In this document: one piece after another, positions 1 through 64,000 of the stretch | Numbering within the stretch: position 1 is the first letter of the stretch | Layout: the number at the start of each line of letters is the position of its first letter | Origin: Massilia rhizosphaerae | Lineage (GTDB): Bacteria > Pseudomonadota > Gammaproteobacteria > Burkholderiales > Burkholderiaceae_D | Direction of reading: 5' to 3' | Assembly (NCBI RefSeq): GCF_016093545.1 | Contig: NZ_JADKYX010000001.1 | Location: 372,001 to 436,000, forward strand | Length of the DNA stretch: 64,000 nt | Program-made: the position numbers and the translations under genes | The notes under the pieces: generated by a model | What the model saw: only the letters and a program-made list of their open reading frames with translations | What the model was told of the DNA's origin: nothing | Database searches by the model: none

Positions 1-2099
<2,099 letters not shown>

Positions 2100-2513
2100 G
2101 ACCGAAAAATATGATTTACAGCAATATTGTAGCGACAGTGCAACTAAATGGGAGCGATTTTGCGATTGGTTCGTTAACAATTTTTCTCGCGCGATACCGC
2201 TGGAGCGGCAGCCTGGGGGTGTCGTTCGGTCTGCCGCTCAGGGACAAGACTGAAACGATGGAGTGTTATGGAACTCCTGGTTGGCAAACGGCGGCGAGTC
2301 GATTTATAGATAGGCCGGCGCTTTGGTCTTGTTAGCCGAGCGCGCCGTCGGCGCAAGCTAGAAGTGACGCGCTGAGCCGACGGACGCCGTGGACGGGAGA
2401 CGCCCGCCCTATAGATGCCTTACCAAGCGGTGTGGTCCTACTGTTGTGTGGCGCTAAACCCCCGGACCTGACTGCGGAAGCCTTCCGAATCGAATTGCCG
2501 TAGTGGAATCGAA
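2100..2513. other. Intergenic region, no convincing gene
   Basis: This stretch of about 410 bases lies between the kinase start and the stop of the small secreted protein. It is AT-richer than its surroundings next to the kinase start, as expected for a promoter region. Short open frames here have no ribosome binding site and no protein-like composition. No repeat or RNA gene was recognised. Confidence 0.5.
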
Positions 2514-2738
2514 TCAGTCGGAAGTCATTTCCGCACCCTCATTGGAGGCGGTCGAATCGCTTTCTTCATCGGTCGCCTGATCGACCGGCTGCGCTTGCGC
2601 ATCAACGGTCGAGCTGTCCTGTACGACATGGGAACCGACTTGCAGTTCCGGCAGCGCCGCCGCCGTCCCACTCGCACCCATGCCGATCAGCGCGGCGACC
2701 AGCGCCAGCCCTGCACCCAGTTTCTTGTTTTGGACCAT
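2514..2738 (-). CDS. Small secreted acidic protein, function unknown
   Basis: A 74-residue protein with a typical Sec signal peptide: MVQNKK, then a hydrophobic stretch to about residue 27, and a likely cleavage after TAA. The mature part is short, lacks cysteine and is strongly acidic toward the end (DEESD, EGAE). The ATG at 2738 is preferred because AAGGA lies 7-8 bases upstream; an ATG at 2744 is too close to that site. I recognise no family. Its composition suggests an exported, probably disordered peptide of fewer than 50 residues after processing. It is transcribed alone. Confidence 0.6.
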   Translation of the reverse strand: MVQNKKLGAGLALVAALIGMGASGTAAALPELQVGSHVVQDSSTVDAQAQPVDQATDEESDSTASNEGAEMTSD

Positions 2739-2855
2739 GTGCATTTCCTTATCTTCGATTGAACAATATACCGTAGCATTCGTATTTGCTGAATTGCTAC
2801 ATGGAAATTGTACATCAAATAATGAACACCGAGTCAAGCCACAATCAGCTAGCTA

Positions 2856-4718
2856 TCACCCCCGCGCGGCCCGCTCCGGCGCCACGAACGCGAGCGCCTC
2901 CTCGAACGAGCGGAGCACGATGTCGACGTGCTCCTCGACCGTCGGCTGCGGCACGGTCGACTGGTCGAACGGCAGCTTGACCGTGGCCAGCAGCGCGTCC
3001 GGCAAATGGGTGCGCAGTTCCGCGGCCGCGTTCAGCCAGTCGCCCAGCCGTTCTTCCACGGGGTAGGGCAGGATCACCGTCGAAATCAGTTCGGCCTTGT
3101 CCGGCCCCGGACGGTCGGCCGAGCCGATCAGCGTGCTGCGCGCGTCGATGTTCGCGTCGCGCAGCGCGGAGACGAGCAGTTCGCTCATCAGTTCGTCCCG
3201 TTCCGCCGCGAGGGCGGCGCACAAGACGACGGAGTGGGCCGGCACGTCGAGCGAGCCTTGCCAGCGGCCCTGGCGCGTTTCGCGCATCTGGCGCAGGTAG
3301 GCGCCCAGGTTGGCGTCGAGCAGCGAGACGTCGCGCCGGCGCCGCGTGCGCGCTTGTGCGCGGTCTTCCGGGTTCAGCGTGGCGGCCACGCGGCCCATGG
3401 CGGCGCGCATGGTTTCCATCTGGCCTGCGTCGATGCGGCCCGCGCGCATGTCGGCGCCGGCCAGCGCGAGGCCCGGCAGCAGCACCTTGTCGCAATAGCG
3501 CGCGAAGCTGGCGCGGCGCAGGTAGGCGTGGGCGTCGCGCACGATCGTGTCGCTGTCGGCCGTCAGCAGGCGTTGGTACAGCCGCTGGGCGCCGGAGACG
3601 TTCGGGGCGTCGCCCAGCAGGATCGTCACCGCTTCCAGCCCGCGCACGTGGCGGCCGGCGACGACGAAGCACAGGGTCAGCGGCGTCGACAGCAACAGGC
3701 CCACCGGGCCCCACATCGCGCCCCAGAACACGGCCGAGATGATGACGGCGAGCGGCGACAGGCCCGAGGTGTGGCCATAGACTTTGGGTTCGACGACGTT
3801 GGCGACGAACAGTTCGAGCGCGACGAACAGGGCGATGCACGACAGCGCCAGCTGCCAGCCGGGGTCGATGGCGGCGACGAACACGGCGATGACGGCGCCG
3901 GCCCCCATCACGCCGAGATACGGCACGAAGCGCATCATGCCGGACAGCGCGCCCCACAGGCCCGCGTGCGGCACGCCGGCGAGCCACAGCAGCACGCCGA
4001 TCAGCGTGCCGAACGTCAGGTTCACGGTGAACAGCGACAGGAAGAAGCGCGAGACGCCCTGGGCCGCGTCGCCCAGCGTGCGGATCGTGCGGTTGATCTC
4101 GGTCTGGCCGGCGAGGCGGATCAGGCGGTCGCGCAGCGATTCGTGTTCCAGCGAGATGAACACGAGCAGCACGAGCACGAGGCCGGCCTCGCCGAGCGGG
4201 CCCCAGGCCATCGAAAACAGCCGGGCGAGCGAGTCGCGCGTCGTCAGGCGCGGCTGGCGGATCTCGACCGGGAGCGGCTGCGTGGGACTGACCGTCACCG
4301 TGTTGATGCCGCGCCGGCCGCTGACCGTGCCGCGTTCCTGCGGCTGCACGGCGCTGATCTCGGCCTCGATGCGTGCGAACGGCCGCTCCGTCAGTTCGCG
4401 CACGGCCGACACCTTGGTGCGGATCGCGGCGCGGTATTTCGGCAGGTCGCCCGTCACCGCGACGAGCTGGAAGGCGAGAACGATGCCCAGGCCGATGACG
4501 CACGTGCCGACCATCAGCACCGACAGCAGGGTGGCGGGCTGCTGGCCCAGGCCGATGCGGCGCAGGGTGCGGATCAGCGGGGCGATGACCAGGCTCAGGA
4601 TGACCGCCAGCGCCAGCGGTTCCAGGACGGCACGGCCGAAATACAGCAGACCGAGCACGCAGCAGACGGTGACGATCGAACTGGCGGTCAGTTGCTTGAA
4701 CAGAGAGGATTCGCGCAT
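2856..4718 (-). CDS. AI-2E family transporter (PerM/YdiK type) with extended C-terminal domain
   Basis: An inner-membrane permease of the AI-2E exporter family. Substrates in this family are mostly undefined. The first 370 or so residues hold the usual hydrophobic segments, including the C-terminal pair with the family's PYLGV and GPVGLLLSTPLT motifs. The last 240 residues are soluble. They contain a beta-alpha-beta stretch (SVVLCAALAAERDE, followed by an amphipathic helix) resembling a degenerate B12-binding-like or response domain; similar tails occur in other long members of the family. The start at 4718 (MRESSLF, 620 aa) puts the first membrane segment close to the N-terminus. An in-frame ATG at 4802 would add 28 residues and directly abut the stop of the upstream FAD gene. 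The pair may be cotranscribed. Confidence 0.8.
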   Translation of the reverse strand: MRESSLFKQLTASSIVTVCCVLGLLYFGRAVLEPLALAVILSLVIAPLIRTLRRIGLGQQPATLLSVLMVGTCVIGLGIVLAFQLVAVTGDLPKYRAAIRTKVSAVRELTERPFARIEAEISAVQPQERGTVSGRRGINTVTVSPTQPLPVEIRQPRLTTRDSLARLFSMAWGPLGEAGLVLVLLVFISLEHESLRDRLIRLAGQTEINRTIRTLGDAAQGVSRFFLSLFTVNLTFGTLIGVLLWLAGVPHAGLWGALSGMMRFVPYLGVMGAGAVIAVFVAAIDPGWQLALSCIALFVALELFVANVVEPKVYGHTSGLSPLAVIISAVFWGAMWGPVGLLLSTPLTLCFVVAGRHVRGLEAVTILLGDAPNVSGAQRLYQRLLTADSDTIVRDAHAYLRRASFARYCDKVLLPGLALAGADMRAGRIDAGQMETMRAAMGRVAATLNPEDRAQARTRRRRDVSLLDANLGAYLRQMRETRQGRWQGSLDVPAHSVVLCAALAAERDELMSELLVSALRDANIDARSTLIGSADRPGPDKAELISTVILPYPVEERLGDWLNAAAELRTHLPDALLATVKLPFDQSTVPQPTVEEHVDIVLRSFEEALAFVAPERAARG

Positions 4719-4802
4719 TCGCGGCCCGGCAAAACCGCCAATGTAGCAAAAAACGTGGCCGATAATCAAATTTCGTGGAGGAAAATTTTTCTCGTTCCCC
4801 AT

Positions 4803-6332
4803 TCAGGCCGGCGTGTCCCGTCCCGGCGCCAGCGCGGCCGCCCCCAGCGGCGCGAGCGCCGGTCCTTCCAGCACCCGTCCGTCCGGGCCGAAGCGGCTGC
4901 CGTGGCAGTGGCAATCCCAGCTCGTTTCCGCAGCGTTCCAGGTCAGTTCGCATCCCATGTGCGAGCACTTGCCGGCCACGGCCAGCAGCGCGCCGTCCGC
5001 GCGGCGGTAGACGGCGACCGGCTGGCCGCCGACGGCGATCTTGCGGCTCCGGCAGGGCGGCAGGTCCGCCAGCCGCGCCTGCGTGATGGCGTCGAGTTCG
5101 GGCAGGCGGTCCGGTGCGGCCGGTCCCGTGCTTTCGCGCTTGAATCCGTCGGGCCGCCCGCCGGACAGCAGCCGCGCGGGATCGTACAGGCCGTGGCAGG
5201 GATGCACGCGCCCGAGGATGCCGTCGGCCAGCAGCATGCCGGCCAGCGTGCCGTATACGAGCCCGTCGGCCGAGAAGCCGGTGGCGATCCATGTGCGGGC
5301 CGCGTCGACGTTGCGGCCGATGAACGGCAGCTTGTCCCGCGCGCGGTAGCGCTGCGCCGACCAGCGGTATTCGACCGGACCGATGGGAAAGCGGTCGCGC
5401 GCGAATGCGTCGAGGCGGCGGTAGCGCTCGTCGCCGACGGCGGCGCCAGCCGGGTGCGCGCTGCCGACGACGACCAGGTAGGGCCGGCCGAATGCCGTGT
5501 GGCTGCGCAGCGAGTGATTGTCGGCGCCGAGGCTCCAGTAGATGCCGGGCGCCGGCTGGGCGTCGTGCAGCGGCGCGGCGATCGCGTATTCGCGCACCGT
5601 CTCCAGCTGCGACTGGACGAGGTGGATGCCGGCCGGCGTGTGCGTCGCCAGCACGATGGCGGCGGCGGTCACGCTGCCCTGTTCCGTGCGGACGGCGCCG
5701 GCGGCATCGTCGACGGCCAGCACGCGGGTGTTCTCGAACACGAGGCAGTTCTCGCCGGCGATGCGCAGCAGCAGCTGGCGCAGGTAGTCCAGCGGCTGGA
5801 ACTGGGCTTGGGCGTCGATGCGCAGCGCCCGTTCCAGCGCGACGGCCGGATGCAGGCCGACCGCGGCGCCGTCCATGAGGCGGGCCGGCAGGCCGGCGCG
5901 GACGGCCGCCGCGTGCTCGATCTCGATGGCGCGCACGTGCGCCGCGTCCGCCGCGATCAGATGCCACGGCACGCGCCGGAAGCCGCATTCGAGGCCAAGG
6001 CGGGCCACCGTCGCCTCGATCAGGTCGACGGCGGCCGCGCGCCCGGCCACGACCTGGCGCACGGCGTCCTCATCGCGTTCCCGTTCGAGCGTGGCGAGGC
6101 CCATGTCGACGGGCGCGTACAGATTGCCCGTCGAGTGGCCGGAACTGCCGCCGCCCACCCGGTCCGCTTCGAGGACGGCGACGCGCCGGCCCGCTTCGAC
6201 CAGGCGCATGGCCGTCGTCAGACCCGTGATGCCGGCGCCGACGATGGCGACGTCGACGACGATGTCCGTTTGCAGGGTGGGCAGGCAGGCCGTCCGCGCA
6301 GCCGTGCCTTGCCAGAGCGAAGTCGTGTCCAT
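4803..6332 (-). CDS. FAD-dependent oxidoreductase with C-terminal Rieske [2Fe-2S] domain
   Basis: A 509-residue fusion of a DAO-type flavin oxidoreductase and a Rieske iron-sulfur domain. The dinucleotide-binding motif VGAGITG lies at residues 31-37, followed by the acidic end of strand 2 (LEAD) and a GHSTGN segment. The Rieske cluster ligands are visible as C456-x-H458 and C474-x2-H477, separated by 15 residues. Homologous fusions are annotated as gamma-glutamylputrescine or glycine oxidase-like enzymes; the true substrate is unknown. There is no signal peptide, so it is probably cytoplasmic. It lies 84 bases upstream of the preferred start of the AI-2E permease. Confidence 0.87.
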   Translation of the reverse strand: MDTTSLWQGTAARTACLPTLQTDIVVDVAIVGAGITGLTTAMRLVEAGRRVAVLEADRVGGGSSGHSTGNLYAPVDMGLATLERERDEDAVRQVVAGRAAAVDLIEATVARLGLECGFRRVPWHLIAADAAHVRAIEIEHAAAVRAGLPARLMDGAAVGLHPAVALERALRIDAQAQFQPLDYLRQLLLRIAGENCLVFENTRVLAVDDAAGAVRTEQGSVTAAAIVLATHTPAGIHLVQSQLETVREYAIAAPLHDAQPAPGIYWSLGADNHSLRSHTAFGRPYLVVVGSAHPAGAAVGDERYRRLDAFARDRFPIGPVEYRWSAQRYRARDKLPFIGRNVDAARTWIATGFSADGLVYGTLAGMLLADGILGRVHPCHGLYDPARLLSGGRPDGFKRESTGPAAPDRLPELDAITQARLADLPPCRSRKIAVGGQPVAVYRRADGALLAVAGKCSHMGCELTWNAAETSWDCHCHGSRFGPDGRVLEGPALAPLGAAALAPGRDTPA

Positions 6333-6552
6333 GGCGATGATCCTCCGTGTGCGCTTGTCTGCATGGATGATCCCGGCAATCGCCGCCGGGCGGCGCAGCC
6401 TTGACCGTAGTAAATGCCGCGCGCCGGACCCGGCGGTTACGGCACGTAACGTGCGGGGCGAGGGGGAATCGCGATGCTATTCTGGTTTTTTCGGCGGCGC
6501 GCGGGCGGTTCCGCGCGCGCCGGCTCATGGAATCGGAACCGGCACGCGGCAC

Positions 6553-9500
6553 ATGACACGGAATATGGAACAGGACACGGCACGGCAGGCGCAACGGAAC
6601 GCGGACGCGGACGCTCGTTGCGCCAGCGCGGCGGCGTACGCGGCATTGACGGCGTCGCTCTACGACGCGTTCTGCGTCGCCGCCGACGTGCGCACGGACG
6701 CCGCCGGCCGCTGCACCGGTTTCCGCTACCTGGACGCCAATCCCGCCTGCGTGGCCCTCACCGGGCGCGCGGCCGGCGCCGCCTGGTCGGCAGGCGACGC
6801 CGGACCGGAACGCGCGTGGTGCGACGCCGTCGGCCGCGTTGCGCGGGGCGGCGCGGGCGAGCGGTTCGAAAGCCGCCTGGCGGACGGCGCTTCCTGTTAC
6901 GACGTGCACGTGTTTCCCGTTCCCGGCGGCTGTCCGGCCGGGGCGGTCGGGGTGCTGTGCCGCGACATCTCCGCGCGCAAGAAGGAAGAGGGGGCGCTGC
7001 GCGAAAGCCGCGAGCGCAAGGCGTTTCTGCTGCGCCTGATGGACAGCCTGCGCACGCTGGCCGATCCGCTCGCCATGCAATGCGCGGCGGCGCGCGTGCT
7101 GCGCGAGCATCTGCGCGCGGCCGCCGTCGTGTTCTGGGAGGCCCGCGGCGAGGGCGAATTCGCCGCGGCCGGCGCCGCCTGCGCGGACGGCGCGGCCCGG
7201 CACGCGGGTCGCTGCCGCATGGCCGATCATGACGCCGCGCCCGCCGCCGAACTGCGCCTGGGCCGCATCGTCGCCCGCACGGACGCCCGGGCCGACGCGC
7301 TGCTGAGCGACGCGCACCGCGCCGCGTTCGGCGTCGACGGCGAGCACGCCTGGGCCATCGTCCCGCTCGCGAAGGATGGGCGCCTGCTGGGCATGTTGTC
7401 GGTCCTGGCCGCGGGGCCGCACGCGTGGCGCCGGCGCGAGCTGCGGCTGATGCAGGCGGTGGCGGAGCGCACGTGGGCGGCCGTCGGGCGGGCCCGCGCC
7501 GAGGAGTCGCTGCTGCGCTCCGAACAGAAGTACCGGTCGCTGTTCGACGCCATCGACGAGGGGTTTGCCCTCATCGAAACGATCTTCGACGCGGCGGGCC
7601 GGTGCGTCGACTACCGCTTCCTGGAGGTGAACCGGGCGTTCGAGCGCCAGACGCGGCTCGCGGGCGTCACGGGCCGGCGCGCGCGCGAGCTCGTGCCGGA
7701 CCTGGAGCAGGACGTGATCGACCGCTATGGCCGCGTCGCCGTCACGGGCGAACCGGAGCGTTTCGAATGCTGTATCGCGGGCATGGGCGGCGCCTGGTAC
7801 ACGGCGTACGCCGCGCGCGTCGGCGGCGCCGGCAGCCGCGAGGTCGCCGTCGTGTTCGACGACGTCACGCAGCGCAAGCGCGTGGAACGGGCCGCCGTCG
7901 CGCGCGCCGCGCGCCAGGCCTTCCTGCTCGAATTGAGCGACGCGCTGCGGCCGCTCGTCCAGCCCGACCGCGTGCTGGCCACGGCGAGCCGCCTGCTCGG
8001 GCGCCACCTGGGTGTGCAGCGCGTGGTGTTCGCCGAGTTCTCGCGCGTGGGCGTGGACGTGCGCACGGGCTGGGCCGATGGCCTGGCGCCGATGGATGGC
8101 TATTATCCGGCCGGCACCGGCCGGCCCACGGCGCTGTACGCGGCCAGGGGCGCGCGCCTGCTCGTGGTCCGCGATGCGGCCGATGCGCGCGAGCTGCCCG
8201 CCGCCGATCGCGCGGCCTGCGCGGGCGACGGCGTGGCCGCGCTGATCGGCGCCGGCATCGTGTACCACGACCAGCCGGTCGGCATGCTGGTCGTGCACGC
8301 GACGGCGCCGCGCGACTGGAGCGAGGACGACGTCACGCTGGTGCAGGAGGTGGCGGAGCGCACGTGGGCGATGGTGGAACGGGCGCGTGCCGACGCCGCG
8401 CGGCGCCTGGGCGAAACGCGCCTGCGCCGCATGCTCCGTATTCCCACAGTCGGCATCGTCCATTTCGATGCCGCCGGCGCCGTCGTGCAGGCCAACGACG
8501 CGTTCCTGGCCATCACCGGCTGCACGCGCGCGGCGCTGGAGACGGGCCTGCTGCGCTACGACGAATTCGCGCCGCCGGCGTGGCGCGACGGCGACGACGA
8601 CAGCAGCCAGCCGTTCGAGTGCGCGTGGGTGCGGCCGGACGGGCGCCGCGTGTGGATCCTGTGCGCCGCCGCGCGGCTCGATGCGCGCACGATCGTCGAA
8701 TTCGTCATCGACGTGACGGACCGGCGCGAAGCCCAGGAACAGCTGCGCGAGAGCGAGCTGCGCCACCGCGCGTTCAGCAGCCTCGTGCCGGTCATGATGT
8801 GGGAGACCGACGCCGACGGCCGGCACGTGACGCCGAACCAGCGCTGGCTGGAGTACACGGGCCAGTCCGTCGAGGACACCCGGCACGGCGGCTGGCTGGC
8901 GGCCATCCATCCGGGCGACCTGCCGGATGCGCGCCGCGCGTACGCCGACGCCGTCGCGGGCGGGCGGCAGCTGGAGCTGGAATACCGCGTGCGCGGCGCC
9001 GACGGCGGCTACCGCTGGTTCCTCGTGCGCCAGCGCCCCGTGCGCGACCCCGAAGGCACGATCCGCGCGTGGTACGGCGCGGCCATCGACATCGATGCGC
9101 GCCGCCAGGCCGAGGCCGCGCTGCAGGAAAGCGAAGGGCGCTTCCGCGCGCTGGCCGATGCGGCGCCGGCCTTGATCTGGCAATTCGGCGCGGACGGCCG
9201 GCTCGTCTACGTGAACCGGCGTTACGCGGAAGTGACGGGCGCCACGCTCGACCGCCTGCTCCCGGACGGCTGGCGCGCCGGCGTGCACCCGGACGACCTG
9301 CCGTACTTCCTGACCGCGTCCGGCGACGCCATTGACGACCGCGTGCCGTTCCACCTGCGCCTGCGGGTGCACGCCGCGGGCGGGGACTGGCGCTGGTTCG
9401 AGGTGCATTTCGCGCCGTGGTTCGCCCGCGACGGCGCGTACCGGGGCCACGTGGGCATCGGCATCGACATCTCGGACGGCGTGCAGGCGGAAGACGCGCT

Positions 9501-10626
9501 GCGCGAGGCGGACCGGCGCAAGGACGAATTCCTGGCCGTCCTCGCGCACGAGCTGCGCAACCCGCTGGCCCCGATCAGCAACGCCGTCGAGATGCTGCGC
9601 TGCGCGGACGGCAAGCGCAAGGCCGACCGCGTGATGGAGATGGCGAGCCGCCAGGTCAAGCACATCACGCGCCTGGTGGACGATCTGATGGAAGTGTCGC
9701 GCATCACCCGCGGCAAGATCGAGCTGGCGCGCCAGCCGGTGGCGCTCGCCGACATCCTCGCCGGCGCCGTCGAGACGAGCCGTCCGGCCCTGGACGGCGC
9801 CCGCCACGCGTTCGTCCAGCACCTGCCGGGCGAGCGCCTCGTGCTCGATGCCGACAAGGTGCGCCTCACGCAAGTCTTTTCCAACCTCTTGAACAACGCG
9901 GCCAAGTACACGGACCCCGGCGGCCGCATCGAGCTGTGCGTCCGGCGCGACGGCGGCCATGCGCTGGTGGCCGTGCGCGACAGCGGCATCGGCATCCCGC
10001 CCGACAAGCTGGGGCAGGTGTTCGGGATGTTCGCCCAGGTCGAGGAGGCGGGCGCGCGCAGCCAGGGCGGGCTCGGCATCGGCCTGGCGATGGTCCACAA
10101 GCTGGTCGAGATGCACGGCGGCAGCGTGCAGGCGAAGAGCGAAGGGCGGGGCCGGGGCAGCGAATTCGTCGTGCGCCTGCCGCTGCTGCCGGAATCCGCG
10201 CTCCCGGCGCAGGAGGCGCCGGCGGCGGGAGCGCGCGTCCTCGCGGGCATGCGCGTGCTCGTCGTGGACGACAACCGCGACGCGGCCGATTCGCTGTGCT
10301 TCCTGCTCGGATCGCTGGGCGTGGACGCCCATTGCGCCTACGGCGGCGAGGACGCGCTGCGCCGCGTGCCGCAACTGCGGCCGGACGCCGTCGTGCTGGA
10401 CATCGGCATGCCGGGCATGGACGGCCACGCGGTGGCGCGCGTCCTGCGCGCCGACGCCCGCAACGACGGCGTGCGGCTGTTCGCGCTGACGGGCTGGGGC
10501 CAGGAGGGCGACCGCGAACGCACCCGCGCCAGCGGTTTCGACCACCATCTCACCAAGCCGGTCGACCTGGACGCGCTGCAGCACCTGCTGCTGGAAGGCG
10601 TGCGCGAGCGCCAGGCCGCGCGGTGA
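6553..10626 (+). CDS. Multi-PAS/GAF hybrid histidine kinase with C-terminal receiver
   Basis: A 1357-residue cytoplasmic sensor kinase with no membrane segment. Reading the sequence gives PAS (about 30-136), GAF (155-312), PAS (323-443), GAF (453-611), then three PAS domains (623-726, 733-853, 860-976). These are followed by HisKA (988-1053), HATPase (1097-1211) and a receiver (1231-1350). The phospho-accepting His is H999 in the H-box HELRNPL. ATP-lid motifs NLLNNAAKY, DSGIGIP and GGLGIGL are intact. The receiver acceptor is D1283 in LDIGMPGMDG, and its conserved lysine sits in TKP. The start at 6553 is a guess: an ATG at 6565 is equally possible and neither has a strong ribosome site. No response regulator gene is adjacent, so output must be elsewhere. 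Confidence 0.88.
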   Translation: MTRNMEQDTARQAQRNADADARCASAAAYAALTASLYDAFCVAADVRTDAAGRCTGFRYLDANPACVALTGRAAGAAWSAGDAGPERAWCDAVGRVARGGAGERFESRLADGASCYDVHVFPVPGGCPAGAVGVLCRDISARKKEEGALRESRERKAFLLRLMDSLRTLADPLAMQCAAARVLREHLRAAAVVFWEARGEGEFAAAGAACADGAARHAGRCRMADHDAAPAAELRLGRIVARTDARADALLSDAHRAAFGVDGEHAWAIVPLAKDGRLLGMLSVLAAGPHAWRRRELRLMQAVAERTWAAVGRARAEESLLRSEQKYRSLFDAIDEGFALIETIFDAAGRCVDYRFLEVNRAFERQTRLAGVTGRRARELVPDLEQDVIDRYGRVAVTGEPERFECCIAGMGGAWYTAYAARVGGAGSREVAVVFDDVTQRKRVERAAVARAARQAFLLELSDALRPLVQPDRVLATASRLLGRHLGVQRVVFAEFSRVGVDVRTGWADGLAPMDGYYPAGTGRPTALYAARGARLLVVRDAADARELPAADRAACAGDGVAALIGAGIVYHDQPVGMLVVHATAPRDWSEDDVTLVQEVAERTWAMVERARADAARRLGETRLRRMLRIPTVGIVHFDAAGAVVQANDAFLAITGCTRAALETGLLRYDEFAPPAWRDGDDDSSQPFECAWVRPDGRRVWILCAAARLDARTIVEFVIDVTDRREAQEQLRESELRHRAFSSLVPVMMWETDADGRHVTPNQRWLEYTGQSVEDTRHGGWLAAIHPGDLPDARRAYADAVAGGRQLELEYRVRGADGGYRWFLVRQRPVRDPEGTIRAWYGAAIDIDARRQAEAALQESEGRFRALADAAPALIWQFGADGRLVYVNRRYAEVTGATLDRLLPDGWRAGVHPDDLPYFLTASGDAIDDRVPFHLRLRVHAAGGDWRWFEVHFAPWFARDGAYRGHVGIGIDISDGVQAEDALREADRRKDEFLAVLAHELRNPLAPISNAVEMLRCADGKRKADRVMEMASRQVKHITRLVDDLMEVSRITRGKIELARQPVALADILAGAVETSRPALDGARHAFVQHLPGERLVLDADKVRLTQVFSNLLNNAAKYTDPGGRIELCVRRDGGHALVAVRDSGIGIPPDKLGQVFGMFAQVEEAGARSQGGLGIGLAMVHKLVEMHGGSVQAKSEGRGRGSEFVVRLPLLPESALPAQEAPAAGARVLAGMRVLVVDDNRDAADSLCFLLGSLGVDAHCAYGGEDALRRVPQLRPDAVVLDIGMPGMDGHAVARVLRADARNDGVRLFALTGWGQEGDRERTRASGFDHHLTKPVDLDALQHLLLEGVRERQAAR

Positions 10627-10635
10627 GGGCGCCCG

Positions 10636-11262
10636 TCAGCGGGCGACGATCAGGCGCAGGCCGAGGGCGATGAAGATGGTGCCGGCCGCGCGGTCGAGCC
10701 ATTGTCCGGCCTTGGGACGGCGCGCGAGCCACTGGCCGATGGCGCCGGAAAAGAAGCCGAGCAGGCCGAACAGCACGATGGCCTGCAGGGTGAACGTGAG
10801 GCCCAGCAGCGCCGTCTGCAGATTGGCGTCGCCGCGCTGGGCGACGACGAATTGCGGCAGGAAGGACAGGAAGAACAGCGCGACTTTCGGATTGATCGCA
10901 TTCGCCACGAGGCCCTTGACGAACAGCTTGCGGGCCGGGTCGGCGGACGCGCCGGCCGTGTCGATGCGGGCGCCGCCGCGGCTGCGGATGGCGTGCCAGC
11001 CCATCCAGGCCAGGTACAGGCCGCCGCACACCTTGAGCGTCGTGAACGCCAGCGGCGACGCCGCGATCAGGGCGGACACGCCGACGACGGCCAGCAGCGT
11101 GTGGCTCAGGCAGCCGAACGCGCAGCCGAGCCCGAACGCGACGCCCCGCGCCCGGCCTTTCGACACGCCCACGCTCAGCACCATCATGTTGTCCGGCCCC
11201 GGCGACAGGGTCAGCAGGATGGCGGCGGCGAGGAAGGCGAAGAATTGATCCGGTGTCAGCAT
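10636..11262 (-). CDS. LysE/RhtB family amino-acid exporter
   Basis: A 208-residue inner-membrane protein with the six hydrophobic segments of the LysE/RhtB superfamily. It carries the family's N-terminal signature LSPGPDN (residues 19-25) and the conserved NPK motif in the third segment. Members export basic, neutral or hydroxylated amino acids; specificity cannot be told here. ATG at 11262 is chosen because AGGAA lies six bases upstream and the protein then begins MLTPDQ, a common LysE start. It converges on the sensor kinase, their stops being nine bases apart, and diverges from the phosphoesterase. Confidence 0.88.
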   Translation of the reverse strand: MLTPDQFFAFLAAAILLTLSPGPDNMMVLSVGVSKGRARGVAFGLGCAFGCLSHTLLAVVGVSALIAASPLAFTTLKVCGGLYLAWMGWHAIRSRGGARIDTAGASADPARKLFVKGLVANAINPKVALFFLSFLPQFVVAQRGDANLQTALLGLTFTLQAIVLFGLLGFFSGAIGQWLARRPKAGQWLDRAAGTIFIALGLRLIVAR

Positions 11263-11381
11263 GGCGGTTCCTGTTGGAAAAGCAATATTACCGTGGCCGG
11301 ATCGATTGCACCAGTGCGTGAGCAAGGGCGACAGGGATGCGGGCTATCGTGTACAGTGCGATTTTTACAAGCTTTAACCGC

Positions 11382-12227
11382 ATGTCCAGGCACAAGCACC
11401 AGCGTCCCATCCGCAACGCCACCGAACGTTTGCTGAACACCGTCCTGCGCACGGGCCGGCTGGCCGGCCTGAGCTACCGGCTGGGCGGCCTGGGCCGCGT
11501 CGGGGTCACGTACCAGGAGGTCGAGCTGGGGCCGGAGCGGCGCCTGGCCGAGCCGCTGCGCATCGGTTTCGCATCCGATTTCCACGCCGGGCCGACGACG
11601 CATCCCGCGCTGTTCGACGACCTGCTGGCCGCGATCCGCGCCGAGCGGCCGGACGTCCTGCTGCTGGGCGGCGACTACGTGTCGTTCGACGCCCACAACG
11701 TCGCCGGGCTGGCCGCCTTCCTCGCGGGCGCGCGGGCGCCGCTGGGCACGTATGCGGTGATCGGCAACCACGACATCTGGAACGGCCGCGCCGTCGTCGA
11801 GGACGCGTTGCGCGCGGGCGGCGTGGAGGTGCTCGTGAACCGCAGCGCCGCGTTGCCGCCGCCGTTCGGGCACGTCAGCGTGTGCGGGATCGACGATCCG
11901 TGGACGGGCGACCCGTCGGCCGGCGCCGCGTTCGCCGGCGCGGGGGCCGTGCGCATCTACCTGATGCATTCGCCGGACGGCCTGTTCCGGCTGGAGCGGC
12001 AGCGCTTCGACGTCGGCTTTGCCGGCCATACCCACGGCGGCCAGATCGCGCTGCCGGACGGCGCCCCGCTGTTCCGGCCCAGCGGCCCGTGTTCCCGCGA
12101 ATTCACCTATGGCCGCTACGACCTGCCGGACAACGGCCCGCTGATCGTCAGCCGCGGCGTCGGCTGTTCCGGCATCCCGCTGCGGCTGAACGCCGATCCG
12201 GAACTCCTGATCTGCACCTTGCGCTAG
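11382..12227 (+). CDS. Calcineurin-like metallophosphoesterase
   Basis: A 281-residue hydrolase with the dimetal phosphoesterase signature in order: SDFHAGP (Asp and His), GGDYV, GNHDIW and GHTHGGQ. This arrangement matches the YaeI/YkuE branch, in which E. coli YaeI has phosphodiesterase activity; the physiological substrate is not known. No lipoprotein or Sec signal is obvious, although a basic N-terminus precedes the catalytic domain. The ATG at 11382 lacks a clear ribosome site; an in-frame ATG at 11337 would add 15 residues. It diverges from the LysE gene. Confidence 0.83.
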   Translation: MSRHKHQRPIRNATERLLNTVLRTGRLAGLSYRLGGLGRVGVTYQEVELGPERRLAEPLRIGFASDFHAGPTTHPALFDDLLAAIRAERPDVLLLGGDYVSFDAHNVAGLAAFLAGARAPLGTYAVIGNHDIWNGRAVVEDALRAGGVEVLVNRSAALPPPFGHVSVCGIDDPWTGDPSAGAAFAGAGAVRIYLMHSPDGLFRLERQRFDVGFAGHTHGGQIALPDGAPLFRPSGPCSREFTYGRYDLPDNGPLIVSRGVGCSGIPLRLNADPELLICTLR

Positions 12228-12477
12228 GGTTTTTGCGGTTTCCCATGCGCCGCGCATGGAAATATTGAGTATTTCCTTTGATTCTAATTAACAGAATGGC
12301 GATAATGTCACGCCGCCAACTCGCTGACCGGCACTGTTTTTGCATGCCGGACGGCCAGGCAGGCCCGAGCCCAGGAGGAGACCGCCTCGAGCGAATGCAG
12401 GTGCAGGCCAACCGCCCGCCCACCGCGCGCACAATAATCAGGGACCGGGTTTTATCTACTATCGATTGGAGAAAGCA

Positions 12478-13884
12478 GTGAGTCTTTTCAGAACCAAGAA
12501 TCTCGACAACATGGTCGCGGCCTCCCGTACCCCGGGCGGGCTGAAGAAAGTGCTGGGGCCAACCGACCTCATCCTCATGGGCATCGGGGCGATCGTCGGC
12601 ACCGGTATCTTCGTGCTCACCGGCACCGGCGCCCTCACGGCCGGCCCGGCGCTGACCCTGTCGTTCATCGTCGCCGCCATCGCATGCGGCTTCGCGGCCA
12701 TGTGCTACGCGGAATTCGCGTCGACGGTGCCGATCGCCGGTTCGATCTATACCTACAGCTATGCCGTCCTGGGCGAACTGGTCGCCTGGATGATCGGCTG
12801 GGACTTGCTGCTCGAGTACGGCCTGGCGACGTCGGCGGTGTCCGTCGGCTGGTCCGGCTACTTCCAGTCGCTGTTGAAAGGCTTCGGCATCGTCATCCCG
12901 CAGGCGTTGTCCGCCGCGCCGGGCGCGCTGCCGAACGTGCACACCATCATGAACCTGCCGGCGCTGTGCATCATGCTGGTGCTGACGGCGATGCTGTCGT
13001 GGGGCGTGCGCGAATCCGCCCGCGTCAACAACGTCATGGTCGCGATCAAGATCACCGTCGTCCTCCTGTTCATCTTCGTGGGCGTCAAGCACGTGACGCC
13101 GGCCAACTGGCATCCGTTCGCGCCGTTCGGCGCGTCCGGCGTCATGAGCGCCGCGGCCGTCGTGTTCTTCGCGTTCATCGGGTTCGACGCCGTGACGTCG
13201 GCCGCCGAAGAGGTCAAGCGTCCGGAACGCGACCTCCCGATCGGCATCATCGGTTCGCTGACGATCTGCACGATCCTGTACGTGATCGTGTCCGCCATCA
13301 TGACCGGCATCGTCCCGTTCAGGCTGTTCGAAGGCAGCATCGACCACCCCGTGTCGCTGGCGCTGCAGTACGCCGGCGAAAACTGGTTCTCCGGCTGGAT
13401 CGACCTGGGCGCCATCCTCGGCATGACCACCGTGATCCTCGTGATGGCCTATGGCCAGACCCGCATCATCTTCGCGATGTCGCGCGACGGCCTGCTGCCG
13501 CCGAAGCTGTCGACCGTGCACCCGAAGTTCGGCACGCCGTTCTTCGCCACCTGGATGGTCGGCATCGTGTTCGGCCTGATCGCCGCGTTCGTGCCGCTGA
13601 ACGTGCTGGCGGAGCTCGTCAACATCGGCACGCTGGCCGCATTCTGCCTCGTGTCCATCGCCGTGATCGTCCTGCGCAAGAAGCGTCCCGACCTGAAGCG
13701 CGCGTTCCGCTGCCCGGGCGTGCCCGTCGTGCCGGCGATCGCCGTCGTATTCTGCCTGGCGCTGATGTGCTTCCTGTCCGCGATCACGTGGATGGCGTTC
13801 GGGATCTGGCTGGTGCTGGGCCTGATCGTCTACTTCGGCTATGCGCGGGCCCGTTCCGCGCTGAACGTGGCGGCGCAATCGTAA
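12478..13884 (+). CDS. APC-family amino-acid permease (cationic amino-acid transporter type)
   Basis: A 468-residue, twelve-segment inner-membrane transporter. The first helix carries the substrate-binding GIGAIVGTGIF motif, and the sixth shows FFAFIGFDAVTSAAEE, both typical of the CAT/YfnA branch. Transport of a basic or neutral amino acid is likely. The gene starts at a GTG with TGGAGA about eight bases upstream and a 468-aa length normal for the family. Its neighbour on the same strand is the cyanophycin locus, which consumes and releases arginine and aspartate. Import of one of these is plausible but not shown. Confidence 0.87.
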   Translation: MSLFRTKNLDNMVAASRTPGGLKKVLGPTDLILMGIGAIVGTGIFVLTGTGALTAGPALTLSFIVAAIACGFAAMCYAEFASTVPIAGSIYTYSYAVLGELVAWMIGWDLLLEYGLATSAVSVGWSGYFQSLLKGFGIVIPQALSAAPGALPNVHTIMNLPALCIMLVLTAMLSWGVRESARVNNVMVAIKITVVLLFIFVGVKHVTPANWHPFAPFGASGVMSAAAVVFFAFIGFDAVTSAAEEVKRPERDLPIGIIGSLTICTILYVIVSAIMTGIVPFRLFEGSIDHPVSLALQYAGENWFSGWIDLGAILGMTTVILVMAYGQTRIIFAMSRDGLLPPKLSTVHPKFGTPFFATWMVGIVFGLIAAFVPLNVLAELVNIGTLAAFCLVSIAVIVLRKKRPDLKRAFRCPGVPVVPAIAVVFCLALMCFLSAITWMAFGIWLVLGLIVYFGYARARSALNVAAQS

Positions 13885-13961
13885 TCGAACGACCTGTGTA
13901 ATCCCTGTCCGACATTCCGGGGGGAAGCGTACCGATTACGCCGGCAACGCCGGGTCCGCAT

Positions 13962-13991
13962 AATCTTTGGTACAACATTTACCAAAAGATT
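13962..13991. promoter_or_regulatory. Dyad just upstream of the diiron protein start (operator or leader hairpin)
   Basis: The arms AATCTTTGGTA (13962-13972) and TACCAAAAGATT (13980-13991) are inverted copies apart from one extra base, with a seven-base spacer. The right arm ends four bases before the ATG at 13996. It is either a repressor operator or an mRNA hairpin that hides the start region. Confidence 0.55.
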
Positions 13992-13995
13992 TGTT

Positions 13996-15453
13996 ATGAC
14001 CTCTATGTTTGTCGCCGCCAGCCAGGACCGCGCCATGGCGCGCGGCGGCCGGCCCGCCCGGGTGCCGGCCGCCAAGGATCTGTATCGTGCGCTGCTGGAC
14101 GACGCGGCCGGCTGCCGCGACGCGGCGCCGGCCTTCCTGCGCGCGCAGGTCGCGCTGGCGCGCGCGGAACCGTGCGAACTGCCGGACGCCGTGTGGCAGT
14201 TGCAGGGCTGGATCCAGGGCCGCGCCGAGTCCGTCGGCATCGCGTACCGCGAATACCTCGCGGCGCGCAGGAACGGCGCCCCGCGCCGCTATTTCACGAA
14301 CACCTCGCACGCGCTGTACTTCCTGAGGGGCGTCGCGCCGACGAAGCTCGTCGACGGCGCCTGGCTGTACGGCACCCTGGCGCGCTGGGACGACCCCGAC
14401 TTCCACCCGCTGATCAAGACCTGTCTCGAAGAGCTGGGCGACGGCGTGCCGGACAAGAACCACGTCACCTTGTACCGCCGCCTGCTCGCGGCGCACGGCT
14501 GCGAGGACTGGGAGACGCTGCCCGAGGACCGCTTCGTCCAGGGCGCGATCCAGCTGGCGCTGGCCCATCACGGGGACGATTTCCTGCCCGAGCTGGTCGG
14601 CTACAACCTCGGCTACGAGCAGCTCCCGCTCCATCTATTGATCACGTCGTACGAATTGAACGAGCTGGGGATCGATCCGTATTACTTCACCTTGCACGTC
14701 ACGGTGGACAATGCCGGCAGCGGCCACGCGCACAAGGCCGTGCGGGCGCTGTCCAACCTGATGGCGCGCGCGAGCGATCCGGCCGCGTTCTTCGCGCGCG
14801 TGCTGGACGGCTACCGCCTGAACGACCTGGGCGCATGCACGACGTCCGTCATCGGCGCGTTCGACCTGGAAGCGGAGCTCGTCGAGATCCTCGGCGCCAA
14901 GGCCGCCATCGGCAGGAATATGCATTCGGACTACTGCCGCGTGGCCGGCCGCACCGTCAACGACTGGCTGGCCGACCCGCGCCAGGTCCCCGCCTTCCTG
15001 GCGGCGCTGGAAGACGCGGGCTGGATCCGGCGCGGCGAGGACGTCGAACGGAGCCGCTTCTGGCGCTTGATCGAGGGCGAGCGCGCCGAGATGTTCGGCG
15101 TGTTTTCCGGCTACGAGCGGCAGGTGCTGCGCGACTGGAGCGTCACGCCGCGCGACGCGGCGGCGACGGCGCGCACGGGCCGGGTGCTCAGCCACCGGGC
15201 CCGCCAGCGCGCGCTCGACGGCGTCATGCGGCACGGCGCGCGCGGCGGCCATGCGGAACGGGGCCTGATCCGGCACCGTGCCGGGGACGCCAGGGGCGAC
15301 CCGGCGCTGCACCGCCTGGAGGAACGCGTGGCCGCCACGCGCGGCAAGCGGGAGGCGATGGCCATGCTGGCGCCGCTGATGGCGCCGTCCGTGCATCATA
15401 CGGCCATCGGCCTGATGGCCACGCGCATGTATTCGCAACTGCTCGACGCGTAA
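13996..15453 (+). CDS. Iron-containing redox enzyme family protein (haem-oxygenase-like diiron fold)
   Basis: A 485-residue protein with the marks of the 'iron-containing redox enzyme' family, related to haem-oxygenase-like diiron oxidases (HDOs). A glutamate-rich helix (SYELNELGID) is followed by H234-x3-D238-N-x4-H244-A. This matches the third-helix metal ligands of the superfamily in the DN...GHA variant. Characterised HDOs oxidise amino-acid or fatty-acid substrates with O2; none known to me acts on cyanophycin. The C-terminal 150 residues are helical and unrecognised. It is 57 bases upstream of the cphA paralogue on the same strand, which suggests an operon. A strong dyad overlaps its leader. 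Another ATG at 14035 is possible, but 13996 keeps more N-terminus. Confidence 0.75.
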   Translation: MTSMFVAASQDRAMARGGRPARVPAAKDLYRALLDDAAGCRDAAPAFLRAQVALARAEPCELPDAVWQLQGWIQGRAESVGIAYREYLAARRNGAPRRYFTNTSHALYFLRGVAPTKLVDGAWLYGTLARWDDPDFHPLIKTCLEELGDGVPDKNHVTLYRRLLAAHGCEDWETLPEDRFVQGAIQLALAHHGDDFLPELVGYNLGYEQLPLHLLITSYELNELGIDPYYFTLHVTVDNAGSGHAHKAVRALSNLMARASDPAAFFARVLDGYRLNDLGACTTSVIGAFDLEAELVEILGAKAAIGRNMHSDYCRVAGRTVNDWLADPRQVPAFLAALEDAGWIRRGEDVERSRFWRLIEGERAEMFGVFSGYERQVLRDWSVTPRDAAATARTGRVLSHRARQRALDGVMRHGARGGHAERGLIRHRAGDARGDPALHRLEERVAATRGKREAMAMLAPLMAPSVHHTAIGLMATRMYSQLLDA

Positions 15454-15510
15454 GAACGACCCTGGCGGCGCGGGCCCGCGCCGCGACGACAGGCAACACG
15501 AGGATATCCC

Positions 15511-17787
15511 GTGCAGATACTCGAACAACGCTTCCTGCGTGGACCCAACATCCATGCCGCCACCCCGTGCCTGCTGTCCGTGCTCGACCTGGACGACTTG
15601 TACGGCGTCTCCACCCGCGACCTCCCGCGCTTCAATGACGCGCTGCTCGACTTGCTGCCGTCGCTGGCCGACTATCTCGTGCCCACGGGCCAGCCGGGCG
15701 GCTTCGCGCAACGCCTGCGCGAAGGCACCTATCTCGCCCGCGTGATCGAGCACGTGACCCTGGGCCTGCAATGCCTGGCCGGCGCCCAGGTCGCGTTCGG
15801 GCGCACGCGGCCCGTGACCGGCGAGCCGGGCCAGTTCCGCATCGTCTGCGCCTACCAGCTGGAAAAGGTCGCCCAGCCGGCGTTCGCGCTGGCCGTGGAC
15901 ATCGTCGACGCGCTCGCGCACGACCAGCCGTTCGACGTGGCGCCGCGGCTGGACGATCTGCGCGCGCTGGCGGACCACTACGCCATCGACGCGAGCACGG
16001 CGGCCGTGCTGGCGGCCGCGCAGGAGCGGGGCGTCCCGGTGACGCGCATCACGGAAGACGCCAATCTGTTCCAGCTGGGCTGGGGCGTGAAGCAGAAGCG
16101 CATCCAGACCACGGTCACGGGCGACACGAGCACCATCGCCGTGCGCATCGCCGCCGACCGGCAGCTCACCCGGCAGCTCCTCCATGAGGCGGGCGTGCCC
16201 GTGCCGCAGGGCGAGCCGGTGGCCACGGTCGAAGGCGGCTGGCTCGACGGGGCGCACTGTCGCGTGCTCGTCGCCGGCGGCAAGGTCGCGGCGGCGGCGC
16301 TGCGCCGGACCGGGGACGGCGGCGGCGCCACGGTCGAAGACGTGACGGACCTGCTGCCGGCGTGCACGCGCCGCCTGTGCGTGCGCGCGGCCGCGAAGAT
16401 CGGCCTGGACGTGGCGGGCATCGACATCGTCTGCCGCGACATCGCCGTACCGCTGCAGGAGCAGGGCGGCGCCGTCGTCGGCGTCGACGCGGCGCCCGAC
16501 ATCCGCCTGCACCGGCAGCCGGACGGCGGCCAGCCGCGCGACGTCGGCGACGCCATCGCGGCGAGCCTGATGGACGATTCCGACGGCCGCATTCCGATCA
16601 TCGCCTGCACCGGCACGAACGGCAAGACGACGACCACCTTGCTGATGGCGCACACGGTGCGCCTGGCGGGGCGGGTCGCGGGCGTGACGTCCACGCACGG
16701 CGTCCACATCGCCGGCAAGGAAGTCACGAAGGGCGATTGCACGGGCTACTGGTCGGCGCGCACGGTGCTGGCGTCGCCGGACGTCGACTTCGCGGTGCTG
16801 GAGACGGCGCGCGGCGGCATCCTCAAGCGCGGCCTCGCGTTCGACCGCTGCGACGTCGGCATGGTGCTGAACGTGTCGGCCGACCACCTGGGCCTGGACG
16901 GCGTCGACACCATCGAGGACCTGGCGCAGGTGAAGGCCGTCGTACCGCTGGCGGCCAGCCGCGCCGCGGTGCTCAATGCCGAGGATCCGCTGTGCGTGGC
17001 GATGGCGCGCCGCGTCCATCCCGACGTGGAAGTCGTGTATTTCTCGATGGAGGCCGACAATCCCGTGCTGCTGCGCCACCTGGAAGAGGGCGGCCGCGCC
17101 GTCTACCTGCAGGACAATGCGATCGTCGTCGCCGACGCCACCTATCACCAGGAATTGCTGCGGGTCGAGGCGATGCCGATCGCGTTAGGCGGCCGGGCGC
17201 GCTACAACGTGGCCAACGGCCTCGCGGCGGCGGCCGGCCTGATGGCGGCGGGGTTCTCGAACCTGCAGATCGCGACGGGCCTGTCGACCTTCGTCAGCGA
17301 CGGCAAGACGAACCCGCTGCGCACCAACGTGTTCGACGTGCGCGGGGTGACCGTGATCGTCGACTACGCGCACAATCCCGCGGCCTACGCGGCGCTGGCC
17401 GCGATGGCGCGCTCGCTGCTGCCGGGCCAGCTGGTGGGCATCGTCACGGCGCCCGGCGACCGGCGCGACGCCGACCTGCTCGATGTGGGGCGCGTGTGCG
17501 CCGGCCGCTTCGACGAGCTGGTCGTGTACGAATCGTCCAGCCGCGGCCGTCCCTACGGCGGCGCCGTCGACCTGATCCTGCGGGGCGCCGAGGACGTCGT
17601 CGGCAAGACGGACACGCTGCACCGCGAACCGGACGTGGGCGAGGCGATCCGCCTGGGGCTGTCGCTGTGCCGGCGCGGGGACGTGCTCGTGTTCGCGTGC
17701 GGCTCGTCGCTGGACGTGTTCGTGGAGGCGATCCGGCAGATGGATCCCGAGAGTGCCGCGTGGATCGCGGCGCAGGCGGGCGGCTGA
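15511..17787 (+). CDS. Cyanophycin synthetase paralogue lacking the ATP-grasp core
   Basis: A 758-residue homologue of the CphA encoded on the other strand (863 aa). The N-terminal domain aligns throughout (LEQRFLRGPN, EDANLFQLGWG, DRQLT). The Mur-ligase half is intact, with P-loop TGTNGKTTT (K372), the LETARGGILKRGLAFD block and NVSADHLGLDG. Between them about 105 residues are missing in two blocks. One removes the KPLDANQGKG loop and the following helices up to RVLV. The other removes the segment from the ETENSN region to NLSTGGT. ATP-grasp chemistry, which adds aspartate to the backbone in CphA, therefore looks impossible. The Mur half, which adds arginine, looks functional. GTG start with GAGGA about eight bases upstream. 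Codon use is like the neighbours, so this does not look like decay. Confidence 0.85.
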   Translation: MQILEQRFLRGPNIHAATPCLLSVLDLDDLYGVSTRDLPRFNDALLDLLPSLADYLVPTGQPGGFAQRLREGTYLARVIEHVTLGLQCLAGAQVAFGRTRPVTGEPGQFRIVCAYQLEKVAQPAFALAVDIVDALAHDQPFDVAPRLDDLRALADHYAIDASTAAVLAAAQERGVPVTRITEDANLFQLGWGVKQKRIQTTVTGDTSTIAVRIAADRQLTRQLLHEAGVPVPQGEPVATVEGGWLDGAHCRVLVAGGKVAAAALRRTGDGGGATVEDVTDLLPACTRRLCVRAAAKIGLDVAGIDIVCRDIAVPLQEQGGAVVGVDAAPDIRLHRQPDGGQPRDVGDAIAASLMDDSDGRIPIIACTGTNGKTTTTLLMAHTVRLAGRVAGVTSTHGVHIAGKEVTKGDCTGYWSARTVLASPDVDFAVLETARGGILKRGLAFDRCDVGMVLNVSADHLGLDGVDTIEDLAQVKAVVPLAASRAAVLNAEDPLCVAMARRVHPDVEVVYFSMEADNPVLLRHLEEGGRAVYLQDNAIVVADATYHQELLRVEAMPIALGGRARYNVANGLAAAAGLMAAGFSNLQIATGLSTFVSDGKTNPLRTNVFDVRGVTVIVDYAHNPAAYAALAAMARSLLPGQLVGIVTAPGDRRDADLLDVGRVCAGRFDELVVYESSSRGRPYGGAVDLILRGAEDVVGKTDTLHREPDVGEAIRLGLSLCRRGDVLVFACGSSLDVFVEAIRQMDPESAAWIAAQAGG

Positions 17788-17801
17788 CGCGACCGCGGAC
17801 C

Positions 17802-20393
17802 CTACACGGCTTGCGCCTCGATCCGGCTCGCCGTCGCGGGCGACGTCGGGCGGATCGCCTCGGTCAGTTCCGTGATCGACGACCCGCAGCCGAAGACCAG
17901 CACGTCGCCCGGTTCGCAACGCGCGAGGCCGGCGCGGATCGCCTCGTGCACGTCCAGTTCGACGCGCAGGTGGTCCACCTCGAACTTGCCGAGGCGCGCC
18001 CCGCGCACGAGCAGCGCCGCCACGTCGCCCGGCGCGCGGCCCCGGTTCGCCGTCTCGTACACGACCAGCTCGTCGAAACCGGCCGCGCACGTCTCGCCGA
18101 TGGCGACGAGGTCGTCGTCGCGCCGGTCGCCCGGTGCCGCGACGACGCCCACGAGCCGGCCCGGCGTCAGCGCGCGCGCCGTCTCGGCCAGCGCGGCGTA
18201 GGCGGGCGCGTTGTGCCCGTAGTCGAAGATCACGGTCACGCCGTCCACGTCGAACACGTTCGTGCGCAGCGGATTGTGCTTCCAGTCGGAGACGAAGGTG
18301 CGCAGCCCGGCCGCGATCTCCGCGTTGCCGAACCCGGTCGCGGTGAGCGCGGCGGCCGCCGCCAGCGCGTTGGCGATGTTGTAGCGCGCGGCGCCCTGCA
18401 GCGTGCACGGCATCGCGCGCACGTCCACCAGCGCCTCGTGGCGCGCGCCGTTCGCCAGCACGATCATGTTGTCTTCCAGGTAGATGGCGCGGCCGCCGTT
18501 TTCCAGGTGGCGCAGCAGGATAGGGTTGTCGGCGTCCAGCGCGAAGTACAGGATCTCCACGTGTTGCCGTAGTTCCGCGCACATCGCGACGCAATGGTCG
18601 TCCTCCGCATTGAGCACGACCGCGCGGCGCGCCCGCCCGGCGATGACGCATTTCACACGCGCCAGCTCCTCCACGGTGTCGATGCCGTCCAGGCCCAGGT
18701 GGTCGGCCGACACGTTCAGCACGACGGCGACGTCGCAGTGGTCGAAGGCGAGGCCGCGCTCGAGGATGCCGCCGCGCGCCGTCTCCAGCACGGCGAAGTC
18801 GACGTCGGGCGCCGCGAGCACGGTGCGGGCGGAACGGTAGCCCGTGCAGTCGCCCTTGACGATGCGCTCGCCGTCGATGTACACGCCTTCCGTCGTCGTC
18901 ACGCCCGTGCGCAGGCCCGCGAGGCGGGTCGCGTGGGCGATCAGGAGGCTGGTCGTCGTCTTGCCGTTCGTGCCCGTCACCGCGACGACGGGGATGCGGC
19001 CGTCGTCCGCGCCGAACAGCGCGTCGACGATGGCCGCGCCGGCGTCGCGCGGCGTGCCCCGGCTCGGGTACTGGTGCATGCGGATGCCCGGCGCCGCGTT
19101 GACTTCGATGATGCCGCCTTTCTGGTCGCGCAGCGGCCGGGCGATGTCTTCGCAGACGATGTCGATGCCGGCGACGTCCAGCCCGATCGTGCGCGCGGCA
19201 CGGATGCAGATGTCGCGCGTTTCTTCCGGCAGCAGGTCCGTCACGTCTTCGGCGGTGCCGCCCGTCGACAGGTTGGCGTTGCCGCGCAGGTCGACCAGGC
19301 TGCCTTCCGGCGGCACCGCGTCGAGGTCGTAGCCCTGGCGCGCGAGCACCTGCAGCGCGAGGTCGTCCAGCGGGATCTTCGTGAGGATGTTGGCGTGGCC
19401 GTCGCCGCGCGCGGGGTTGCTGTTCTCGGTCTCGACGAGCGCGCGGACCGTGGATACGCCGTCGCCCGTCACGTGCGGCGGCCGCCGCCACGACGCCGCG
19501 GCCACCTTGCGGCCCGTGACGAGCACGCGGTAGTCGCGGCCCCGCAGGTGTTCCTCGACGATGACGTGGGACCCGTACTGGCGGGCGAAGTCGAACGCGC
19601 GCTCGACGTCCGCCGGTGTCGCGCATGCGACGGTGACGCCCTTGCCCTGGTTGGCGTCCAGCGGCTTCACGGTGACGGGGCCCTTGAGACGGCGCGCCGC
19701 GCGCAGCGCCTGTTCCAGCGTCGTCACGGTGGCGCCGGCGGGCACGGGTACGCCGGCCTGGTCGAGCAGGGTCTTCGTCAGCTGCTTGTCGCCGGCGATG
19801 CCGACCGCCACGTGGTTCGTCGCGCCCGTGATGGTCGCCTGCAGGCGCTTCTGGCGGCTGCCCCAGCCCAGCTGGAACAAGTTCGCTTCCTCGGTCAGGC
19901 GCAGGCTCGGGATGCCGCGCCGGTGCGCGGCCGCCAGCACGGCCGCCGTGCTCGTGCCGATGGCGTGGCGGCGGGCCGTCTCGCGCAGCTCGGCGAGCGC
20001 CGCGTCCAGGTCGAACGCCTCGTGGCGCGCGCATGCCGCGATCAATGCGGTGGCCGTGCGCAGGGCTTGCGCGGCCACCTGTTCGACCGTGTAGCCGCAC
20101 ACGACGCGCGCGCGCCGCGGGCGGGACGTGTCGAGCCGGGTCATGCTGAACGCGGCGGGCGCGCCGGCCAGGCGCTGCAGCTCCATCACGACGGGTTCGA
20201 GGGCTTCGTGCTCCGCCTGGCAGTCGGACAGCCGCGCCGCGCCTTCCGCGGACATGGCGGGCAACAGCGCGAGCAGACGGGCGCCGAGGCCGGCGGCGTC
20301 GTGCCCGCCTCCGATGTCGAGGACGGCCAGCAGGCAGGGCGTCGCGGCATACAGGTTCGGACCGCGCAGGAAGCGTTGTTCGGCGATGTTCAT
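17802..20393 (-). CDS. cphA: Cyanophycin synthetase
   Basis: An 863-residue enzyme that polymerises aspartate and arginine into cyanophycin, using ATP for each bond. It has the N-terminal domain (1 to about 160), an ATP-grasp domain (roughly 218-470) and a Mur-ligase domain (471 to the end). The ATP-grasp domain carries K243 in KPLDANQGKG, VEEH, and the metal-binding IEVNAAPG. The Mur-ligase domain carries P-loop TGTNGKTTT (K478) and the LETARGGILERG block. In characterised CphA the first site adds Asp to the backbone and the second attaches Arg. ATG at 20393 overlaps the cphB stop in an ATGA, indicating translational coupling. It is the last gene of iaaA-cphB-cphA and ends 14 bases from the stop of the converging paralogue. 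Confidence 0.95.
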   Translation of the reverse strand: MNIAEQRFLRGPNLYAATPCLLAVLDIGGGHDAAGLGARLLALLPAMSAEGAARLSDCQAEHEALEPVVMELQRLAGAPAAFSMTRLDTSRPRRARVVCGYTVEQVAAQALRTATALIAACARHEAFDLDAALAELRETARRHAIGTSTAAVLAAAHRRGIPSLRLTEEANLFQLGWGSRQKRLQATITGATNHVAVGIAGDKQLTKTLLDQAGVPVPAGATVTTLEQALRAARRLKGPVTVKPLDANQGKGVTVACATPADVERAFDFARQYGSHVIVEEHLRGRDYRVLVTGRKVAAASWRRPPHVTGDGVSTVRALVETENSNPARGDGHANILTKIPLDDLALQVLARQGYDLDAVPPEGSLVDLRGNANLSTGGTAEDVTDLLPEETRDICIRAARTIGLDVAGIDIVCEDIARPLRDQKGGIIEVNAAPGIRMHQYPSRGTPRDAGAAIVDALFGADDGRIPVVAVTGTNGKTTTSLLIAHATRLAGLRTGVTTTEGVYIDGERIVKGDCTGYRSARTVLAAPDVDFAVLETARGGILERGLAFDHCDVAVVLNVSADHLGLDGIDTVEELARVKCVIAGRARRAVVLNAEDDHCVAMCAELRQHVEILYFALDADNPILLRHLENGGRAIYLEDNMIVLANGARHEALVDVRAMPCTLQGAARYNIANALAAAAALTATGFGNAEIAAGLRTFVSDWKHNPLRTNVFDVDGVTVIFDYGHNAPAYAALAETARALTPGRLVGVVAAPGDRRDDDLVAIGETCAAGFDELVVYETANRGRAPGDVAALLVRGARLGKFEVDHLRVELDVHEAIRAGLARCEPGDVLVFGCGSSITELTEAIRPTSPATASRIEAQAV

Positions 20394-21277
20394 GAGATGG
20401 GATTCCGTTTCGTGATGTGTTCCAGGAATTCGAGCAGCGGGGGGGGAATGCGCGCCGCGTCGCCGCGGCCGGCGCCGGGCAACGTGTATTTGCTCCCGGC
20501 GGGCAGCAGGTGCAGGCGCACGTCGATCAGTTCCGGCGTCGCGTGGTCGGCGATCTCGGCGACGTTCGTCGACATGGTGCGGCCGTCGACGACGGTGACG
20601 GCGCCTTCGCCCAGCACCTCGATGCCGACGCCGCGCTCGACGACGAGCGCCGTGTCCTCGTCGATGCCGACGCCCTGCAGGTACGGGTTCTGGGCGACGA
20701 CGGACAACAGCCGCGACAGGCGCTGGCGTTCCGAGAAGTGCTGGTCGATGACGATCTTGTGCAGGAAGCCCAGGCCCGCGCCCAGGCTCACGGAGCCCTT
20801 CTCGGGATGCAGTTCGGCGCGCCCCTGCGCCAGCATGTGGCCGGACATGGCCGACGCCCCCGCGCTCGTGCCGCCGATGCACGCACCGCGCAGCTTGAGG
20901 GCCGCGTGCATCGCCGTGTCGAGCAGCGTGCCGCCGATGAGGGCGAGCAGGCGTTTCTGGTCGCCGCCCGTCATGAAGATGCCGTCGGCGTCGCGCACGT
21001 CGCGGATGTGGTCCGCGTCGTTGGCGTCGCCGCGGCTGTGCAGATGCAGGTGCAAGTGGCGCGTGACGCCGAGGTCGGCGAACGCGCGGTCGTACGTCTC
21101 CCACATGTGGTCCGTGGCGGCGCTGGCGGCCGTGATGACGACGATCTTGGCGGCCGGGCCGCCGCACAGTTCGACGAAGCGCCTGAGGATCGTCATGTCG
21201 CGCTGCTTGTCTTCGCTGCCGCCGATGATCACGAGGTGGCCGTGGCTCGCCGCCACTTGTTCGCCCTGGGCGGTCAT
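20390..21277 (-). CDS. cphB: Cyanophycinase
   Basis: A 295-residue serine exopeptidase of family S51 that cuts cyanophycin into beta-Asp-Arg dipeptides. The nucleophile is in GTSAGASAM, and other family segments are IIGGSEDK, FMTGGDQ and QHFSERQRLSRL. There is no signal peptide, so it is the intracellular type. Both ends overlap neighbouring genes: its ATG overlaps the iaaA stop and its TGA overlaps the cphA start, each as ATGA. Placing the depolymerase and synthetase on one coupled message implies post-translational or substrate control to avoid a futile cycle. Confidence 0.94.
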   Translation of the reverse strand: MTAQGEQVAASHGHLVIIGGSEDKQRDMTILRRFVELCGGPAAKIVVITAASAATDHMWETYDRAFADLGVTRHLHLHLHSRGDANDADHIRDVRDADGIFMTGGDQKRLLALIGGTLLDTAMHAALKLRGACIGGTSAGASAMSGHMLAQGRAELHPEKGSVSLGAGLGFLHKIVIDQHFSERQRLSRLLSVVAQNPYLQGVGIDEDTALVVERGVGIEVLGEGAVTVVDGRTMSTNVAEIADHATPELIDVRLHLLPAGSKYTLPGAGRGDAARIPPPLLEFLEHITKRNPIS

Positions 21278-22188
21278 GGGGCGACGATCCGGGCGTGGGG
21301 CATGTCCTGGTTGCTGCGCGCGGCCGCTTCCGTGCGGCTCACGGCGATCAGGCCGATGGGCACCCTGGGGTCGAACAGGTCGACGCCGCGCTCGAGGGCG
21401 CGTTCGAGCGGCATGCCGTCCTCGATCCAGCCGTACACGGTGCGCGCCAGCAGGTGGCGCACGATCTGTTCGCCGATGCCGGTGGCGGCGACGGCGCCGG
21501 CCGGCCCGGCGTAGAAGCCGCTGCCGACGATCGGGGTGTCGCCCACGCGGCCCAGCAGCGACGGCGCCGAGCCGCCCGTGGACAGCGCCACGCCGACATG
21601 GCCGTCCGGGCCGCGCACGACGGCGCCGACCGTGTCGCAGGCTGCGTGCGCGGGCAGGTCGAGGGGCGTCTGGTAATTCCAGAAACGGAGGAACGCCTTC
21701 GCTTCCGGCGCGATCCCCGGCATCGCGGGCACGCTGCCGGCCAGCTCGCGCACGACTTTCTCGTGGGCCGCGCGCTGGTGGTCTGAAATCGTCGCGTGGG
21801 CCGGATGGCCGATGGCGGCGGCGAAGCGGCCGGCGCCTTCGCCCGCCAGCAGCCAGTGCGGCGTGTCCGCGACGGCCCGCGCCAGCAGAACGGGATTCCT
21901 GACGCCCTGCACGCAGGCGACGGCGCCGAGGCGGCCGCGGGTGTCCATGACGGCGGCGTCCATTTCGACCGTCGCGCCGTCCAGGCATAGCACGGACCCG
22001 CTGCCGGCATTGAAGCGGCCGTCGTCTTCCATCGAGACGACGGCGGCGTTGGCGGCGTCGAGCGCATCCGCGCTGACGGCCAGTTCCTCGACCGCCCGCC
22101 GCGCCGCGCGCTCGCAGCCGTCGTCGTACGCGCGCGGGCTCCCGGCGCCGCCGTGCACGACGATTGCATATCCTTGCGTCACGCTCAT
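21274..22188 (-). CDS. iaaA: Isoaspartyl peptidase / type 2 L-asparaginase
   Basis: A 304-residue Ntn-hydrolase that cleaves beta-aspartyl dipeptides and, in this operon, most likely the beta-Asp-Arg released by CphB. Visible motifs are VVHGGAG at the N-terminus, FNAGSGS, and the self-cleavage site before T186 in DTVGAV. The mature beta chain would begin at that Thr; the usual residue before it is Gly, here Asp. GGSAPSLLGRVGDTP and ATGIGEQIVR fit the substrate loop and core. ATG at 22188 has AAGGAG upstream. First gene of the iaaA-cphB-cphA operon. Confidence 0.93.
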   Translation of the reverse strand: MSVTQGYAIVVHGGAGSPRAYDDGCERAARRAVEELAVSADALDAANAAVVSMEDDGRFNAGSGSVLCLDGATVEMDAAVMDTRGRLGAVACVQGVRNPVLLARAVADTPHWLLAGEGAGRFAAAIGHPAHATISDHQRAAHEKVVRELAGSVPAMPGIAPEAKAFLRFWNYQTPLDLPAHAACDTVGAVVRGPDGHVGVALSTGGSAPSLLGRVGDTPIVGSGFYAGPAGAVAATGIGEQIVRHLLARTVYGWIEDGMPLERALERGVDLFDPRVPIGLIAVSRTEAAARSNQDMPHARIVAP

Positions 22189-22258
22189 CTTTTTCTTTTC
22201 TCCTTGCAATACTTTTGCCCTGCGCGCATCAAGCCCGCGCGGCAAGGCAGATACCGCA

Positions 22259-22273
22259 TTATGCAAAGCATAA
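22259..22273. promoter_or_regulatory. Dyad TTATGC-N3-GCATAA upstream of iaaA
   Basis: A perfect 6-base inverted repeat with a 3-base spacer lies about 70 bases upstream of the iaaA start. On the minus strand it contains CATAAT, a possible -10 element. It is a candidate operator for the cyanophycin catabolic operon, but no matching -35 was found. Confidence 0.35.
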
Positions 22274-22343
22274 ATGAGGAGAAACATCGGTTCGCTGGCC
22301 GTGTGGCTGTCGGACGCGGCTTACACGGCTCAGTCAGGCATCG

Positions 22344-22796
22344 CTAGCGCATGACGGACACCCCGCGCAGCGCCTGCCGCAGCTCGCGCGCCACCTGGCG
22401 GCGCCGGGACTCGTCGACGAAACGGCCGATCTCGATCTTCACGCCGCGGGATTCCAGCTGGATGAGGGTGCGCGGACGCTCGTCCGGCACGACGACGCGG
22501 GTCCACAGCGGGTCGAGCCGGATCGATTCCCGCTTTTCGGCCTGCACGCAGGTGACCAGCAGGCCGGATTCGGACAGGGCGATGCGCTCGTGATCGGTCG
22601 CGTGGCGTGCATAGACGATGAGGGCGAGCCCGACGAGCGCCAGTTCGAGGAGGGAAAACCCGAGCACGAACCAGATGCCGTGGAACAGGAAGCCCACGGC
22701 GACGGCCAGCGAGCCGATGCACAGGATCGCGTAGGCGTGCGCGAGCTGGCGCGGGGACAGGGAGCAGTTGCGCCGCAATGTCCATTCGCGCGTCAT
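22344..22796 (-). CDS. DUF2244 membrane protein
   Basis: A 150-residue protein with two adjacent hydrophobic segments (about residues 19-36 and 38-62) and a soluble C-terminal half. The pattern and the RNCSLSPRQL start fit DUF2244, a family often encoded beside cytochrome oxidase genes. It begins 16 bases after the oxidase subunit I stop with GAGGG upstream, so the two are probably cotranscribed. Its role in oxidase assembly is not established. Confidence 0.8.
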   Translation of the reverse strand: MTREWTLRRNCSLSPRQLAHAYAILCIGSLAVAVGFLFHGIWFVLGFSLLELALVGLALIVYARHATDHERIALSESGLLVTCVQAEKRESIRLDPLWTRVVVPDERPRTLIQLESRGVKIEIGRFVDESRRRQVARELRQALRGVSVMR

Positions 22797-22812
22797 GGCG
22801 GCCCTCGCGGGG

Positions 22813-24420
22813 TCACTTGACCAGCGGCGGCGTCTCGAACGTGTGGAAAGGCGCCGGACTCGGTACGGTCCATTCGAGTCCTTCCGCCCCGTCCCAGGGC
22901 TTGGCCGGCGCGGGCGGGCCGCCGCGGATGTTCGGGATCACGACGCGGAACAGCCAGTACACCTGGGACAGGCCGAACAGGAAGGCGCCGACCGACGTGA
23001 GGACGTGGAAGTCGGTGAACTGGACGGGATAGTCGGCGTAGCGGCGTGGCATGCCCGCCAGCCCGAGGAAATGCATGGGAAAGAACGTCACGTTGACCCA
23101 GACGAGCGAGTTCCAGAAATGGAATCTGCCCCGCCGCTCGTCGATTAGGTGTCCCGTCCATTTCGGCGCCCAGTAGTAATAGCCGGCGAACAGGGCGAAC
23201 AGCGACCCCGCCACCAGCACGTAATGGAAGTGCGCGACCACGTAGTAAGTATCCTGCACCTGGACGTCGATGGGCGCCACGGAGAGGATGAGTCCGGTGA
23301 AGCCGCCGATGGTGAACACCCAGATGAAGCCGACGGCGAACAGCATCGGCGTCTCGAAGCTGAGCGAGCCTTTCCACATCGTCGCCACCCAGTTGAACAC
23401 CTTGACGCCGGTCGGGACGGCCACGAGCATTGTCGCGTACATGAAGAACAGCTGGCCCGTGACCGGCATGCCCGTCGTGAACATGTGGTGCGCCCACACG
23501 ATGAAGGAGATGATGGCGATGGACGCCGTTGCGTAGACCATCGACGCATAGCCGAACAGGGGCTTGCGCGCGAACGCGGGGATCACCTGCGAGATGATGC
23601 CGAACCCGGGCAGGATCATGATGTAGACCTCCGGATGGCCGAAGAACCAGAAGATGTGCTGGAACATGACGGGATCGCCGCCGCCGGCCGCGTTGAAGAA
23701 AGTGGTGCCGAAATGGCGGTCGGTGAGGATCATCGTGACGGCCGTCGCCAGCACGGGCATCACCGCGATCAGCAGGTAGGCCGTGATCAGCCACGTCCAG
23801 CAGAACATCGGCATCTTCATCAGCGACATCCCGGGGGCGCGCAGGTTCAGGATCGTCGTGACGATGTTGATGGCGCCCATGATGGACGACACGCCCATCA
23901 GGTGGACGGCGAAGATCGTCATGTCCATGCCGGGACCCATCTGCACCGACAGCGGCGGGTACATCGTCCACCCGGCCGCGGTGGCGCCGCCGGCGCTGAA
24001 GAAGGAGCCGAGCAGCAGCAGGGCGGCGGGCGGCAGCAGCCAGAACGAGAAATTGTTCATGCGGGCGAACGCCATGTCGGCCGCGCCCACCTGCAGCGGG
24101 ATCATCCAGTTGGCGAAGCCGACGAAGGCCGGCATGATGGCGCCGAAGATCATCACGAGGCCGTGCAGGCTGACGAATTCGTTGTACACCTCGGGCCGGA
24201 AGAATTGCAGGCCGGGCTGGAACAATTCGAGCCGGATCAGCAGGGCCAGCACACCGCCGGTCATGAACATGACGAGCGAAAACCACAGGTACAGGGTGCC
24301 GATGTCCTTGTGGTTGGTGGCGAACAGCCAGCGCCGCCAGCCGTGCGGGTGGGCGTGCGCGCCCGCGCCCGCGTGGCTGCCGCCGGGTGCGAAATCGGAA
24401 CTGCCTGCCGTCGTCGACAT
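22813..24420 (-). CDS. ctaD: Cytochrome c oxidase subunit I (aa3 type)
   Basis: A 535-residue, twelve-helix haem-copper oxidase subunit. It reduces O2 to water at the haem a3-CuB centre and pumps protons across the inner membrane. The ligand motifs are all present: HGLVMIFGAIMP for low-spin haem a, WFFGHPEVYI with the His-Tyr of CuB, WAHHMFTTG with the two further CuB histidines, and VAHFHYVLVAG for both haems. The N-terminus is His- and Gly-rich. GGAGA lies six bases before the ATG. No coxB, ctaG or coxC is nearby; upstream is a palindromic repeat and then a divergent gene. This is therefore a detached copy, perhaps secondary. Confidence 0.95.
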   Translation of the reverse strand: MSTTAGSSDFAPGGSHAGAGAHAHPHGWRRWLFATNHKDIGTLYLWFSLVMFMTGGVLALLIRLELFQPGLQFFRPEVYNEFVSLHGLVMIFGAIMPAFVGFANWMIPLQVGAADMAFARMNNFSFWLLPPAALLLLGSFFSAGGATAAGWTMYPPLSVQMGPGMDMTIFAVHLMGVSSIMGAINIVTTILNLRAPGMSLMKMPMFCWTWLITAYLLIAVMPVLATAVTMILTDRHFGTTFFNAAGGGDPVMFQHIFWFFGHPEVYIMILPGFGIISQVIPAFARKPLFGYASMVYATASIAIISFIVWAHHMFTTGMPVTGQLFFMYATMLVAVPTGVKVFNWVATMWKGSLSFETPMLFAVGFIWVFTIGGFTGLILSVAPIDVQVQDTYYVVAHFHYVLVAGSLFALFAGYYYWAPKWTGHLIDERRGRFHFWNSLVWVNVTFFPMHFLGLAGMPRRYADYPVQFTDFHVLTSVGAFLFGLSQVYWLFRVVIPNIRGGPPAPAKPWDGAEGLEWTVPSPAPFHTFETPPLVK

Positions 24421-24439
24421 ATGCTCTCCGTGGCTCTTC

Positions 24440-24575
24440 GAACCTATTCTAGTAGGCGCGAACGGGTAGGGTGGGGCATTTCATGCCGAGGGCATGAAAT
24501 GCGTGCCCACCATGCGTTCGCCGAACGGCCTGCGTTTGGTGGGCACAGGGGTGCCCACCCTACCGGGATAGGTTC
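24440..24575. repeat. Palindromic repeat element, copy A
   Basis: It is bounded by an outer inverted repeat, GAACCTAT (24440-24447) and ATAGGTTC (24568-24575). Inside, GTAGGGTGGG (from 24466) mirrors CCCACCCTAC (ending 24563), and a second hairpin GTGGGCACAGGGGTGCCCAC precedes the right end. It sits in the divergent promoter region between ctaD and the Hsp70 gene. It matches copy D at 62.8 kb in both flanks, and copies B and C in the core. Confidence 0.8.
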
Positions 24576-24671
24576 TTGGTGTGGCGTTGTCACCATGAGA
24601 CAAGCCGGCCCGGCGTTGGTTCCGTGCCCGTAATCTGGTAACATTTCGCCCCTTTTCATCGAAAGACTTCC

Positions 24672-25922
24672 ATGGCGAACGCTTGCGGCGTCGATTTCGG
24701 CACGTCGAACTCCACCGTCGGCTGGGTGCGGCCCGGCCAACCCGCCTTGCTGCCCCTCGAGGACGGCAAGCCGACCCTGCCGTCCGTCGTCTTCTTCAAC
24801 GCGGACGACGACCAGGTGCGCTACGGCCGCGCCGCGCTGGCGGATTACCTGGAAGGCTACGAGGGGCGCCTGATGCGCTCGCTGAAGAGTCTCCTGGGCA
24901 CGAGCCTGATGGAAGGGCAGACGGAGGTCGCGGGGCGCGCGTTGCCGTTCCGGCAACTGCTGGCGCACTTCATCGGCGAAGTCAAGCGCCGCGCCGAGCG
25001 CGAGGCGGGCCGGACCTTCGACCGCGCCGTGTTCGGCCGTCCCGTGTACTTCGTCGACGACGACGCGGAAGCGGACCGGCTGGCCGAGGACACGCTGGCC
25101 GAGGTCGCCCGCTCCGTCGGCTTTTGCGAGATCGGCTTCCAGTACGAGCCGATCGCCGCCGCGTTCGACTACGAATCGCGCATCGACCGCGAAGAGCTGG
25201 TGCTGATCGCCGACATCGGCGGCGGTACGTCCGACTTTTCGCTCGTACGGCTGGGTCCCGGGCGGACCGACCGCGCGGACCGGCGCGACGACATCCTCGC
25301 CACCGGCGGCGTGCACATCGGCGGCACCGACTTCGACAAATACCTGAGCCTCGTTTCCGTCATGCCGCTGCTGGGCCACGGCAGCGCGCTGCTGTCGGGC
25401 GCCGCGGTGCCGTCGAGCTATTATTTCAACCTGGCGACGTGGCACACGATCAACCAGGCCTACACGCGCAAGAGCATCGCGCAGCTGGCCGACCTCGTGC
25501 GCGACGCGGCCGAGCCGGACAAGCTCAAGCGCCTGCAGCGCCTGATCGACGAGCGCGCCGGCCACTGGCTCGCCATGCAGGTGGAAGAGGCGAAGATCGC
25601 CCTGTCCGACGCGCCCGAGGTGGCGTTGGATCTCGACCGTCTCGACCCGCCCGAGTCGCTGCGCGTGGGACGCGAAATGTTCACGACGTCGATCGCCGGG
25701 CTGGTCGACAACGTCGGCGCGACCGTGCAGCGCCTGCTGGGCGACGCCGGCATCGCGCCGGAGCGCGTCGACACCGTGTTCTTCACGGGCGGTTCCAGCG
25801 GCGTGGCGAGCCTGCGCGAACGGATCGCCGCCATCGTCCCCGACGCCCGCCGTGTCGAGGGCGACCTGTTCGGCAGCATCGGGGCCGGCCTGGCCATCGA
25901 CGCCGCCCGTAAATTCGGTTAG
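24672..25922 (+). CDS. yegD: Hsp70-family protein of the YegD type
   Basis: A 416-residue actin-fold ATPase. It has the two phosphate motifs (GVDFGTSNSTVGW at the N-terminus, ADIGGGTSDFS at about 178) and the adenosine motif FFTGGSSGVASLRE. It ends after the nucleotide-binding domain, without the DnaK substrate-binding domain and lid, as YegD proteins do. Clients are unknown. The exonuclease gene begins 12 bases downstream, so they form a pair. Confidence 0.87.
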   Translation: MANACGVDFGTSNSTVGWVRPGQPALLPLEDGKPTLPSVVFFNADDDQVRYGRAALADYLEGYEGRLMRSLKSLLGTSLMEGQTEVAGRALPFRQLLAHFIGEVKRRAEREAGRTFDRAVFGRPVYFVDDDAEADRLAEDTLAEVARSVGFCEIGFQYEPIAAAFDYESRIDREELVLIADIGGGTSDFSLVRLGPGRTDRADRRDDILATGGVHIGGTDFDKYLSLVSVMPLLGHGSALLSGAAVPSSYYFNLATWHTINQAYTRKSIAQLADLVRDAAEPDKLKRLQRLIDERAGHWLAMQVEEAKIALSDAPEVALDLDRLDPPESLRVGREMFTTSIAGLVDNVGATVQRLLGDAGIAPERVDTVFFTGGSSGVASLRERIAAIVPDARRVEGDLFGSIGAGLAIDAARKFG

Positions 25923-25934
25923 AAAGGAAACCCC

Positions 25935-26570
25935 GTGTTCGAACGTCCCATCGTCATGCTCGACTTCGAGACCACCGGCCTGTCGCCCGACGCCGGCGAC
26001 CGCATCACGGAAGTGGCGGCGCTGCGCATCGCGGACGGCCGGGTCGTCGAGCGCTACGTGTCGCTCGTGAACTGCGGCGTGCGCGTGCCGTCGTTCATCA
26101 CGCAGCTGACGGGCATCACGCAGGCGATGGTCGACGGCGCGCCGCCCGCGGCCGACGTTGTGCCGGCGCTGATCGACTTCATCGGCGACGACGTGCTGGC
26201 CGCGCACAATGCCAGCTTCGACGAAAAATTCCTCAAGGCCGAGGGCGCGCGGCTGGGCCATGCCTGCCGGCATGGCGGCCTCGTGTGCTCGTTGAAACTG
26301 TCGCGCCGGGTGTTTCCGGGGCTGCCGAGCTACAAGCTGGGAGAGTTGTCGCGCGGGCTCGGCATCCGGTTCAACAGCCGCGCCCACCGGGCCGAGGCCG
26401 ACGCGGAAGTCGCGGCGCAATTGCTCATGCACATCGGACGTCACCTGGGCGAGGCCTATGGCCTGGCGGGGGTCGATCCGGACCTGCTCGTGGCGCTCAA
26501 CCGGGTGGCGGCGGCCAAGGTCGAGGCGTTCATGGGTGTGTACGCGGCGGGACGGCGCGTGCCGGCCTGA
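25935..26570 (+). CDS. 3'-5' exonuclease of the DnaQ (DEDDh) superfamily
   Basis: A 211-residue nuclease domain with exonuclease motifs I (D10 and E12 in LDFETTG), II (HNASFDEKFL) and III (HRAEADAE), which makes it the DEDDh subclass. It would remove 3'-terminal nucleotides from DNA or RNA. It lacks the polymerase-binding tail of a replicative epsilon subunit, so it is a stand-alone enzyme. GTG start with AAAGGAAA about seven bases upstream. It follows the YegD gene closely. Confidence 0.85.
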   Translation: MFERPIVMLDFETTGLSPDAGDRITEVAALRIADGRVVERYVSLVNCGVRVPSFITQLTGITQAMVDGAPPAADVVPALIDFIGDDVLAAHNASFDEKFLKAEGARLGHACRHGGLVCSLKLSRRVFPGLPSYKLGELSRGLGIRFNSRAHRAEADAEVAAQLLMHIGRHLGEAYGLAGVDPDLLVALNRVAAAKVEAFMGVYAAGRRVPA

Positions 26571-26638
26571 CGGCTGGCGTCGTGGTCGGTCTTTTCGCAG
26601 CCGTCCGGAATCGAGCCGAAGCAGACGGTCGCGAAGTC

Positions 26639-26998
26639 TCAACTGGACGTAGGCGATAGGGTGTTCAGCAGAACAGTAACTCGCTTGGCCTCAGCGGTCA
26701 GTCCATGCTCTCGCAATACGTCTACTAGATTGCGGAGGTAGACCGGCTCTTCAATCAGAATTTCGTACCCTGGCGGGATGGCAAACGCATAGCCGTATAG
26801 TAGAACCGACCCATCGGGGACACGGACGCCCTCTACCTCCGCCATGTATTCATCTACGTCGTCAGGGTAGATAGCACCGAATCCGCCATTGCTATCGCCG
26901 AATCCATGCCGTTGCTCAGCGAAGTCAACTAACTGAACAAGGTTTGACCAAGCATCAATGACTTCCCTACATGCAATCTTCGCGTCTGGTGCGTCCAT
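26639..26998 (-). CDS. Hypothetical protein in AT-richer patch
   Basis: A 119-residue soluble, acidic protein with no signal peptide. GAGGAG five bases before the ATG supports the gene. Aromatic and acidic residues are spread through the middle (GFGAIYPDDVDEY, PDGSVLLYGYAF). Base composition is clearly lower in GC than the genes to the left. I recognise no family. Size, acidity and isolated context would suit an immunity protein or a small effector-associated protein, but that is only a guess. Confidence 0.55.
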   Translation of the reverse strand: MDAPDAKIACREVIDAWSNLVQLVDFAEQRHGFGDSNGGFGAIYPDDVDEYMAEVEGVRVPDGSVLLYGYAFAIPPGYEILIEEPVYLRNLVDVLREHGLTAEAKRVTVLLNTLSPTSS

Positions 26999-27156
26999 TT
27001 ACTCCTCAATTGTGCTGAACCCGAATGACTGCTCCTGGGCGATCTCGGCCGTTCGCAAGGATCAGTGTACGGCCCAGCGTTAGAACAGCGAGGACTTCCT
27101 TTTAGGAAATACTCGCCGTAGATTGGACGGTATTCTGGCCGTCGATTGATTTTCAC
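26929..27156 (-). pseudogene. Possible remnant of a short gene
   Basis: A GTG at 27156 is preceded by AGGA and opens a frame beginning with KINRRPEYRPIYGEYFLK, which looks protein-like. The rest of the 75 codons looks non-coding and overlaps the start of the 119-residue gene in another frame. This may be the 5' end of a disrupted gene; it may equally be chance. Confidence 0.22.
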
Positions 27157-27212
27157 GTGTTCCTGCTAACGCTCGACCGAAAAAGCGACCGTCCTTCTCG
27201 TCCGCTCACTCG

Positions 27213-27227
27213 TTTACGAAACGTAAA
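27213..27227. promoter_or_regulatory. Dyad TTTACG-N3-CGTAAA upstream of lipoprotein gene
   Basis: A perfect 6-base inverted repeat with a 3-base spacer ends seven bases before the lipoprotein ATG. TATAAT follows at 27228-27233. It could be an operator, but TATAAT abutting the start codon would give a leaderless or differently started message. Confidence 0.3.
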
Positions 27228-27233
27228 TATAAT

Positions 27234-27887
27234 ATGTTGCCTGCAGCTTTGCTATTCAGGACAAGTGCTATCGCTTTCGTTGTGTCCGCTCTTGTCGGCT
27301 GTACGGGCGTGCCCCAGAGTGCTACTGTCGCGGTTGCTAAACCCGAGAGCATCGTGCTAACACAGCCATATACTTGGGTTGATGTCTCCTCGGCTTTTGG
27401 TCGCAAGCTGACATTCGAGTACACGATGGCAGCGGGGAACTACACGGGCAGCCGCGAAGATGCCGGCGGTGTTTTTTACGAGGGGGCAGGAAACTGTCTG
27501 GTGAAAAAAGTAGCGTCGACCAATATTGACGGCTGGATCGTGGGCTCGACGTGGACACAGCGGTGCGGCATCTATGTGCCCAAAACCACGGGTTCGGCAA
27601 AGGTTTATTACTACAACCTCGGTACGACGACTCATATTCCTGGTCAGCCGGAGCATCTAATTGCCGGTAAGCCTTCATCGTACGACAACGCTAATACGGC
27701 CGCGCTCAATACTGTTGCCACGACGCCTGGCCTGTCACCGGTTCAAGCAGGGATTGGGGCGGGACTGGGCGCCGCGGTAGGCGGCGCCCTGCTTGAGGCC
27801 AGAGAGGAAGCGATCAGGGTCAATGCTCAATTTCTGATCTACCAGCCAGATCAAGCTGAATTAAGGAAGGCGTTCGGCATTCACTGA
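27234..27887 (+). CDS. Putative lipoprotein, function unknown
   Basis: A 217-residue protein with a lipoprotein signal: a hydrophobic N-terminus and lipobox LVGC with the lipidated cysteine at position 23. The mature part is Thr/Gly/Tyr-rich, with paired cysteines (GNCLV and QRCGIY). Near residues 175-195 there is a glycine-rich helix (AGIGAGLGAAVGGALL) that could insert in a membrane. There is no ribosome site before the ATG, so the exact start is uncertain. GC is lower than in most of the window. No family is recognised. Confidence 0.6.
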   Translation: MLPAALLFRTSAIAFVVSALVGCTGVPQSATVAVAKPESIVLTQPYTWVDVSSAFGRKLTFEYTMAAGNYTGSREDAGGVFYEGAGNCLVKKVASTNIDGWIVGSTWTQRCGIYVPKTTGSAKVYYYNLGTTTHIPGQPEHLIAGKPSSYDNANTAALNTVATTPGLSPVQAGIGAGLGAAVGGALLEAREEAIRVNAQFLIYQPDQAELRKAFGIH

Positions 27888-28508
27888 TCGGCTATCGGCC
27901 AGAAAAAAGCACCCAATTCAGCGCCAGCAGTGTCATGTTGGACGAACTGCCTGGCGATATCGATGTCTCATCTTCGAAATCGCGCTACAGAGCACTTTCG
28001 CCGAACCTAAGATCACATGTTTCTTTTTGGGGTAGGTCTGCTTCTGGCTGGGTATTGCCGTCCAGTGTACGGCAACTTTCGACCCATCTCAGAAATACAC
28101 ACGAGAAGCGCAATGAATGGAATAAGCCATCCATCTTGCTTCAGGATAAAGCAGACTGCTTTTCGAATCACTTGTCCGCTCGCTTAAACCAACGAACTTT
28201 TCTGAGGTGGATGACCGCTTGTGGCCCAAAAGCAGCGGCCTGTCGAGATCCGGCGTACGTACATGTTTCCCTGCATGTAAGCAAGAGGCCGGGTCCGCCT
28301 CACTTCGTCGCATGACGCAGGCCCCGTCGTCCGATCCGTCGCGCCGACATCGATTTCGCGCCAGTCCATCCCCTTCACGTTGGCGCAAGTCAAATCCATG
28401 ATGCATCGCATCATTACACTTTTGGCAATTCTTTGACTCCATGCGCGGCCGCCCGGATTGTTGCGGCGCACGCGCGGAGCCGGCCACGCTTGCCCTCAGG
28501 AGCACAGC
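27888..28508. other. Intergenic region in AT-richer patch, no convincing gene
   Basis: About 620 bases between the lipoprotein and the Sel1 gene. Open frames of 60-130 codons occur on both strands, but none has a ribosome site or a protein-like composition. No clear repeat, tRNA or transposase remnant was found. It may hold decayed sequence. Confidence 0.4.
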
Positions 28509-29942
28509 ATGCATAGTCACGAATCCATCCCCCGCGCCGGCGCGCTCGCCTGGTTCGCCCGCGCCGCCGCGCGCGGCAATCCGTATGCGCAGTTCAACCT
28601 CGGCATGATGTACAAGGAGGGCGATGGTGCGCCGCAAAACGACGTCCTGGCCTGCCGCTGGCTGGAGCGAGCCGCCCGCAAGGGCATCGTGTTTGCCCAG
28701 AATCACCTGGGCGGCATGTATTTCCAGGGACGGGGCGTGGCGCAGTCGGACGACGAGGCGGCGTACTGGTTTCGCCTGGCCGCGGCCCAGGGTGATGCCT
28801 CGGCGCAGCAGAACCTGGGCGACCTGTACCGGACCGGGCGCGGCGTCCCGTGCGATCCGGCCCTGTCCGTCGCCTGGTACTACAAGGCGGCCGAGCAGGG
28901 CCTGCCCAGCGCCCAGCGCCTGCTCGGCGCCTGCTACCTGGACGGCGCGGGCGTCGGACGCAGCCATCCGCTCGCCATGGCCTGGTTCCGCAAGGCGGCG
29001 CTGCTCGACGATGCCGAGGCGGAAGTCTGTCTCGGCCTGATGTACCGGCGCGGCCAGGGCGTGGCGCCCAGCGAGGCGGAGGCGATGTACTGGTTCCGGC
29101 GCGCGGCGGCGCGCGGCCACGCGCCCGCGCAGCGCTTGCTGGGGCTGACCTACCTGGCGGGCCACGGCGCGCCGGCCGACGCGATGGGCGCCCGGGCGTG
29201 GCTGGAATGCGCCGCCGAGCAGGGCGACGCGGAAGCCCAGTTCAGCCTCGCCCAGTTGCTGGGCGCGGCCGATGTCGATGTGCATGCGGGCGCCCGCGGC
29301 GGTGCGGACGACGGTGCTGATGCGTCCGTGCATTGCGGCGGCGCGGCGCTCGCCTGGACCCTGGCGGCGGCCGAGCAGGGCCACGTGCTGGCCCAGGTCA
29401 ATCTCGCGCACCGCTACGCGCATGGACGAGGCGTCGCGCGCGATCCCGAGCGGGCGCTGCACTGGTATCGGCGCGCGGCCGAGCAGGACGCCGCCAAGGC
29501 CCAGTTCACGCTGGGCGTCATGTATGCGAACGGGCAGGGCGTGTGCCGCGACGAGGTGGTGGCGGCCGAATGGTATCGCCGCGCGGCCGAGCAGGGCGAT
29601 GCGAGCGCGCAGAACAATCTCGGGATCATGTACGCGAACGGCCAGGGCGTGCCGCAGGACGACGAGCTCGCCGTGCACTGGTATCGCCTGGCGGCCGAGC
29701 AGGGCCATGCGCTGGCCCAGTACAATCTTGGCGGCATGTACAACAGCGGCCGCGGCGTCGCGCGCGACACGGTGCGGTCGTACATGTGGATGTTGCTGGC
29801 GGCGGACGCCGGCGATCACGCCGCCGGCAAGTCCGCCGTGGCGCGCCGGCTGTCGCGGCCGCAGATCGAGAGCGCCATCGACATGCGGCGCCGGGGCCGG
29901 GATGCCCGGCTGTACGCGGGGCCGGAGCGGCGCGCCGCGTGA
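28509..29942 (+). CDS. Sel1-like repeat protein
   Basis: A 477-residue protein built of about twelve Sel1-type TPR-like repeats of 36 residues (pattern A..W...AA..G...AQ..LG.MY..G.GV..D). Repeat seven is followed by a divergent insert rich in Ala, Gly and Asp, and the last repeat is incomplete. Such solenoids bind partner proteins, often in signalling or envelope stress. There is no signal peptide or membrane segment, so it should be cytoplasmic. The tail is basic (RRRGRDARLYAGPERRAA). ATG at 28509 is chosen because CAGGAG lies eight bases upstream. It stands alone next to the AT-rich patch. Confidence 0.83.
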   Translation: MHSHESIPRAGALAWFARAAARGNPYAQFNLGMMYKEGDGAPQNDVLACRWLERAARKGIVFAQNHLGGMYFQGRGVAQSDDEAAYWFRLAAAQGDASAQQNLGDLYRTGRGVPCDPALSVAWYYKAAEQGLPSAQRLLGACYLDGAGVGRSHPLAMAWFRKAALLDDAEAEVCLGLMYRRGQGVAPSEAEAMYWFRRAAARGHAPAQRLLGLTYLAGHGAPADAMGARAWLECAAEQGDAEAQFSLAQLLGAADVDVHAGARGGADDGADASVHCGGAALAWTLAAAEQGHVLAQVNLAHRYAHGRGVARDPERALHWYRRAAEQDAAKAQFTLGVMYANGQGVCRDEVVAAEWYRRAAEQGDASAQNNLGIMYANGQGVPQDDELAVHWYRLAAEQGHALAQYNLGGMYNSGRGVARDTVRSYMWMLLAADAGDHAAGKSAVARRLSRPQIESAIDMRRRGRDARLYAGPERRAA

Positions 29943-30100
29943 TATAAGCCGCCGTGATTGCCGTCAACATGCGTCGGTGTGCGCCGATCGCTGAGAAATC
30001 ATGAAAACGTATCGGGGGGATTTGGAACCGAAATTGGATTAATATCTGCGGCGGGCGTAAACTTCCTTCATCACTGAACGACATGAAGAACGGAGTTGCC

Positions 30101-30244
30101 ATGAACGCCTATACCACGATCTCGTCCCGCAAGACCACCGACGGCACGCTGGGCCGCCTGTTCCGCGCGTTTTGCCGGGAAGCCTTCCGCGCCATCGAGC
30201 TCGTCGGCGCTTCTTACCGGAATGGCCCGCTGACGCCGCTGTAA
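30101..30244 (+). CDS. Small 47-residue protein, function unknown
   Basis: An open frame starting at ATG 30101 with CGGAG seven bases upstream and ending before a strong terminator. The peptide is basic and amphipathic (LGRLFRAFCREAFRAIEL) with no signal peptide. Third positions are GC-rich, in keeping with real genes here. No family is recognised. The site, start and terminator together support a small expressed gene; a regulatory RNA with an accidental frame is the alternative. Confidence 0.5.
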   Translation: MNAYTTISSRKTTDGTLGRLFRAFCREAFRAIELVGASYRNGPLTPL

Positions 30245-30271
30245 GCGCAGCGCAGCAGCCACCACGAACGA

Positions 30272-30300
30272 CCCCCGCCTCGAGCGGGGGTTTTGTTTTT
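30272..30300 (+). terminator. Rho-independent terminator
   Basis: Stem CCCCCGC / GCGGGGG (30272-30290) is followed by TTTTGTTTTT. It ends the message of the 47-residue gene and separates it from the converging XRE-cupin gene. Confidence 0.85.
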
Positions 30301-30309
30301 GCGCCTGGC

Positions 30310-30876
30310 CTACCGGTGCACGACGACCAGCAACGCCTTCGCCTCCGTCTTCCCCGAATTCCGGATGGCATGATCCTGGTCGGCCGGATAACGCGCCGTC
30401 GCGCCGTGCTTGATTTTTCGCTTCTCGGCCCCGACCTCTAGTTCCACCGTCCCAGTTACCACGGTCAAGTGCTCGTTGGTACCGGGATCGTGGGCCTGCG
30501 ACGCCAGTTCGCCGCCCGGCTGCAACGTCAACTCATACCACTCGTACTTGCCGGCAAGGTCCATCGGTCCCAGGATGCGCAGCGAATAACCCGCGTGGTT
30601 GCCGGGCAAGGTGGGGATTTCGTGGGCGTCGACGACGCGGATCAGGTCGACCGCACGCACCCCGGACGACAGCAGCTCGCCGATCTGCACGCCGAGCGCA
30701 TTGGCCAGGCGCCACGTGATGGCGATGGTGGGGTTGGCCTTTTCGCGTTCGATTTGCGACAACATCGACTTCGAGACGCCGGCGATGCGCGACAGGTCTT
30801 CCAGGGTCAGGCCGCGTGCGAGACGGAGGCGCTGCAGGGTGGCGCCGACTTCCGGCGGAGCACTGGTATTGTTCAT
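30310..30876 (-). CDS. XRE-family regulator with C-terminal cupin domain
   Basis: A 188-residue transcription factor. The helix-turn-helix lies in residues 11-65 (LTLEDLSRIAGVSKSMLSQIERE). A small-molecule-binding cupin barrel follows at about 100-185 (LQPGGEL, HDPGTNEHLTVVTG, GDxA-like segments). Family members commonly regulate neighbouring catabolic genes in response to an amino acid or related ligand. It diverges from kbl-tdh-sdaA across 134 bases that hold three similar dyads, so threonine or serine catabolism is the probable target. Confidence 0.88.
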   Translation of the reverse strand: MNNTSAPPEVGATLQRLRLARGLTLEDLSRIAGVSKSMLSQIEREKANPTIAITWRLANALGVQIGELLSSGVRAVDLIRVVDAHEIPTLPGNHAGYSLRILGPMDLAGKYEWYELTLQPGGELASQAHDPGTNEHLTVVTGTVELEVGAEKRKIKHGATARYPADQDHAIRNSGKTEAKALLVVVHR

Positions 30877-30912
30877 GGAGCTAGCTTGCCAAGTTCAATA
30901 GCGGGGAGTAAT

Positions 30913-30966
30913 ATTCAATATATCGAATTTCTGTTCGACATAGAGAACAAGTTCCATACATCGAAC
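30913..30966. promoter_or_regulatory. Three spaced dyads between the XRE-cupin gene and kbl (putative operators)
   Basis: Three 16-base sites share TTC-N8-GAA: ATTC-N8-GAAT at 30913-30928, GTTC-N8-GAAC at 30933-30948 and GTTC-N8-GAAC at 30951-30966. Starts are 20 and 18 bases apart, about two helical turns. They lie in the divergent promoter region and are likely sites for the XRE-cupin regulator. Confidence 0.6.
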
Positions 30967-31010
30967 GCATCCACACTATATCATTCGCCAACCGACAAGG
31001 ACGAGGAAAC

Positions 31011-32216
31011 ATGAGCGACCCAGCATTCTATAGCGGCCTCCGGCAGAAACTCGACACGCTCAAGACCGAAGGCCTGTTCAAGCCCGAACGCGTGCTCGCG
31101 TCGCGCCAGGGTGCCGAAGTGGTCGCCGACGACGGCCGCACCCTGATCAATATGTGCGCCAACAACTACCTCGGCCTGTCGGGCGACCTGGAAACGCAGA
31201 AGGCGGCCGAAGCGGCGCTGCAGAAATACGGCTACGGCCTGTCGTCCGTGCGCTTCATCTGCGGCACGCAGACCGTGCACAAGGAGCTGGAGCGCAAGCT
31301 GTCCGCATTCCTCGGTACGGAAGACACGATCCTGTACGCCGCCGCCTTCGACGCCAACGGCGGCCTGTTCGAGCCGCTGTTCGACGAAAACGACGCCATC
31401 ATCTCGGACGCCCTGAACCACGCGTCGATCATCGACGGCATCCGCCTGTGCAAGGCTGCGCGCTACCGCTATGCCAACAACGACATGGCGGACCTGGAAC
31501 AGCAACTGCAAGCCGCGACGGATGCCGGCAAGCGCCACAAGATCATCGTCACGGACGGCGTGTTCTCGATGGACGGCACGATCGCGCAGCTGGACAGGAT
31601 CGTCGCGCTGGCCGAGAAATACGGCGCGCTGACGATGATCGACGAATCGCACGCGTCCGGCTTCATGGGCAAGACCGGCCGCGGCACGCACGAGCACTGC
31701 GGCGTGATCGGCAAGATCGACATCATCACGGGCACCCTCGGCAAGGCGCTGGGCGGCGCGATGGGCGGTTTCACGTCCGGCCGCAAGGAGGTGATCGAGA
31801 CGCTGCGCCAGAAATCGCGTCCGTACCTGTTCTCGAACACGCTGGCGCCGATGATCGCCGGCGCGTCGCTGGCGGTGCTCGACCGCATCAGCAAATCGAC
31901 GGAACTGCGCGACCGCCTGCACGAGAACACCGCCTATTTCCGCCGCGAGATCGAGCGCATCGGCTTCACCATCAAGCCGGGCACGCACCCGGTGGTGCCG
32001 GTGATGCTGTTCGACGCGCCGGTCGCGCAGAAATTCGCGGCGCGCATGTTCGAGCTGGGCGTGCTGCTGTCGGGCTTCTTCTATCCGGTGGTGCCGATGG
32101 GGCAGGCGCGCGTGCGCGTGCAACTGTCGGCGGCGCATACCCGCGAACAGCTGGACAAGGTCCTCGCCGCCTTCGAGCAGGCCGGGCGCGAACTGGGCAT
32201 CATCCAGGCCGCCTGA
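31011..32216 (+). CDS. kbl: Glycine C-acetyltransferase (2-amino-3-ketobutyrate CoA ligase)
   Basis: A 401-residue PLP enzyme of the alpha-oxoamine synthase family. It splits 2-amino-3-ketobutyrate with CoA into glycine and acetyl-CoA. The cofactor lysine is K245 in GTLGKALGGAMGG, and the DESHASGFMG and NNYLGL motifs are typical. GAGGA lies six bases before the ATG. It is the first gene of kbl-tdh-sdaA; its substrate is the product of the next gene. Confidence 0.96.
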   Translation: MSDPAFYSGLRQKLDTLKTEGLFKPERVLASRQGAEVVADDGRTLINMCANNYLGLSGDLETQKAAEAALQKYGYGLSSVRFICGTQTVHKELERKLSAFLGTEDTILYAAAFDANGGLFEPLFDENDAIISDALNHASIIDGIRLCKAARYRYANNDMADLEQQLQAATDAGKRHKIIVTDGVFSMDGTIAQLDRIVALAEKYGALTMIDESHASGFMGKTGRGTHEHCGVIGKIDIITGTLGKALGGAMGGFTSGRKEVIETLRQKSRPYLFSNTLAPMIAGASLAVLDRISKSTELRDRLHENTAYFRREIERIGFTIKPGTHPVVPVMLFDAPVAQKFAARMFELGVLLSGFFYPVVPMGQARVRVQLSAAHTREQLDKVLAAFEQAGRELGIIQAA

Positions 32217-32311
32217 CACGGCGCCGGAACATCGATCGGCGGTTGGCGCCGCCCACGAAGCGCGCCGCCGGAAGCAGGCTCACCAAGCCGGACAAAGCAA
32301 GGAAAACAAGC

Positions 32312-33274
32312 ATGGAACGCATCCTCATCATCGGCGCCAACGGCCAGATCGGCAGTGAACTGGTGACCGCCCTCGCGCAGCAGCACGGCGCGGCGAACGT
32401 GATCGCCGCCGACATCGGCCCGGAAAACCTGTACGGCGCGGCGCGCTACGTCCGCCTCGACGTGCTCGACAAGGACGCCGTGGCGCAGCTCATCGAAGCC
32501 GACGGCGTCACCCAGGTGTATCAGCTGGCGGCGCTGCTGTCGGCCACGGGCGAGAAGGCGCCCTTGAAGGCATGGACGCTGAACATGGACGGCCTGTTGA
32601 ACATCCTCGAGATCGCGCGCGAGCGGGGCGAGACAGGCAAGCCGCTGAAGGTGTTCTGGCCGTCGTCGATCGCCGCGTTCGGCCCGAATACGCCGGCGGA
32701 AAACACGCCGCAGACGACGATCATGGATCCGACGTCGATCTACGGCATCAGCAAGCTGGCCGGCGAGCGCCTGTGCGAGTACTACCACGCGAAGTACGGC
32801 GTGGACGTGCGCAGCATCCGCTACCCGGGCATCATCAGCTACAAGTCGCCGCCGGGCGGCGGCACGACGGACTACGCGATCGCGATCTTCCACGCGGCGC
32901 GCGCCGGCGACACCTACGAATGCTTCCTCGGTCCGGACACCACGCTGCCGATGATCTACATGCCGGACGCGATCCGCGCCACCGTCGAACTGATGGACGC
33001 GCCGGCCGACCAGGTCGTCGTCCGCTCGTCGTACAACGTGGCGGGCGTGTCGTTCAACCCGCGCGAGCTGGCCGCTGCGATCCAGAACAGGCTGCCGGCC
33101 TTCCGCATCGCGTACAAGCCGGACGCGCGCCAGCAGATCGCCGATTCCTGGCCGCAGAGCCTGGACGACAGCCGCGCCGCCGCCGACTGGGGCTGGAAGG
33201 CGCGCGTGACGCTCGACGAGATGGTCGACGACATGCTGGCCAACGTCGACCCGGCCATGAGCAAGGCCGCCTAG
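32312..33274 (+). CDS. L-threonine 3-dehydrogenase, SDR/epimerase type
   Basis: A 320-residue NAD-dependent enzyme that oxidises threonine to 2-amino-3-ketobutyrate. It belongs to the extended short-chain (UDP-galactose epimerase-like) form and not to the zinc MDR form found in E. coli. It has the Rossmann motif GANGQIG near residue 8, SSIAAFG, and the catalytic pair Y144 and K148 in YGISK. RYPGIISYKSPPGGGTTDYA is a signature of this TDH group. AAGGA precedes the ATG. The 95-base gap after kbl is long for an operon but has no visible terminator. Confidence 0.92.
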   Translation: MERILIIGANGQIGSELVTALAQQHGAANVIAADIGPENLYGAARYVRLDVLDKDAVAQLIEADGVTQVYQLAALLSATGEKAPLKAWTLNMDGLLNILEIARERGETGKPLKVFWPSSIAAFGPNTPAENTPQTTIMDPTSIYGISKLAGERLCEYYHAKYGVDVRSIRYPGIISYKSPPGGGTTDYAIAIFHAARAGDTYECFLGPDTTLPMIYMPDAIRATVELMDAPADQVVVRSSYNVAGVSFNPRELAAAIQNRLPAFRIAYKPDARQQIADSWPQSLDDSRAAADWGWKARVTLDEMVDDMLANVDPAMSKAA

Positions 33275-33284
33275 GAGACAGCGC

Positions 33285-34661
33285 ATGGACATGAGCGTAT
33301 TCGACTTATTCAAGATCGGCATCGGCCCGTCGAGTTCCCACACGGTCGGCCCGATGGTGGCCGCGCGCCGCTTCCTCGTCGAATGCGGCCCGCTCGACGC
33401 CGCCGTGGGCGTGGAAGCCCACCTGTACGGCTCGCTGGCGTTGACGGGCGTCGGCCACGCCACCGACAAGGCCGTGATCCTCGGCTTGATGGGCGAGACG
33501 CCGCACGGCGTCGACCCGGACGCGGTCGAGGACAAGCTCGCCGAGGCGGAACTGGACGGCGTCCTGGCGCTGCTCGGCGCCCGGCCGGTGCCGTTCAGCG
33601 CGCGCACGGGCCTCGTGTGGCACAAGCAGTCCACGTTGCCGGAACACCCGAACGGCATGCGCTTCGTGCTGAAACTGGCGGACGGCAGCGTCGTCGAGCG
33701 CATCTATTATTCGGTCGGCGGCGGCTTCATCACGGCCCCGGGCGAAACCCAGGCGGCGCGCGCGGCGGTCCCCGTGCCGTTCCCGTTCAAGACCATGCGC
33801 GAGCTGCTGGACCATGGCGAGCGCGCCGCCCTGACGATTCCCGCCATGCTGCGCGCCAACGAGTGCGCGCGCATGACGAACGAGGAACTGGATGCCGGCC
33901 TGGACCGCATCTGGGACGTGATGCGCGGCTGTATCGCGCACGGCCTCGTCACCGAGGGCGAATTGCCCGGCGGGCTGAACGTCAAGCGCCGCGCGGCGAA
34001 ACTGTGGCGCCAGGAGCAGGCCGCGCGCAACGCGACGAACCACCTGCCGCACGACGCCGTCAACCAGGTCAGCCTGTACGCGATGGCGGTGAACGAAGAG
34101 AACGCGGCCGGCGGAAGAGTCGTGACGGCGCCGACGAACGGCGCGGCCGGCATCATCCCGGCCGTGCTGCGCTACTACGCCGAGGATTGCCGTCCGAGCG
34201 ACGCCCGGCAGGGCATCCACGACTTCCTGCTGACGGCCGCCGCGATCGGCATGCTGTGCAAGAAAAACGCGTCGATTTCCGGCGCGGAGATCGGGTGCCA
34301 GGGCGAGGTCGGCGTCGCGTGCGCGATGGCGGCGGCGGGCCTCGTCGCGGCGCTGGGCGGGTCGAACGGCCAGATCGAGAACGCGGCCGAGATCGGCATC
34401 GAGCACCACCTGGGCATGACGTGCGACCCGATCGGCGGCCTCGTGCAGATCCCATGCATCGAGCGCAACGGCATGGGCGCCATCAAGGCCATCACGGCGG
34501 CGTCGCTGGCGATGAAGGGCGACGGCACGCACTTCGTCAGCCTGGACGACGTCATCGAGACGATGCGCCAGACCGGGTTCGACATGCAGGCCAAGTACAA
34601 GGAAACGTCGTTGGGCGGGTTGGCGATCCACGTCGTGACGGTGAATCACGCCGCGTGTTGA
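33285..34661 (+). CDS. sdaA: L-serine ammonia-lyase (serine dehydratase), iron-sulfur type
   Basis: A 458-residue single-chain enzyme that deaminates serine to pyruvate with an oxygen-sensitive [4Fe-4S] cluster. The N-terminal signature GPSSSHTVGPM is present. The cluster cysteines are likely those in GAEIGCQGE, MTCDPIGG and VQIPCIER. AGGAG precedes the ATG, ten bases after the tdh stop. With Kbl and TDH it forms a threonine/glycine/serine degradation unit. Confidence 0.95.
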   Translation: MDMSVFDLFKIGIGPSSSHTVGPMVAARRFLVECGPLDAAVGVEAHLYGSLALTGVGHATDKAVILGLMGETPHGVDPDAVEDKLAEAELDGVLALLGARPVPFSARTGLVWHKQSTLPEHPNGMRFVLKLADGSVVERIYYSVGGGFITAPGETQAARAAVPVPFPFKTMRELLDHGERAALTIPAMLRANECARMTNEELDAGLDRIWDVMRGCIAHGLVTEGELPGGLNVKRRAAKLWRQEQAARNATNHLPHDAVNQVSLYAMAVNEENAAGGRVVTAPTNGAAGIIPAVLRYYAEDCRPSDARQGIHDFLLTAAAIGMLCKKNASISGAEIGCQGEVGVACAMAAAGLVAALGGSNGQIENAAEIGIEHHLGMTCDPIGGLVQIPCIERNGMGAIKAITAASLAMKGDGTHFVSLDDVIETMRQTGFDMQAKYKETSLGGLAIHVVTVNHAAC

Positions 34662-34674
34662 GCGGGTGCCGCGC

Positions 34675-34755
34675 GGTGGGCGGAGGGCCGCCCACCCTAC
34701 GATATTTGACCTGGAACGGTATTTTCGGGCGTAGGGTGGGCACCCCGTGCCCACC
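34675..34755. repeat. Palindromic repeat element, copy B
   Basis: Two hairpins of the same family as copies A, C and D, but arranged back to back. GGTGGGC...GCCCACCCTAC (34675-34700) is followed by GTAGGGTGGGCACCCCGTGCCCACC-type sequence (34731-34755). It lies between sdaA and thrC. Confidence 0.75.
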
Positions 34756-34793
34756 AAACCACAAACCCACCACGAACGCCCATATTTGCTGAA

Positions 34794-34837
34794 CAATATT
34801 CGGCAAAAAGACAATATTGCCCGGTCCAGACTATAAT
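34794..34837 (+). promoter_or_regulatory. Candidate thrC promoter with overlapping dyad
   Basis: A perfect -10 TATAAT (34832-34837) lies 18 bases after AAGACA (34808-34813), a weak -35. The dyad CAATATT-N12-AATATTG (34794-34819) overlaps the -35 and could be an operator. The start codon is 39 bases downstream of the -10. Confidence 0.4.
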
Positions 34838-34876
34838 AAATATCCAACGCCAGCCAACTCCGATCTTTTCTACCGT

Positions 34877-36358
34877 ATGCAATATGTGTCCACCCGCGCG
34901 ACGAGCGCGTCCGCAGCACGTAATCCCCAACAATTTTCCGACATCCTGCTGGGCGGCCTGGCGCCGGACGGCGGCCTGTATCTCCCGGCCGACTACCCGC
35001 AGGTGACCGGTGCCGAGCTCGACGCATGGCGCACGCTGTCGTATGCCGAGCTGGCCTACGAAATCCTGCGCAAGTTCGCCACCGACATCCCGGACGCCGA
35101 CCTGAAGGCGCTGACCGCGAAAACGTACACGCCCGAGGTCTACAAGAACGCCCGCGCCGACGAGCTTGCTGTCGAGATCACGCCGCTGCGCGTGCTGGAG
35201 CAGTCGCCCGAGCGCACCCTGATCCTGCAAGGCCTGTCGAACGGCCCGACGCTCGCGTTCAAGGACATGGCGATGCAGTTGCTGGGCAATCTGTTCGAAT
35301 ACGCGCTGGCGAAGAACGGCGACGAGCTGAACATCTTCGGCGCCACGTCCGGCGACACCGGCAGCGCGGCCGAATACGCGATGCGCGGCAAGCGCGGCAT
35401 CCGCGTGTTCATGCTGTCGCCGCACAAGAAGATGAGCGCGTTCCAGACCGCGCAGATGTTCAGCCTGCAGGACCCGAACATCTTCAACATCGCCGTGGAA
35501 GGCGTGTTCGACGATTGCCAGGACATGGTCAAGGCCGTGTCGAACGACCTCGAATTCAAGGCCCGCCACAAGATCGGCACCGTCAATTCGATCAACTGGG
35601 CGCGCGTCGTGGCCCAGGTCGTGTACTACTTCCGCGGCTATCTGAAGGCGACCACGTCGAACGACCAGAAAGTGTCGTTCACGGTCCCGTCGGGCAACTT
35701 CGGCAATATCTGCGCCGGCCATATCGCGCGCATGATGGGTCTGCCGATCGCGAAGCTGGTCGTCGCGACGAACGAAAACAATGTGCTGGACGAATTCTTC
35801 CGTACCGGCGTCTACCGCGTCCGCAAATCGTCCGAGACCTATCACACGTCGAGCCCGTCGATGGACATCTCGAAAGCGTCGAACTTCGAACGCTTCGTGT
35901 ACGACCTCGTGGGCCGCGACGCCGACCGCACGCACGCGCTGTTCCGCAAGGTCGACACGCACGGCGGCTTCGACCTGTCGGGTGCGCCGGGCAGCGACGG
36001 CGACGAATTCAAGCTCGTCGCGAACTACGGCTTCCAGTCGGGCTGCTCGACGCACGACGACCGCCTCGCGACGATCCGCGACGTGTTCGACGATTACGGC
36101 ATCACCATCGACACGCATACCGCGGACGGCATCAAGGTCGCGCGCGAGCACGTCGAGCCGGGCATTCCGATGATCGTGCTGGAGACGGCGTTGGCCGCCA
36201 AGTTCAACGAGACCATCCTGGAAGCGCTGGGCACCGACGCGGCGCGTCCGGCCGGTTTCGAGGACATCGAAACGCTGCCGCAGCGCTTCGTCGTCATGCA
36301 TGCGAACGTCGACCAGATGAAGGAATTCATCGCGGCGCACACGGGGCTGGCCAAGTGA
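34877..36358 (+). CDS. thrC: Threonine synthase
   Basis: A 493-residue PLP enzyme that converts O-phosphohomoserine to threonine and phosphate. The cofactor lysine is K129 in LAFKDMAMQ, and phosphate is held by GATSGDTGSAAE. The N-terminus (YVSTRA) is typical of the long bacterial form. ATG at 34877 is chosen on that basis, although no strong ribosome site precedes it. The upstream hom gene usual in Burkholderiales is not here; a threonine-degrading operon lies upstream instead. It overlaps moeA by four bases. Confidence 0.95.
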   Translation: MQYVSTRATSASAARNPQQFSDILLGGLAPDGGLYLPADYPQVTGAELDAWRTLSYAELAYEILRKFATDIPDADLKALTAKTYTPEVYKNARADELAVEITPLRVLEQSPERTLILQGLSNGPTLAFKDMAMQLLGNLFEYALAKNGDELNIFGATSGDTGSAAEYAMRGKRGIRVFMLSPHKKMSAFQTAQMFSLQDPNIFNIAVEGVFDDCQDMVKAVSNDLEFKARHKIGTVNSINWARVVAQVVYYFRGYLKATTSNDQKVSFTVPSGNFGNICAGHIARMMGLPIAKLVVATNENNVLDEFFRTGVYRVRKSSETYHTSSPSMDISKASNFERFVYDLVGRDADRTHALFRKVDTHGGFDLSGAPGSDGDEFKLVANYGFQSGCSTHDDRLATIRDVFDDYGITIDTHTADGIKVAREHVEPGIPMIVLETALAAKFNETILEALGTDAARPAGFEDIETLPQRFVVMHANVDQMKEFIAAHTGLAK

Positions 36359-37593
36359 ACCAGCCTGCGCGCAAGCCCTTGATGCCGGTGCGCGAGGCGC
36401 TCGACTTCCTCCTGGCCGCGGCGCGCGTCGTCGACGGCGTCGAGGACGTCGACACGCTGGCCGCCAACGGCCGCGTGCTCGCGGCCGACCAGGTATCGGG
36501 CTTGAGCGTGCCGGCCGCCGACAACACGCAGATGGACGGCTATGCCGTGCGCGCGGCCGATTGCGCGAGCGGAGCGGCCACGCTGCGCATCGCCCAGCGC
36601 ATCCCGGCCGGCACGGTCGGCCAGCCTTTGGCCTCGGGCACCGCCGCGCGCATCTTCACCGGCGCGCTGATTCCGGAAGGCGCGGACGCCGTCGTCATGC
36701 AGGAGCAGTGCGAGGCGAACGGCGACCAGGTCACCGTCAGGCACGCACCCCAGCCGGGCGAGTGGATCCGCCGCGCCGGCGAGGACATCGTCGCGGGCAG
36801 CGTGATCGTGCCGGCCGGCACGCGGCTGCGCGCGCAGGAGCTGGGGCTCGCGGCCTCTGTCGGCCTCGCGCGCCTGCCCGTGCGCCGGCGCGTGCGCGTG
36901 GCCGTGTTCTTCACCGGCGACGAACTGGCGATGCCGGGCGAGCCGCTGGCGCCGGGCGCCATCTACAACTCGAACCGCTTCACCCTGCGCGGCCTCCTGG
37001 AAAACCTCGGCTGCGAGATCAGCGACTACGGCATCGTGCCCGACTCGCTGCAGGCCACGCGCGACACCCTGCGCGCCGCCGCCGCAAACCACGACCTGAT
37101 CATCACGTCGGGCGGCGTGTCCGTCGGCGAGGAAGACCACATCAAGCCGGCCGTGGAAGCGGAAGGGCGCCTGAACATGTGGCAGATCGCCGTCAAGCCG
37201 GGCAAGCCGCTCGCGTTCGGCGCAGTCGACCGGGCCGCGGGGCAGGGCAGCGCGTTCTTTCTCGGCCTGCCGGGTAATCCGGTGTCGAGCTTCATCACCT
37301 TCCTGCTGTTCGTGCGGCCGTTCCTGCTGCGTCTGCAGGGCGTGACCGGGACGGTGGAGGCGCGCGCGCTCCCGCTGCGCGCGGATTTCGACTGGATCAG
37401 GCCGGACCGCCGCAACGAATTCCTGCGCGCCCGCATCAACGACGCCGGCGGCCTCGACCTGTTCCCCAACCAGGGCTCCGGCGTGCTCACGTCGACCGTG
37501 TGGGCGGACGGCCTCATCGACAATCCGCCGGGCCAGGCGATCGCGCGGGGCGACATCGTGCGCTTCATCCCGTTCGCCGCGCTGCAGTACTGA
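36355..37593 (+). CDS. moeA: Molybdopterin molybdotransferase
   Basis: A 412-residue enzyme that inserts molybdate into molybdopterin-AMP to finish the molybdenum cofactor. Recognisable segments are DNTQMDGYAVRA, the IFTGALIPEGADAVV block, TGDEL, ITSGGVSVGEEDHIK and LPGNPVSS. It starts at GTG 36355, which overlaps the thrC stop as GTGA; an ATG at 36382 is an alternative. moaD begins seven bases after its stop. Confidence 0.94.
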   Translation: MNQPARKPLMPVREALDFLLAAARVVDGVEDVDTLAANGRVLAADQVSGLSVPAADNTQMDGYAVRAADCASGAATLRIAQRIPAGTVGQPLASGTAARIFTGALIPEGADAVVMQEQCEANGDQVTVRHAPQPGEWIRRAGEDIVAGSVIVPAGTRLRAQELGLAASVGLARLPVRRRVRVAVFFTGDELAMPGEPLAPGAIYNSNRFTLRGLLENLGCEISDYGIVPDSLQATRDTLRAAAANHDLIITSGGVSVGEEDHIKPAVEAEGRLNMWQIAVKPGKPLAFGAVDRAAGQGSAFFLGLPGNPVSSFITFLLFVRPFLLRLQGVTGTVEARALPLRADFDWIRPDRRNEFLRARINDAGGLDLFPNQGSGVLTSTVWADGLIDNPPGQAIARGDIVRFIPFAALQY

Positions 37594-37600
37594 GACAACC

Positions 37601-37858
37601 ATGAAAATCAATCTGCGATTCTTTGCCAGCGTGCGCGAAGCCGTGGGCAGTTCGGGCGAGTCCGTCGACTTGCCGGCCGACGTGGCGACCGTGGGCGCCG
37701 TGCGCGACTTCCTGATCGCGCGCGGCGGCGCCTGGGCCGAAGCCCTGGCGCACGAGCGCGCGCTGCGCATGGCGTTCAACCACGTGATGTGCGAGCCGGG
37801 AACGGCCATCGCCGAAGGCGGCGAAGTGGCGTTCTTCCCGCCGGTGACGGGCGGCTGA
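37601..37858 (+). CDS. moaD: Molybdopterin synthase sulfur carrier subunit
   Basis: An 85-residue ubiquitin-fold protein ending in Gly-Gly, the site of the thiocarboxylate that donates sulfur to precursor Z. Typical features are INLRFFASVRE at the start and FFPPVTGG at the end. The large subunit gene moaE, normally next, is absent; the following gene is on the other strand. The operon is therefore cut after moaD. Confidence 0.93.
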   Translation: MKINLRFFASVREAVGSSGESVDLPADVATVGAVRDFLIARGGAWAEALAHERALRMAFNHVMCEPGTAIAEGGEVAFFPPVTGG

Positions 37859-37876
37859 CGCCGCCCGCCGGGACGG

Positions 37877-38896
37877 TCAGACGATCGTCTTTTCCGCCAG
37901 TTCCAGCAGCTTCGCGCAATTGGCATTGCGCTCGCCGTACTCGCGCCACGCGGTCTGGCGTGCGACGTCCTGCCACTTGCGCAGCGAGTCGCCGTTGAGA
38001 TCCACGGTGCGGCCGCCGGCACCCTGGAACAGCGCGGCCACGGCCGCATCGTCCATCTGGGCCGATTTGCGTGCGAACGCTTCCAGGTCAGCCCCCACCG
38101 ACAGCAGCACGGCCTGCTGGTCGCGCGGCAGGCGGTCGAAGGCGGCGCGCGACATGATCAGCGGCTCCAGCATGAACCAGTACGTGCCGCCGCGCGCCGT
38201 CGTGACGGACTTGCTCACTTCGTCGAGGCGGAACGAGATCAGCGACGACGACGACGTCATGGCCGCGTCGAGCTGTCCCTTTTCCATCGCGCCCCGGATG
38301 TCGTTCGACGGCATCGAAACGACGTTGGCGCCCGCTTCCTTGAGGATCATGTCCATTTCGGGCGAGCCGCCGCGCACCTTGAGGCCGGCCACGTCTTCCG
38401 GGTCGACGATCGGCTTGCCGCGCGACGCCATGCCGCCGGCCTGCCAGATCCAGCTGAGCAGGACGAGGCCTTTCTCGGCCAGCACGCGGTTGAATTCCTT
38501 GCCGATCTCCTCGTTTTTCCAGGCATAGCCCTGATCGTACGACGTGACGAGGCCCGGCATCAGGCCGATGTTCACTTCGGGCAGGTCGGCGCCGGCGTAG
38601 GACAGCGGGACCAGCGAGATGTCCAGCGCGCCCTTGGCCAGCGCCGGGATCTGGGCCTCGCTCGCCATCAGCGAGGAATGGGGGTAGATCGAGAACTTGA
38701 TGCGTCCCTTGGTCCGCCGCTCGGCCTCGGCCGCGAACATGCGGCACAGGCGGTCGCGGAAATCGCCTTCGGCGACACTGCCGCCGGGGAATTGATGGGA
38801 AATCTTGAGGTTCGTGGGCTGGGCCCATGCAGCATGCAGCAACAGCGGACTGGCCGCGATCCCGACCAGCAACGTCCTACGCGTCAAAACCGACAT
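37877..38896 (-). CDS. TRAP transporter solute-binding protein (DctP family)
   Basis: A 339-residue periplasmic receptor. It has a signal peptide with a twin-arginine-like start (LTRRTLLVGIAASPLLLHAAWA, split here as LTRRTLL then the hydrophobic core). The DctP fold is shown by ISHQFPGG, the LKVRGGSPEMDMILKEAG block and the conserved Arg that binds carboxylates. It should deliver an organic acid to a DctQM permease, but neither permease gene is adjacent. ATG at 38896 has GGAGG six bases upstream. A 110-bp palindrome lies 102 bases beyond the start. Confidence 0.85.
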   Translation of the reverse strand: MSVLTRRTLLVGIAASPLLLHAAWAQPTNLKISHQFPGGSVAEGDFRDRLCRMFAAEAERRTKGRIKFSIYPHSSLMASEAQIPALAKGALDISLVPLSYAGADLPEVNIGLMPGLVTSYDQGYAWKNEEIGKEFNRVLAEKGLVLLSWIWQAGGMASRGKPIVDPEDVAGLKVRGGSPEMDMILKEAGANVVSMPSNDIRGAMEKGQLDAAMTSSSSLISFRLDEVSKSVTTARGGTYWFMLEPLIMSRAAFDRLPRDQQAVLLSVGADLEAFARKSAQMDDAAVAALFQGAGGRTVDLNGDSLRKWQDVARQTAWREYGERNANCAKLLELAEKTIV

Positions 38897-39369
38897 AAAC
38901 ATCCTCCAAGATGATATTGCGGACTTCCGGACGAATCGTGGACCCCTCTGGACGACGCTCGAGGCGTACATCGTTCGTGCATTTAACATTTGGGAAGCTC
39001 GAAAAACCTGCTGCGCGTTGCATTTGCGGTTTGCGATGCTCGCTGTACTCCTCGTACAGCTGCGCTTCTCAACCGCAACTGCGGCCGCTCGCTAACGGTT
39101 TTTCGAGGTCCCCATTTATTGTGCGTATAAGAATAGGCCCAGCTGTGGGCTTGTCAAGAAATTATTGCAATAAAAAACGATGCGTCGCAGCATAAAAAAT
39201 GCGGGATGCATCGAGCGGGCAGGGTTGCAGTATCGCGCGTCGAAGTCGACGCTTGTTGCGCTGGATCTGAAGTGCGCGCGGCCGGCGCTTGCTGCGCCGC
39301 CGCGAATGCGAACCCCGTTGCTTGCTGCGCCGCCGGCGTTTTTCGACAGACGATGCAGGATGGGAGGCG
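38897..39369. other. Intergenic region with palindrome and short imperfect repeats
   Basis: About 470 bases between the TRAP receptor start and the peptidase stop. It holds the 110-bp palindrome and, at 39251, 39287 and 39320, three imperfect copies of GCTTGCTGCGCCGCCG. No gene was identified. Confidence 0.5.
38998..39107. repeat. Large imperfect palindrome of 110 bp
   Basis: Outer arms CTCGAAAAACC (38998-39008) and GGTTTTTCGAG (39097-39107) are perfect inverses. Inner arms GCTGTAC (39042-39048) and GTACAGC (39054-39060) flank a five-base loop, and TTGCGGTT-like segments in between also pair. The whole forms one long hairpin in the leader or promoter region of the TRAP gene. Confidence 0.7.
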
Positions 39370-40740
39370 TCAGCGGGCGGGGACGGGATAGGTGGCGGGG
39401 CTGACGTTGCCGTCCTTGTCGACGGCCTGCACGCCGAACAGCAGGTCGTCCTTCGACAGGTCGAGACGGTAGTGCGTCACGTTGCCGACGAACCGGCTGC
39501 CCTGCCATTGCGGGGCGGTGGTCTCGCGCCAGACGACGCGGTAGCCGGCCAGGTCCGGCTCGGCATTCGCCTTCCACGCGAGGTCCGTGCCGTTGTCCAG
39601 GTTGGCCGTCACGATCTTGACGTCGCGCGGCGCGGCCGGGGCCAGCGCCAGCGACGCGAGCGACGCCGCGTTCACGCGCGCGACCTGCGCCGCGTACTCC
39701 GGATCCACGAATTCGGGCAGGTCGCCGATCTTCTTGCCGTGTTCCGTGCGCAGGTCCTGGTGCTGGTGGTCGAAGTTCTCGTGCGGCTCCGTGAAGCGCA
39801 CGGCCGCGTAGCCGGCGTCGAGGAACGGGCTGTGGTCGCCGCCGCGCAGGTAGCGATCGCGCCGGTAGACGATGTTCACCTTGAAGCCGGGGACGTAGCG
39901 CTCGCCCGTCTCCTTGACGTGGCGCGCGAGCTGGCGCGTGATGGAGTCGTTTTCGCCGCCGGTCCGGATCAAGGTCCGTAGCGCCGGCGTCGTCTCCTGC
40001 ACGGGCGGCACGCCTTCCGCGAACAGGCGCACTTCCGCGTTGTCCACCTTGCCGTGTTCGTCGTGCGAACTGCCGATGATGTCGTTGTTCAGCATGCCGC
40101 CGATGTTCATGCCGGCCGCTTTCGCCTTCGCCGCATAGTCGCCGGAGCCGTACAGGCCTTGCTCCTCCGCCGCCACCGTCATGAACACGAGCGACGCGTC
40201 GAACTTGTGGCGCGCCATCACGCAGGCCAGTTCGATGACGGCGGCGGTGCCGGAGGCGTCGTCGTCGGCGCCCGGCGCGTCGGCCGTCGCGTTCATCACG
40301 TCCGTCACGCGCGAATCGTAATGGCCGCTGACGATGTAGTAGCGGTCCCTGGACGCCGCCTGCGTGCCGGGCAGCGTCGCCACCACGTTGACGATCTCCG
40401 TCGGCCGCGAGATGCGGGGCGCGACCGGGTGGACGTGGCTCTGGAATTGCACGTCCAGCCTGCCGCCGCCGCACCGTTCCAGCTCGGACTTGATCCAGCG
40501 CCGCGCGGCGCCGATGCCGCGCGTGTCCGACTCGGTCTCGGACATCGTGTGGCGCGTGCCGAAGCTCGCCAGTTTGTCGACGTAGGCCCCGATCCGCGCC
40601 GGCGAGATCTCGCGCACGATGGCGTCGATCTCGGCCTGGCGCGCGGGCAGCGCAGTATCGGCGAGCGGCGCGGCGTGCGCGCCGGCGCCGGCGGCGGCCA
40701 GCAGCAGGATGGGGAGGAGGGTCTTGGAAACGGGGGGCAT
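39370..40740 (-). CDS. Secreted M28-family zinc peptidase
   Basis: A 456-residue exported aminopeptidase-like enzyme with a Sec signal ending in AHA. Two-zinc ligands appear in order: SGHYDS (His), GADDDASG (Asp), EEQGLYGS (catalytic Glu and zinc Glu), NNDIIG (Asp) and GGDHSPF (His). The last 90 residues look like a fibronectin type III domain. It would trim peptides outside the inner membrane. ATG at 40740 has AAGGAG five bases upstream. Transcribed alone. Confidence 0.88.
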   Translation of the reverse strand: MPPVSKTLLPILLLAAAGAGAHAAPLADTALPARQAEIDAIVREISPARIGAYVDKLASFGTRHTMSETESDTRGIGAARRWIKSELERCGGGRLDVQFQSHVHPVAPRISRPTEIVNVVATLPGTQAASRDRYYIVSGHYDSRVTDVMNATADAPGADDDASGTAAVIELACVMARHKFDASLVFMTVAAEEQGLYGSGDYAAKAKAAGMNIGGMLNNDIIGSSHDEHGKVDNAEVRLFAEGVPPVQETTPALRTLIRTGGENDSITRQLARHVKETGERYVPGFKVNIVYRRDRYLRGGDHSPFLDAGYAAVRFTEPHENFDHQHQDLRTEHGKKIGDLPEFVDPEYAAQVARVNAASLASLALAPAAPRDVKIVTANLDNGTDLAWKANAEPDLAGYRVVWRETTAPQWQGSRFVGNVTHYRLDLSKDDLLFGVQAVDKDGNVSPATYPVPAR

Positions 40741-40833
40741 GGGACTCCTTGGGATGCGCGGCGGCCGCCGCCGCATGCACTGTACCTGACGGCGGCGGGG
40801 TCGGGAAGCTTTACGCCGCCGGCCGGGCAGGCG

Positions 40834-41784
40834 TCACAGCGTGCCGAGGAAGGTCCGGATCGCCGCGACGACGGCCTGCGGCTGGTCGAACATCGCGAAG
40901 TGGCGCGACGGGGCTACCGTGACGACCTGCAGTTTCGGCGTGCCTTCCATCAGCGCGCGGTAGTAGTCGGCCTTGGCGGCGGGCGTGAGGCCTTGCTGGG
41001 CGCTGTCCAGGTCGAGGTAGGGCACGATGGCCAGGACCGGCGCCTGGATCGTCTTCAGGCCGGGGCGCAGGTCCAGCGTCAGCACGTCCGCCGCCCACGC
41101 ACCGACGGATTTCGGGTCGCTTTTCGCCGTCAGCCGGGCCAGCGCGTCGGCTTGCGACATGTCCATCACGCCGATCGTCCGCATATAGGCCTGCTGCTGT
41201 TGCGCGAAGCGGTCCGGCGGCTGGCTACCGACCTGGAGCCGCATCTTGTCGGCGAACTGCGCCCGCTGCATCGGCGTCATGTCCTCCGTGCCCGGCATGA
41301 CGGGCAGGCCGTCGATGCTGACGATGCCGCCGGGCGCCGACGGTTTGTCCTCGGCGACCGCGAGGGCCAGGATGCCGCCCAGGCTGTGGCCCACGATGAC
41401 CGGCTTGTCGAGATGACGCTTGGCGATCAGTTCTTCCACGGCGGCGCGCGCGGCGGCGAACGGCGCCGGCCCGGCCGGCGGACGGCCGTCGAAGCCGGGC
41501 AGCGTGAGCACGTAGACGGCGTGGTCGGGCGCGAACGCGCGGATCGTCTCCTGCCATACCCAGCTGCCGCTGGCCAGCCCCGGGATGAGGATCAGCGGAC
41601 GGCCGCCGCTGCCGTGGCGTTCGACGAGCACGCCGCCCACCTCGAAGCGCTCGGCTGGCGCGATGGCGGCGGCGTAGCGGTTCGGTTCGGGCGCGGCGTC
41701 GGCCGCGCGGCTGTCATGATGTCCGCAGAGGACGAGAGCGACGAAAATGCCGGCGAGTGCGGCCTTGTTGCGAAGGATGTTCAT
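40834..41784 (-). CDS. Exported alpha/beta hydrolase
   Basis: A 316-residue hydrolase with an N-terminal signal peptide. The nucleophile elbow is GHSLGG, the oxyanion region LIPGLASGSWVW, and the catalytic His is in SRHFAMFDQP. Substrate unknown; esterase-like activity is likely. Its ATG overlaps the stop of the HTH gene as ATGA, so it is the last gene of a coupled three-gene operon. Confidence 0.85.
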   Translation of the reverse strand: MNILRNKAALAGIFVALVLCGHHDSRAADAAPEPNRYAAAIAPAERFEVGGVLVERHGSGGRPLILIPGLASGSWVWQETIRAFAPDHAVYVLTLPGFDGRPPAGPAPFAAARAAVEELIAKRHLDKPVIVGHSLGGILALAVAEDKPSAPGGIVSIDGLPVMPGTEDMTPMQRAQFADKMRLQVGSQPPDRFAQQQQAYMRTIGVMDMSQADALARLTAKSDPKSVGAWAADVLTLDLRPGLKTIQAPVLAIVPYLDLDSAQQGLTPAAKADYYRALMEGTPKLQVVTVAPSRHFAMFDQPQAVVAAIRTFLGTL

Positions 41785-41984
41785 GCAGTCTCCTGGTCGG
41801 GAAAGAAGATGGTTTCGATGCGTTGTTCGAACAGCCTGGCGAGCGCGAACGCCAGCGGCAGGCTCGGGTCGTAGCGGCCCGTCTCGATGGCGATGACGGT
41901 CTGGCGCGACACGTCCAGCAGCTCGGCCAGGTGGGCCTGGCTCCAGCCGCGCGCCGCGCGCAGTTCGCGGATGGCGTTCTTCAT
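41781..41984 (-). CDS. Small XRE-type HTH regulator
   Basis: A 67-residue DNA-binding protein that is little more than a Cro/C1-type domain (LRAARGWSQAHLAELLDVSRQTVIAIETGRYDPS), of the kind encoded next to small membrane proteins. Start and stop both overlap neighbours in ATGA junctions. Two matching 20-bp operators flank the operon promoter at 42.4 kb, so autoregulation is likely. Confidence 0.9.
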   Translation of the reverse strand: MKNAIRELRAARGWSQAHLAELLDVSRQTVIAIETGRYDPSLPLAFALARLFEQRIETIFFPDQETA

Positions 41985-42382
41985 GATCCGGCGGCGCGGC
42001 GGGCGCGCAGCGCGAGCACGACGTTCGCGATGCCCCAGCTGGCGCACATCACCATCCACACGCTGAACATCGACAGCCTGGCGAATCCGGCCGTCTCGAG
42101 GAAGCCGTAGCTGAACGTGACGGCGGCCGTGATGGCGAAGGCGAGGGCCAGGCTTTCCAGCAGGCGCAGCCGCTGGTATTCGTCGATGCGGGCGATGTGG
42201 CGCGCGCCGGCGCGGATCATCAGGCCGAAGCCGATCATCGGCGACAGCAGGACGACCGTGCGCGGCAGCCCGTCCGGAAGCGGCCGGCCGTAGCGGATCG
42301 ACGCCACCAGCAGGACGACATAGGCGGCGATGGCCGTCCACAGTTCGAAGCGGTAGGCCCGCGCGACGCGTTTCTCGTGCAT
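41981..42382 (-). CDS. Four-helix membrane protein of the HTH-linked type
   Basis: A 133-residue inner-membrane protein with four hydrophobic segments and short loops. Such proteins commonly precede a small XRE regulator, and the pair may sense membrane state; the function is not known. ATG at 42382 has GGAGG six bases upstream. It is the first gene of the operon. Confidence 0.78.
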   Translation of the reverse strand: MHEKRVARAYRFELWTAIAAYVVLLVASIRYGRPLPDGLPRTVVLLSPMIGFGLMIRAGARHIARIDEYQRLRLLESLALAFAITAAVTFSYGFLETAGFARLSMFSVWMVMCASWGIANVVLALRARRAAGS

Positions 42383-42407
42383 TGCACACCTCCAGTCAAA
42401 GGGAATC

Positions 42408-42467
42408 ATGTAAAGGATGCTTTACATCGTAGGTCGGCCGGGCGCCGATGTCAAGCACCCTTTACAT
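42408..42467. promoter_or_regulatory. Two 20-bp operators, ATGTAAAG-N4-CTTTACAT
   Basis: A perfect palindrome ATGTAAAG-GATG-CTTTACAT at 42408-42427 and a near copy ATGTCAAG-CACC-CTTTACAT at 42448-42467 are exactly 40 bases apart. One covers the -35 and the other the -10 of the operon promoter, which suits repression by the 67-residue HTH protein. Confidence 0.65.
42426..42454 (-). promoter_or_regulatory. Promoter of the membrane protein-HTH-hydrolase operon
   Basis: On the minus strand a consensus -35 TTGACA (42454-42449) and -10 TACGAT (42431-42426) are separated by 17 bases. Both boxes overlap or abut the paired operators. Confidence 0.65.
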
Positions 42468-42523
42468 CCTGTTCCGGCGCGCGTTCGACTACAATGCACG
42501 CCTCCGTTTTCCTTGAGCGCGCC

Positions 42524-43777
42524 ATGTCCGAGTCCCCCGCCACAGTCCGTCCCCGCCACGCCATCGTCATCGGCGGCGGCCCCGCCGGCCTGATGGCGGC
42601 CGAAGTGCTGGCCGCGGGCGGCGCGCGGGTCGACCTGTACGATGCGATGCCGTCGGTCGGGCGCAAATTCCTCCTGGCCGGCAAGGGCGGGATGAACATC
42701 ACGCATGCGGAAGACTACGACGCGTTCGTGGCCCGCTACGGCGCCCGCGCCGATGCCGTGAAGGCGTGGCTGGACGCATTCCCGCCGCAGCAGGTGCGGG
42801 CGTGGATCCACGGCCTCGGCATCGACACCTTCGTCGGCACGTCGGGCCGCGTGTTCCCGGCCGACATGAAGGCCGCGCCGCTGCTGCGCGCGTGGCTGCA
42901 CCGGTTGCGCGAGGCGGGCGTCACGTTCCACATGCGGCACCGCTGGCTGGGCTGGCGCGCCGGCGCGCTCGTCTTCGCCACGCCGGACGGGGAGATCGAG
43001 GTGGATCCGGCGGGTGCCGCCACCGTGCTGGCGCTGGGCGGCGCGAGCTGGGCGCGGCTCGGTTCCGACGGCGCCTGGGTGCCGCTGCTGGCGGAGCGCG
43101 GCGTCGACGTGGCGCCGCTCGCGCCGGCGAACTGCGGCTTCGATGCCGACTGGAGCGCCCACTTCGCGGACCGCCACGCCGGCGCGCCGCTGACGACGGT
43201 CGCGCTGGCGCTCGAGGGCGACACTTTCCGCAAGGGCCAGTTCGTCGTTACGCGGACGGGCATCGAGGGCAGCCTCGTGTACGCGCTGTCCGCGCCCATC
43301 CGCGACCGCATCGCGCGCGACGGCCGGGCGAACGTCCGCGTGGACTTGCTGCCGGATCACGACCCGCGGCGCGTCCTGGAGGAAGTGACGCGGCCGCGCG
43401 GCACGCGTTCGATGTCCAGCCATTTGCAGAGCCGTCTCGGCATCAAGGGCGTGAAATCGGGGCTGCTGCACGAGTGCCTGGGCAAGGCGGACTACGCCGA
43501 CCCGGTCAAGCTGGCGCGGGCGTTGAAAGCCTTGCCGCTCGTGTTGCGGTGCCCGCGTCCGATCGATGAGGCGATCAGCAGCGCGGGCGGCGTGCGCTTC
43601 GAAGCGCTGGCCGGCGGGACGATGCTGCGCGGCCTGCCCGGCGTGTTCGTCGCCGGCGAGATGGTCGATTGGGAAGCGCCGACCGGCGGCTACCTGCTGA
43701 CGGCCTGTTTCGGCGGCGGCCGCGTGGCGGGGCGCGCGGCCCTGGAGTGGCTCGTCAATTCTTGTCGTCGAAACTGA
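42524..43777 (+). CDS. NAD(P)/FAD-dependent flavoprotein (HI0933/BaiN-like)
   Basis: A 417-residue flavoprotein with the FAD motif IGGGPAGLMAAEVL, the GRKFLLAGKGGMNIT segment and a C-terminal GEMVDWEAPTGGYLLTACFGGG block. These mark the HI0933/PP_4765-type family. Substrate unknown; related proteins include reductive enzymes of bile acid metabolism. ATG at 42524 gives the usual length; an in-frame ATG at 42494 would add ten residues. The stop lies inside the 3' end of the converging DUF2807 gene, an overlap of 23 bases. Confidence 0.85.
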   Translation: MSESPATVRPRHAIVIGGGPAGLMAAEVLAAGGARVDLYDAMPSVGRKFLLAGKGGMNITHAEDYDAFVARYGARADAVKAWLDAFPPQQVRAWIHGLGIDTFVGTSGRVFPADMKAAPLLRAWLHRLREAGVTFHMRHRWLGWRAGALVFATPDGEIEVDPAGAATVLALGGASWARLGSDGAWVPLLAERGVDVAPLAPANCGFDADWSAHFADRHAGAPLTTVALALEGDTFRKGQFVVTRTGIEGSLVYALSAPIRDRIARDGRANVRVDLLPDHDPRRVLEEVTRPRGTRSMSSHLQSRLGIKGVKSGLLHECLGKADYADPVKLARALKALPLVLRCPRPIDEAISSAGGVRFEALAGGTMLRGLPGVFVAGEMVDWEAPTGGYLLTACFGGGRVAGRAALEWLVNSCRRN

Positions 43778-44570
43778 CGCTGCCGCTACCGCTGCGGCTG
43801 ACGGAGCGCTCGTCCGGATTGCCGAACACGCGCGCCTCGCCGCTGCCGGAGATGTCGGCGTGCAGGCGCTTGCCGGCGTAGACGGCGCTTTCGCCGGAGC
43901 CCCGCTGCGACAGGTCGACGTCGTCGGCGCGCAGGTGGCGCGCGTCCAGGTCGCCCGAGCCGCGCATCTCGGCGTGCAGCTGGCGGGTCGACCCGACCAG
44001 GGTGAGGCGGCCGGTGCCGACGACGGCGGCGTCGACGGTGTCGCTCATGCCGCCCGTCAGTTCCAGGTCGCCGCTGCCGTGCAGGGCCGCCGTGATGTCG
44101 CGGTAGCGGCCGTTGAAGCGCATGCTGCCGGATCCGTCCAGCGCCACGTCGAGGTGGTCGCCGGCGAAGCCGCTGACCGTGTGTGCGCCGCTGCCGTTGA
44201 CGGCAAGCGATTCCAGCGCCGGCAAGGTGACGGTGACCTCGAGCGGCGTGCGGTGGCGCAGCAGGATGCCGCGCGGGCCGATGCGCAGCATGTCGCCGTC
44301 GATGCTGGTGTCGATGTTGGCCAGCAGCCGCTGTTCGCCGCGCACTTCGAGCGTCGGGGTCGGCCCTTGGCGCAGGGTGAGGTTGACGGGCCCGGAGAGG
44401 TCGATCTTGGCGACCGCCTTGTCGAGCGGCCGGCGTTCGGTGGCGATCAGGCGGCTGCCCGGACTGGACGGGCCGTCCGTGCCGTGCGCCCGCAGCATGC
44501 TGTACGAGACGCCGATCAGCACGACGGCCAGGACCAGGAGGCTGAACGCCACTTTGAGTAACGCGCGCAT
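43755..44570 (-). CDS. DUF2807 (head GIN domain) protein
   Basis: A 271-residue envelope protein with one N-terminal membrane segment (residues 5-25), followed by a repetitive beta-helix. Gly-Ser-Gly turns recur about every 20 residues (NGSGAH, DGSGSM, HGSGDL, RGSGDL, RGSGES, SGSGEA). This is the DUF2807 pattern. It follows the DUF1700 gene by seven bases. It probably acts with it at the membrane surface; the role is unknown. Confidence 0.85.
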   Translation of the reverse strand: MRALLKVAFSLLVLAVVLIGVSYSMLRAHGTDGPSSPGSRLIATERRPLDKAVAKIDLSGPVNLTLRQGPTPTLEVRGEQRLLANIDTSIDGDMLRIGPRGILLRHRTPLEVTVTLPALESLAVNGSGAHTVSGFAGDHLDVALDGSGSMRFNGRYRDITAALHGSGDLELTGGMSDTVDAAVVGTGRLTLVGSTRQLHAEMRGSGDLDARHLRADDVDLSQRGSGESAVYAGKRLHADISGSGEARVFGNPDERSVSRSGSGSVSFDDKN

Positions 44571-44577
44571 GGTGGCC

Positions 44578-45375
44578 TCAGCTGCCTTTCAGCAGGGAAC
44601 GGTTCATCTGGAAATAGCGTCTGGCGCCGATGAAGGTGTAGCGCGTGACGACGAGCGACAGCAGGAACAGCGCGATCCCGCCCAGCACGAGGCCGCCGCC
44701 GAACAGCGTCTGCGTCGTGCGCGATTCCGCGTCCATGTCGGTGCGGATGCGCAGCGTGCTGTCGGCCAGCGCCTCGGCGCCGCGCAGGGCGCGCGAGCGT
44801 TCGATCCGTCCGGCATCGCCGTCCGGGTCGGCCTTGTCCGCGGGCGGCAGCGGGTCCGCGACCTGCGGGCGCTCCTGCGTGACGATGATGCCGTTGCTGC
44901 CGATGTCGACGCGCATCTGGCGTCCGCGGCCGTCGTCGTCGATCGTGACGAAGCGGCTCGGCCAGTCCAGCACGAGCTCGTTGGCGCCGGCCAGGCCGCT
45001 GGCGGTCGTGGCGATGCCGGCCAGGTAGAACGTCAGCGCGCTCGCGTACAGGCACAGCACCAGCGCCGCATAGACGAGCGCCGGGACGATCATGAACAGG
45101 TTGAAGATGGCCAGTCCGACGGCCGACACCATCAGGCGCAGCAGGTTGGCCGGGTTCTTTTTTTCGTTGAACGAATTCAGGTGCGCGCTGGCGCGCAGGG
45201 TCATGGCGATCCGGGTCGGATCGTCGAGCTCGCGCGCCACGTCCGGCTCGCCCCGGCCGGCGGCGACGCCGTCGACGAAGCGCTGCTCGTAATAGGCCAG
45301 CGTCTTGGCCTGGACGTCCGGCGGCAGGCCCAGCATGGCCCGCTTGAGCGCGTCGAGGTATTCCAGTTTGCCCAT
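44578..45375 (-). CDS. DUF1700 membrane protein
   Basis: A 265-residue protein. The N-terminal 60 residues (MGKLEYLDALKRAMLGLPPD...) are the helical DUF1700 signature. Then come a block of hydrophobic segments, a soluble stretch and a final membrane helix. DUF1700 and DUF2807 genes often sit together under a PadR-type regulator, which is absent here. ATG at 45375 has AAGGA upstream; a GTG at 45378 is possible. Confidence 0.82.
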   Translation of the reverse strand: MGKLEYLDALKRAMLGLPPDVQAKTLAYYEQRFVDGVAAGRGEPDVARELDDPTRIAMTLRASAHLNSFNEKKNPANLLRLMVSAVGLAIFNLFMIVPALVYAALVLCLYASALTFYLAGIATTASGLAGANELVLDWPSRFVTIDDDGRGRQMRVDIGSNGIIVTQERPQVADPLPPADKADPDGDAGRIERSRALRGAEALADSTLRIRTDMDAESRTTQTLFGGGLVLGGIALFLLSLVVTRYTFIGARRYFQMNRSLLKGS

Positions 45376-45397
45376 CACGATTCCTTCCTGGGCGCCA

Positions 45398-45529
45398 TCA
45401 GTTGTGGCTGAGCAACAGCATCGCGTTCATGGCCGGATCGGACGCCACGCCGGAGTGGACCAGGATGAACGTCGCCGCCGCCACGACGGCCAGCAGGGCA
45501 AGGGTGCGTACGCCGAGATGGATGTTCAT
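45398..45529 (-). CDS. 43-residue membrane peptide heading the DUF1700 operon
   Basis: A short gene with one hydrophobic helix (TLALLAVVAAATFILVHSG) and a polar tail ending LLLSHN. It starts at ATG 45529 with GGAA seven bases upstream (ATG 45535 also possible). It stops 22 bases before DUF1700. The position and the single helix suggest a small membrane protein acting with DUF1700 and DUF2807. No family is recognised. Confidence 0.6.
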   Translation of the reverse strand: MNIHLGVRTLALLAVVAAATFILVHSGVASDPAMNAMLLLSHN

Positions 45530-45539
45530 TTGCATTTCC

Positions 45540-45563
45540 GTCAACACTCGTTTTGATGTTGAC
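45540..45563. promoter_or_regulatory. Dyad GTCAACA-N10-TGTTGAC upstream of the 43-residue gene
   Basis: Perfect 7-base arms with a 10-base spacer end 11 bases before the start codon. TTGAC occurs in both arms on either strand. It is a candidate operator for the small peptide-DUF1700-DUF2807 operon. Confidence 0.5.
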
Positions 45564-45658
45564 ACTGTACGGAACCCGGCCGGCGCGCGCCACCGGCGTG
45601 CGACAGGCTGCGGATTTCGCGGGGCAGGGCGCAGCCCGGCGCGACGACCGGCGGGCCG

Positions 45659-47002
45659 TCATCGCGGCCGTGCTCCCGTAATGACGGCCGCGGCGGCCAC
45701 CCCGCTGCGCACGGCCGCCTCCAGGGTGGCGGGGTAGTCGCCGGCCGTGTAGTCGCCCGCGAGGGCGAGGCCGGGCAGTTTGGCGTCGTTGGCGGGCCGG
45801 TCGAGGGCGGGCGTGCAGGCGAACGTGGCGCGCTTTTCCGTGATCGTGCGGCTCCACAGCGGGGCGGCGAGGGCCGGCTGCCCGAACGCGGCCGCCAGCT
45901 GGGCCGCGACGGCCGCCGCCAGCGCGTCCTGGCCGACGTCGCCAGCCGGATCCGCGCCGCTGATCACGACGGCCAACAGCCCATCCTGCCCAGGGTCCAG
46001 CTGGCCGCGGTCGAACACGAACTGGCCCCAGCGCCCGTCCGCGGGCGCATCGGCGAGCGCGCAGAACGGCAGCGGCAGCCGCGTGCCGGCCGCGTATTGC
46101 AGGTAGACGGTGGCGATGGGCTCGTAGGCGAGCGCGTCCAGCTGGGCGACGGTGGCGGCGGCGCCGTCCAGGGGCCGCAGCAGCGCGGCCGTCTGCCATG
46201 GCGGTGTCGCGAGCACGACGGCGTCGAATGACTGCGCGTCGGCGCCCGCGCGCAGGCGCCAGGTGCCGTCCTCGAGGTCCAGCGCATCGACGCGGCAGCC
46301 CGTGCGGACGGCCGCGCCGCGGCTGTCCAGGTGGCGGCGCGCCGCTTCCGGGAACAGCGCGTCGAGCAGCACGCGCGGGATCAGCATGTCGGACGCGGCA
46401 CGGCGCGCACCCAGGCTGTCGCGCAGCACGGCGAGGAAGACTTGCGCCGACGCCCGCTCCGGCGGGGTGTTCAGGGCGGCCAGGCACAAGGGGCGCCACA
46501 TCAGCCGCACCAGACGTTCGGTCTGGTCGAAGCGGACCAGCAGTTCCGCCACGCTGCAATCCGTGTACAACTGCCAGCCCATCCAGCGGGCGCTCGTCGT
46601 GAACCGGGCCAGCGCGATCTTGTCGGCCCGCGCGAGCCCGCGCGCGCGCAGCAGCGCGACAAGCATGTGCAGCGGCGCTGGCAGGCGCGGCGCGACGAAG
46701 TCCATGCCGTCGTCGCCCGCCGGGTAGCGCATCTGCAGCGGCAGCCGCAGCAGGGCGCGGCTCGGGGCGACGCCGACGCGGCGCATCAGGCGCAAGGTGG
46801 CGGCATAGGCGCCCAGCATGATGTGCTGGCCGTTGTCGAGCATGCGGCCGTTCGTCTCGATGGCGCGGGCGCGGCCGCCCAGCATGCGTGCGGCTTCGAA
46901 CAGCGTGACGTCGGCGCCGGCGTCCAGCAGCGCGACGGCCGCCGCGCAACCGGCCCAGCCGCCGCCGACGACCGCGACGCGCCGCTTGTCAGCCGCGGAC
47001 AT
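45659..47002 (-). CDS. hpnE: Hydroxysqualene dehydroxylase
   Basis: A 447-residue flavoprotein of the phytoene desaturase-like family that reduces hydroxysqualene to squalene. The FAD motif VVGGGWAGCAAA is at the N-terminus, followed by the ExxxxxGGRA segment (LGGRARAIE), and the closing motif GDYTAGDYPATLEAAVRSG is at the C-terminus. Its start overlaps hpnD by 14 bases. Third gene of hpnCDE. Confidence 0.93.
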   Translation of the reverse strand: MSAADKRRVAVVGGGWAGCAAAVALLDAGADVTLFEAARMLGGRARAIETNGRMLDNGQHIMLGAYAATLRLMRRVGVAPSRALLRLPLQMRYPAGDDGMDFVAPRLPAPLHMLVALLRARGLARADKIALARFTTSARWMGWQLYTDCSVAELLVRFDQTERLVRLMWRPLCLAALNTPPERASAQVFLAVLRDSLGARRAASDMLIPRVLLDALFPEAARRHLDSRGAAVRTGCRVDALDLEDGTWRLRAGADAQSFDAVVLATPPWQTAALLRPLDGAAATVAQLDALAYEPIATVYLQYAAGTRLPLPFCALADAPADGRWGQFVFDRGQLDPGQDGLLAVVISGADPAGDVGQDALAAAVAAQLAAAFGQPALAAPLWSRTITEKRATFACTPALDRPANDAKLPGLALAGDYTAGDYPATLEAAVRSGVAAAAVITGARPR

Positions 47003-47822
47003 ACGTCTTCCAGGCCAGCCACAGCTTGCGCAGCGGCGTCAGGGAGATCTTCTGGCCGAGGACGTGGAAGCCGTCGCGCTCGATCTCGTCGAGCAAGGTG
47101 CGGTAGATGGCAGCCATCATGAGGCCCGGACGCTGCGCGCGCCGGTCTTCCTTCGGCAGCAGCGCGAAGGCGTCGTCGTACAGTTGCTGGGCGCGCGCGG
47201 CCTGGAACTGCATGAGGGCTTCGAACTTCTCGCTGTGACGCGCGTTCAGGAGGTCTGCCGCCGTCACGTTGAATTTCTGCAGTTCGTCGATCGGCAGGTA
47301 GATGCGGCCCTTGCGCGCATCCTCGCCGACGTCGCGGATGATGTTCGTGAGCTGGAACGCGAGGCCCAGCGTTTCCGCGTATTGCAGCGTGCGCGGGTTG
47401 GTCACGCCGAAGATGCTGGCCGACAGGATCCCGACCACGCCCGCCACGTGCCAGCAGTATTTCCTGAGGTTCGGATAGTCGAGGTAGCGCGACTGGTCGA
47501 GGTCCATCTCCATGCCGTCGATGATGGCCTGCAGGTGTTCCTGTTTCAGGTCGTACGGCTGGATGTGCGGCTGCAGCGCGAGCATCACGGGATGCGTCGG
47601 CGTGCCCGCATACATCTGCGCGACCTCGCCGCGCCACCACGCGAGCTTGATGCGGGCGACGGATTGGTCGGTCGCCTCGTCCACGGTGTCGTCGACTTCC
47701 CGGCAGAACGCGTACAGCGCCGTGATCGCGCGCCGGCGCTCCGGCGGCAGGAAGAGGAAGCTGTAGTAGAAGCTGGAGCCGCTTTGCGCGGTCTTTTGTT
47801 GGCAGTATTCGTCGGGGGACAT
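46989..47822 (-). CDS. hpnD: Presqualene diphosphate synthase
   Basis: A 277-residue trans-isoprenyl diphosphate synthase that joins two farnesyl diphosphates into presqualene diphosphate. Aspartate-rich motifs are DDTVDE and DVGEDARKGRIYLP. The start MSPDEYCQQK is characteristic. It lies 64 bases after hpnC and overlaps hpnE. Confidence 0.94.
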   Translation of the reverse strand: MSPDEYCQQKTAQSGSSFYYSFLFLPPERRRAITALYAFCREVDDTVDEATDQSVARIKLAWWRGEVAQMYAGTPTHPVMLALQPHIQPYDLKQEHLQAIIDGMEMDLDQSRYLDYPNLRKYCWHVAGVVGILSASIFGVTNPRTLQYAETLGLAFQLTNIIRDVGEDARKGRIYLPIDELQKFNVTAADLLNARHSEKFEALMQFQAARAQQLYDDAFALLPKEDRRAQRPGLMMAAIYRTLLDEIERDGFHVLGQKISLTPLRKLWLAWKTYVRG

Positions 47823-47886
47823 ATGAAGTGTTGTTATCGCGCGGACCAAGTCCGCTATCTTAGCCGATGGGGCGTTACATACCGCA

Positions 47887-48723
47887 TCACATTCGTACTG
47901 CGCGCCAACCGACGGCGAGCCAGTCGAGGCGTTTGAGGCGCGGGCGGCGCCGGAACACATCGAAATCCACGCGTTCGATCGCTTCCAGGATGCGCAGGCC
48001 GCCCTGCACGACCATCCGCAATTCCCAGCCGATGCGCCCCGGCAGCCGCGTCGCCAGCGGCGCGCCTTCCAGCATCAGTGCGCGCGCCCGGTCCACCTCG
48101 AAGCGCATCAGCGCGCGCCAGTCGGGGCTAGTTCGCCCCTGTTCGATGGCGTCCTGCGTGACGCCGAAGCGGGCCAGGTCGTCCAGCGGCAGGTAGATGC
48201 GGCCCTTGGCGATGTCGACTGCCACGTCCTGCCAGAAGTTGATGAGTTGCAGGGACGTGCAGATCGCGTCCGATTCGCGCAGGCTCGCCGCGTCGCCGAC
48301 GCCGTACAGCCCGAGCATCAACCGTCCGACGGGATCGGCGGAACGTCGGCAATAATCGAGGAGGCGCGCAAAATCCGGGTAGCGCGTCGTGACGACGTCC
48401 TGCTTGAATGCGGAGAGGAGGTCGCGCAGCGGTTGCAGCGGCAGCGCGAATTGCGCGAGCACCGCGGCCAGGCGCCGGAACATCGGATCGTCGGGCGGCG
48501 TGCCGGCCGCGATGCCGTCCAGCGCGGCCTCGTAGGCCTGCAGCGCGGCCAGGCGTTCGGACGGCGTGGCGTCGCCTTCGTCCGCGAGGTCGTCGGCGCT
48601 GCGGGCGAACGCATAGATCGCCTCCACCGCGGGCACGAGCCGGCGCGGCAGGAGGATCGAGGCGACAGGAAAGTTTTCGTAATGGTCGACGGCCACGCTT
48701 TCGATTGCTGACTCTAAAGTCAT
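47887..48723 (-). CDS. hpnC: Hydroxysqualene synthase
   Basis: A 278-residue squalene synthase-like enzyme that turns presqualene diphosphate into hydroxysqualene. Motifs: DDLADE and NFWQDVAVDIAKGRIYLP. First gene of hpnCDE, which together makes squalene from farnesyl diphosphate. No squalene-hopene cyclase gene is in the window. Its start codon coincides with the -35 of the divergent pump promoter. Confidence 0.94.
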   Translation of the reverse strand: MTLESAIESVAVDHYENFPVASILLPRRLVPAVEAIYAFARSADDLADEGDATPSERLAALQAYEAALDGIAAGTPPDDPMFRRLAAVLAQFALPLQPLRDLLSAFKQDVVTTRYPDFARLLDYCRRSADPVGRLMLGLYGVGDAASLRESDAICTSLQLINFWQDVAVDIAKGRIYLPLDDLARFGVTQDAIEQGRTSPDWRALMRFEVDRARALMLEGAPLATRLPGRIGWELRMVVQGGLRILEAIERVDFDVFRRRPRLKRLDWLAVGWRAVRM

Positions 48724-48751
48724 TTACTGGCGATAATTGCATGATTATAAT
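48723..48751 (+). promoter_or_regulatory. Promoter of the RND pump operon
   Basis: TTTACT (48723-48728), a 17-base spacer and TATAAT (48746-48751) make a good sigma-70-type promoter facing the adaptor gene. Its ATTATAAT core is palindromic, so the same bases also offer TATAAT (48749-48744) toward hpnC. Confidence 0.55.
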
Positions 48752-48783
48752 TGGTAGGTTAAATCCACGACAGTAGGAAACCA

Positions 48784-49953
48784 ATGCCTGCTTTTCTCTC
48801 GATGTCCCTGCGGCCGCGCGGCGCCGCACCGTTCGTCCTCCCCCTGACCCTCGTCGCGGCGCTGTTGGCCGGCTGTTCGCGCAACGAAGCGCCGCCCGCG
48901 GACGTGCGTCCCGTGCGCGCGCTCACCCTGGCGACGGGCGCCGTCGGTTCGACGACGGAATTCTCCGGCGACGTCCGCCCGCGCTACGAATCGCGCCTGG
49001 GCTTTCGCGTGGGCGGCAAGATCAGCGCGCGCAAGGTCGACGTGGGCACGGTCGTCAAGCGCGGCCAGGTGCTGATGCAGCTGGACCCGCAGGACCTGCG
49101 GCTCGGCCAGGCCCAGGCCCAGGCGAACCTGCGCGCGGCGCAGACGAATTACGAGCTGGCGCGCGCGGACCTCAAGCGCTACCAGGACCTGCGCAGCCAG
49201 AACTTCGTCAGCCAGGCCGTGCTCGACCAGAAAACGGCGGCCGCGCACTCCGCCCTGGCGACCGTGGAGGCGGCCCGCGCCGCGCTGCGCGAGCAGGCCA
49301 ACCAGACGGGCTATGCGACGCTGGAGTCGGACGCGGACGGTGTCGTCACCGGCATCGACGCCGAAGTGGGGCAAGTCGTGCAAGCCGGCACGCCGGTCGT
49401 GCGCGTGGCCCGGACCGACGAGAAGGAAGTCGTGATCGGCGTGCCGGAAGACCAGGTCGACGAGCTGCGCGACGTGAGCGACGTGAAGGTAAAACTGTGG
49501 GCCGATCCGAACCAGAGCATTCCGGGCAAGATCCGCGAGATCGCGCCGGTGGCCGATCCGGCCACGCGCACGTACACGGTGAAGGTGTCGATTCCGCCCC
49601 GCGACGACATCCGCCTCGGCATGACGGCCGTCGTCCAGCTGGCCCATGCAAAAGGCGGCGCGGCGCTCAAGGTGCCGCTGTCCGCGCTGTACCATGACAA
49701 GGGCGTGACGTCGGTCTGGGTGATCGAGAACGGCGCCGTGCGCCTCGTGCCCGTGCAGGTGGGCGGCGTGTCCGGCAACGACGTGCTGCTGGCGGGCGGC
49801 GTCAAGCCCGGCCAGACCATCGTGACGGCCGGCGTCAACCTGCTCAAGCCGGGCCAGAAAGTGAAAGTGCTGACGGCCGACGTGGCGCGCCGCGGCGACG
49901 CGGAGGCCGAAGCGAGCGGTAAGCCCGTGCCGGCGAGCGGGGCGGCCAAATGA
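48784..49953 (+). CDS. RND efflux periplasmic adaptor (lipoprotein)
   Basis: A 389-residue membrane fusion protein that links an RND pump to an outer-membrane channel. The lipobox LLAGC puts the lipidated Cys near residue 34. The barrel-sandwich hybrid halves flank a helical hairpin (AQAQANLRAAQTNYELARADLKRYQ). The C-terminal domain is standard. Its stop overlaps the permease start as ATGA. No outer-membrane factor gene follows, so a shared TolC-like channel is likely. Confidence 0.92.
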   Translation: MPAFLSMSLRPRGAAPFVLPLTLVAALLAGCSRNEAPPADVRPVRALTLATGAVGSTTEFSGDVRPRYESRLGFRVGGKISARKVDVGTVVKRGQVLMQLDPQDLRLGQAQAQANLRAAQTNYELARADLKRYQDLRSQNFVSQAVLDQKTAAAHSALATVEAARAALREQANQTGYATLESDADGVVTGIDAEVGQVVQAGTPVVRVARTDEKEVVIGVPEDQVDELRDVSDVKVKLWADPNQSIPGKIREIAPVADPATRTYTVKVSIPPRDDIRLGMTAVVQLAHAKGGAALKVPLSALYHDKGVTSVWVIENGAVRLVPVQVGGVSGNDVLLAGGVKPGQTIVTAGVNLLKPGQKVKVLTADVARRGDAEAEASGKPVPASGAAK

Positions 49954-52900
49954 AGGGGTTCAACCTGTCGCGCTGGGCGCTGGAGAACATCCCGCTGACC
50001 CGCTACCTGATCGCCGCGCTGCTCATCGGCGGCATCGTCAGCTACGGCAAGCTGGGCCAGGACGAAGACCCGCCGTTCACGTTCCGCGCGATGGTGATCA
50101 CCGCGTACTGGCCCGGCGCCACCGCCGTGCAGATGGCCCAGCAGGTGGCCGACAAGCTGGAGCGCAAGCTGCAGGAGACGCCGTACGTCGACAAGCTGCG
50201 CAGCTTTTCCAAGCCGGGCGAGACCACCATCATCCTGGAACTGCGCGAATCGGCCCCGCCCAAGGACGTGCCGGGCATCTGGTACCAGGTGCGCAAGAAG
50301 GTCGGCGACATCGCGGGCACGTTGCCGCCTGGCGTCGTCGGGCCGTTCTTCAACGACGAATTCGGCGACACCTACGGCTCCATCTTCGCGCTGTCCGGAG
50401 ACGGTTTCACCTACGCCGAGATGCGCGACTACGCCGATTTCGTGCGCCAGCAACTGCTCGCCGTGCCGCTCGTCGCGAAGGTTGAGGAGTTCGGCGTGCA
50501 GGAAGAGAAGATCAACATCCTGTTCTCGCAGCAGAAGTTCGCCCAGCTGGGGATCCCGTTCGAGCAGATCGTGAACCAGATCGCCACGCAGAACGGCATC
50601 GAATCAGCCGGCGTCCTCGTCACGCCGCAGGAAAACCTGCAGGTGCGCGTGACGGGCGGCCTGAAGACCATCAAGCAGCTGGAAGACCTGAGCCTGCGCG
50701 CGGGGAACACGACGTTCCGCCTCGGCGACTTCGCCACCGTGCAGCGCGCGTACGCCGACCCGCCGCACGACAAGATGCGCTACAACGGCAAGGAAGTCAT
50801 CGGCCTGGGCGTGTCGATGGAAAAGGGCGGCAACATCATCCAGCTCGGCAAGGGCCTGGAAAAGACGGTGGATCGCATCAAGAGCCAGCTCCCGGTCGGC
50901 ATCGAACTGGAGCGCGTGTCGAACCAGCCGGCGGCCGTCAAGGCGTCCGTCAGCGAATTCATGGACAGCCTGATCGAGGCGATCGTCATCGTGCTCGGCG
51001 TGTCGTTCGTCGCTCTGGGCCTGCATCGCAAGCCGAAGTTGCGGCTGGACGTGCGGCCGGGCCTCGTCGTCGCGCTGACGATCCCGCTGGTGCTTGCCAT
51101 CACCTTCCTGTTCATGCGCGTGTTCGACATCTCGCTGCACAAGATCTCGCTGGGCGCCCTGATCATCGCGCTGGGTCTCCTCGTCGACGACGCCATCATC
51201 GCCGTCGAAATGATGGTGCGCAAGATGGAGGAGGGCATGTCGCGCTTCGACGCGGCCACGTTCGCGTACACGTCGACGGCATTCCCGATGCTGACCGGCA
51301 CCTTGATCACGGCGGCGGGCTTCCTGCCGATCGGGCTCGCGAAATCCGCGGCCGGCGAATACACGTTCGCGATGTTTTCGGTGAACGCGATCGCGCTGAT
51401 CGTGTCGTGGGTCGTGGCCGTCACGTTCACGCCGTACATCGGCTTCATCCTCCTGCGCGTCAAACCGCATGGCGACGGCCACCACGACGTCTACGACACG
51501 CCGGCGTACATGCGCTTCCGCCGCCTCGTCGACCGCTGCGTGGAATGGCGCAAGACGACGATCGCGCTGTCCCTCGCGGTGTTCTTCCTCGGCGTGTTCG
51601 GCTTCAAGTTCATCGAGAAGCAGTTCTTCCCCGATTCGAGCCGCCCCGAACTGATGGTCGAGATGTGGACGCCGGAAGGCACGAGCTTCGCCGTCAACGA
51701 GGCACTGGCGAAGAAGTTCGAAGCCTTCGCGCGCGCGCAGCCGGAGACGGACAGCGTGACGTCGTACATCGGCACCGGCAGCCCGCGCTTCTACCTGCCG
51801 CTGGACCAGATCTTCCCGGCGTCTAACGTGTCGCAATTCGTCGTGCTGCCGAAGGACGTGCACCAGCGCGACGCCTTGCGCCGCAAGATCGAGAACGTGT
51901 TCAAGACTGACTTCCCGGAAGTGCGCGGCCGTGTGAAACTGCTGCCGAACGGGCCGCCCGTGCCGTATCCGGTCCAGTTCCAGGTGATGGGGCCGGACAT
52001 CGGCGTCGTGCGCAAGTTCGCCGACCAGGTGAAGGAGATCATGATCGCCAACCCGAACACGGTGGGCGTCAACGACAACTGGAACGAGTCGATCAAGGTG
52101 CTGCGCCTCGACCTCGACCAGGACAAGCTGCGCGCGCTGGGTGTCACGTCGCAGGCGGTGCGCCGCACGGTCGCGACCGTGCTGTCGGGGACGACGGTGG
52201 GCCAGTTCCGCGAAAGCAACCGGCTGATCGACATCGTCGTGCGCCAGCCGCTGGACGAGCGCTCGAACATGTCCGTGCTCGCCAACACGAACGTGGCGAC
52301 GCCGTCGGGCAAGGCCGTGCCATTGTCGCAGCTCGCGCGCATCGAATTCGTGTGGGAGCCTGGTGTCGTGCAGCGCTACGGGCGCGAGTGGGCGATCATG
52401 GTCCAGTCGGACGTCGTCGACGGCGTGCAGGGGCCGACCGTGTCCGACCAGGTCAACGCTAAGCTGGCGGCGCTGCGTGCGAAGCTGCCGGCCGGCTACC
52501 GCATCAAGCTGGAAGGCGCGGCCGCCAACAGCTCGACGGCGGAAGACTCGATCTCGGCCAACGTGCCGCTGGTGCTGTTCATCGTGTTCACCTTGCTGAT
52601 GCTGCAGCTGCACAGCTTTTCGCGATCCGTGATGGTGTTCCTGACGGGACCGCTGGGCATCGCCGGCGCGGCGATGGCGCTGCTGTTGTTCCACCAGCCG
52701 TTCGGCTTCGTCGCGAACCTGGGCGTGATCGCGCTGTTCGGCATGGTGGTGCGCAACTCCGTGATCCTCGTCGACCAGATCGAGAAGGACATCGCGGCGG
52801 GCCATTCCGCGTGGGACGCCATCGTCGAAAGCGCCGTGCGGCGCTGCCGCCCGATCCTGCTGACGGCGGCTGCGGCGGCGCTGGCGATGATCCCGCTGTC

Positions 52901-53072
52901 GCGCTCCGTGTTCTGGGGGCCGATGGCGGTGGCGATCATGGGCGGCCTGCTCGTCGCGACTGCGCTGACCTTGCTGTTCCTGCCGGCGCTGTACGCGGCG
53001 TGGTTCCGCGTCAAGCGGCCGGTGCGCGGTAGGGTGGACGGCTTGCCGTCCACGCGTTCGACCGTCGTATGA
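49950..53072 (+). CDS. RND efflux transporter permease
   Basis: A 1040-residue inner-membrane proton-driven pump with twelve helices and two large periplasmic loops. The proton-relay aspartates are in GLLVDDAIIAVEMM of helix 4. It belongs to the AcrB/MexK-like HAE group; substrates are not predictable. The last 14 or so codons are derived from repeat copy C: after RVKRPV the frame runs through GTAGGGTGGAC-type sequence and yields RGRVDGLPSTRSTVV. The native C-terminus was therefore replaced or extended by the repeat. Confidence 0.93.
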   Translation: MKGFNLSRWALENIPLTRYLIAALLIGGIVSYGKLGQDEDPPFTFRAMVITAYWPGATAVQMAQQVADKLERKLQETPYVDKLRSFSKPGETTIILELRESAPPKDVPGIWYQVRKKVGDIAGTLPPGVVGPFFNDEFGDTYGSIFALSGDGFTYAEMRDYADFVRQQLLAVPLVAKVEEFGVQEEKINILFSQQKFAQLGIPFEQIVNQIATQNGIESAGVLVTPQENLQVRVTGGLKTIKQLEDLSLRAGNTTFRLGDFATVQRAYADPPHDKMRYNGKEVIGLGVSMEKGGNIIQLGKGLEKTVDRIKSQLPVGIELERVSNQPAAVKASVSEFMDSLIEAIVIVLGVSFVALGLHRKPKLRLDVRPGLVVALTIPLVLAITFLFMRVFDISLHKISLGALIIALGLLVDDAIIAVEMMVRKMEEGMSRFDAATFAYTSTAFPMLTGTLITAAGFLPIGLAKSAAGEYTFAMFSVNAIALIVSWVVAVTFTPYIGFILLRVKPHGDGHHDVYDTPAYMRFRRLVDRCVEWRKTTIALSLAVFFLGVFGFKFIEKQFFPDSSRPELMVEMWTPEGTSFAVNEALAKKFEAFARAQPETDSVTSYIGTGSPRFYLPLDQIFPASNVSQFVVLPKDVHQRDALRRKIENVFKTDFPEVRGRVKLLPNGPPVPYPVQFQVMGPDIGVVRKFADQVKEIMIANPNTVGVNDNWNESIKVLRLDLDQDKLRALGVTSQAVRRTVATVLSGTTVGQFRESNRLIDIVVRQPLDERSNMSVLANTNVATPSGKAVPLSQLARIEFVWEPGVVQRYGREWAIMVQSDVVDGVQGPTVSDQVNAKLAALRAKLPAGYRIKLEGAAANSSTAEDSISANVPLVLFIVFTLLMLQLHSFSRSVMVFLTGPLGIAGAAMALLLFHQPFGFVANLGVIALFGMVVRNSVILVDQIEKDIAAGHSAWDAIVESAVRRCRPILLTAAAAALAMIPLSRSVFWGPMAVAIMGGLLVATALTLLFLPALYAAWFRVKRPVRGRVDGLPSTRSTVV

Positions 53073-53140
53073 ACTTGCGTTCCACGCGTCTACGCGTGCG
53101 ATACGCTGACGTTATGGTGGGCGCGGGGCGCCCACCCTAC
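53029..53140. repeat. Palindromic repeat element, copy C
   Basis: It starts with GTAGGGTGGACGG inside the 3' end of the RND permease and ends with GGTGGGCGCGGGGCGCCCACCCTAC at 53140. The ends are inverted relative to each other, as in copies A and D. The middle is GC-rich and unrelated to the other copies. Confidence 0.75.
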
Positions 53141-53304
53141 GAATTGAATCCTTTGTGGGTACGTACGAATTAAAATGTGCCCAATCGTGTCAGAAAATCC
53201 AGTAAAATATCGGGTTGAAGTTGTAGCCCCTAGACATTGGATGCAGGGCGGCCGGTTTCATTGTCGGGCGCCCTTTGTTTTTGTGGCAAGATCAGCAATC
53301 CAGC

Positions 53305-53391
53305 GCGAGGATGGCGAAATTGGTAGACGCACCAGGTTTAGGTCCTGACGCCAGCAATGGTGTAGGGGTTCGAGTCCCCTTCCTCGCACCA
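53305..53391 (+). tRNA. tRNA-Leu (UAG)
   Basis: An 87-nt cloverleaf with a long variable arm. Acceptor stem GCGAGGA/TCCTCGC, anticodon loop TTTAGGT giving anticodon UAG, T-loop TTCGAGT, and an encoded CCA at 53389-53391. It lies just upstream of tig. Confidence 0.95.
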
Positions 53392-53423
53392 CGAACAATT
53401 CATTTTTTTGGACGATTTTTACA

Positions 53424-54764
53424 ATGGCAACTGCTGTCGAAAACCTGGGTAAACTCGAGCGTCGCTTGACTCTCTCTTTTCCGCTGAGCGACGTACGTAC
53501 GGAAGTTGAAAAGCGCCTCAAGAAGCAGGCCAAGACCGCTCGCGCTCCGGGCTTCCGTCCGGGCAAGGTGCCGCTGAAGATGGTCGCCGCCCAGTACGGC
53601 TACCAGATCGAATCCGACGTGCTGAACGACAAAGTGGGCCGGGCCTTCAACGACGCCGCCAACGAAGCCCAGCTGCGCGTGGCCGGCATGCCGAAAATCG
53701 AGCCGAAGCAGGACGCGCCGGAAGGCATGCTGTCCTTCGACGCGACGTTCGAAGTCTATCCGGAAGTGTCGTTGCCGAGCCTGGCCGACATCGAGATCGA
53801 GACCGTCAAGACCGACGTCACCGACGCCGAGATCGACAAGACCATCGACATCCTGCGCAAGCAGCGCGTGCACTACCACACCAAGGGCGAAGCCGGTGAG
53901 CATGGCGATGGCGGCGAGCCGGTCGCGGCCAACGGCGACCGCGTGACCGTGGACTTCGTCGGCGTCATCGACGGCGTCGAATTCGCGGGCGGTAAAGCGG
54001 AAGACTACGCGTTCGTGCTGGGCGAAGGCCGCATGCTGCCGGAATTCGAAGCCGCGACCGTCGGCCTGAAAGTGGGCGAGTCGAAGACCTTCCCGCTGGC
54101 GTTCCCGGAAGACTACCATGGCAAGGACGTGGCCGGTAAAACGGCCGAGTTCACCATCACCTTGAAGAAGCTGGAGTGGGCGCACCTGCCGGAAGTCGAC
54201 GCCGAGTTCGCGAAGTCGCTGGGCATCGAAGACGGCAGCATCGAGAAGATGCGCGACGACATCAAGGTCAACCTGGAGCGCGAAGTCGGCGCCCGCATCA
54301 AGGCCCGCAACAAGGAAGCCGTGATGGACGCGCTGGTCAAGCACACCGAGATGGACGTGCCGAAGGTCATGATCGAGCAGGATTCGCAGCGCCTGGCCGA
54401 GCAGACCCGCCAGGACATGGCCCAGCGCGGCATGGACGTCAAGAGCCTGCCGTTCCCGGCCGACCTGTTCGCCACCAAGGCCGAGCGCCGCGTGCGCCTG
54501 GGCCTGATCCTGTCGCAACTGGTGCAGGAAAATAGTCTGCAAGCGACGCAAGAGCAGGTGAAGGCGCAGATCGAAGACTTCTCGCAGAGCTACGAAGATC
54601 CGCGCGAAGTGCTGAAGTACTACTACAGCGATCGCCGCCGCCTGGGTGAAGTCGAAGCTCTTGTATTGGAAGAAAACGTCGTTAACTATGTGCTCGGCAA
54701 GGCAAAGGTGACGACCAAGGACATCGCCTTTGACGAGCTGATGGGTAGCGTCGCTCAGGCGTAA
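53424..54764 (+). CDS. tig: Trigger factor
   Basis: A 446-residue ribosome-bound chaperone and peptidyl-prolyl isomerase. The N-terminal domain has the ribosome-docking GFRPGKVP motif (about residue 44). The FKBP domain (about 160-245) holds [11 protein letters not shown] and the [15 protein letters not shown] segment, and the C-terminal arms are helical. First gene of the tig-clpP-clpX-lon block. Confidence 0.97.
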
Positions 54765-54845
54765 TCCTTGATGAAGCCGAACGACATTCTCGTGGGAAAT
54801 CTGAGATAGTACGGCTTCGAAACTTCTCGAAAGGAATTGACAGGT

Positions 54846-55463
54846 ATGAATCGTAATCCGGCATTGGATACCCAAGCCCTCGGCCTCGTGCCGATGGTGA
54901 TCGAGCAGAGTGGCCGCGGCGAGCGCGCCTACGACATCTACTCGCGCCTGCTGAAGGAGCGCGTGATTTTCCTGGTCGGTCCTGTCAACGACCAGATGGC
55001 CAACCTCATCGTGGCCCAGCTGCTGTTCCTGGAAAGCGAGAATCCGGACAAGGACATCTCGCTGTACATCAACTCGCCGGGTGGTTCCGTGTCGGCCGGC
55101 CTCGCCATCTTCGACACGATGAACTTCATCAAACCCGACGTGTCGACGCTGTGCACCGGCCTGGCCGCCTCGATGGGCGCGTTCCTGCTGGCCGCCGGCG
55201 CCAAGGGCAAGCGTTTCTCGCTGCCGAACTCCCGTGTCATGATCCACCAGCCGTCCGGTGGCTCCCAGGGCATGGCGTCGGACATCGAGATCCAGGCCAA
55301 GGAAATCCTGTACCTGCGCGAACGCCTGGCCCGCATCATGGCGGACAACACGGGCCAGACGATCGAGCAGATCCACAAGGATACCGATCGCGACCGTTTC
55401 ATGTCGAGCGACGAGGCCGTGGAGTATGGCCTGATCGACAAGGTTCTCACGAACCGCGGTTGA
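54846..55463 (+). CDS. clpP: ATP-dependent Clp protease proteolytic subunit
   Basis: A 205-residue serine peptidase that forms the 14-subunit chamber used by ClpX. The catalytic Ser is S109 in AASMGAF, the His is H134 in MIHQPSGG, and the Asp is in [11 protein letters not shown] at 54846 has AAAGGA upstream. Like E. coli ClpP it may lose a short N-terminal propeptide before LVPMVIEQ. Confidence 0.97.
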
Positions 55464-55520
55464 GGCACGTCCGCGCGATTTTCGACTGCGCGCGGGATAC
55501 CCGACAACTGTTGCTCAAAT

Positions 55521-55557
55521 ACGCCCGGACGCGACAGCGCTTCGGGCGTTTTGTTTT
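55521..55557 (+). terminator. Rho-independent terminator after clpP
   Basis: Stem ACGCCCG (55521-55527) / CGGGCGT (55543-55549), with further pairing inside, followed by TTTTGTTTT. It separates clpP from clpX, so clpX probably has its own promoter in the 55560-55640 stretch. Confidence 0.75.
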
Positions 55558-55642
55558 CAAATCGGGTAGCATGGTGTCGTGCGCACTTGTTGCGCCCTCG
55601 TATTAGCGTTATATTCATAGCAATTCAACAGAAACCTGCCCC

Positions 55643-56911
55643 ATGTCTGACAAAAAATCCTCTAGCGGCGAAAAACTCCTGTACTGCTCGTTCTGCGGCA
55701 AGAGCCAGCACGAGGTCAAGAAGCTCATCGCGGGACCTTCGGTCTTCATCTGCGACGAGTGCATCGACTTGTGCAACGACATCATCCGCGATGAGACCTC
55801 GAACGTGGAATCGGTGGCGGGCGCCAAGTCCGACCTGCCGACGCCGCACGAGATCGCCGAACTGCTCGATCAATACGTCATCGGCCAGCAGACCGCGAAG
55901 CGCATCCTGTCGGTGGCGGTGTACAACCATTACAAGCGCCTGAAGCACCTGGGCAAGAAGGACGACGTTGAACTGGCCAAGAGCAATATCCTGCTCGTGG
56001 GTCCCACCGGTTCCGGCAAGACCTTGCTCGCGCAGACGCTGGCGCGCATGCTGAACGTCCCGTTCGTGATCGCCGACGCGACCACGTTGACGGAAGCCGG
56101 CTATGTCGGCGAGGACGTCGAGAACATCATCCAGAAGCTGCTGCAGAGCTGCAATTACGAAGTCGAGAAGGCCCAGCGCGGCATCGTCTACATCGACGAG
56201 ATCGACAAGATCTCGCGCAAGTCCGACAACCCGTCCATCACGCGCGACGTGTCGGGCGAGGGCGTCCAGCAGGCGCTGCTGAAGCTGATCGAAGGCACGA
56301 TGGCTTCCGTGCCGCCGCAGGGCGGCCGCAAACATCCGAACCAGGATTTCGTGCAGATCGACACCACGAACATCATGTTCATCTGCGGCGGCGCATTCGA
56401 CGGCCTGGACAAGATCATCCAGAACCGTTCCGAAAAGAGCGGCATCGGCTTCGCGGCCAGCGTCAAGAGCCAGACCCAGCGCTCCGTCAGCGACATCCTG
56501 CTGGAAGCGGAACCGGAAGACCTGATCAAATTCGGCCTCATTCCGGAACTTGTCGGCCGTCTGCCGGTCGTAGCTACGCTGAGCGAACTCACGGAAGAAG
56601 CCCTGATCCAGATCCTGGTCGAGCCGAAAAACGCCCTCATCAAGCAGTATTCGAAACTGCTGGACATGGAAGGCGCCGAATTGGAAATCCGCCCGGCGGC
56701 CCTGCACGCGATTGCCAAGAAGGCATTGGCGCGCAAGACCGGCGCGCGCGGCCTGCGTTCCATCCTGGAGCACGCTCTGCTCGACGTCATGTATGAATTG
56801 CCGAGCCAGCAAAATGTCGTGAAAGTCGTCATCGATGAAAATACGATCACGAATGGCGCCAAACCTTTGCTGATTTACAGTGAATCGCCGAAGGCAGCGG
56901 GCGAAAACTGA
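55643..56911 (+). CDS. clpX: ATP-dependent Clp protease unfoldase ClpX
   Basis: A 422-residue AAA+ unfoldase that feeds proteins to ClpP. The N-terminal zinc domain has CSFCGKS and CDECIDLC. Walker A is GPTGSGKT (K126), Walker [11 protein letters not shown], the pore loop GYVG, and the ClpP-binding loop lies in the IGF-containing stretch SGIGFAA. Confidence 0.97.
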
Positions 56912-57000
56912 AAAATTTCCGGGCGCAAACACAACAAAGCTATTGAATCGCTGAGTTGAGGCGGTACAATCAATCTCAACAAAAGACGGCTTCAATCGAA

Positions 57001-57040
57001 AAGCCACTCGCGGCCGATGCTGTGAAGTGGCTTTTTTATT
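57001..57040 (+). terminator. Rho-independent terminator after clpX
   Basis: Arms AAGCCACT (57001-57008) and AGTGGCTT (57026-57033), with a GC-rich interior and a following TTTTTATTT run. It lies between clpX and lon. Confidence 0.75.
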
Positions 57041-57124
57041 TGAATCGGCCGCTTTTGTAGAAACGGCTAGTATTCGTATCAAGTTAAAGTTTTTTTACTT
57101 GTAGAAAATTTTTATTGGGCCGGT

Positions 57125-57152
57125 CTTGTGATTCGAAGGTGTGCTCCCACAT
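57125..57152 (+). promoter_or_regulatory. Possible heat-shock (sigma-32) promoter of lon
   Basis: CTTGTG (57125-57130) and CCCACAT (57146-57152) resemble the sigma-32 boxes CTTGAA and CCCCAT, with about 15 bases between. The start codon is 28 bases downstream. The match is partial. Confidence 0.3.
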
Positions 57153-57180
57153 CGTCAACACGCTTTCTATAAGGTATGCC

Positions 57181-59589
<2,409 letters not shown>

Positions 59590-59606
59590 GCCTGACGCGC
59601 ACCACG

Positions 59607-59634
59607 AAAACGGCACCTCGGGTGCCGTTTTTTA
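59607..59634 (+). terminator. Rho-independent terminator after lon
   Basis: Stem CGGCACC/GGTGCCG (59611-59627) with a three-base loop, preceded by AAAA and followed by a T run. Confidence 0.9.
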
Positions 59635-59732
59635 TTGCCGGCTATTGCTCGTGCGTTACTTGACACAACGCATTGTCGGCTTGTTTAATACGCCCTTGCG
59701 GTTTTTTTGCCGACGTACAACGAGGGAAGAAA

Positions 59733-60005
59733 GTGAACAAAACTGAACTGATCGAAGAAATCGCGAAGTCCGCGGACCTGACCAAAGCTTCTGCGGCGCG
59801 CGCCCTCGATGCCATGATCAATGCCGTGACGGCCACGTTGAAGAACAACGACAGCGTGACCCTGGTCGGCTTCGGCACCTTCACCGTCGGCGAGCGCGCC
59901 GCGCGCACGGGCCGCGATCCGCGCACGAAGGAAGCCATCAAGATCAAGGCGGCCAAGGTCCCGAAATTTAAGGCTGGTAAAGCATTGAAAGATGCAGTAA
60001 ACTAA
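59733..60005 (+). CDS. hupB: DNA-binding protein HU
   Basis: A 90-residue nucleoid protein that bends DNA as a dimer. It opens with (GTG) [11 protein letters not shown] and carries the GFGTF turn and the arm region [14 protein letters not shown] lies upstream of the GTG. Its place after lon matches many proteobacteria. Confidence 0.96.
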
Positions 60006-60095
60006 TGCCTCCGCTGCGCTGACACGCAGCAGGAAGCATCTGGCGGCGGGCCTTTCGGCGAGCCTGTCCAGTTGACGCAGTACCCAGTATTTCGT

Positions 60096-60172
60096 GGAGC
60101 GGTAGTTCAGTTGGTTAGAATACCGGCCTGTCACGCCGGGGGTCGCGGGTTCGAGTCCCGTCCGCTCCGCCA
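60096..60172 (+). tRNA. tRNA-Asp (GUC), first copy
   Basis: A 77-nt cloverleaf with acceptor GGAGCGG/CCGCTCC, anticodon stem-loop CCGGCCTGTCACGCCGG giving GUC, T-loop TTCGAGT and an encoded CCA. Confidence 0.97.
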
Positions 60173-60225
60173 CGAATCGCCAGCCTTGTCGGCTTCGATT
60201 TCGAGGTTGCGAAATACACGAATTT

Positions 60226-60302
60226 GGAGCGGTAGTTCAGTTGGTTAGAATACCGGCCTGTCACGCCGGGGGTCGCGGGTTCGAGCCCCGTCCGCTCCGC
60301 CA
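60226..60302 (+). tRNA. tRNA-Asp (GUC), second copy
   Basis: Identical to the first copy except for one T-to-C change in the T-loop (TTCGAGC). The two genes are 53 bases apart and share no flanking sequence, so they are a tandem pair on one transcript. Confidence 0.97.
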
Positions 60303-60315
60303 GATATAGAAAAAC

Positions 60316-60343
60316 AGGCGAACCTCGGTTCGCCTTTTTTTTT
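60316..60343 (+). terminator. Rho-independent terminator after the tRNA-Asp pair
   Basis: Stem AGGCGAACC/GGTTCGCCT (60316-60335) with a minimal loop, followed by nine T residues. Confidence 0.92.
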
Positions 60344-60383
60344 AAGTTTTCGATAACGCATTTTCAACCTTGATTGGCTGACC

Positions 60384-62303
60384 ATGTTTGAATTTATCCG
60401 TACTCACCAGCGCCTGATGCAGTTCCTGCTGCTGTTGCTGATCGTGCCGTCGTTCGTGCTGGTGGGGGTGAGCAGCTACAACAATCGCGGCAGCGGCGGC
60501 AATGATGGCGTGGCGACCGTGGACGGGAAAGCGATTACCCAGCAGGAGTGGGAGGCCGCCCAGCGCCGCCAGCTCGACCAGGCCCGCCAGATGATGGGCG
60601 ACCGCTTCGACCAGAAGCTGTTCGATACGCCGGAAGCGAAGCAGGCCGTGCTCGACCAGCTCGTGGCCGAGCGCGCCATCAATGCCGAGATCGTGCGCAA
60701 CCACCTGACCGTGGGCGACGCCGCGCTGCAAAAGGCGATCCTCGACATCCAGGCGTTCCGCAAGGAAGACGGCTCGTTCGACATGGACCGCTACAAGGCC
60801 GCGCTTGCCGCCCAGGGCATGACGCCGGAGATGTTCGACGCCCGCATGCGCCACGACTTGGCGGTGCAGCAGCTCGTCGGCTCCGTCGAGCAGACCGCGT
60901 TCGCGCCGCGTACCGTCGCCAACCGCCTGTCGGACATCAACTCCGAGGAGCGCGAGGTCCAGGAAATGTTGTTCCCGGCGGCGAACTACGTGTCGCAGGT
61001 CAAGGTTACGGATGACATGATCAAGGCGTACTACGACAAGAACGCCGCCCAGTTCCAGGTGCCGGCGACGATCAAGGCCGAATACGTCGTCTTCGACCCG
61101 TCCGCCGTCGAAAAACAGGTCAACGTGACGGATGCCGAAGTCGCCGACGCGTACAACAAGAACAAGGCGCGCTTCACCACGCCGGAAAAGCGTACTGCCA
61201 GCCACATCCTGATCAATGTGAAGAAGGGTGCCTCGGCCGCCGAAGACGCCGCCGCGAAGGCCAAGGCGCAAGCCATCCTCGACGAAGTGCGCAAGAACCC
61301 GAACGACTTCGCCAAGATCGCCAAGGCGCAGTCGCAGGACCCGGGCTCGGCCGAGCTGGGCGGCGACCTGGGCGTCGTGCAGAAGGGCGTGTTCGTCAAG
61401 CCCGTCGAAGATGCGATCTATGGCCTGAAGGAAGGCGAAGTCAGCGGCCTCGTGCGCTCGGAATTCGGCTACCACATCATCAAGATCACCAAGGTCGTGC
61501 CGGAGAGCCAGAAGTCGCTGGAAGACGCCAAGCCGGAAATCGTCGCCGAGCTGAAGAAGGCCAAGATGTCGGCCAAGTATTCGGAACTGGCCGAGACGTT
61601 CACGAACACCGTGTACGAGCAGTCGGACAGCCTGAAGCCGGTGGCGGACAAGCTGGGCCTGACCATCCAGACCGCCGACGGCCTGACCCCGACGCCGAAC
61701 CCCGCGCTCGGTAATTCGCCGGTCAACAACCCGAAATTCCTGAAGGCGATCTTCTCCGACGACGCCGTGAAGAACAAGCACAACACGGAAGCCGTCGAAG
61801 TGGCGCCGAGTGTGCTGGTGTCCGGCCGCGTCGTGCAATACAAACCGGCGTCGAAGCGTCCGCTGGCCGACGTCGAAGCGCAGATCCGTCAGCGCGTCAC
61901 GCAGGAAGAGGCGGCCAAGCTGGCACGCCAGGCCGGCGAAGCGAAGCTGGCGGCCGTCAAGGCGTCGGGCGACGCGGCCGGCTTCGGCGAGGCGAAGACC
62001 GTCACGCGTACGAAGCAGCCGCCGATCAACGAGACGGCCGCCATCGCCGTGCTGAAGGCCGACGTGAGCAAGCTGCCGGCGTATGTGGGCGTCGACATCC
62101 CGGGCCAGGGCTATGGCATCTACCGCATCGTCAAGGTGGGCCAGCCGGCACAGCCGGACGTGGCGCGCCGCAAGCAGGAGGCGGAACAGATCGGCCGCGC
62201 CATCGGCAATGGCGAGACCTATGGCTTCGTCGAAGCGCTGAAGCACAAGGCGAAGGCCAAGATCAACGTCAAGGCGGCGGACCTGGGCGCCAGGTCCGAA
62301 TAA
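60384..62303 (+). CDS. ppiD: Periplasmic folding chaperone PpiD (SurA-N/parvulin)
   Basis: A 639-residue inner-membrane-anchored chaperone. A single helix at residues 12-30 anchors it. The SurA-like N-terminal domain follows (VDGKAITQQEWEAAQR). A parvulin domain lies at about 265-365 (ASHILINVKKG, SQDPGSAELGGDLG, VRSEFGYHIIKI). The C-terminal part is helical. It helps folding of exported proteins near the translocon. Its place after lon-hupB is conserved. Confidence 0.93.
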   Translation: MFEFIRTHQRLMQFLLLLLIVPSFVLVGVSSYNNRGSGGNDGVATVDGKAITQQEWEAAQRRQLDQARQMMGDRFDQKLFDTPEAKQAVLDQLVAERAINAEIVRNHLTVGDAALQKAILDIQAFRKEDGSFDMDRYKAALAAQGMTPEMFDARMRHDLAVQQLVGSVEQTAFAPRTVANRLSDINSEEREVQEMLFPAANYVSQVKVTDDMIKAYYDKNAAQFQVPATIKAEYVVFDPSAVEKQVNVTDAEVADAYNKNKARFTTPEKRTASHILINVKKGASAAEDAAAKAKAQAILDEVRKNPNDFAKIAKAQSQDPGSAELGGDLGVVQKGVFVKPVEDAIYGLKEGEVSGLVRSEFGYHIIKITKVVPESQKSLEDAKPEIVAELKKAKMSAKYSELAETFTNTVYEQSDSLKPVADKLGLTIQTADGLTPTPNPALGNSPVNNPKFLKAIFSDDAVKNKHNTEAVEVAPSVLVSGRVVQYKPASKRPLADVEAQIRQRVTQEEAAKLARQAGEAKLAAVKASGDAAGFGEAKTVTRTKQPPINETAAIAVLKADVSKLPAYVGVDIPGQGYGIYRIVKVGQPAQPDVARRKQEAEQIGRAIGNGETYGFVEALKHKAKAKINVKAADLGARSE

Positions 62304-62319
62304 GCCGACGCGTCACGAC

Positions 62320-62359
62320 AAAAAGCCCGGCCGCGCGAGCGGACCGGGCTTTTTGTTTG
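62320..62359 (+). terminator. Rho-independent terminator after ppiD
   Basis: Stem AGCCCGG (62324-62330) / CCGGGCT (62344-62350) flanked by AAAAA and TTTTTG, so it can also work in reverse. Confidence 0.88.
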
Positions 62360-62410
62360 GGCCGAGCGGCCGTTACAATCGCCCTTCGATCAATCACGTT
62401 TGGGGATGCC

Positions 62411-62842
62411 ATGGCCCTGGTCTGGACCGATGCGCTCGACACCGTCGACTGGAATGAACTTTCCGAGCTGTACCGCAAGGCGCCGCTGGGCGACAAACCG
62501 CCGGAGCGCCTCCGGACCGTGTTCTCGAACAGCATGTTCCGCCGCTTCGCGTACGAGGACGGGGTGCTGGTCGCCGCAGGCCGCGCGCTGGCCGACGGCT
62601 ACGACTGCTCGTATATCTGCGACGTCGCGATCCTGCCGAGCCACCAGGGGCGCGGTCTCGGCAACGACCTTATTGCGCAACTGGTCGAGCTGTCGCGCGG
62701 GCACGCGAAGATCATCCTGTACGCGGTGCCCGGCAAGGAAGGCTTTTATGCGCGCCACGGCTTCCGGCGCATGACGACGGCGATGGCCGTGTTCGCGGAC
62801 CCGGACAAGGCCGTGGCGCGCGGCTATCTTGAACCGTTTTGA
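62411..62842 (+). CDS. GNAT family N-acetyltransferase
   Basis: A 143-residue acetyltransferase domain with the acetyl-CoA pyrophosphate loop HQGRGLGND after the beta-bulge strand ICDVAILP, and the closing GFYARHGFRRM segment. The target is unknown. ATG at 62411 has GGGGA upstream. Repeat copy D starts two bases after its stop. Confidence 0.87.
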   Translation: MALVWTDALDTVDWNELSELYRKAPLGDKPPERLRTVFSNSMFRRFAYEDGVLVAAGRALADGYDCSYICDVAILPSHQGRGLGNDLIAQLVELSRGHAKIILYAVPGKEGFYARHGFRRMTTAMAVFADPDKAVARGYLEPF

Positions 62843-62843
62843 T

Positions 62844-62957
62844 AACCTATCTCGGTAGTCTCGAACTCGTAGGGTGGGCGGCCCCCGCCCACCAACCGTA
62901 TGCGCCGCAGTAACGCATGGTGGGCACAGGGGTGCCCACCCTACTGGAACAGGCTCT
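62844..62957. repeat. Palindromic repeat element, copy D
   Basis: Left flank AACCTATCTCGGTAG and right flank CTACTGGAACAGGCTCT match copy A. The core has GTAGGGTGGGCGG...CCGCCCACC and GGTGGGCACAGGGGTGCCCACCCTAC. It lies between the GNAT and mnmH genes, which converge. Its right end supplies two bases of the mnmH stop codon. Confidence 0.78.
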
Positions 62958-64000
62958 AAATGGCCGACGGCGCGTGCAGGCGCTGCGCGGCCGCGAGGAA
63001 GTCGTCCTTCGAGATGCCCGGCAGCGTCAGCACCTGCGCATCCGGATACTGCGCGAAGTTGCGGTCGATCGAGCGCAGGTAGGCGGGATCGTAATGCTCC
63101 ACGAGCAGCTGGTCCACCAGCTCCGGCATCCGCCCCGTGTTCGCGAGTTCGTGCCAGGCATCGATGCGCGCGCGGCCGTGCAGTTGCACGAGATGATCCA
63201 GCTGGGCGTTCAGCAGGGCCGGATCGGCGCAGAAGTGGTCGTAGTCTTCCATCAGCAGCTGCACGCGCAGCGGGCGCTCCAGCTGCAGCGCGATGCAGGG
63301 CGAGGCGCGCATGCGTTCCATGACCGCGTCCGGCACACGCAGGTTGCCCACCTTCTTGCTTTCCGATTCGACGAACACGGGCCGGGCCGGGTCGAAGCGC
63401 CGCAGCGTATCCCAGATGCGCGTCTCGAACATCTTCTGGCTCGGCTGCGGTTCGCCCGGCAAGTGGCCCAGCACGGAGCCGCGGTGCGCCGCGAGGCGTT
63501 CCAGGTCGAGCACCTGCGCGCCGACGGACGCCAGCGTCTCCAGCAGGCGGCTCTTGCCGCTGCCCGTCGTGCCGCAGACGACGCGGAACCCGAGCGGCGG
63601 CGGCGCGTCCAGCGCGGCCGCGACGTAGGCGCGATATGCCTTGTAGCCGCCGTCCAGCTGCACGACGGGCCAGCCGATCTTGGCGAAGATCAGCGCCATC
63701 GAGCCGCTGCGGTTGCCGCCGCGCCAGCAGTACACGAGGGGCTTCCAGTCCTTCGGTTTGTCGGCGAACAGCGTCTCGACGTAGTGCGCGATGTTGCGCG
63801 CGACGAGCGGGGCGCCGATCTTCTTGGCCTCGAACGCGCCCACCTGCTTGTAGGTCGTGCCGACGAGGATGCGCTGGGCGTCGTCCAGGGTGGGGCAATT
63901 GATGGCGCCCGGGATGCGGTCGAGCGCGAACTCGGACTCGCTGCGCGCGTCGATGATGGTGTCGAACTGGTCGAGCATGGGCAGGACGTCGTCGACGCCG
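62956..64000 (-). CDS. mnmH: tRNA 2-selenouridine synthase (5' end beyond the window)
   Basis: Replaces sulfur by selenium in 2-thiouridine at the wobble position of certain tRNAs, using selenophosphate. The N-terminal rhodanese domain has IIDARSESEF and the catalytic Cys in VYCWRGGNRSG. A P-loop GTTGSGKS follows, then DLERLAAHRGSVLG. The frame stays open to the right edge (VDDVLPMLDQF before the first internal Met at 63978), so the true start probably lies just outside. 340 residues are certain. A selenophosphate synthetase must be encoded elsewhere. Confidence 0.92.
   Translation of the reverse strand, partial: GVDDVLPMLDQFDTIIDARSESEFALDRIPGAINCPTLDDAQRILVGTTYKQVGAFEAKKIGAPLVARNIAHYVETLFADKPKDWKPLVYCWRGGNRSGSMALIFAKIGWPVVQLDGGYKAYRAYVAAALDAPPPLGFRVVCGTTGSGKSRLLETLASVGAQVLDLERLAAHRGSVLGHLPGEPQPSQKMFETRIWDTLRRFDPARPVFVESESKKVGNLRVPDAVMERMRASPCIALQLERPLRVQLLMEDYDHFCADPALLNAQLDHLVQLHGRARIDAWHELANTGRMPELVDQLLVEHYDPAYLRSIDRNFAQYPDAQVLTLPGISKDDFLAAAQRLHAPSAI

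Follow-up and report, generated by a model that had tools for sequence, protein, structure and literature searches.

The window, by which we mean the whole 64,000-nt stretch of DNA that was analysed, encodes a second cyanophycin synthetase (CphA) from which the ATP-grasp core is gone and in which the Mur half is kept. A sequence-only reading of the same DNA had proposed this architecture, and both the Pfam domains and the counts of conserved residues agree with it. The 758-aa protein, P0001, appears to be a specialised enzyme rather than the product of a broken gene. It lies in a genome of 7.0 Mb, and the named close relatives at its locus belong mostly to Massilia and Telluria (Oxalobacteraceae). 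The features of the locus are as follows.

12340–13884 (+): amino acid permease, start uncertain (domain search, locus comparison)
13996–15453 (+): iron-containing redox enzyme, PF14518 (domain search, locus comparison)
15511–17787 (+): P0001, ATP-grasp-less CphA paralogue, 758 aa (open frame, GTG start)
15511–15981 (+): N domain, edge approximate (alignment to 7wac, module edges of PMC9427784)
15982–16239 (+): G-core remnant 1, with the Glid loss of 52 residues at its end (7wac alignment, module edges)
16240–16320 (+): G-core remnant 2, with the losses of 4 and 64 residues (G-omega) (7wac alignment, module edges)
16321–16590 (+): G-core remnant 3, with E430G, N432D and G436D in the numbering of the neighbour CphA (conserved-residue comparison)
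16591–17298 (+): M-core, MurE-like (7wac alignment, conserved residues)
16612–16632 (+): Mur-site P-loop GTNGKTT, residues 368–374, in which K372 corresponds to TeCphA1 K499 (alignment)
17299–17757 (+): M-lid, in which R604 and H621 correspond to TeCphA1 R731 and H748 (7wac alignment)
17802–20393 (−): full-length CphA, 863 aa, convergent to P0001, with ATP-grasp and Mur sites present (frame, Pfam)
20390–21277 (−): cyanophycinase, Peptidase_S51 (domain search, locus comparison)
21274–22287 (−): isoaspartyl peptidase of the IaaA type, Asparaginase_2, start uncertain (domain search)

Domain losses and retained active site

The GTG start of P0001 is preceded by AGGA at 15501–15504. In a profile search, the protein matched the cyanophycin N domain and both Mur domains of Pfam with ATP-grasp absent, whereas the N, ATP-grasp, and both Mur domains were all present in the convergent neighbour. 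Relative to the full-length orthologue of Massilia phosphatilytica, P0001 has gaps of 52 residues after residue 243, 4 residues after residue 266, and 64 residues after residue 270, close to the approximately 50 and 65 residues estimated earlier. The KPLDANQGKG loop of the neighbour falls within the first gap and is thus gone, as had been noticed. In a phmmer alignment to Trichodesmium CphA1 (7wac), P0001 residues 2–235, 245–269, and 270–696 correspond to residues 2–238, 303–327, and 397–823, respectively; in TeCphA1, the Glid module spans 235–305 and G-omega 325–399 (PMC9427784). Judged by this alignment, the modules cut from P0001 are Glid and G-omega, both mobile parts around the ATP-grasp site; the protein has kept the N domain, the G-core, the M-core, and the M-lid. 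CphA1 (TIGR02068) shares these four remaining parts, and cyanophycinase and IaaA genes, with the P0001 locus; it differs in having an ATP-grasp G domain with P-loop, Glid, and G-omega, of which two blocks are absent from P0001 together with ATP-grasp residues. With residues called conserved when shared by 98% or more of the 54 full-length relatives compared, P0001 keeps 47 of the 92 conserved positions of the G domain; 34 are deleted and 11 changed, and the substitutions in the remaining G-core include the three listed above. Since Glid and G-omega are missing, backbone extension by P0001 should be impossible. Repeats of at least 16 nt at the deletion edges are imperfect matches in GC-rich DNA.

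The Mur half is whole, as the earlier reading had stated. All 96 conserved residues of the M domain are kept, and the GTNGKTT P-loop is present; loss of the Mur active site, which that reading had named as a sign of decay, was not seen. P0001 residues K372, T373, T395, E431, R604, and H621 match TeCphA1 K499, T500, T522, E558, R731, and H748, which touch ATP or Mg (PMC9427784), and the Mur-type M domain therefore has an intact ATP/Mg site of the CphA1 kind. It is 93 to 94% identical to the M domains of five full-length sister orthologues. The N domain had also been described as intact. Its fold and 25 of its 27 conserved residues are indeed kept, but the primer-making motif of the CphA N domain, Cx19HxxEH (PMC9262961), is absent by sequence check from P0001 and from the neighbour CphA, and it occurred in none of 19 ATP-grasp-less proteins tested.

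Structure prediction of P0001 alone, a check that the sequence-only reading had suggested, gave an AF2 model (pLDDT 88, pTM 0.87) that matches TeCphA1 with Z 50.5 and rmsd 3.1 over 738 aligned residues, at 40% identity. P0001 scores below both curated cyanophycin synthetase cut-offs (755 versus 850 and 744 versus 877 bits) and below the MurE cut-off (111.6 versus 257.3 bits), and is therefore left without a curated name. It shares the M-core and M-lid fold with MurE and other Mur ligases but differs from them in its CphA N domain and G-core.

Gene neighbourhood and other CphA copies

The redox enzyme and permease genes lie upstream of P0001, and the cyanophycinase and IaaA-type genes lie beyond the full-length CphA. 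This gene order is repeated in most same-genus loci; in other genera, members are rearranged or partly missing. The PF14518 gene often adjoins the cyanophycin cluster in the loci compared and has, by family name, a heme-oxygenase-like fold; a paper search for literature linking cyanophycin with "heme oxygenase-like" gave none. Further upstream, at 5818–10626 (+), a 1602-aa frame resembles by eye a multi-PAS/GAF hybrid sensor kinase.

A second pair, of a full-length CphA and a shortened copy of about 725 aa, is located on another contig (C34) of the same genome. The shortened copy (L008, 10581–12803, −) retains 70 of the 92 conserved G residues and 35 of the 96 conserved M residues; its P-loop is destroyed, its C-terminal M-lid is absent, and its Cx19HxxEH motif is intact. 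Like P0001, it is a reduced copy beside a full-length one, but it keeps the opposite half, and the literature names its kind merely as a second copy of cphA. Taken together, the two pairs give the genome both reduced kinds beside two full-length CphA.

Cyanobacterial CphA2, too, is a CphA derivative cut down to one active site. It has lost the M P-loop and M-lid and kept the G site (PMC9427784), so the reverse pattern that the sequence-only reading had pointed to is in print; the loss in P0001 is exactly the opposite, and P0001 is not a CphA2. We found no description of an ATP-grasp-less CphA in the open literature searched. Side-by-side cphA copies are reported in PMC10687191 and PMC5178258, the accessible parts of which do not describe the P0001 architecture; nor is an ATP-grasp-less CphA mentioned in the corresponding parts of a survey of cyanophycin clusters (PMC10206079) or described in those of PMC8560796 and PMC11844795.

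Recurrent loss under purifying selection

A search of 62 genomes of the genus found a gene of the P0001 lineage in 59 and none in 3. ATP-grasp parts are lost in 9 of the 59 (G000, G309, G296, G300, G308, G310, G294, G182, and G113); the 50 counted as undeleted include one cut by a contig end (G325) and one with a broken frame that was left out of the trees (G315, L146). The clade of the window holds five ATP-grasp-less members: the window, G309, Telluria antibiotica TW-1, Massilia pinisoli, and Massilia sp. Root335. G309 has the same double deletion as the window, with 61 and 67 residues gone; in the three named strains, G-omega is lost and the ATP-grasp loop is degraded. An assembly slip in P0001 is unlikely, because residues are missing at both positions in G309 as well and the second block is also gone in the three named strains, which makes four more genomes in the clade with related deletions.

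We compared nonsynonymous to synonymous rate ratios (omega) of this set with those of the full-length sisters, in 10 pairs each. By the NG86 method, the ATP-grasp-less set gave 0.02 to 0.18 for N, 0.04 to 0.17 for M, and 0.13 to 0.66 for the remaining G codons, versus 0.05 to 0.11, 0.04 to 0.14, and 0.02 to 0.13 (same G columns) in the sisters; one of four additional full-length pairs (G139 with G018) was also high, with 0.36 for G and 0.40 for M. In a codon model with the transition ratio fixed and omega taken from a grid, the best values for the ATP-grasp-less set were 0.05 (N), 0.05 (M), and 0.12 (G), compared with 0.03, the lowest value tried, for all three in the sisters and 0.05 to 0.08 in six other full-length orthologues. 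For the ATP-grasp-less set, fixing omega at 1 cost 65 log units in G, 165 in N, and 322 in M. N and M are thus upheld at nearly the level of the sisters, with omega slightly above that of the closest ones (0.05 versus 0.03). The G-core is relaxed relative to the sisters, not clearly so relative to the other full-length orthologues (0.12 versus 0.08), and is far from free. P0001 does not have the marks of a pseudogene: its frame is open, and omega is far below 1 in N, M, and the remaining G.

ATP-grasp loss in CphA paralogues is recurrent, in the same genus and in further genera. A second Massilia clade (support 99/98) consists of G310, G294, and G182 (L049) and is graded: G310 (L160) and G294 (L161), full-length by their HSPs, carry a G-omega deletion in the DNA, and G182 lacks nearly all of G. 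Six proteins of 680 to 701 aa from other genera have omega values of 0.09 to 0.22 for M and 0.17 to 0.32 for N (15 pairs), and in five proteins of 595 to 611 aa (G244, G170, G015, G078, and the second G248 gene) N is joined almost directly to M. Counts outside the genus are lower bounds, as three candidates were scored per genome. G248 carries two distinct ATP-grasp-less CphA (L042, 8257–10482, −, and L054, 6973–8904, −) besides full-length copies.

A single origin of 16 ATP-grasp-less proteins was rejected (p-AU 8e-40), as was one origin of the window clade together with G310 and G294 (p-AU 3e-57); one origin within the window clade was not rejected (p-AU 0.38). The five full-length sisters form a clade (100/99) placed among the five ATP-grasp-less members of the window clade. 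In the family tree, which includes a gammaproteobacterial group of 560 to 600 aa described below and leaves out L109 (cut by a contig end), the starred branches by themselves require five changes or more, and nine is the overall minimum; L108_8626m, L134_8923p, and L136_8935p, without the M-start pattern, are missing from one tree. The earlier reading had raised the question whether the double deletion marks a conserved clade: clades do exist, but they are several, small, and of separate origins. Homologues with a restored ATP-grasp core, which had been proposed as a sign of decay, were seen as well, and decay did not follow from them. The 50 undeleted orthologues indicate that the loss is recent and repeated; they are not evidence of decay, because N and M are under strong purifying selection.

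Proposed function and rival explanations

CphA1 alternates between two ATP sites. CphA2 works with the G site alone, and P0001 and its relatives would be the natural M-site counterpart. The core of the earlier reading, with Mur kept, ATP-grasp lost, the reverse of CphA2, and no simple decay, is supported by sequence and omega. Building on it, we consider P0001 to be probably a cyanophycin side-chain ligase with a Mur site only, which would make it the mirror image of CphA2; its catalysis, acceptor, and partner are inferred. P0001 would attach arginine (or lysine), at the expense of ATP, to the beta-carboxylate of the last Asp in (beta-Asp-Arg)n-Asp; the same M reaction is to be expected of it, since its M domain is 93 to 94% identical to those of the full-length sisters. 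Addition of the following Asp should be beyond it, so P0001 would have to take over chains lengthened by a full-length CphA, for which the convergent neighbour is the simplest candidate, and these could arrive by diffusion or within a mixed tetramer. Its N domain would keep the chain in place, and the residual G-core may seat it in CphA-like, perhaps mixed, tetramers. The predicted effect is that side-chain loading is raised, finished, or repaired by P0001 while the partner grows the backbone. Several observations count against this proposal. A full-length CphA of the P0001 lineage is missing from G182, G015, and G078, which have only a distant pair, so a fixed partnership with the neighbour is not general, and a tetramer contact through the G-core is closed to those relatives that have lost the whole G domain. 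Omega in N and M is also slightly above that of the closest sisters. The neighbour CphA has an intact Mur site of its own, which leaves the need for a second one unexplained.

The same three genomes would fit a stand-alone isopeptide synthetase that makes a small beta-aspartyl product, or serves another acceptor or amino acid, independently of cyanophycin and with an IaaA-type hydrolase. Consistent with this, the ATP-grasp-less gene adjoins an IaaA-type gene in G015, G078, and the C16 locus of G248, and the other cluster genes queried were not found in those 15-kb stretches. We nevertheless regard such an enzyme as unlikely for the window, where, as in most same-genus loci, a complete cyanophycin cluster surrounds P0001, and its M domain is nearly that of the full-length enzymes. 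A non-catalytic scaffold or regulator that links tetramers of the neighbour CphA through the G-core would account for the retention and constraint of the G-core in the window clade (grid omega of 0.12, with omega of 1 rejected by the margin given above). The Mur catalytic residues, all present in P0001, speak against a purely regulatory role, one of three that the earlier reading had offered beside an arginine-adding partner and a ligase for another amino acid, and the G-core is wholly absent from other ATP-grasp-less proteins; we consider a scaffold very improbable.

Decay would make P0001 a redundant second CphA that is shedding pieces and due to disappear. The 50 of 59 same-genus orthologues that carry no such deletion, the graded deletion sizes among relatives, the relaxation of the remaining G codons relative to the closest sisters, and the 3 of 62 genomes in which the lineage has no match are all compatible with such a course. 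It is made improbable by omega values far under 1 in N and M, by N and M being open in all 21 ATP-grasp-less frames examined, and by a six-member ATP-grasp-less clade that persists in another genus. It is also M that is the half retained, with at least 83 of the 96 conserved residues in each of 15 ATP-grasp-less proteins compared.

Beyond the side-chain ligase proposed for P0001 itself, we suggest tentatively, as a less probable reading, that cyanophycin synthesis has repeatedly been split between a full CphA for the backbone and a Mur-only paralogue for side chains, which might use another amino acid or work within mixed tetramers. ATP-grasp would apparently have been lost stepwise, G-omega first in two Massilia clades, in a deletion series mirroring CphA2 that runs among the relatives from G-omega to Glid and then to all of G. 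An enzyme of the kind proposed for P0001 would load side chains without polymer growth, which would be useful for modified cyanophycins.

Shorter Mur-domain proteins resemble P0001 in having a Mur domain with P-loop, in lacking ATP-grasp, and in adjoining a full CphA. In 7 of 369 genomes of the class (Gammaproteobacteria G495, G689, G593, G588, G377, G516, and G621; L151–L157), a CphA-like frame of 560 to 600 aa directly follows full-length cphA. Of the 398 phylum genomes searched, 31 matched at E ≤1e-20, and in four of these (G1070, G767, G944, and G1071) a frame of 588 to 618 aa appears to lie close to one of 938 to 947 aa. The 560- to 600-aa group differs from P0001 in forming a separate, long-branched group in the tree and in an N-domain kinship that is only hinted at: its first 160 residues match the CphA N domain weakly (hhalign E of 0.0025, probability 12%). 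The group may represent an earlier form of this architecture.
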